The notes under the pieces were generated by a model. It did not search any database. It was not told the origin of the DNA and was given only the letters and a program-made list of their open reading frames with translations. From the IMG/VR virus record IMGVR_UViG_3300031673_000454, positions 1 to 24,736 of that record: a stretch of DNA of 24,736 nucleotides; one strand, written 5' to 3'. Below are positions 1 through 24,736 of the stretch, piece by piece; position 1 is the first letter of the stretch, and the number at the start of each line of letters is the position of its first letter. A program made the position numbers and the translations under genes. This DNA comes from a virus.

Positions 1-283
1 CGAAGCTACAGACCTCCACTGGAATGTTGGCCGTCCCGCCGATGGTGCAGAGCGCGCGAATGCTCACGCAGTCGCCAGGCGCGAAGCCGTTGACGGTTGT
101 GAGATCCGCGGCGGCATCGTAGCTGCCCGGACTCGCCTTGAGCGTGATCGTCACAGGCACGGCCGTCACCGCGCCGTTCCGGCTGAGGACGCCGACCGGC
201 AGGGCGTCGGCGTCCGCCGCGACCCCTGCCGCGTTGGCCGTGGTGAACGGGTTGTGTGTCGTCATGCCGATCTGATAGGGCAT
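1..283 (-). CDS. Partial tail-region protein of unknown function (C-terminus outside window)
   Basis: An open frame starts at ATG 283 and runs off the left edge, giving 94 visible residues. The start lies 1 base after the TAG stop (285-287) of the upstream LamG-like gene, and a GAGGGG ribosome binding site sits 9 bases before it. The visible part is rich in Thr, Ala, Val and Gly and looks like beta-strand structure. Two Cys residues fall near the end of the visible part. By position it is probably a tail-tip or appendage protein of the distal tail cassette, but I recognise no family. Its true length cannot be judged here. Confidence 0.7.
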   Translation of the reverse strand, partial: MPYQIGMTTHNPFTTANAAGVAADADALPVGVLSRNGAVTAVPVTITLKASPGSYDAAADLTTVNGFAPGDCVSIRALCTIGGTANIPVEVCSF

Positions 284-284
284 C

Positions 285-986
285 CTACGTCACCCCTCGC
301 TGGGCGGCTATCGCTTTCGGCAGGCCCCAGGCCGGCCACGCTGCAGGCCCTGCGGAGAACATCGGGTTCTGTGCTGGGAGCGGAAACGCAGACACTCCAC
401 TGAGCGGCCAGTAGCGAAGTAGGTGCGCGACCTCGACCGCAGGCGCGCGAAGTTGCGGATTGTTCGCGAGCGTGAGGATCTGCGGGAGTGTGAGCGCCGA
501 ATCCCAGACGGCGAAGTCCTCGATGTTGCAGGTGAGCCAGATAGACCAGGAGGTCGCCCCCGTATGCAATGATCCGAGGGCGAAGTCCCGGGCGGTCAGG
601 GTGCAGGTCCCCGTAGTGTCGTCGGAGCCGCTCGCTGCCGCCTCTAGGACGCCGTTCAGGTACAGGTTGATGGTGTCCGCGATCGGGTCCCGCACGATGG
701 CCGCGTGTCGCCACACGTTGTCGTTGACTACGGTATCTCCGATTCGGCTGCTGCCCGCATTCCCGTCGTCAAAGAAGTTGAGCTGACATCTGAGCGTCCC
801 GCCAGAGTCGGCCAACAGCAGCCCGAATCGCGCAGCGGTCGCGGAGACCTGCCCGCCGAAGAATGCACCCTGCGCGAGGCTGGGCGTCTTGAACCAGCAC
901 CCCACCGTGAACGGGACACCCTGCGCCCAGGTCGGGCCGTACCAGGTCCTGATGTGCTGGTTCACGCCGTTGAAGGAGACCGCCAC
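285..986 (-). CDS. LamG/concanavalin-like lectin-fold tail protein
   Basis: The protein is about 233 residues and has the usual order of a LamG (Laminin_G_3) jelly-roll domain. An N-terminal strand reads VSFNGVNQHI, followed by a segment with FTVGCWFKT, then WRHAAIVRD, then INLYLNGVLEA, and a late strand IEDFAVWDSALT near residues 165-180. These folds bind carbohydrate or act as trimer and decoration modules in phage tails. The start is uncertain. GTG 986 shares its G with the TAG stop of the upstream gene and has GGGAG 9 bases before it; ATG 995 or 1010 would add a few residues but have no spaced ribosome binding site. It is the penultimate visible gene of the tail-tip cassette, so host-surface or exopolysaccharide binding is a reasonable inference, not shown. 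Confidence 0.8.
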   Translation of the reverse strand: MAVSFNGVNQHIRTWYGPTWAQGVPFTVGCWFKTPSLAQGAFFGGQVSATAARFGLLLADSGGTLRCQLNFFDDGNAGSSRIGDTVVNDNVWRHAAIVRDPIADTINLYLNGVLEAAASGSDDTTGTCTLTARDFALGSLHTGATSWSIWLTCNIEDFAVWDSALTLPQILTLANNPQLRAPAVEVAHLLRYWPLSGVSAFPLPAQNPMFSAGPAAWPAWGLPKAIAAQRGVT

Positions 987-1774
987 TAGCACCATCTCCC
1001 AAACACGCATCCGCCCAGGTCCGCGAGGTTGTTGGCCGCGGCGTCCACCTCCACGATGATGAGCGAGCCCGCCGCCACAAGCCTGCCGGCCTCGGGGTAC
1101 CCCGTGTTGTAGGTGAGCGTCCCGTTCGCCAGGCTGTGCGCCATGCTCGGACGGTTGCCCGTGGTTGTGAAGATGGTCGTGCCCGGCACGCCTGGGCTCG
1201 CGCCCACGAGCACGTCAATGAGCGTGGGGCCAGCGCCATCCCCGTTGTCCACCGCCCAGCAGCACACCCCGTCAATCCAGAACCGCTTGTCGCGCGGCAC
1301 CGCGAAGAAGGCGATCTGATCGGCCGTCACCGCGCCGGCCTTGAAGAAGTCGAACTGGTGAGGGATCAGCCCCCACTGCCTGAGGTCCACGAGCGCCGAG
1401 AGGGTCGGCGTGGCCCACGTCACGATGCAGAGGGTCAGCTCGCCGGAGGTCGGCGCCCCCGTCTTCGCTTTGTAGGGCGTCACGTCGTCCGTGGGGTCCA
1501 CGTACACGTAGTAGGTGTCGTCGGCCAGAGCCGCGAACGCGACGGTGCCCACGCCGCTGTATCGCTTCCCCTCGCAGTACCCCTCACCCGCGGCAATCAG
1601 GATGTTCGTCCCGCTCACGGAGGGCGTGAGCCCGGAGATCACGCCGTTCAGGAGGTGCGCCTCCATGCGGTCCTCAAGCTCGGCCTGAATCCCGTCCGCG
1701 TTGTCGTTGTGGGCGGTACTGGAGTAGACCTCCCGCGTCGCCAGCGCGTACTTGTCCGCATATTTCTGGTACAT
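986..1774 (-). CDS. Tail appendage/fibre-like protein
   Basis: This 262-residue protein has an N-terminal charged segment with a helical look (residues 1-45, containing DGIQAELEDRMEAHLLNG). A beta-rich part follows with the pattern of phage tail-fibre base or appendage proteins: 'ILIAAGEGYCEGKRYSG', then 'DDTYYVYVD' and 'ELTLCIVTWA'. A GGAGGG ribosome binding site lies 7 bases before ATG 1774, and the start is 12 bases after the stop of the preceding small gene. Its end overlaps the start of the LamG-like gene. The N-terminal part probably attaches to the tail tip and the C-terminal part is a second beta domain. No catalytic motif is visible. Assignment rests on position and general composition. 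Confidence 0.7.
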   Translation of the reverse strand: MYQKYADKYALATREVYSSTAHNDNADGIQAELEDRMEAHLLNGVISGLTPSVSGTNILIAAGEGYCEGKRYSGVGTVAFAALADDTYYVYVDPTDDVTPYKAKTGAPTSGELTLCIVTWATPTLSALVDLRQWGLIPHQFDFFKAGAVTADQIAFFAVPRDKRFWIDGVCCWAVDNGDGAGPTLIDVLVGASPGVPGTTIFTTTGNRPSMAHSLANGTLTYNTGYPEAGRLVAAGSLIIVEVDAAANNLADLGGCVFGRWC

Positions 1775-1786
1775 GATTCGCCCTCC

Positions 1787-2101
1787 TCAGGGTCCGACCA
1801 GCGCGAGCGTGTCCACGAACGACAGATCGGAAAACAGCCAGTCGAGCAGTTCCTCGTCCCCGCGTGCAAGGTCCATGTCCGCCATGCCCGCATCCGCGAT
1901 CAGCCAGGTCGGGCCGGGGCCTGCGCAGCAGAAGTCCACCTCGCCGATGTCCGCCACCAGCAGCGGCACCTCGTCAAGCTCCTGCGCGCCGACCGCCCCT
2001 GCCCGGATGTCCTCGAACGCCGGCAGGCTCCCGGCCGCCGAGGGCTTGCGCCCCAGGGCCCTTCGAGCCGCCGCGATCGCCTGGTACTCCTCAAGGGCCA
2101 T
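1787..2101 (-). CDS. Small acidic protein of the tail-tip cassette, unknown function
   Basis: The protein is 104 residues, starting at ATG 2101. The frame stays open to 2140, but ATG 2101 has a GGGAGGA ribosome binding site 9 bases upstream and overlaps the end of the hub-like gene by only 11 bases. The N-terminal 25 residues are basic and helical-looking. The rest is acidic and hydrophobic (DELDEV-like stretches, then DEELLDWLF). There is a CC pair in the middle. No signal peptide or membrane span is seen. I do not recognise a family; the position between the tail hub and an appendage protein suggests a minor tail or assembly protein. Confidence 0.65.
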   Translation of the reverse strand: MALEEYQAIAAARRALGRKPSAAGSLPAFEDIRAGAVGAQELDEVPLLVADIGEVDFCCAGPGPTWLIADAGMADMDLARGDEELLDWLFSDLSFVDTLALVGP

Positions 2102-4403
2102 ACTCGACGATCCTCCCGACGTACTCGACCTCAGCCTCAAGCTCCGACCAGGAACCCTTCTCGGCGACGATCTGGAAGATGCTGTCCGTCGCGATGTTCA
2201 AGTTGTCCGTCTGCACCTTCACGAAGTGGTCTGGCCCCAGCGCCTTCGGGCTCGTCTTCCACACCAACACGTTAGCCCACTTCTCGCGCTCGGTCAACTC
2301 TCGCTGCGCCAGGAGCGCAGCGGACGAGGCATCCTCGTCCACGATCACCGACCACCTGTCCTCCCCGATGTACCTGTCGTCCGTGTCGAGCTTGTGGCTG
2401 TTCACGTTCGCCGCAATCGCCATCGTGGTCTGGTGCTCACGCTGCACGATCGCGAGCACGTAGTTCCTGAACTCCTCGATGCTCGTGCTCGACTCAAGCG
2501 GCATGTAGACCACGTCCGTTGCCGTGAGCGTGTCCTCGTCGAGCGTCCAGTCGGGAACGCCGCTATAGATGACGGGAGAGTAGGGCGCGTAAACCCCGTA
2601 GGCATTCTGCCCCCATTTGAGGCCCAGGCTTGTCGTCACATCGTCCACAGCCCCCGTGAACCCCTGGTCGTGCCCATACCGGAACCGCTCCTTGCTCATG
2701 GGGTCAAGGTCCGGGATCACCAGGGTCTCCAGCGCCGCCGGCACCGAGATCAGCGCTGCAGGCACCCCCGCGCGCCCGAACACATGTCGCCACCAGGGGC
2801 CGAGCTGCCAGCCGCACGGGCTGACTGAAAAGATCATGTAGTGGAACATCAGGCGAGCGTCAACGCCGTCGCGCGCCGTCATCTCCACGACGCGCCCCTG
2901 CACGTCCTCCTGCGGCTCCGCGGCACTGATCTTCGGGGCGTCCAAGTAGCCGGTGAACTTCCGCCAGTAGGTGGCCGGGGGGATCGCAGGCGTCAGCGCA
3001 ATGTCCAGCGTGATCTTGTCGTTCCCCCGCCAGGTCGGAATCGTCGCGGGGTCCTCGCTCCTGATCGTGAACGTGCACTCCGCGCCCCGCCACTCGTTCG
3101 TCCGCCGCCAGGTCGCCTCCACAATATCGCTCACATCGGCCATAGCGCCCGCTGCGGCGCGCAGGATCGCCGGGGCGTAGGTATCTGCCCGCCAGAGGAT
3201 CGGGCGCTTGTAGGGCTCTGTAGCCGTCGCCGTGATGAGCGGCCTGTAACCCAGGGGGTTCAGCGGGTCAACCTCCGTCGTTGCCGCGAGCGCCGTTCCG
3301 CCGGGCACGCTCACGCTCACCTTGTGGTTGAGCGCTGGGTTCCACCCCGCCGGCACCGCGACGTACGATCGCGGACGCAGCTCGCAGCGGGGGCCGTAGA
3401 CCAGCGGCTGAGGAAGCACCATCCCCTGGTGCCCCGCGAACCCCACGCTGAGCTTGAACGTCCGCGGCTGCCCATCCGTGATGTCCGGCCGCTTCACCAG
3501 CCAAGCCGACCCCGAGCGATCCGCGCCGAACGCGATCCGCAGATATGGTCCGATCTGCTCCACCCACACGATCTGCTCGACGGGCTCCTGACCCGACACC
3601 ATCGCTGCCCCGCCCGCGTCCTGCCACTCGGCGAACTTCTGCCGGTCGGCGGGGTCGGTGCTCGGAACGTACCAGAGCGTCGGATACTTCTCCAGGTCCG
3701 TGAACCCCGGCAGGCGCAGGCTCCACTGATGGGGGATGTCCCCCGCGACCGTCGCGTCGAGCCCGATGCACACCGCCGGGATCGCCGTCTCCCCCGCGAT
3801 CGGCGCATACCGAAGATACCGCACGACGAAGTTCTGCGCGCTCCACTTCGAGGTCGCGACCCCATACGCTCCCGGCCCCGGCTGGAAGAACCCAAGGTGC
3901 GGGACCTGCCAGCCGCCCGAGGGCTGAGTCGCGCGCCACCAGGAGGTGCTCGCGCCATAGAGGTCAAACTGCGAGAGGGCAGAGAGCGCTGCATCCTGAG
4001 CGCACCTCCCCTGGGGTCCCGCGCACTTGAGTTCCGGCACGATCTCCCACTCGCCCGTGTCCCAGTAGGTTCGCCAGTCAGCTCCGAAGGCCGGCTCGTT
4101 CGCGTAGGAGGACATGTGCGCCTTCGTGCAGTAGAAGCCAACGTTGTGCGCCTGGCCCCCGACGTACTTGCTGGCCGCCCGCCCGCGCACTTGGTCGCCG
4201 ATGGTGTACCCGGTGACCGCTGCCCACTCCGCCTTGTCGTCCCATCGCAGACCCCACTGCCACACCGGCTGATTCGGGGCCTCCGGGTCCTCGTCGAACC
4301 CCCAGCACATTCCCCATCCGTGGGTCTCTATCAGCCCGTCTATGGCAGGCGGGCCGCGCTGGACGCGAATGAGGTCTGGCATCTCCCGGGTCAGGTAGCC
4401 CAT
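2091..4403 (-). CDS. Tail hub-like protein with N-terminal CBM5/12-like module
   Basis: This is a 770-residue structural protein. Residues 59-114 resemble a carbohydrate-binding module of the CBM5/12 type: W60, Y66, GD 69-70, FYC 90-92, KAH 94-96 and the closing W-x-x-Y-W at 110-114. The middle (about 160-400) is a beta-rich region I cannot name. The last 365 residues (about 405-770) look like a baseplate hub or tail-associated protein of the gp27/gpD type, with an 'FTIRSEDPAT' strand, 'RKFTGYLDAP', 'GRVVEMTARDG' around 503-513 and a final 'IVAEKGSWSELEAEVEYVGRIVEYG' segment (split here only for description). Its ATG shares a base with the TGA of the preceding Asp-box gene (TGATG), so the two are probably translationally coupled. 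It lies at the tail tip, where a sugar-binding module fused to the hub would help host recognition. Hub assignment is inference. Confidence 0.75.
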   Translation of the reverse strand: MGYLTREMPDLIRVQRGPPAIDGLIETHGWGMCWGFDEDPEAPNQPVWQWGLRWDDKAEWAAVTGYTIGDQVRGRAASKYVGGQAHNVGFYCTKAHMSSYANEPAFGADWRTYWDTGEWEIVPELKCAGPQGRCAQDAALSALSQFDLYGASTSWWRATQPSGGWQVPHLGFFQPGPGAYGVATSKWSAQNFVVRYLRYAPIAGETAIPAVCIGLDATVAGDIPHQWSLRLPGFTDLEKYPTLWYVPSTDPADRQKFAEWQDAGGAAMVSGQEPVEQIVWVEQIGPYLRIAFGADRSGSAWLVKRPDITDGQPRTFKLSVGFAGHQGMVLPQPLVYGPRCELRPRSYVAVPAGWNPALNHKVSVSVPGGTALAATTEVDPLNPLGYRPLITATATEPYKRPILWRADTYAPAILRAAAGAMADVSDIVEATWRRTNEWRGAECTFTIRSEDPATIPTWRGNDKITLDIALTPAIPPATYWRKFTGYLDAPKISAAEPQEDVQGRVVEMTARDGVDARLMFHYMIFSVSPCGWQLGPWWRHVFGRAGVPAALISVPAALETLVIPDLDPMSKERFRYGHDQGFTGAVDDVTTSLGLKWGQNAYGVYAPYSPVIYSGVPDWTLDEDTLTATDVVYMPLESSTSIEEFRNYVLAIVQREHQTTMAIAANVNSHKLDTDDRYIGEDRWSVIVDEDASSAALLAQRELTEREKWANVLVWKTSPKALGPDHFVKVQTDNLNIATDSIFQIVAEKGSWSELEAEVEYVGRIVEYGP

Positions 4404-4996
4404 CAGCAGGCGCTCCAGTGCTGCCCGTAGTCACGACTCACGTAGTCTGCCATCGCGTTCCCCACGGCCAGGCTGACCACGATCTCCGCCGTGGGCAGGA
4501 ACTCAATCGCGGGCTGCACCAGGTTCGACGCCGCGATCTCGACGGGCGCTGACCAGGTAGCCCCCTCGTCCTCCGAGAACAGCCAGTACGCGATGCCCGT
4601 CGCGAGGTCCACCCCGGCGGCGTACAGGATGCCGTGATCCTGCGCGATGTCCGCCATGCCCACCGGCATCTCTGTCACCTCCGCCCAGGTCTCCCCGTCG
4701 TCGTAGGAACTGTGAACCCGGCTCTGCTTCCCGCTGATCCAGTGCGCCGCGATCACGACCTGGCCCGAGGGCATCGCGGCGATGGACGGGTCCGACCAGC
4801 CCGCGATCTGCGTCACCGTGAACTCCGCCGCCCAGCCCGTCTGCGGATTCGGCCTCTGGTGGAAGCGCACCCGCCCCCGCCGGATGTACGTCTGAAACCA
4901 TCGGCCCGCCGCCTCGCATACGTTCGCGGGGTCCCGCCGCTCAAGCGCAATGGCGGGTCCCCAGGTGGCCTCCGTGTTCACGATCGCGAAGCTCAT
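4403..4996 (-). CDS. Three-Asp-box (BNR/sialidase-like) mini beta-propeller tail protein
   Basis: This 197-residue protein has three clear Asp boxes (S-x-D-x-G-x-x-W): SYDDGETW at 97-104, SEDEGATW at 141-148 and SRDYGQHW at 187-194. Spacing is 44 and 46 residues, as in blades of BNR/sialidase propellers. A catalytic sialidase needs about 350 residues and six blades with an arginine triad; this protein is too short for that and looks like four blades at most. Carbohydrate binding or a structural propeller, perhaps completed by oligomerisation, is more likely than enzyme activity. The gene has a 4-bp ATGA overlap with the upstream gene and a TGATG overlap with the downstream one, fixing it in the tail-tip operon. 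The chain ends just after the last Asp box, with a terminal Cys. Confidence 0.8.
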   Translation of the reverse strand: MSFAIVNTEATWGPAIALERRDPANVCEAAGRWFQTYIRRGRVRFHQRPNPQTGWAAEFTVTQIAGWSDPSIAAMPSGQVVIAAHWISGKQSRVHSSYDDGETWAEVTEMPVGMADIAQDHGILYAAGVDLATGIAYWLFSEDEGATWSAPVEIAASNLVQPAIEFLPTAEIVVSLAVGNAMADYVSRDYGQHWSAC

Positions 4997-7230
4997 GGCG
5001 TCACCGGGTCCCGAAGATCGTAGGCGTCTTCCTCGAACAGCTCGGTCGCGATGTACCGGCCCCAGTCATCCGTCTTCGCGATCGCCACAACGGTCTGCGT
5101 CCCCGCGGCCAGGACCTCGACCTTCTCCCCCGGCCCCGCCCGCTCCCATGCCTGCCCTGCGATCTCGGGGTAGTGCGCGATCCCCTCTAACGCCCCGCGC
5201 ACCACCATCCCGAGGTCCCAGTGTACCACGTAGGGGATGCACTGCGCGGGCTCCAGCTGCTTCGCTTTGAGAATGGCCTGCAGCTTTCCCTTCGTCGTCG
5301 CGTCCTCTGAGGTGTGCGTCTGCCGCAGGTAGAACGCGTAGGGCGTCGTGGTGTTGCCGTCGCCGTCGTCGAACGGGCCAGGGGAGTCCGCCACCGCGTC
5401 CTCCACAACCGCTTCGAACCCCTCCTGCTCGTTCAGCCACACCGCGATCTCCGCAAGGGCCAGCTCGTCCGTGTTTGAGTCGAAGTGCGGAATGCCAGTC
5501 TCCTGCCCATCCTGCAGCACGTTCGGCGTCGTCCGCTGGAAGCACCGCCCACCACTCACGCGCCCCACGAGGCAGAGCACGTCGTCGCGCGTGATCGCCC
5601 AGGGCACCCGTACCCCGATGGCCGGAGAGTCGTCGTCCGCCCGCTCATCGCCGGTCGTCGGGTTGTACCGCTGCAGCTCCATCGAGTCGAACACGATGCC
5701 GTCCCCGGCCACCACGCCCGTGAAGCGAACGGTCTTCACGTGGAGCAGGCACGGCTCGACGCGCTCAAGCGGGTTCATCAGGTCCACGCGGTAATCTGTC
5801 GGCAGGCCGTTGTCGGCCTCCAGGGCGAGCACGTCCCAAGTCCACGTCTCCTCCGTCGTCGAGAGGTCCGCGGCGTAGACCGTGTTCACGATCTCCAGCC
5901 TGAATGCGCGATCCCCGGCGGCCGTCCAGGAGAGGACGGCGGGCAACTTCAGGAACCCGTAGTTAGACCAGTTGCAGATGTCGTGGAGGGCGTCCTGCCT
6001 GCGCTGCTTGTGGAAGCCCGCCATCCCCTCCGCGATGAGGATGTCAGGATAATCGTCAACGAGGGTGCGCTCAGCCCCGCCTGACCCGCCCGGCGCCACC
6101 GCGATCGTTGTCAGGTCCGCGCCGTTCGTGCAGGAGACGCCGACGCTCCCGCCGGTGGCGGCCCAGTTGCTCTTTCGCGAGCCGCTTCCATCCGGGAACT
6201 CGACCTCGATGCTCGGCTTGTGGCTCCACGCGATCACGTCGAGCGGGATGAGCTGCGTCCTGTTCGACCAGTTCCTGAGGGGATGCTCGACGACGCCGAA
6301 CAGGTCCGCGTTGGCCTCGCTGTTGCCCGCCGCCCAGGGGCCGTAGAAGCGGAGGAACAGCTGCGGGTTCGTGTAGAAGGGCGCGTAGGTGTTGGCCGGG
6401 TAGGTGGCCCAACTCGTCTTCCAGATCTGGGTGTGGTAGCCGTCGAGGTCCTCCACGACGCGGTACGCGCCCCCTGTGGGCGCGAGCATGGACACGGCGT
6501 CCACCACCTGCGCCTTGCGGTGGTCAGTGTTCCACTTCCGGACCAGGATCGGGCCAGCATAGCCGATCTCATACGGCCCCCAGATGTCGTCAGCGCCGTT
6601 CACGGTATGGAGACGCGCTCCGTCGGGAACCGCCACACCATTGAGTTCCAGATCGGTGAAGGCGACAGTTGATCCTCCGCCTGCAAGCCCCGAGGCCGTC
6701 AGCGTCGCGTGAGGCCCCGCCCAGGCGTTGGCGAACGCGGTCGCGACAGTCCCAGCCGCCCGGCTGTGTGAGTAGCCGCCGAACACCATGTCCGCGGTCG
6801 TGTCCGCGTCGCTGCCCCAGTTCTCCTTCAGGCTGAGTTCGTCAGGGTGTGCTACACCCGCGAGGGGGTAACGCAGGGCCTCCCCGCCGACCGCCATGTA
6901 GAGGTCCTGCTCGTCGAACGTGAGGGTGAAGGGGACTTCGAGGTCAACCGCAGTACCGATAGACGCGTTCGCGAGGAAACTCCAGGGAACCGTGCCCAGC
7001 TCGCCGCCGAATCCGAGGACGTACCACGCCTGACGATGAACCGGGGGAGGCAATGCCTCCTGCGTGAGGTAGACCTGACAACTCCAAAGAGCGGGACCGC
7101 ACTGGAAGAGCACGGTCCCGCTCGGCGATTCTCCTGCCCCGACCTCGAAGTGAAGCTTGACCTTACCCGTCAGTGTGAACGTCGGGGCGACGACTGCCGT
7201 CTTCAGCCACGGTCCCCAGGCGACTGGCAT
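4993..7230 (-). CDS. Large distal tail protein of unknown family
   Basis: The protein is 745 residues, starting at ATG 7230 with GAGG 9 bases upstream. The start lies inside the end of the preceding secreted-protein gene (68-bp overlap). The N-terminal 150 residues are beta-rich and could be a lectin-like fold: 'LTGKVKLHFEVGAG', then 'VDLEVPFTLTFDEQDLYMAVGG'. The middle is rich in Trp and Tyr (about 230-350). The C-terminal third contains mixed alpha/beta segments. No catalytic motif or membrane span is seen. Its place directly after the tape measure region and before the hub-like protein fits a distal tail or tail-tip protein that joins the tube to the hub. I cannot match it to a named family. 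Confidence 0.75.
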   Translation of the reverse strand: MPVAWGPWLKTAVVAPTFTLTGKVKLHFEVGAGESPSGTVLFQCGPALWSCQVYLTQEALPPPVHRQAWYVLGFGGELGTVPWSFLANASIGTAVDLEVPFTLTFDEQDLYMAVGGEALRYPLAGVAHPDELSLKENWGSDADTTADMVFGGYSHSRAAGTVATAFANAWAGPHATLTASGLAGGGSTVAFTDLELNGVAVPDGARLHTVNGADDIWGPYEIGYAGPILVRKWNTDHRKAQVVDAVSMLAPTGGAYRVVEDLDGYHTQIWKTSWATYPANTYAPFYTNPQLFLRFYGPWAAGNSEANADLFGVVEHPLRNWSNRTQLIPLDVIAWSHKPSIEVEFPDGSGSRKSNWAATGGSVGVSCTNGADLTTIAVAPGGSGGAERTLVDDYPDILIAEGMAGFHKQRRQDALHDICNWSNYGFLKLPAVLSWTAAGDRAFRLEIVNTVYAADLSTTEETWTWDVLALEADNGLPTDYRVDLMNPLERVEPCLLHVKTVRFTGVVAGDGIVFDSMELQRYNPTTGDERADDDSPAIGVRVPWAITRDDVLCLVGRVSGGRCFQRTTPNVLQDGQETGIPHFDSNTDELALAEIAVWLNEQEGFEAVVEDAVADSPGPFDDGDGNTTTPYAFYLRQTHTSEDATTKGKLQAILKAKQLEPAQCIPYVVHWDLGMVVRGALEGIAHYPEIAGQAWERAGPGEKVEVLAAGTQTVVAIAKTDDWGRYIATELFEEDAYDLRDPVTP

Positions 7231-7525
7231 TCCACTGCGCCTCTCGTGCCCGCAACATTCCCACGACCGTCGCTTCCTGTCCCTGGGTCTTCATCGCGGC
7301 GGCCGTCAGAAGTGCGGCGTCTTGTGCTTCGTCGGGCTTGTCAAACGTGGCCTTCGCGAACTGCGGGTAACCCGTCGCCGATGGCGACAACACCGCGCTC
7401 CACTTCCCGCCGTCCTCCCGGATCACCACGAACGCCTGCGGCTCCGCCTGCTCCTTCGGCCTCGCCGTCGCCACCGTCAACACCACCAGCGCCGCCAGCA
7501 CAATCCCGATCACGACCTTCTGCAT
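7163..7525 (-). CDS. Small secreted or membrane-anchored protein with signal sequence (moron candidate)
   Basis: The protein is 120 residues from ATG 7525, which has a GAGGG ribosome binding site 7 bases upstream; the frame extends to 7576 but without a good start. Residues 1-20 form a typical signal peptide or anchor: M-Q-K, then a hydrophobic stretch rich in V, I, L and A, then A-T-A before a charged region. The rest is hydrophilic, about 98 residues, with no cysteine lipobox. It is not a recognisable tail protein although it sits between the tape measure gene and the distal tail genes. An extended -10 promoter lies 40 bases upstream. A separate promoter and an exported product in the tail operon are features of 'moron' cargo genes, for example superinfection exclusion or envelope modification. 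That role is inference. Confidence 0.7.
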   Translation of the reverse strand: MQKVVIGIVLAALVVLTVATARPKEQAEPQAFVVIREDGGKWSAVLSPSATGYPQFAKATFDKPDEAQDAALLTAAAMKTQGQEATVVGMLRAREAQWNASRLGTVAEDGSRRPDVHTDG

Positions 7526-7564
7526 CTCGCTTCCCTCCTGCTCGCGACTCGTGCGACCAGAGGG

Positions 7565-7573
7565 AGTATACCA
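7565..7573 (-). promoter_or_regulatory. Extended -10 promoter candidate upstream of secreted-protein gene
   Basis: On the minus strand the sequence reads TGG-TATACT, which is a TGn extension followed by a 5-of-6 match to TATAAT. It lies in the 76-bp gap between the tape measure stop (7602) and the secreted-protein start (7525). A TTTACA hexamer (7591-7596) is 20 bases upstream, too far for an ordinary -35 box, so the extended -10 would have to carry most of the recognition. Transcription would begin near 7558. Confidence 0.45.
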
Positions 7574-7601
7574 CACCCATGTTAACGGGATGTAAACGTG
7601 C

Positions 7602-9179
7602 TCAGTTCGAGCCGCTGACCAATCGCCCTGAGTGCGCTGAGCGGAAGATTCGGTTGATCACCTTGACCGTCTTACCGTCCAAGAACTCCTGCGTGCTCTT
7701 CGCATCGAGGGAGACTTGGATTGGGATTTCCTGTGGGACAGGCGGCGCCCAATAAGGATTGGCATCCCTATAGGGTCCGCTGTATCCGCCATATCCACCC
7801 TGCCCAGCGCGCATTCGGCCCGATAATGCTGTGTTCCGCGCCATCCTATCGCTGACCGGCTGCTCCCCCCACCACCGCTGAATCGCCAACTCTTCCGCCG
7901 TCACGCCGCCGGTAATTCCCCCCTGCCACAACTCCCCCATGGTCGTTCTGATTTTGCGTTTCGCCATGAAGTTGAATATTGCATCGCTGTCTCCCGGAGG
8001 TGCTATCCCTGCCGCCTGCATCTGCGCCTTCGTTGCCGCCCACCCTTTTGCTCCGGCCTCTTTCCCCTGCTGCCACATCCTCGTATCGTCGAGAATGAGT
8101 TTGATGTCTAACATAGCTCCAAGCATCGCCGCTGCAAGGCCCGCGGTTCCAACGAGGGCCACCCCAATGGGCGCGGCGGCGACACCTGCGGCTGCCGCTC
8201 TGGTACCTGCGGCTGCCGCGCCTACGCCCGCTGCCGCCACGGGGACTTCCGCCGCCATCGCCTGAGCACCCATTGCCAGCAATGAGGCGTCGCGAATGGC
8301 GAACCATCCATCGCGTATCTTTGGGAGAGCCATTCCGAGCACTCCCAGAGCCGTCAAAACCACTCCGCCTGACCCCAGCCCGTACGTGACGCCTCTCACG
8401 AACTTGTCGTTCGACTTAGCCCATTCGTTCCAGGAAGACGTTGCCTCCGTGACTTTGTCCACCACATCCTTGATCGTCGGAAGAAAGGTTTCCCCCACCG
8501 TCGCCTTCAAATTGGTAAACGCGTCGGAGAGGTTAGACACCTTACCCGTCAGCGTCTCCGAGAATCGAGCCATTCCACCTTCAAAGCGAGTCTTCGCAAC
8601 CTTTTCAATTGCAGTTGTCAGCGCCTTCACATCCTCGGCGCTCGTTGCCGCAAGTCCTCCGGCTGCGCTGGCGTGTGCGCCGAACTCCTTCAAAACACGA
8701 CTGGATATGCCCATCTCCTTCAGGCGCTCGGACTCCCCCACGGTGGCCTTCGCTACCGCAGCTGCTGCGTCCGTGATATCGCGAGCCATGCCCGCAGCCA
8801 TGTCCCCCGCAAGCGGGAGCCAGTGCTTCGCGTCGAGCCCGTAGGCCTCAAGTTGCGCGGCTGCCTGCGTGATTCCCTGAATCTCGAACGGCGTCTTGGC
8901 AGCGAACTGCACGATCCAGTCCCGCATCTCAAGAGCCTTGGACTTACTGCGATACAACGTCTCAAGCTGAACCCCGAGGTCCTCGAACATCGAGGCGGAG
9001 CGCACGGCTGCTGTCGCCATCGCCCCCAACGTGCCAGTTGTGGCTATACCCAGAGCCACCATCTTCCCACCAATGGCAGTGACTCTTCGCTCCCAGTTCT
9101 CCATCTTGAAATCCATCTTGCCGAGCGGACCGGTTAGCCGGTCAACGGCACTCACGATCACCTGCACGCTAAGGGACAT
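7602..9179 (-). CDS. Tape measure protein
   Basis: This 525-residue protein sets tail length and is ejected during DNA entry. Its start ATG 9179 overlaps the stop of the frameshifted GT reading frame (TGATG), the standard place for a tape measure gene. Residues 1-60 contain the usual start of such proteins, with basic and hydrophobic helices. Residues 100-250 are helical and resemble the conserved N-terminal tape measure domain ('TPFEIQGITQAAAQLEAYG', then 'FLPTIKDVV'). Residues 262-355 are hydrophobic and very rich in Ala and Gly, likely membrane-inserting segments. It is short for the family; at about 1.5 angstrom per residue the tail would be near 80 nm. Base composition is lower in GC (about 52-60% in sampled lines) than the flanking genes. 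Confidence 0.9.
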   Translation of the reverse strand: MSLSVQVIVSAVDRLTGPLGKMDFKMENWERRVTAIGGKMVALGIATTGTLGAMATAAVRSASMFEDLGVQLETLYRSKSKALEMRDWIVQFAAKTPFEIQGITQAAAQLEAYGLDAKHWLPLAGDMAAGMARDITDAAAAVAKATVGESERLKEMGISSRVLKEFGAHASAAGGLAATSAEDVKALTTAIEKVAKTRFEGGMARFSETLTGKVSNLSDAFTNLKATVGETFLPTIKDVVDKVTEATSSWNEWAKSNDKFVRGVTYGLGSGGVVLTALGVLGMALPKIRDGWFAIRDASLLAMGAQAMAAEVPVAAAGVGAAAAGTRAAAAGVAAAPIGVALVGTAGLAAAMLGAMLDIKLILDDTRMWQQGKEAGAKGWAATKAQMQAAGIAPPGDSDAIFNFMAKRKIRTTMGELWQGGITGGVTAEELAIQRWWGEQPVSDRMARNTALSGRMRAGQGGYGGYSGPYRDANPYWAPPVPQEIPIQVSLDAKSTQEFLDGKTVKVINRIFRSAHSGRLVSGSN

Positions 9180-9696
9180 CAGGCATTCCTCTTCGCGTCG
9201 CGCTCAGACCACTCCAAGCATAGCTCGTCCATCTGCAGCACCGTCAGCGCCAGCACGTCAGGAACCGTCCACCCCGTCCGCTCGATGATCGTCACGACGT
9301 TGGCTCGCCAGGCTGGGGGCTCGGGCTTCCCTCCGCCCCGCTTTCTTTTGGGGGTGCGGGCATCATGGAGTTGATGAACTCCTCCACCAGACCGCTCGGC
9401 TGGACGACCTTACCGCTCGCGTCCTGCAGCTCCACCCGGAAGTCCGCGACCCCCAGCAGCCCTCCGACTTCCTCAAGCGTGATCTTCTCCTGCCGCGGCT
9501 TGAGCATCCGCCAGAGGATCCAACGGCGGATCGTGAAGAACCTCGCCGGGTCAGTGATCGCCTCGCTCCACGACCCGAACTCGCTCTCGAACGCCACCAG
9601 GTCATTCCCCGTGAGCGCCGACAGGATCATGTCCTGCCCTGCGATCTGCACGGCTCGCGTCCCGCCACCGATCTTCTGTAGCTCCGTCAGTAACAT
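9179..9696 (-). CDS. Tail assembly chaperone, long form (GT-like), made by -1 ribosomal frameshift
   Basis: If ribosomes slip back one base on CCCAAAA at 9346-9352, translation leaves the G frame after codon 117 (Lys). It then reads 55 more residues in the -1 frame to a TGA at 9179-9181, giving a 172-residue product. I translated this extension by hand. It begins R-K-R-G-G-G-K-P, continues with a folded-looking helix-rich part (NVVTIIERTGWTVPDVLAL, then LQMDELCLEW) and ends S-E-R-D-A-K-R-N-A. Its stop overlaps the tape measure ATG. The -1 frame has no upstream start of its own at this point, so frameshifting is the simplest way to express it. In the family the T domain recruits the tail tube protein. 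Confidence 0.85.
9292..9696 (-). CDS. Tail assembly chaperone, short form (G-like)
   Basis: The protein is 134 residues from ATG 9696. GGAGG lies 9 bases upstream, and the start is 14 bases after the stop of the major tail gene; a longer frame to 9777 exists but overlaps that gene with no good start. It is a mixed alpha/beta protein with 'GQDMILSALTGNDLVAFE', then a basic helix 'FFTIRRWILWRML', then 'EEVGGLLG', ending in a Pro/Gly/Ser-rich tail. Position between major tail protein and tape measure is diagnostic for the lambda G/GT type of chaperone. The CCCAAAA slip site sits in codons 116-117, near the end of this frame, which agrees with the usual arrangement. The shared N-terminal domain would bind the tape measure during tail assembly. 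Confidence 0.85.
   Translation of the reverse strand: MLLTELQKIGGGTRAVQIAGQDMILSALTGNDLVAFESEFGSWSEAITDPARFFTIRRWILWRMLKPRQEKITLEEVGGLLGVADFRVELQDASGKVVQPSGLVEEFINSMMPAPPKESGAEGSPSPQPGEPTS
9346..9352 (-). promoter_or_regulatory. Programmed -1 frameshift slippery heptamer CCCAAAA
   Basis: On the coding strand the heptamer is C-CCA-AAA in the zero frame, matching X-XXY-YYZ exactly, so both tRNAs can re-pair after a one-base backward slip. A GC-rich stretch follows 5-6 bases later (GGGGC near 9336-9340, pairing with GCCCC about 14 bases further), which could form the stimulatory stem. The site lies near the end of the chaperone G gene and directs ribosomes into the frame that ends at the tape measure start. 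Confidence 0.85.
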
Positions 9697-9710
9697 CGCG
9701 GCCTGCCTCC

Positions 9711-10580
9711 CTACGGTCCTACCGGCGTGAGCGCCACGGCCAGCCCAGCCGCCGCCGAGCGCCAGGTGTACTTCCATTCCTTCGGCGTGTTCGAGTCCAC
9801 GGTCGGCGCAGAGTGCGTCTTATAGCGCGCGCCCGTGATGTTGATGACGCAGGTGTCGCCAATCCCGTTCGCCCCCGTCAGCGTGACGATCCTATCGTGC
9901 GGGAGCGGCGCGGCGATCAGGCCGGTGTTGGCGAGGGTCAGGGGCTCCAGCATCGTGATATCCCCGCTGACCTCCTCGATCCCCATGAACCGCGCATTCG
10001 GCGCCCGGGCAATGGTCGGGGCTGTGTTCGCCGATCGCCGGTAGCTGACGTTGTTCGTGAGGTTCGCGGAGAAGCCCACAGCGTGGCACTCTCCCTGGTC
10101 AGTCACGATCACGAACTCCCAGTCCTCGAAGTCATCATTCGGCACCCCGGCGTAGATGCCCGTATCGCTGACCTCCACGTCGAATGAGCTGAAAGCGATG
10201 TTGCCCTTCAGCCCCTCGCCCTCTGCGTAGGTGAGGCCCAGCGAGTCAATGACGGCCGTCCTGTAGAGCAGCCCCCAGGTGTCCATCCCGCCCCAAAACA
10301 TCATCTCCGTTAGAGCGCCCGAGGGATAGGATGCGCGGAACGCCGCGGCGATCAGGTCTGCCTCCTGCACCGTCACATAGAACTCGGCGCTGCCGCCGAG
10401 TTTGAGGACTCCACCCTTTCCGATCACGCGCCCGCTCGCGCCCATGCGGTCGCGACCGTCCGCGTCAATGCTCGTGTCGCCGCCCGTGAGGATAGACAGC
10501 CCGCTCGCCGGCACCGCCGGCGACGCCGCGGTCGGGTCCCATGCGAAATCCTCGAAGATGCCCGTTCCCGGAATACCCAT
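9711..10580 (-). CDS. Major tail (tube) protein
   Basis: This 289-residue protein begins at ATG 10580 with AGGGGA a few bases upstream and ends 14 bases before the chaperone gene. It is mostly beta-strand in character and has segments typical of siphovirus tube proteins: 'GGSAEFYVTVQEADLIAAAF' in the N-terminal half, then 'IAFSSFDVEVSDTG'. A second part (about residues 170-289) reads 'SYRRSANTAPTIARAPNARF' and 'TLTGANGIGDTCVINITGARYK' and may be an added surface domain. Length is larger than the simplest tube proteins (about 200 residues), in line with such an extra domain. Neighbours fit exactly: tail terminator upstream, chaperone downstream. Confidence 0.8.
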   Translation of the reverse strand: MGIPGTGIFEDFAWDPTAASPAVPASGLSILTGGDTSIDADGRDRMGASGRVIGKGGVLKLGGSAEFYVTVQEADLIAAAFRASYPSGALTEMMFWGGMDTWGLLYRTAVIDSLGLTYAEGEGLKGNIAFSSFDVEVSDTGIYAGVPNDDFEDWEFVIVTDQGECHAVGFSANLTNNVSYRRSANTAPTIARAPNARFMGIEEVSGDITMLEPLTLANTGLIAAPLPHDRIVTLTGANGIGDTCVINITGARYKTHSAPTVDSNTPKEWKYTWRSAAAGLAVALTPVGP

Positions 10581-10584
10581 GTGA

Positions 10585-11031
10585 TCATCCCCTCAGCGTT
10601 CTGTACTGCACCGTGATCTCCGCGCCCCGGAACAGTTCCTTGGGCTCCAGCATCTGATACTCACGCGCCGCCGCGGCGCTCGCCCGGATAACCTTCGCGC
10701 CGCCGATGGTCCTGTTCGCGTGGAGCAGCTGACTGAACTCCTCGATCAGGTCGAGGCGCATATCCTCGCAGGCCTCCGTCTCGTCGTCCACCACGCCCAG
10801 TTTCACCGCGCACGTCCATTCGTTCCACCAGCGGTTGTTTGAGCCCGCTGCCACCTCACCGTCGGGCATCTGGTCAAGCTCGACCATGACGAAGCACTTC
10901 TGCCCCGACGCGAGCCGAATGCTGCGCATCGTCCCCTTGCGCACAACCGCGCTCGCCAGGGGCTCCACTCCCCATGCTCGGATCAGCACGATCAACGCGT
11001 TGATGAAGTCCTTCGGGGCGACGTATGGCAT
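10585..11031 (-). CDS. Tail terminator protein (neck)
   Basis: The protein is 148 residues from ATG 11031, with GGAG 9 bases upstream. It ends 4 bases before the major tail protein gene. It starts with an amphipathic helix (FINALIVLIRAWG), then alternates strands and helices: 'KCFVMVELDQM', 'EWTCAVKLGVVDD', 'DMRLDLIEEFSQLL', and a last strand 'GAEITVQYRTLRG'. This alpha/beta layout, length and position correspond to tail terminators of the lambda gpU type, which cap the tube and join it to the head. Sequence similarity alone would not establish it; gene order carries most of the weight. Confidence 0.65.
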   Translation of the reverse strand: MPYVAPKDFINALIVLIRAWGVEPLASAVVRKGTMRSIRLASGQKCFVMVELDQMPDGEVAAGSNNRWWNEWTCAVKLGVVDDETEACEDMRLDLIEEFSQLLHANRTIGGAKVIRASAAAAREYQMLEPKELFRGAEITVQYRTLRG

Positions 11032-11035
11032 CGAG

Positions 11036-11482
11036 TCACGCTCCAGGAAACAACTTGCCCGCCGCCGCGTCTATCCGCGCCCTGATCTTCTGGCGAGCAG
11101 CATTGAATGCAGGGATTAGGTAGGCGCGCTTCGGAATCTTCACGCTGCGCATGTACACCCACTCCCCATCCTTCCCGCGAAAGCGTAGGTATGGATGACC
11201 GATAGGCGTGATGGTCGCCCCAAACTCATGAACGGCGCCATCGATCGCCTCGGGTCCCACCGCCACAAGAAGTTCCGCCTCATGGGGTATCATCACGATG
11301 CTCCGCCCGAGGTTCCCTTGGGATTCGCCCGTCGTGTTAAGCTTCTGCTTGACGTTGATCTTTGCCCCGCGGACAACGTCCATGCCCCCGAGCTTCACCG
11401 CACCCCAGATAGAGGCGCGTAACTTGCGCGCAGCATCGGCGAGGACCTTGAATGCGTTGCCGGCCACTTGCACTTTGAACAC
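11036..11482 (-). CDS. Tail completion/neck protein of the HK97 gp10 type
   Basis: The protein is 148 residues, starting at GTG 11482. A GGAGG ribosome binding site lies 8 bases upstream and the previous stop is just 3 bases before. The pattern is that of gp10-like neck proteins: an N-terminal helix, 'NTTGESQGNLGRSIVM' (the family often has G-x-L-x-x-S-I here), then 'VAVGPEAIDGAVHEFGATI' with the H-E-F-G-A segment typical of the family, then 'HPYLRFRGKDGEW' and a C-terminal helical part with 'RAYLIPAF'. It takes part in head-tail joining. Sampled lines are slightly lower in GC than flanking genes. Confidence 0.8.
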   Translation of the reverse strand: MFKVQVAGNAFKVLADAARKLRASIWGAVKLGGMDVVRGAKINVKQKLNTTGESQGNLGRSIVMIPHEAELLVAVGPEAIDGAVHEFGATITPIGHPYLRFRGKDGEWVYMRSVKIPKRAYLIPAFNAARQKIRARIDAAAGKLFPGA

Positions 11483-11485
11483 TGG

Positions 11486-11914
11486 TCAAGCCTCCACGGT
11501 CATGCGAAACAGGTTCACGAGAACCTGTTCCCTGGCCCCGTCGCCGACTGGCGACGCCCCGCCCATGATGGTTTGCTTTCCGAGGACCAGATAACGCGGC
11601 CGCTCGTCCGCGGGGATGGTGTGCCCGTCCTGTCCATAGCTGATCTCGCGCACGGGGACGAGTGACGAGCCCGACTCGATGTAGGCGTGGTTCTCACAGT
11701 ACGCTGCGTGGGTGACGGGGTTCGTGTACTCGTTCTCAGTGGCCTGCCGCTGCGCCAACGTAGCCGTCTGCAGATGGACGCGCAGGTACACCTCGGTCTC
11801 TACCCAGGCGGCGACGTTCACGTCGCCCTCGGCTGGCCTATCAACGCGAACAACATGGGAGATCATCATCTCCGTCGCGTCGCGCTGGAAGTCGGCCAGG
11901 GTGACCTGCCTCAT
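11486..11914 (-). CDS. Head closure (stopper)-type neck protein
   Basis: This 142-residue protein starts at ATG 11914, overlapping the stop of the connector gene by 4 bases (ATGA). It ends 3 bases before the gp10-like gene. The chain is beta-rich with 'SHVVRVDRPAEGDVNVAAWV', 'EVYLRVHLQTAT', 'RYLVLGKQTIMGG' and a final strand 'EQVLVNLFRMTVEA'. Size, beta content and order (connector, this, gp10-like, terminator) fit a head closure or stopper protein, which blocks DNA exit until the tail joins. I cannot point to a unique signature residue, so the call depends on synteny. Confidence 0.65.
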   Translation of the reverse strand: MRQVTLADFQRDATEMMISHVVRVDRPAEGDVNVAAWVETEVYLRVHLQTATLAQRQATENEYTNPVTHAAYCENHAYIESGSSLVPVREISYGQDGHTIPADERPRYLVLGKQTIMGGASPVGDGAREQVLVNLFRMTVEA

Positions 11915-12297
11915 GGCGTGCGCACCTCGTCACTGCGTTCCAGCAGCACGTTCGTCTCCTCGGAGAACGGGTCCCAGGACGGCGTAACGATGGCCTCAAG
12001 CGGAACGTCCGCGAGCGCGGCCTGCTGCTCGCGGATTGCCTTCGCCTGAGCAAGCAGCTCCTTCGCGACCTGCGATAGGTCCTCGCTCACCCCGCCGCGA
12101 CTGATCCGCACCGCGATCTTCGCGCGGTCGCGGGCCATGATCTCCAACAGCAGCGCCGCGGCCAGGGGATTGCTCCCCTCCAGTGAGAGCGCCGCGGCGA
12201 CCTCTTCGTCCTCGAAGCAATGGTTCACGTGGTCGGTGTCGGGGACGAGCATCCTGATTTGCCCGATGTCGGTTGTCAGATCGTAGGTGAACGCCAT
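11911..12297 (-). CDS. Head-tail connector (adaptor) protein
   Basis: The protein is 128 residues from ATG 12297, with GGAGG 7 bases upstream. It is almost wholly helical. It opens with 'DLTTDIGQIRMLVPDTD', and an acidic 'FEDEEVAAALSLEG' helix follows near residue 28. A long 'ALLLEIMARDRAKIAVRIS' helix and a Gln/Ala-rich helix near 80-95 come next. The start 'TDIGQVRxLIPDTD...FtDeEi..fL' is a common opening of the gp6/gp15-like adaptor family that docks on the portal. It is the first gene after the terminator that follows the capsid gene. The C-terminal 'DPFSEETN' tail is disordered-looking. Confidence 0.75.
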   Translation of the reverse strand: MAFTYDLTTDIGQIRMLVPDTDHVNHCFEDEEVAAALSLEGSNPLAAALLLEIMARDRAKIAVRISRGGVSEDLSQVAKELLAQAKAIREQQAALADVPLEAIVTPSWDPFSEETNVLLERSDEVRTP

Positions 12298-12317
12298 CGG
12301 CTCGCCTCCGCTTCTGG

Positions 12318-12351
12318 AAAAAGGGGGCCGGCCAGTCGCCTGACCGGCCCC
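12318..12351 (-). terminator. Rho-independent terminator after the major capsid gene
   Basis: On the minus strand an 8-bp GGGGCCGG/CCGGCCCC stem, one mismatch, and three more pairs (CAG/CTG) enclose a 4-base loop, and the stem is followed by C and TTTTT (plus 12318-12322). It lies 39 bases downstream of the capsid stop and 20 bases before the connector gene start. It would limit transcription into the neck and tail genes, leaving capsid mRNA in excess. A second small perfect hairpin (6-bp stem, 12368-12383) sits just upstream and lacks a T run. Confidence 0.85.
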
Positions 12352-12390
12352 GTGCCCCTGCCGCCCTCAGCCGCCGCCGGCTGAAGCTGC

Positions 12391-13470
12391 TTAGTCCGGA
12401 AGTGCTGTCCCATCATCCATGTACGCGCCCCGGAAGTCGCCGAGGCCCACGCCGAACGTCCACCTGATCTTGAACGCGATGTCGTCGTGCCCGAAATCAC
12501 CCGTGAACGGGTCCTGCACGCCGGTGCCGAGCACCCGCGCGTCGGAGTCCTTCACGAAAATCTCCGGGTTCTCGTAGCCCTGGAGGAATCCGTACACGAC
12601 CGCCGGGTCAGCATAGTTCGGCGACCGGAACAGGTACCAGGCCGTTGCCCCGTTCGTCAGGTCGAGCACGGGCAGCCACGGGTTCACAACGACGGTCGCG
12701 GCGCCGTATGCCGGGTTGAGTTCCGGCGATGGCGCGCCCGTGCCGAAGAAGTCCGAGCCCACGACCTTTGCCGAGTTGCAGATGGTCCGCGCCGTGAACT
12801 CCAACGCCGGCGGGACCACCAGGTAGAGCGGCCCGCCGTAGACGGAGACGTTCCCCGACGGGTCGGTCATGTTGCGAATCACGGAGACGCCGGTCTGCAG
12901 CGTCCCGATCGTGAGCGGCCCTGTCGCCGTCCCGATGTTGCCGTTGCCGCCGTTGAAGAAGCCGGCATTTGCGCACCACGCCAAGGTGAACAGGTATTCG
13001 TCGGTGTACCGCGCCGACCGGCCCCAGCTCGTCGGGTACCGCGCCAGAAGCCGCAGGTCGCGCTGGTCGCGCAGCCATGCCTCCCAGGAGAGGTCCCACT
13101 GGAAGCCGTACTTGTGGACCTTGAAGTCGTAGTGGTAGATGGTGGGATCGGCAGGCGGGTATTCGCCCTTCTCGGGGATCGGGTTGGGGAACAGCCGCGT
13201 TGACGTGATCCCGTAGTCGGTCGCCGTCTCGAAGGTCTTCCGGTCCTCACGGTACCCGATCGTCGGATACGTGAGTGGAAGCTCCTCGTCCATGTACCCC
13301 GTCATCACGCCGCGGTCAATGAGGTCGGCCATGAACGAGAAGTCCGCCACGGTCTGAACCTCGTTGACGCGCCGGTCGTTACGCCGGACGGCCTCCGCGA
13401 TCCTGTTCACCGACAGGTAGCCACGAAGATCGTCGTTCGCGATCTTCTGCCCGAGTGTTGGTGCGCCCAT
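12391..13470 (-). CDS. Major capsid protein
   Basis: This 359-residue protein starts at ATG 13470, with GAGGGG 9 bases upstream. The N-terminal 60 residues are charged and helical ('RGYLSVNRIAEAVRRNDRRV'), as in HK97-fold N-arms. The following segment 'KVHKYGFQWDLSWEAWLRDQRDL' resembles the conserved helix of capsid proteins of the Mu gpT/related type ('...y..g..isrEal.nDdl..'). 'ATAWYLFRSPNYADPAVVYGFLQGYENPEIFVKD' and 'DDIAFKIRWTFGVGLGDFRGAYMDDG' near the C-terminus match the late 'k.r..fg.g..d.rg..k' strand pattern of such capsids. Gene order (protease, decoration, capsid, connector) supports it strongly, as does the terminator just downstream. Confidence 0.88.
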   Translation of the reverse strand: MGAPTLGQKIANDDLRGYLSVNRIAEAVRRNDRRVNEVQTVADFSFMADLIDRGVMTGYMDEELPLTYPTIGYREDRKTFETATDYGITSTRLFPNPIPEKGEYPPADPTIYHYDFKVHKYGFQWDLSWEAWLRDQRDLRLLARYPTSWGRSARYTDEYLFTLAWCANAGFFNGGNGNIGTATGPLTIGTLQTGVSVIRNMTDPSGNVSVYGGPLYLVVPPALEFTARTICNSAKVVGSDFFGTGAPSPELNPAYGAATVVVNPWLPVLDLTNGATAWYLFRSPNYADPAVVYGFLQGYENPEIFVKDSDARVLGTGVQDPFTGDFGHDDIAFKIRWTFGVGLGDFRGAYMDDGTALPD

Positions 13471-13513
13471 CTGATGTGTCCCCTCTCTCTCGGGATGTGC
13501 TCCCGTTGTCGGC

Positions 13514-14317
13514 TTACCCGTAGGTGAACTCCATGATGAACAGGACGAGCGCGATCTCGGCCTCGGGCGTGGTGCGAATGAGCGTGCCCGTCAGCTCGAT
13601 CAGCTCGTTCGCGACGAAGTCATCCACGGCGGTGTTGATGACCCCGACCGTCACGCCGGTGGCAGCGACGAACGTGCTGCATCCGTCCGCCGCACCCGCG
13701 ACCGTATCCACCTTCGGCTTCGTCGTGAAGATGGAGACCCCGCCGATCTGCAGGTCCATCTCCAGGCTCAGCGGGTCGGTCCCGTCCGCGCCCGTCTCCC
13801 CGCAGTAGAACCCGGCCCGGCTGATGACGCCCGCCTCGCTGGGCATGAACACCACATGCTCCGCGATGGAGGCTGTGATGTCGGCCGTCGCGGCCTCGGT
13901 CAGCGCGAAGACGGACAGCACGACGTTGCGAATGTCGGGGATAAGCTTGACTGCGACCTGCACGGCCGTCCCGCTGTAGGCAGGCCCGTTGGCGATCACG
14001 ACGCCGATGGGGATGCCGCCCGCCGCGGTGCAGTCCAGGTAGTCAGGCGCGGAGTCGTGGAAGTACACCACGTCCCCGATCTCGGCGTTGGCCTTGACGG
14101 GCAGCCACCAGCAGCCGTCAATGTTGACCGCCACGCCGACGCCCGTCTCATAGTCGCTCAGGGCGACCCCGATGATCTGACCAGCAATCACAAGGTCGCC
14201 GTTCGCGATCCCGGTATACCCCGCGCCGTACAGGGTGATGTTCGAGCCACCACCCTCGCTCGCGGCCTGCGCCTTGCTCCCGATGACGAACAAGTAGTCT
14301 GGTGCCGGTGTGGACAT
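13514..14317 (-). CDS. Capsid decoration protein with DUF2190-like domain
   Basis: The protein is 267 residues from ATG 14317, with a GGAGGG ribosome binding site 7 bases upstream. Residues about 35-125 resemble DUF2190 proteins, which sit next to capsid genes: 'GDLVIAGQIIGVALSDYETG', 'VAVNIDGCWWLPV', 'EIGDVVYFHDSA', 'IPIGVVIANG', with the last strand 'TAVQVAVKL'. Residues about 130-267 form a second beta-rich domain ('FMPSEAGVISRAGFYCGETG', then 'EIALVLFIMEFTYG'), which could be an outer knob. DUF2190 proteins are generally treated as capsid-stabilising decoration; the extra C-terminal domain makes this one about twice the usual length. It lies between protease/scaffold and capsid. Confidence 0.7.
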   Translation of the reverse strand: MSTPAPDYLFVIGSKAQAASEGGGSNITLYGAGYTGIANGDLVIAGQIIGVALSDYETGVGVAVNIDGCWWLPVKANAEIGDVVYFHDSAPDYLDCTAAGGIPIGVVIANGPAYSGTAVQVAVKLIPDIRNVVLSVFALTEAATADITASIAEHVVFMPSEAGVISRAGFYCGETGADGTDPLSLEMDLQIGGVSIFTTKPKVDTVAGAADGCSTFVAATGVTVGVINTAVDDFVANELIELTGTLIRTTPEAEIALVLFIMEFTYG

Positions 14318-14351
14318 CGTTCATCCCTCCAGGGGAAAGAGTGTCACTCGT

Positions 14352-14870
14352 CTACTTCGCAGCCGCGACGCCGGGGCGCAGGATGTAAGGCACACCCTGC
14401 TCCTCGCACTGCCGCTTGTAGCTCTCCTCGCTATACTCGCCCGACTGGCCTGCGGCCTCCTGCGAGCGCCCAAGCCCGGAGACCCGCGTGCCCGCACCAG
14501 CCTCGGCCAGCAGCGCCTTCGCGTAGGCGGTCTCACGCTCGACCGCGACCTTCACCGCGTCGGCGAGCTTGTCGACCTCGACGACCTGCCCCGCGAACGA
14601 CTCGACCACGCGCAGGCGAACAGGCGCGCTCAACGTGGCGTCGGCATCCACGATCGCGTGCACGGCCTCGGTCGTGGCCTGCGTCCCCACGATCAGGGTC
14701 AGCCGCTTGTTGCTTTCCTCCAGCGCCTCCAGCTTGCGGGCCGTCGCGTCGTCGCCAGGGGTCGGCTTCGCGGCCGCCGCGGCCTCCGTCACTGCATCCT
14801 TCCCGATCTGCGCGATGAGGTCCGGCCTCGCGGCCTGCAGCTCTGTGAGCGTGAGTTCCTTGATGTCCAT
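14352..14870 (-). CDS. Candidate nested scaffold protein from an in-frame internal start
   Basis: Met184 of the protease-scaffold gene is preceded by AGGGAGG (14881-14887) with a 10-base spacing. This is one of the strongest Shine-Dalgarno matches in the region and has no reason to be in the middle of a gene. Translation from ATG 14870 would give 172 residues: the helical scaffold part without the protease. Lambda C/Nu3 uses exactly this arrangement. The frame is the same as the full-length protein, so expression of the short form is inference from the ribosome binding site and the domain boundary, which coincide. Confidence 0.6.
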   Translation of the reverse strand: MDIKELTLTELQAARPDLIAQIGKDAVTEAAAAAKPTPGDDATARKLEALEESNKRLTLIVGTQATTEAVHAIVDADATLSAPVRLRVVESFAGQVVEVDKLADAVKVAVERETAYAKALLAEAGAGTRVSGLGRSQEAAGQSGEYSEESYKRQCEEQGVPYILRPGVAAAK

Positions 14871-15419
14871 CTCGTCGGTTCCTCCCTCGGTGCGCGATTC
14901 GAGGACCGTGCCCCAGGCGTTCCCCTCGGGCACAAAGTCCACTGAGTTGCACTTCGTGATCTCCTCGACGATCTGCGTCTTCTTCCCGTCAATCGTGCCC
15001 TGCTTGAACCGGATGAATGCGTCCTGAGACAAGCCGACCTTGCTCTTCGCAATCGGGTCCTGCAGCACCTCAAGGATGCGCGGGGAGTGGGCATGTGCGA
15101 TCCCCTGCACCCGCCCGTCCACGGAGTGAACGGAACCATCGAGCAGTGTTGCAACCCACTCCCCGAGATCCCTGTGCCCGCGCGCTGTTTCATCTGCTGG
15201 GTGTGCGTGGTTGAGGTACATCTTCACGCCGTCATAGACTGCGCCTGTAGCCGCGGCGTCCACGGTCTCCTTCGGGTAGTACCGCAAGCCGTCCGCAGTC
15301 AGGCCGTGTACCAGGAACTCGACGGGGAAGTCGTTCGGGTCTCCGCCCTCCACAGGCTCGCCCGCGACCATCGGGAAGAACTCAAGCGTGCGCGCCGTCC
15401 CGCGCTCCAGCATCGTCAC
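14352..15419 (-). CDS. Prohead protease fused to scaffold
   Basis: The protein is 355 residues. The N-terminal part (about 1-175) has the pattern of a prohead protease: 'VEFLVHGLTADGLRYYP', 'KMYLNHAHPADETARGHRDLGEW' with candidate catalytic H71, then 'KVGLSQDAFIRF' with candidate S131, and 'EEITKCNSVDFVPEGNA' with D161. Residues about 184-340 are helical and rich in Ala, Glu and Thr, like a scaffold, with a segment 'KLEALEESNKRLTLIVG' of coiled-coil type. The end 'CEEQGVPYIL' is different again. The ATG overlaps the stop of the portal gene by 4 bases. Protease and scaffold in one chain is common; the protease trims the scaffold and capsid arms during head maturation. An internal start at 14870 is listed separately. 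Confidence 0.85.
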   Translation of the reverse strand: MTMLERGTARTLEFFPMVAGEPVEGGDPNDFPVEFLVHGLTADGLRYYPKETVDAAATGAVYDGVKMYLNHAHPADETARGHRDLGEWVATLLDGSVHSVDGRVQGIAHAHSPRILEVLQDPIAKSKVGLSQDAFIRFKQGTIDGKKTQIVEEITKCNSVDFVPEGNAWGTVLESRTEGGTDEMDIKELTLTELQAARPDLIAQIGKDAVTEAAAAAKPTPGDDATARKLEALEESNKRLTLIVGTQATTEAVHAIVDADATLSAPVRLRVVESFAGQVVEVDKLADAVKVAVERETAYAKALLAEAGAGTRVSGLGRSQEAAGQSGEYSEESYKRQCEEQGVPYILRPGVAAAK

Positions 15420-17848
15420 TCGCCTCCAAACGTACTGAGCTTCTCATACGCGATCCCGCCATCCCAGGGCTGCTCGGGAAGCTCGAAGTCATCGTCCGTC
15501 ACGGGCAGCGTGTCACAACGACAGTTCGCGATCTCCTCCACTGGCCCACTCGGATCGCCCGGCTGCATGAGTTCACTGCCCCCAACGATGAACGGCTCGT
15601 CTATCCCCACGACCTGTCCGTGCGCCTCGATGTGAGAGTCCCGCGTCTTCCCGTCCATCGTCGAGAACCACTGCTTCCGCTCCACGCCGTTTCTGCCGAA
15701 CGCGATCCGCTGCACCTCATTCTGCGCCGAGCCCGTCTCCGTCCGCGCGATGGCCAGCCCGCGATTAGCATACGTCGCCGGGAAGATCGCGTCAAGTTCT
15801 GCTGCGAGTTCGCGCGGTGAGAGGCCCTGCTCATAGAATTGCATCGAGAGCACCTGGTGGAGGTCGCCGAGCATGTTCTTCGTGATCTCGCCCGTGATCT
15901 TCTGACCTCGTTCCTGGAGCTTCGCCAGAAGCTCGGGGTCCCGCAGATGGAATGTGAACCCCTGCCGAATCGCGTTCGCACCCTCGCCCCGAGCCAACCG
16001 CTCGGCTACCGTCTCCCTGGGCGGAGTAGCCTCTCGCGCGCGCGCCTCGCCCGCACGGGCGCGCCGACGAATCTTCCGCAGGGCTATGGCCCCGCCCTCA
16101 TCCGCACCCGCGAGCATTCCCCGGCTGATCGCCGTCAAGAGCGCGTCCTCATCGGGCCGCAGGTCCTCTTCCACCATCGTGAGCAGGCCGGGCTTGCCGG
16201 GAATCTGACCGCCCTGCCCCTTCAGCCACTTCCCGATCTTCGAGCGCCAGGGCCGAATGACTCGCGCCGTGATCTCATGCTCCGTGCGCAGCACGTTCTT
16301 CGACCGAGGCGCGGCCTCAGTGACCACACCCTCCGGTGCCGGCACGATTGCGGGAGCGCCCACCTGCACGATCTGCGGCGACTCCGGTGGAGGCGGCGGC
16401 TCAGGAAGCTCGCCGTCCGGGAACTGCTTCTCCATGACCTCGGCGATGTCGTTCGTGCCCAACGCCACATACGCCTGGTACGCAGCCTCGCGCTCGTCTA
16501 TCAGCGTGCCCGAAGCTCCGGCCAACGCCCCGAGCAGAAGCGCCGTGCTCCCCGGCGTGTTCGGCTGCGCCGGCGGGAAGTCAACGTCCATGTAGGCATC
16601 AACGTCAGGCGAAAGACGAGGCATCGGGAAGTCGGCCCTCTCAATCGCCCGCCGCACCGCGTACTGACAGAGCGCCTCATACACCTGCTCCCACAGTGCC
16701 TGCCGAACCTCGATGCGCCAGATGGCAGGAAGCTCCATCGCAGTTGCCGTCGCCAGGTTCCCCGTGCTCGCGTCGCCATACCAGTGCTCGCCGAATCCGT
16801 GCGGCTTGATGGTCTCCAAGTGCGCAAGCCGGGCCGTGGCCTGCTGGTTGGACACCTGCCCCGTTCCCACGTTGACGGGCTCCATGCTTACGTTCTCGTT
16901 CTGCACCTGCACCCCGCCAGGGCCAGGGGGCGGATCGTGGTACATCCTCGCCGCGGCGTCTATGGCCGCCGCGCTCTTCGTCCGCATCTTCTTCGTCCAG
17001 GCGATCATGCTCAGCGCCTTCGTCAGCGTCGCCATGTCCGCCAGTGCCCGGGCGTGCGTCTTCGCCCAGTCGTAGGAGCGATATGCCTCAGGGATTCCGC
17101 GCAGCCCTGCCGTGTTCACCGCAACGTGGTAGACATGCGCCTCGGCGAGCTGAGCGCCAGCCTGCTGGATCAGGTCGAACGCCTCAGGGTCCTCACTCGG
17201 GTCCGTCTCCCCGAACGACCAGACGGGGTAGTATTCTACCGCGAGCTGCGACTCAGGCACCCAGGTCCGCGTCTTGAAATCGTAACGCCGCCGCACGAAC
17301 TCCCGCTTGTAGAGGACGGGCTTCAGCCAGTTGCCAGGGTGCGTGATGACGTCGGTGATCTCCGAGGGGTGGAGCAGACCGAGCTTCACAACCGAATCTG
17401 CCTCGGACGTGTGGATCGTCACGAACAGCTCGCCGTCGAGCATGAATCGCAGGTCCGCGCGCTGCTGCGCCTGGATGCCGAGTAGAGCGAGCTGGTTATC
17501 CTCGTCCTCCCAGAAGCGGTTGACGACCTCCTGCACCTGCGGGTCCTGGCACTTGGGCGCGGCGATCCCCCGCCCGAACACCCCGCTCGACAGCAGGAAC
17601 GCAGCCTGCGCCACATCCCCGTTCACCCACCACAAGCGCAGCGACTGTTCCCGCGCCTTGCGCAAGTCGGCCGCAGTCATGTCATAGTCGTTCGCCTGCC
17701 GCCCCGTGAGCGCCGTCCATCCCGCCGCGTCCTGCAGCATCTGTTGGGAGACCGCCGTGGAGAGCACCTCCGTGATCTGCGCGATGGACTGATCTATCCT
17801 GCGCTCCATCGCCCGACGCTCCACGATCCCTGCCCAGGGAAGCCTCAT
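15416..17848 (-). CDS. Portal protein fused to MuF-like head morphogenesis domain
   Basis: This is an 810-residue fusion. Residues about 25-470 form the portal, the dodecameric DNA gate at the capsid vertex; recognisable parts are 'ARALADMATLTKALSMIAWTKKM' and 'GFGEHWYGDASTGNLATATAMELPA', typical of the SPP1/Mu portal class. A Pro-rich linker (PEPPPPPESP, 482-491) and a charged, Arg-rich stretch (585-625) follow. Residues about 650-785 are MuF-like: 'GLSPRELAAELDAIF', 'RGLAIARTETGSAQNE', 'QWFSTMDGKTRDSHIEAHGQVV' and the closing N-C-R-C at 775-778. A separate portal is usually 450-550 residues and MuF a separate gene, so this is a natural fusion. The ATG overlaps the terminase stop by 4 bases, and the stop overlaps the protease start by 4. 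Confidence 0.9.
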   Translation of the reverse strand: MRLPWAGIVERRAMERRIDQSIAQITEVLSTAVSQQMLQDAAGWTALTGRQANDYDMTAADLRKAREQSLRLWWVNGDVAQAAFLLSSGVFGRGIAAPKCQDPQVQEVVNRFWEDEDNQLALLGIQAQQRADLRFMLDGELFVTIHTSEADSVVKLGLLHPSEITDVITHPGNWLKPVLYKREFVRRRYDFKTRTWVPESQLAVEYYPVWSFGETDPSEDPEAFDLIQQAGAQLAEAHVYHVAVNTAGLRGIPEAYRSYDWAKTHARALADMATLTKALSMIAWTKKMRTKSAAAIDAAARMYHDPPPGPGGVQVQNENVSMEPVNVGTGQVSNQQATARLAHLETIKPHGFGEHWYGDASTGNLATATAMELPAIWRIEVRQALWEQVYEALCQYAVRRAIERADFPMPRLSPDVDAYMDVDFPPAQPNTPGSTALLLGALAGASGTLIDEREAAYQAYVALGTNDIAEVMEKQFPDGELPEPPPPPESPQIVQVGAPAIVPAPEGVVTEAAPRSKNVLRTEHEITARVIRPWRSKIGKWLKGQGGQIPGKPGLLTMVEEDLRPDEDALLTAISRGMLAGADEGGAIALRKIRRRARAGEARAREATPPRETVAERLARGEGANAIRQGFTFHLRDPELLAKLQERGQKITGEITKNMLGDLHQVLSMQFYEQGLSPRELAAELDAIFPATYANRGLAIARTETGSAQNEVQRIAFGRNGVERKQWFSTMDGKTRDSHIEAHGQVVGIDEPFIVGGSELMQPGDPSGPVEEIANCRCDTLPVTDDDFELPEQPWDGGIAYEKLSTFGGE

Positions 17849-19338
17849 AGCCTACCTGCCCCCAATAGCTCTGCGGGCTCAAAGTCCGGGTACACGTCCT
17901 CAACGCCAACGACCTCGACCACCTCGCGCTGCCCGCGCTCCGCAATCCACAGGGCGCACAGGAGCGAGTCGAGATGGTCAACGTAGGTGCCCTGCCGCTT
18001 CTCCCAGCGCGCCGTTCGCATGGCCGTGAGAAGGGCGTCTTCGCCGGGCGGGATGGCGAGCCCTCCGCGCTCGACGATCATGATGGCATTCTCCATCAAC
18101 CGCGACCGCGGCACCCGCCAGGCGTTGCCGTCCTGGTGCGGCTCGGAGCCGCCCGTGAACGTGATCGGGTACACGTCGCCCGACACGCTGCCCGCGATCC
18201 CCCACCCGAGGCCCGTCGAGTCTATCGCGATCCGCGCCCCGACCGCCTGCGCATCGCGCCCGATCTTCGCCGCAAGGTCCGGGGCCTCGATGCGCTCCGT
18301 CGCCCACTGCGAGATCACGCGGTAGCTGCCGCCCTCGACGCTGAGCATAGTCAGGACGGTGTTGTCCCGCCCCTCGCCCGCAACATCAACACCCAGCACC
18401 ATCTGCCCCGTCCTGCCCTCGCGCCACCGCTCGGCGCAGAGGCGCACATGCTCCTGCCCGAACACCGCCGCACCCGCCACCGAGAACGAGCACTCATACT
18501 CCTGCTGCCAGTCCGCCAACGTCCAGTCCTGCCGCTCCGCCCTGGCCCACTCCTCATCGCGCCCGGGGTCCGCCCACCAGGGCAACAGCCACGCGCCCCA
18601 TCGCTGCGCCCGAGGACTAACCCGCCCGACCTTCGCACCAGCGTACCCCGCCCGCCTGTCCTCGTCCGACCACATCGGATCAGCGCCGCCAGTCGCCCGC
18701 ACCCAAAGCTCGTGGAACACGTCCCCCTCACCCTGGGGCGTGGAGATCACAACGATGCTCGATCCAGCCTTCTCGACGGCAGGCTTAACCGAGTTGTACA
18801 TCTCCCGCTGCCACGCGCAGAGCGCGAACTCGTCGAACACCGCGTCCGTGGCCGTGTATGATCGGGCGCTGTCCGGCGCAGCCGACTCGCCCACGAATCG
18901 GCTCCCGTTGCTCAGCGAGAACTCAAGACTGTTGTTCGTGACGACGCGGGGCTTGCCGGGGTCGGTCGCTGTGGCCCACGCCAGGCGAGCCATGTCAAGG
19001 AGTTCCTTGGCTAACCGCTCCTTGCGCGAGAGGACGAGCACCGTGAGGTTCGGCTTGCAGATCGCGCGCCGCGTTCGCTGCATCATCACCGTCGTCGAGA
19101 ACCCGATCTGCCGCGCCTTGCAGGCAATCATCGGCCCGCCGCGGTCGAGGTCGAGAATCACGTCGCGCTGCCATGGGTGGGGGATGAATGTGGTCACATC
19201 GCCGTTGGCCGTCTTGATGCACGGACGGTTGAGCTCAATCCACGACAGGGTGTCATCATCCGCAACACGCCGGGCACGGCGCACGATCTCAGCGCGCGCC
19301 TCCTCTGATGTGATCTTCTCAGCGGCCACCAGCGTCAT
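17845..19338 (-). CDS. Terminase large subunit (ATPase and nuclease)
   Basis: The 497-residue motor pumps DNA into the prohead and cuts concatemers. ATPase: a Walker A-like CKARQIGFST at 73-82, Walker B 'AVFDE' at 166-170 and the coupling motif 'VISTPQG' at 197-203. Nuclease (RNase H fold): 'VLGVDVAGEGRDNTV' with D318, 'IAIDSTGLGWG' with D373 and 'DHLDSLLCALW' with D454/D457. All expected acidic residues are present, so the protein looks functional. The family length is 430-600. Its ATG overlaps the TGA of the small methyltransferase remnant by 4 bases, and its stop overlaps the portal start the same way. The C-terminal 30 residues are acidic, perhaps a portal contact. Confidence 0.95.
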   Translation of the reverse strand: MTLVAAEKITSEEARAEIVRRARRVADDDTLSWIELNRPCIKTANGDVTTFIPHPWQRDVILDLDRGGPMIACKARQIGFSTTVMMQRTRRAICKPNLTVLVLSRKERLAKELLDMARLAWATATDPGKPRVVTNNSLEFSLSNGSRFVGESAAPDSARSYTATDAVFDEFALCAWQREMYNSVKPAVEKAGSSIVVISTPQGEGDVFHELWVRATGGADPMWSDEDRRAGYAGAKVGRVSPRAQRWGAWLLPWWADPGRDEEWARAERQDWTLADWQQEYECSFSVAGAAVFGQEHVRLCAERWREGRTGQMVLGVDVAGEGRDNTVLTMLSVEGGSYRVISQWATERIEAPDLAAKIGRDAQAVGARIAIDSTGLGWGIAGSVSGDVYPITFTGGSEPHQDGNAWRVPRSRLMENAIMIVERGGLAIPPGEDALLTAMRTARWEKRQGTYVDHLDSLLCALWIAERGQREVVEVVGVEDVYPDFEPAELLGAGRL

Positions 19339-19601
19339 GCAGGGAACTCCTCGCCCGTGCTCTCAAGCGTCGCGCGCTGCCCCGTCATCGTCTGCCAGCG
19401 GTTCACCGTCACGTCCACATACCGCGGCTCGATCTCCACGCCGAAGCACCGCCTACCCAACCGCTCCGCCGCGATCAGCGTCGAGCCGGAGCCGAGGACG
19501 TTAGGGTTCTCGGGGTGAGGCTTGAGGTCCGCGATCCGCAGCACCGCGAACTCGGCCTCGCCGTTACCCCTCGCCGTCTTCTTCCTCTGGGACGTGCCCA
19601 T
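19335..19601 (-). CDS. Internally deleted ParB/DNA-methyltransferase remnant
   Basis: The frame encodes 88 residues from ATG 19601 (a TTG at 19610 is also possible). Residues about 15-33 have the opening strand and 'IADLKPHPENP' motif of ParB-like N-terminal domains found in phage ParB-methyltransferases. The next residues jump straight to 'GSGSTLIAAERLGRRCFGVE', which is motif I of N6/N4 DNA methyltransferases, followed by 'IEPRYVDVTVNRWQTMTG', the usual C-terminal end. A complete enzyme is about 400 residues; roughly 300, including the (D/N)PP(Y/W) catalytic motif, are missing, yet the frame is intact. Methylation is therefore not expected. The junction is at about 19491-19506. The gene overlaps the small terminase by 38 bases and the large terminase by 4. 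An assembly artefact cannot be excluded. Confidence 0.75.
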   Translation of the reverse strand: MGTSQRKKTARGNGEAEFAVLRIADLKPHPENPNVLGSGSTLIAAERLGRRCFGVEIEPRYVDVTVNRWQTMTGQRATLESTGEEFPA

Positions 19602-20061
19602 TCTGCGCAATCCTCACAAGCACTTCGAGTGGCTGGTCGTCAAGGGGCTTCGGGGTCTCGTCTACGATAGCTACTCGCTGCGTCACGACGCCCTGGAGCG
19701 CGGCCTTGTCCTGCATGGTCTTCTCGATGAGCTTCAGGAACGCGGCCTTCGCGTTCCTGTTGTCCTTGCACGCAGCATACTCCTGCCAGCACGTCGCGAT
19801 GATCTCCTCGTAGCCGATCACCGTCTCGTTGTATGCGTCTATGATCCCCTCGCCCTCGGCCGCCTGCACGACGGCCTGGGCGAACTTCCGCACCACGGAC
19901 TGCACGGTGCGCCGCTCCACGCCGAATTGCCGGCCAAGCTCCGACCAGTTCTTCTGCCCACGGCACCACAGGCGATAGGCGGTCTCTGCCCAATCGGGCA
20001 CAGGCGCGGCCCGCATCTTCTCTTTCGGGGCGGATGGAGGCTTCCTGGGTAAAGCAGCCAC
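19564..20061 (-). CDS. Terminase small subunit
   Basis: The protein is 165 residues and recognises the packaging site and feeds DNA to the large subunit. I chose GTG 20061, with GGAGGGG 6-7 bases upstream; the frame is open from GTG 20094 but that would overlap the -10 box of the promoter just upstream. Residues 39-62 form a helix-turn-helix (WSELGRQFGVERRTVQSVVRKF), as in DNA-binding small terminases. A long helical oligomerisation region follows (about 65-120: 'YNETVIGYEEIIATCWQEYAAC', then 'FLKLIEKTMQDKAALQGVV'). The C-terminal 20 residues are acidic. It lies first in the late operon, two genes before the large terminase. The call uses the HTH, size and position. Confidence 0.8.
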   Translation of the reverse strand: MAALPRKPPSAPKEKMRAAPVPDWAETAYRLWCRGQKNWSELGRQFGVERRTVQSVVRKFAQAVVQAAEGEGIIDAYNETVIGYEEIIATCWQEYAACKDNRNAKAAFLKLIEKTMQDKAALQGVVTQRVAIVDETPKPLDDQPLEVLVRIAQNGHVPEEEDGEG

Positions 20062-20080
20062 GGCACTCCCCTCCGCCGCC

Positions 20081-20110
20081 AGAGTAGCCCTCACGGGCTG
20101 CTCTTGTCAA
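20081..20110 (-). promoter_or_regulatory. Late-operon promoter upstream of the small terminase
   Basis: On the minus strand a perfect TTGACA (-35, 20105-20110) is followed after 18 bases by TACTCT (20081-20086), a weaker -10 with 3 of 6 TATAAT matches. Transcription would start near 20074, 13 bases before the chosen GTG. The -35 box lies 12 bases from the terminator stem, so the early transcript ends and the late one begins within about 70 bases. A weak -10 suggests help from an activator. Confidence 0.55.
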
Positions 20111-20121
20111 GTTCTCAAACG

Positions 20122-20151
20122 AAAAGCGCCCTCGTGTTAAGGGCGCTTTTT
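20122..20151 (-). terminator. Bidirectional Rho-independent terminator between early and late blocks
   Basis: An 11-bp perfect stem (AAAAGCGCCCT with AGGGCGCTTTT, 20122-20132 and 20140-20150) encloses the 7-base loop CGTGTTA. Both strands have a T run: four on the minus and five on the plus. It lies 73 bases after the XRE regulator stop and 61 bases before the small terminase start, so on the minus strand it ends early transcription. Confidence 0.9.
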
Positions 20152-20223
20152 ACACTGTTACTGAAAACTCACAAAAGCGGAGGCTAAAGAGTCTCCCTCG
20201 CGCGTGAGGGTTAAGCGCGGCGA

Positions 20224-20634
20224 TCACGGGGCGAAGACCATCCGTTCCCGCCTCTGCCGTATCTGCCAGTTGATGCGCGCCTGAACGCCGTCGCAGAGCG
20301 CGATGACCAGATCGCGCTTCGCATCGTCCGATAGCGCCCGGAACTCACGCAGGAGCAGTATCTCCTGCTGGTCGTGCTGACAGATGAGCTTCGATGATCG
20401 GCTTTCCTTCGTCAGCTCATCGAGCCGAACCCCGAACGCGGTGCACAGGCGACTCAACGTCTCCGGCTTCGGTGTATAGCGCGCGGCCTCCACATTTCCG
20501 ACCGTGAGGCAGTTGCCGAACCCGCAGAGCTGCTGGAGGTGAGCCTGGGTCCAACCATGCTCCGCGCGCAGCGTCCGCACATTCTGGCCGATGGTTCGCC
20601 GCTGCTCGTCAGTGAGACGCGCCGGCTTAGGCAT
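20224..20634 (-). CDS. XRE-family helix-turn-helix transcriptional regulator
   Basis: The protein is 136 residues. Residues about 16-75 form an XRE/Cro-C1 type HTH: 'IGQNVRTLRAEHGWTQAHLQQLCG' with the typical R-x-x-x-G-W-T-Q, then recognition-helix region 'LTVGNVEAARYTPKPETLSRLCTAFGVRLDEL'. The C-terminal 55 residues are helical and charged ('ALSDDAKRDLVIALCDGVQARINWQIRQRRERM') and may mediate dimers. It is too short for a CI-like cleavable repressor. ATG 20634 has GAGGGGG 9 bases upstream and overlaps the end of the 52-residue membrane gene by 8 bases. It is the last gene before the early terminator. It may control the early-late switch, or lysogeny; no partner integrase is visible. Confidence 0.85.
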   Translation of the reverse strand: MPKPARLTDEQRRTIGQNVRTLRAEHGWTQAHLQQLCGFGNCLTVGNVEAARYTPKPETLSRLCTAFGVRLDELTKESRSSKLICQHDQQEILLLREFRALSDDAKRDLVIALCDGVQARINWQIRQRRERMVFAP

Positions 20635-20785
20635 GATCGCTGTCCCCCTCGATGGCGGGCTTCTCCTCCGCCCGGCTGATCTTCGACGACTGTACGCAGG
20701 CGCAGATCACGACGACGGTGCAAGCGGTACCGGCCAGCAATCCGACGACCAGAGCTGCGATCAGCTCGCCCAGAGTAAACACCAT
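20627..20785 (-). CDS. 52-residue single-span membrane peptide
   Basis: This small frame gives 52 residues, with a hydrophobic span at about 7-31 (rich in L, V, A, G, T and C) and a charged C-terminal tail (SSKISRAEEKPAIEGDSDHA). GAGGTG lies 5 bases before ATG 20785, inside the stop region of the VRR-NUC gene, 2 bases after whose stop it begins. It overlaps the XRE start by 8 bases, so it is squeezed between two real genes and translationally linked to both. Possible roles are a holin-like or other lysis peptide, or a membrane-tethering factor; I recognise no family. Confidence 0.7.
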   Translation of the reverse strand: MVFTLGELIAALVVGLLAGTACTVVVICACVQSSKISRAEEKPAIEGDSDHA

Positions 20786-20787
20786 CG

Positions 20788-21159
20788 TCACACCTCGCTC
20801 TCATCAGATTTCGGACGGACCTTCTGTCGGTCCAGCGGATCACGTGGACGAGAGCCCTTGCCTGTGCCCAGCGGTGGAGGCCCCATGTTTGGCAGGCACA
20901 ATCGCTCGAACTCGTCCGCGGAATGCGCCACCCCGACGACCCAGCCCTGCTTCTGCCACTCTGCAAGCTCGCGGGCCTGCAGCACGGTGGGCCCTCGCCC
21001 CGGCTGCTTGACCTCCACGGCGAACGCGCGACCGTGGTAGGAGCCGATCAGGTCGGGGGCGCCGGCCACGGCGTAGGCGGTGCCGTGGAGTTTGTAGACC
21101 TTGCCTCCAGATTCCACGACGCGCTTCTTGATAGCGGCGACGATGCTCTTCTCCAGCAT
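20788..21159 (-). CDS. VRR-NUC domain nuclease
   Basis: The protein is 123 residues. It has the VRR-NUC core (PD-(D/E)XK superfamily): an N-terminal helix with E3, the 'GAPDLIG' strand with D36 at 33-39, then 'FAVEVKQPG' with E49 and K51, then 'TVLQARELAEWQKQGW' with Q61. All the usual catalytic residues (E, D, E-x-K, Q) are seen. Residues 90-123 are a hydrophilic tail with no known motif. Such stand-alone phage nucleases act on Holliday junctions or branched DNA, in recombination or in making DNA ready for packaging. It sits in the replication block with a UvrD-like helicase, which supports a role in branched-DNA processing. It starts 2 bases after the stop of a small membrane gene. Confidence 0.9.
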   Translation of the reverse strand: MLEKSIVAAIKKRVVESGGKVYKLHGTAYAVAGAPDLIGSYHGRAFAVEVKQPGRGPTVLQARELAEWQKQGWVVGVAHSADEFERLCLPNMGPPPLGTGKGSRPRDPLDRQKVRPKSDESEV

Positions 21160-21161
21160 GG

Positions 21162-21392
21162 TCAGTTGCTCCTCCCCTGCAGGTCGGCGACCTCGCGGCG
21201 GCGGCCCAGTTCCTTGGCGGCAATGTGGGACAACCGAGCAAACTCCGGTTTTGGGTAGAGCGCATAGAAGCAGGCAATGAGGTCAAGCTCCAGGTCCGGC
21301 ACCTCATGCCACCAGTTCTTCCGCCAGTTCGTGACGGCCAGTGAGACGAGCGTACCAAGGACGAAGGCCAGTGTAAGCCACAGGACGATCAT
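21162..21392 (-). CDS. Small membrane protein, spanin- or holin-like candidate
   Basis: This 76-residue protein has one hydrophobic segment at about 3-20 followed by N-W-R-K-N-W-W and a charged, mostly helical C-terminal part. That is a single-span protein with a soluble tail. It overlaps the end of the 3D-domain gene by 4 bases (ATGA) and ends 2 bases before VRR-NUC. The pairing of a 3D-domain protein with a small membrane protein recalls lysis cassettes, but no lipobox partner and no clear spanin signature are present. I call it only a membrane protein of unknown function. Confidence 0.7.
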   Translation of the reverse strand: MIVLWLTLAFVLGTLVSLAVTNWRKNWWHEVPDLELDLIACFYALYPKPEFARLSHIAAKELGRRREVADLQGRSN

Positions 21393-21919
21393 CGCGTCAC
21401 CACCCAGACTCGTCGGATGTGCGTCACGTTCCGTAGGCCATGCCCCGCGTACAGGTCAACCCATTCAGTGGCCCCAAACGACAACGCCTTTCCGCGATTA
21501 GCGCGACTGCCCGTGTCTTCGACGCGCCGCAGGGTCATGCCCGTAGGCAAGTCCACCAGGACGTAGGACCACGGCACCTGGTCGCGTCGGATCATCGAGC
21601 GAGTGCACTTGTCGAACTTCCATCTCGGGATCGGGACGCCCAGCATCGCCGCAGAGAGTCCAATCTTCGGGACAAGCCCGCTGGCCGCATGGGGTTCCTT
21701 CTTCCCGGTCATCGGGTCCCATTGTAGGGCGCACTCCTCTCGGGCGTAGTGCGTGATCCACGCGAGCTTTGCATTGGGGCTCTGTGCGAGCAGAGCCTCG
21801 TACCCATCTCGCTGCCAGTCGGACAGCGGGCCATAGTCACCGGCCAGCGCCTTCTCCGCCACCCGCAGATGCGGGGGCTGGCCTGGCGCGAGAATCATCG
21901 CGATCAGGAGGCCGATCAT
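21389..21919 (-). CDS. 3D-domain (double-psi beta-barrel) protein, possible cell-wall enzyme
   Basis: The protein is 176 residues. A short hydrophobic start (MIGLLIAMILAPG) may be a weak export signal. Residues about 53-175 resemble the 3D/RlpA-like double-psi barrel: 'ITHYAREE', then 'EPHAASGLVPKIGLSAAMLGVPIP', then 'RVEDTGSRANRG' at 132-143 and 'WVDLYAG' at 153-159. The second Asp of the D-T-G and the D-L-Y at 155-157 are the usual signature. Two cysteines (63 and 105) could form a disulfide. 3D proteins include lytic transglycosylases and resuscitation-factor-like enzymes acting on peptidoglycan; a muralytic role in lysis or entry is a reasonable inference. It is placed between the helicase and a small membrane gene, with 4-bp overlaps on both sides. 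Confidence 0.7.
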   Translation of the reverse strand: MIGLLIAMILAPGQPPHLRVAEKALAGDYGPLSDWQRDGYEALLAQSPNAKLAWITHYAREECALQWDPMTGKKEPHAASGLVPKIGLSAAMLGVPIPRWKFDKCTRSMIRRDQVPWSYVLVDLPTGMTLRRVEDTGSRANRGKALSFGATEWVDLYAGHGLRNVTHIRRVWVVTR

Positions 21920-23508
21920 ATCATCACCGCCATGTTGGTTGCCGGGGCGCAGATGCAGAGCGTCTCCCTGGCCCGGGTCATTCCGACGTAAAACTGCCGG
22001 ACGATGTCATTCCGCCCGCGATCTCCGTCTGACCACCACTGCCCGTAGCCCTGGTAACTGAGGTCCGGGCAAATGATAACGCTGTCGGCCTCGCCCCCCT
22101 TCACCGAGTGGATGGTGCCCACCGTGATCTTCGGATCCTCCTGGAGCGCGGCGAATCCATGCTGCGCCACGCAGTGCAGCGCGAACTTCACCACATTCAG
22201 CCTGCTATGCTGTACGTGGGCCTCGAACCAATCGAGGTCGCCGTCCATCGCGGCGCTGAGGTCCTCGTGGGAGTTGAACGTCTGCGCCATGCGCGTCACG
22301 ATCTGCGTGCCGGAGAGGTTGTTCGGCCAGTCGGTCAGCTTCTTCTTCTCGCCGCGACGGAGGACTTTCGTGGTGATCCCCAGCCAGTCCCGAGCTTCCT
22401 CTGTCGTCCACAGCCGCGGCGAGCCGGGTTGCAGGGGTTCAAGGAACGCGAGCAGGGCACTCACGCTGCTGCCTTCGCCGCGGCGCGAGAGTGGATTCCA
22501 GTCCCCGCGCTCGCGCCTGTACCTGTTGGCGAACGGCGTGCCCGACTCCCGGAGCGCGGCGACTACATCGCGCAGCATGTAGGCGCAGCTCGCCAGGATC
22601 ATCACCGTGCCCCGCTCAGCCAGTTCCCGCGCCAGGTCCGCCACCTCGTTCGCTCGCCGGAACGTGATCCCCGGGCGCTCCACGCTGCCCTCAGCGTCGC
22701 GCGCCTGGTACGTCACGTCGTCCCGATTGGATATCTGCCCGATCCACGGGAGCGCGACCTCGACCACCGCCCTGGGCACGCGGTAGCTCTGTTCCAGCAC
22801 GATCTTCCTCTCGGGCGCATTCTCGATGAACCAATCGGGGTCAGCGCCCGCCCAGGTGAAGATCGCCTGGTCGGGGTCGCCAGCGGTGATGAGCCGCTCG
22901 CAGGGCTCGGCCCACTTCTGCACAAGTGCCCATTGCAGGCGGCTCGTGTCCTGGGCCTCGTCCACGGCCATGACCATCGGGCACTGAGGCGCTTCGTCCA
23001 CGTCGCGCAGGGCGTGCTCAATGAGATCCGTGAAGTCGAGCGCCCCGGCGTCCTGCTTGAACGACTCCCACACCTCCGCGAATGCCAGCACCTCCATGTT
23101 CGGCCACTGGTCGCGGGGTAGCATCATGTTCCGCAGCCTGCCATACTCAGCCAGCATGGCCTCGCCCCGGTCCTGCACGGCCACGCCCGACTCCAGGTCC
23201 TCCACAGGACGGCAGGCGCCGAACTGGAACGCTGCGTGCTCTTGGTTAAACGCGAGGAGGGCTTTCCGATCCCCCTCGATGATTGCCGGATGCTGAAGAG
23301 CCGAGAAGGCAAAGCTGTGAAGAGTGCCGACGTTCCCGCTCGGGAGCGTGGTGTCCCGTCCGGCAAGCTCCGCGGCGGCCGCTCTGGTGTGAGAGATGGC
23401 GACGACGAGGTCGGGGCCCACCAGCTCGGCGTTGTGTTTGAGGGCTCGGGCGAGGGCGGTGGTCTTGCCTGTCCCTGGCGGTCCGATGATCCTATCCTCT
23501 GCTGCCAC
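21916..23508 (-). CDS. SF1 (UvrD/PcrA-like) DNA helicase
   Basis: This 530-residue helicase has all the SF1 motifs in order. Motif I: GPPGTGKTT at 9-17. Motif Ia: S-H-T-R-A-A-A-A-E-L at 39-48. The 'GTLHSFAF' segment is at 61-68. Motif II: DEAQD at 183-187. Motif III: GDPDQAIFTWAGAD at 210-223. Motif IV: QSYRVP at 240-245. Motif V: TIHSVKGGEAD at 465-475. Motif VI: QFYVGMTRARETL at 505-517. It is shorter than UvrD (about 720), lacking large accessory domains. It starts at GTG 23508, with GGAG 8 bases upstream, just left of the repeat-rich intergenic region, and the protein begins almost directly with the Walker A loop. It overlaps the 3D gene by 4 bases. It probably unwinds DNA during replication or repair of the phage genome. 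Confidence 0.95.
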   Translation of the reverse strand: MAAEDRIIGPPGTGKTTALARALKHNAELVGPDLVVAISHTRAAAAELAGRDTTLPSGNVGTLHSFAFSALQHPAIIEGDRKALLAFNQEHAAFQFGACRPVEDLESGVAVQDRGEAMLAEYGRLRNMMLPRDQWPNMEVLAFAEVWESFKQDAGALDFTDLIEHALRDVDEAPQCPMVMAVDEAQDTSRLQWALVQKWAEPCERLITAGDPDQAIFTWAGADPDWFIENAPERKIVLEQSYRVPRAVVEVALPWIGQISNRDDVTYQARDAEGSVERPGITFRRANEVADLARELAERGTVMILASCAYMLRDVVAALRESGTPFANRYRRERGDWNPLSRRGEGSSVSALLAFLEPLQPGSPRLWTTEEARDWLGITTKVLRRGEKKKLTDWPNNLSGTQIVTRMAQTFNSHEDLSAAMDGDLDWFEAHVQHSRLNVVKFALHCVAQHGFAALQEDPKITVGTIHSVKGGEADSVIICPDLSYQGYGQWWSDGDRGRNDIVRQFYVGMTRARETLCICAPATNMAVMI

Positions 23509-23520
23509 GGTGGCGTCTCC

Positions 23521-23675
23521 GTTTACAGGGTTTACAGTTGCTTTACACTTGGCGACGTGCCACTAATCCTACTCCTGATTGAGCGTTTACACTTTTACGC
23601 TTTTACACGCAAGTTTCGATGCTCGAAAACTTTCCTCGCGCGCGCGGGCGCATAGGGGGAACGCAAAGTGTAAAC
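23521..23675. repeat. TTTACAC repeat cluster (iteron- or operator-like)
   Basis: Six direct copies of an 8-mer of the form (G/C/T)TTTACAC or a one-base variant lie at 23521-23528, 23530-23537, 23541-23548, 23585-23592, 23593-23600 and 23601-23608 on the plus strand, and one inverted copy is at 23668-23675. The last inverted copy belongs to a 12-bp perfect inverted repeat: CGTTTACACTTT at 23584-23595 with AAAGTGTAAACG at 23665-23676. A lone ninth-base-match copy occurs at 20148-20155 by the terminator. The cluster occupies the only sizeable gap of the replication block. Confidence 0.75.
23611..23632. promoter_or_regulatory. Palindromic operator-like site
   Basis: The arms AAGTTTCGA (23611-23619) and TCGAAAACTT (23623-23632) are inverted repeats around TGC, with one extra A in the right arm; the inner 6 bp (TTTCGA/TCGAAA) are perfect. 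It lies between the TTTACAC repeats and an alternating CG run (23637-23646). A dimeric regulator, perhaps the XRE protein encoded 3 kb away, could bind it, but that is inference. Confidence 0.5.
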
Positions 23676-23676
23676 G

Positions 23677-24736
23677 TCATTCCAGCGGAAGCTCGGATGT
23701 CTCCGATGGCCCTGCTCGATGGGGCACTCCCCAGAACCGTTTTGTCGCCACTCCCTTCTTTCCAGCACGCACCCCGTGGACTGCCGTGTCTGCTCCTATG
23801 GCGCGCAGCCGCCGTAGTAGGTCCTTCCGCTCCCAACGCAGGTCATTGCCCCGCATCCAACTTCGCAATGCGTCGAGCCGGAACCACAGGCGTCCGTCCC
23901 GGATGAACGGATGGTCGGCACTCTCCACGATCTGACCTGGGGGAATGGTCTGAAGTCGCATGTCCTCTGTGAAGCTGGCGATCAGCCCGTTGATCTCACC
24001 GTCGAGCGTAGCCTCCGGGTCGCCGACGATCTCCTCGGCCGCCGCGGCGATGGCGTTGGCGAGGTCCCGCCAGGTCGTGCCGCCCTTCTTCGAGGTTGCC
24101 GGGATGGGCCGAGGCGCGCGCTTGGTGAGGTCGAACATCCTGCCGGCAACGTAGCCCTGCTGGAGCATCTTCTCTGCGGGGACCTCCACGCAGCGGCTGT
24201 CAACCCAGAGCCTGTAGACTCCAGGTGGCCCCGTGATGAGTTGGACGTTCGCCAGGGGCACGTCGAGCTTGTCGGCAATGGCGGCGATCTTCGCGTCGCG
24301 CCCGGCGGTAGGGTCTGTGATCGCCGCCTGCTTCTGGTGCTGCTCGCGGGCCGTCTTGATTGTTCGCTGGTAGTAGTCTGGCCTGTCCTTCGGGAGCTTC
24401 TCTTTGTTGCCGAACCGCTCGCGGTGGTGGGCAAGGGTCGCCGTGATCTCCCGGTCATTCCATCCGGCCACGACGAGCTGATCGGCGAGGCTCATGTCCC
24501 ACTGGCTCAGGCTCTTTCCCGCCAGGTCCTTCCGCCGATGGTGGATGGTATCGGCGAAGTCCTCGCTGATCTGCTCCAGGGCGTTGTACTTCTCCCAGGG
24601 CACGCCTGGCGCCCGCTCTTGGGGCACGTCCCTCTCAGCTTCCTGCGTGGCGCGCGTAGCAGGCCCAGGAGAGGCGTTGGGCTTCGGGGGCGTCGTTACC
24701 CCCATCTGCGCAGCCAACAAGCCCTGGGCGGCCACA
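23677..24736 (-). CDS. Primase-like protein, C-terminal part (5' end outside window)
   Basis: The open frame crosses the right edge, so 352 or more residues are seen and the N-terminus is missing. Residues 1-45 form a Pro/Ala/Gln-rich linker. Residues about 77-130 resemble the PriCT segment of archaeo-eukaryotic-type (prim-pol) primases: 'WDMSLADQLVVAGWNDREITATL', 'HHRERFG', then 'RPDYYQRTIKTAR'. The remainder has a helical and mixed part, with 'YRLWVDSRCVEVPAEKM' near residue 170 and 'FIRDGRLWFRLDALRSWMRGNDL' near residue 290, like winged-helix or DNA-binding modules. The catalytic prim-pol domain would be upstream of the window. The stop is 1 base from the TTTACAC repeat region, which lies between this gene and the helicase. 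The primase call is moderately supported. Confidence 0.65.
   Translation of the reverse strand, partial: VAAQGLLAAQMGVTTPPKPNASPGPATRATQEAERDVPQERAPGVPWEKYNALEQISEDFADTIHHRRKDLAGKSLSQWDMSLADQLVVAGWNDREITATLAHHRERFGNKEKLPKDRPDYYQRTIKTAREQHQKQAAITDPTAGRDAKIAAIADKLDVPLANVQLITGPPGVYRLWVDSRCVEVPAEKMLQQGYVAGRMFDLTKRAPRPIPATSKKGGTTWRDLANAIAAAAEEIVGDPEATLDGEINGLIASFTEDMRLQTIPPGQIVESADHPFIRDGRLWFRLDALRSWMRGNDLRWERKDLLRRLRAIGADTAVHGVRAGKKGVATKRFWGVPHRAGPSETSELPLE

Follow-up and report, generated by a model that had tools for sequence, protein, structure and literature searches.

The stretch of DNA analysed here (the window) is one entire IMG/VR virus record of 24,736 bp, possibly a fragment of its genome. 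The genes discussed below are located on the minus strand, and terminase, portal and capsid lie at low coordinates. Moving upward, the minus-strand order is a TerS-like gene, XRE, a VRR-NUC-like nuclease, a hypothetical protein, a UvrD-like SF1 helicase and a primase. The last two enclose the region of interest:

21916-23508, minus strand: UvrD-like SF1 helicase, the conserved partner gene downstream of the gap (profile matches)
23509-23676, no strand assigned: intergenic repeat array and candidate replication origin, 168 bp with 51% GC in the primase-helicase gap
23677-24735, minus strand: C-terminal 352 amino acids of the primase, cut by the record end (weak RepB_primase_C match)
23677-24315, minus strand: conserved C-terminal domain (CTD) of the primase with a C-terminal winged helix, the proposed reader of the array (profile, predicted structure)

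The identities that a first-pass annotation gave to the two flanking genes hold. The downstream gene encodes a UvrD-like SF1 helicase, while the upstream fragment combines the weak RepB_primase_C match with homology to the C-terminal parts of complete primases in relatives, its N-terminal part falling outside the record. Reading frames within the gap are short and interrupted, and a coding explanation was rejected on this ground. No match to the window array was found in phages by blastn or as an exact DNA match in IMG/VR, and these collections contain no close relative at the DNA level. A peptide-pattern search likewise returned nothing close to the primase fragment or to the terminase. A scan of genome contigs yielded weak, distant helicases only, and an Rfam search gave no match.

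The gap contains the following elements:

23522-23527, plus strand: repeat 1, TTTACA (motif scan)
23531-23536, plus strand: repeat 2, TTTACA (motif scan)
23542-23547, plus strand: repeat 3, TTTACA(C) (motif scan)
23586-23591, plus strand: repeat 4, TTTACA(C), inside the left arm of a 12-bp inverted pair
23594-23599, plus strand: repeat 5, TTTACG, 8 bp after repeat 4
23602-23607, plus strand: repeat 6, TTTACA(C), 8 bp after repeat 5
23611-23632, no strand assigned: imperfect palindrome AAGTTTCGATGCTCGAAAACTT, 22 bp with one unpaired base, a possible hairpin
23637-23646, no strand assigned: (CG)5 tract of 10 bp, then GGGCGCATAGGGGG
23669-23674, minus strand: repeat 7, TTTACA(C), inverted, inside the right arm of the 12-bp inverted pair

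Six TTTACA and one TTTACG are present between positions 23509 and 23676, with five TTTACA and the TTTACG on the plus strand and one TTTACA inverted. Adjacent sites are spaced 8-11 bp apart, and expectation maximization gives AGTGTAAAcG as the motif of the array. Elsewhere in the record (24.5 kb) TTTACA occurs twice, at 7591 (minus strand) and 20149 (plus strand). The latter is the sole plus-strand TTTACAC outside the array and comes directly after the T-run of a terminator-like hairpin (20120-20156) that separates the XRE and TerS genes. When the whole record was shuffled, TTTACA occurred a mean of 1.04 times and at most 4 times; in 2000 shuffles of the 168-bp gap it occurred at most 3 times. 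The gap's best repeat score was 8.2, a value that no other window of the record (606 scored) attained, nor did any of 300 dinucleotide-shuffled versions of the gap. An initial repeat score, based on 8-mers with one mismatch, was discarded as driven by base composition. As in an iteron origin, one short word is clustered in a non-coding stretch beyond chance. The cluster of seven sites reported by the first-pass annotation, six direct and one inverted, is therefore real and exceeds shuffle expectation; the wording "TTTACAC-type octamer" was overstated, because exact TTTACAC is found at just four of the seven sites.

The structural elements described earlier were likewise recovered. The perfect 12-bp inverted repeat (23584-23595/23665-23676, arms 69 nt apart) was confirmed, yet it is no independent element, because its arms are repeats 4 and 7. 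The resulting 93-nt span folds as DNA with a z of -2.2, and as RNA with a z of only -0.8. Both the near-perfect palindrome and the alternating CG tract are present, and the record has just one other (CG)4+ run besides this tract. The gap is also AT-richer than the genome around it (51% versus 66% GC), reaching 60% AT over 40 bp, which is above the genome but short of a typical AT-rich DUE.

Relatives were sought with the helicase as query, which led to loci at 30-40% identity and identified phages with UvrD-like helicases of ~30-47% similarity. Arrays are located in the same primase-helicase gap of these phages but are built from different motifs: GTTATGACA in loci L168 and L169, GGTAGTCA in Thermus phage Riverbug, GTCTCTCA in L011, TGTCACA in Meiothermus phages MMP7 and MMP17, and CTACTACA, AGTCAGAG and others elsewhere. 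A second scan with the L168 and L169 helicases provided ~30 further distinct loci that were used to test the pattern. An array was scored where no more than 0.4% of a locus's other windows reached the repeat score of its gap; by this measure 14 of the 26 distinct loci whose gap is 100 bp or longer contained one. Among the 20 loci fetched after the pattern was first noticed, nine had an array (L240, L241, L247, L251, L254, L255, L257, L259 and L261). A dinucleotide-shuffle test was significant for 17/27 gaps at p<=0.0066. The arrays comprise 6-16 sites and span up to ~500 bp. Their words are largely confined to the gap: all nine copies of AGTCAGAG in the 48.6-kb L261 record, 7/8 copies of TTATGACA in L230 (24.8 kb), 6/7 copies of GACAATTA in L240 (30 kb) and 5/5 copies of TGTCACA in the 33-kb MMP17 genome (array at ~30.9-31.1 kb) lie inside it, as do just 5/12 copies of the shorter word GACTACA in L251 (91 kb).

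Approximately half of the clade members have no gap or no detectable array. The CTD-bearing loci L003, L231, L233, L234 and L262 lack a gap, and the gaps of L238 and L239, for example, contain no detectable array. The window motif was not found in the gap of L237, the relative with the nearest helicase (p=0.37), which is rich in TAAAC/GCAAAC words. Conservation of the repeats in relatives takes a particular form: the octamer is not kept, while much of the clade keeps an array in this position with its site size and spacing. Within the wider helicase family, where the 300 bp upstream of the helicase were examined at 66 loci, an array was detected at one, compared with 14/34 in this clade (Fisher p=3.7e-7); most members of the wider family have no gap upstream of the helicase (median 14 bp).

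Further elements recur in these gaps. CG runs together with A/T and G-run elements resembling those of the window are found in several relatives, including L228. Alternating CG runs of at least 8 bp are ~six times denser in gaps than in the rest of the same loci, with 11 in 9.5 kb of gap distributed over 7/27 loci (Poisson p ~3e-6, counting paired runs as independent). In the gaps of L246, L249 and L254 an inverted pair of CTCCCGTGCGCGCGCG-type runs flanks the array (L249: 2048-2056 and 2282-2290), and these facing CG runs occur even though L249 and L254 have different repeat words.

Several observations concern the annotation of these loci. A 75-aa coding sequence is annotated across the repeat array of both MMP17 (QAY18090, L004 2049-2273) and MMP7 (AZF88251, L309 3780-4004, labelled "SDR family oxidoreductase"); both are probably spurious gene calls. 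The Riverbug "primase" XKB90096 (L005 5283-5993) is a stand-alone CTD whose C-terminal tail translates the repeat array, and its start is apparently annotated too late. The helicase match extends over ~2.5 kb in L251, L252, L256 and L261 versus ~1.65 kb elsewhere, and the ~800-850 extra nucleotides suggest an in-frame insertion, an intein or similar. Finally, L243 contains a strong word repeat unrelated to the arrays (CGCGGCC, 32 copies in 300 bp, near position 7201).

The proteins encoded upstream of the gap in relatives have in common their last ~190-200 amino acids, the CTD, and differ in their N-terminal parts. The N-terminal part of the L003 primase matches Pfam Prim-Pol and PriCT_1; the primases of L168, L169, L008 and L011 match phrog_2478, that of L169 with an additional weak RepB_primase match; and that of L010 matches phrog_13901. 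In MMP17 the CTD is encoded as a separate stand-alone gene. In nearly all loci of the clade, a CTD profile matches the open reading frame that immediately precedes the helicase gene. AlphaFold2 models of the window CTD reached a mean pLDDT of 82 with seven sequences and 91.7 with 30, and the last ~75 residues were modelled in the order strand-helix-helix-strand-strand, as in a winged helix. The top structural matches (VIA-align) were SCCmec Cch residues 439-553 (Z 6.8), the oriT-binding protein TcpK (Z 6.5) and SaPIBov1 Rep residues 449-567 (Z 6.0), Z values of 6-7 being middling. The origin-binding domain of P4 alpha was absent from the structural match lists, which excludes nothing. Comparison of the CTD with the PDB by sequence returned only HLA and calmodulin, which were rejected as implausible. 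The structural matches of the modelled CTD agree with a DNA-binding winged helix of the kind found in replication and transfer initiators, a fold that by itself shows no function.

The CTD also occurs in the wider helicase family, which has no arrays at the primase-helicase position. An array was predicted for the Nanhaivirus phages R5C, R26L and Pan1, which encode CTD-like primases, and this prediction failed, as these phages have neither gap nor array. Because CTD-like primases occur in the wider family without a local array, the domain would either have another role there or recognize sites located elsewhere.

Whether the array follows the CTD or the helicase can be read only from pairs of loci with matched helicase identity, of which there are few. 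L246 and L254 are similar throughout (helicase 82%, N-terminal part of the primase 81%, CTD 78% identity), and the L254 motif finds sites in the L246 gap (p=0.003), where the exact-repeat test had not detected an array. L249 and L254 are 70% identical in the helicase and 55% in the N-terminal part of the primase, with identity dropping near the CTD border to 34% across the CTD; here the arrays are unrelated (L254 motif in the L249 gap, p=1.0; reverse, p=0.90). Similarly, MMP17 and L259 share 73% identity in the helicase and 35% in the CTD, and their motifs do not cross-match (p=0.49 and 0.35). Among L245, L255 and L257, whose CTDs are 48-70% identical, three of the five directions tested matched at p=0.003. 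An exception to any strict rule is the pair L228 and L230, which have GTTATGACA in common although their CTDs are just ~25-30% identical. Footprinting of pairs (MMP7/MMP17, L249/L250 and others) was uninformative, the sequences being too alike to discriminate. A Mantel test of motif against identity over 17 loci was not significant for the CTD (p=0.34), the winged helix (p=0.086) or the helicase (p=0.57), because most identities lie near 20-25%. Since the pair with 78% CTD identity shares its motif and the pairs with ~70% helicase but ~34% CTD identity do not, these few informative comparisons favour an array that goes with the primase CTD rather than with the helicase. The array adjoins the gene of a primase whose CTD covaries with it in these pairs, and this primase may act as the initiator.

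Taken together, these results make it probable that this phage has an iteron-type replication origin in the 168-bp gap, with the C-terminal winged helix of the primase as its reader. In this model the winged helix would bind repeats of ~8-10 bp (AGTGTAAAC-type; one site per 8-11 bp where adjacent) and would therefore concentrate the primase at the origin. The AT-richer stretch would then melt to expose single-stranded DNA, and the hairpin and the CG/G-run elements might serve as accessory structures. The primase domain would prime the exposed strand, and the UvrD-like helicase encoded by the next gene would unwind onward; this order of events is conjectural. The first-pass annotation had proposed an origin or a replication-linked array, a proposal that is partly supported as a whole: arrays at the same locus in relatives make an origin the best reading, while GC skew gave no support for an origin at the array, the detrended skew of MMP17 had no extremum there, and no DnaA box was found.

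The array might instead be an operator, bound by the primase CTD or by another regulator such as the XRE protein, that controls transcription of the helicase and downstream genes without any origin. Its place directly upstream of the helicase start would suit this role, winged helices are frequent in regulators, and one weak promoter-like match overlaps the repeats, albeit on the plus strand, pointing away from the helicase. However, a promoter match in the helicase direction is absent. Furthermore, the sites are restricted to one gap in whole records rather than distributed over several promoters, and 6-16 sites over up to ~500 bp is long for a single operator. The XRE protein, earlier put forward as the binder, is a poor candidate: it was found in 1/33 relative loci, and weakly, whereas the primase CTD is conserved, and its own gene has no site save one TTTACAC. 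We consider an operator unlikely.

Still less likely is a reading in which the primase, acting on single-stranded DNA, preferentially starts synthesis at the repeats, whether or not these also serve as double-stranded binding sites. The neighbouring gene does encode a primase, the SCC enzyme CCPol-MP prefers priming at iteron sequence (PMC7581432), and the hairpin and inverted pair (DNA z -2.2) could expose single strands. Against this, the motif follows the CTD in L249/L254 although the N-terminal part of the primase is more similar (55% versus 34%), which argues that the reader is the CTD and not the catalytic domain. That the 12-bp inverted pair around 69 nt is itself the functional structure, as in an origin of pRN1/BIP-1 type, and the repeats incidental is very improbable: the pRN1 origin is indeed a 100-nt stem-loop downstream of the prim-pol gene (PMC4234260) and the 93-nt span can fold as DNA, but the RNA fold is weak, the arms coincide with repeats 4 and 7, which is what an array with copies in both orientations would produce, and the feature common to the gaps of relatives is the repeat array, no common large stem having been seen.

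An iteron origin read by the primase thus remains the preferred interpretation, and the 168-bp cluster is probably the start point of phage genome copying. Across relatives the repeat words appear to change together with one primase domain. A more tentative extension is that the CTD and the adjacent array form an exchangeable "origin identity" cassette, in which reader domain and word are replaced together against a constant background of catalytic primase and helicase, so that every phage would have an origin of its own. If so, related phages in the same cell could not use each other's origin. It is seldom possible to locate the origin of an uncultivated phage from sequence; here one domain profile, that of the primase CTD, next to a UvrD-like helicase gene indicates a candidate origin in a group of phages. 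Moreover, the ~15 natural reader-repeat pairs offer a ready set in which to study how winged helices acquire new DNA specificities.

No published description of a primase-borne reader with a separate SF1 helicase was found in a search that left most subscription journals outside, and individual parts of the arrangement have counterparts in known systems. The iterons bound by SaPI Rep and by Cch2 are located downstream of the genes that encode these proteins (PMC7581432). As proposed for the window locus, the SaPI iterons lie directly downstream of the initiator gene and are read by a C-terminal DNA-binding domain (PMC7581432), and the corresponding domain of SaPIBov1 Rep ranks among the top structural matches of the CTD (Z 6.0). 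The SCCmec Cch/Cch2 system with CCPol-MP is also similar, in that a C-terminal domain reads iterons (AAGTG) downstream of the gene and a primase is a partner; the Cch domain is the best structural match (Z 6.8). In the window, too, the protein directly upstream of the repeats carries a C-terminal winged-helix domain (predicted fold, Z 6.0-6.8), but this protein is a primase and not an initiator helicase. The SaPI reader is fused to the initiator helicase, whereas here the proposed reader is on a primase or stand-alone and the UvrD-like SF1 helicase is separate. In SCCmec, the reader is likewise on the helicase, and the primase belongs to another family.

RSF1010 offers a different set of likenesses in its RepA/RepB'/RepC oriV, with a RepB'-like primase domain (compare the weak RepB_primase_C and RepB_primase matches), a separate helicase, and iterons with hairpins. 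Unlike the window, its iterons are read by a separate protein, RepC, and its helicase is RepA; models of RepC and RepA had no match among ten and six proteins searched from the incomplete window. Phage P4 has an unlinked crr element in addition to its origin. P4 alpha binds the origin repeats via a C-terminal winged helix (PMC4234260), and it resembles the window in being a primase protein with such a domain and repeats at the origin, here a putative one (PMC4234260). It differs in joining a Toprim primase, a helicase domain and the winged helix in one polypeptide; the complete primases of relatives are AEP-type, not Toprim, and the SF1 helicase is separate. The origin of pRN1 is a stem-loop just 3' of the prim-pol gene (PMC4234260), and ORF904 is, as here, an AEP primase with a C-terminal winged helix and with the origin, here a candidate, directly 3' of its gene (PMC4234260). 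However, the pRN1 stem-loop has no iterons and the helicase there is a fused SF3 enzyme, while repeats are found in the window and many relatives and a stem is possible in the window. For a fusion between an AEP primase and a phage O-like origin-binding domain, a role in bringing the primase to the origin has been proposed (PMC5862659). By analogy, the window arrangement fits this primase-recruitment logic, with the putative reader on the primase and a separate SF1 helicase. These comparisons suggest an organization in which the primase itself recognizes the origin and works with a non-ring SF1 helicase, unlike those of SaPI, SCC, P4 and pRN1.
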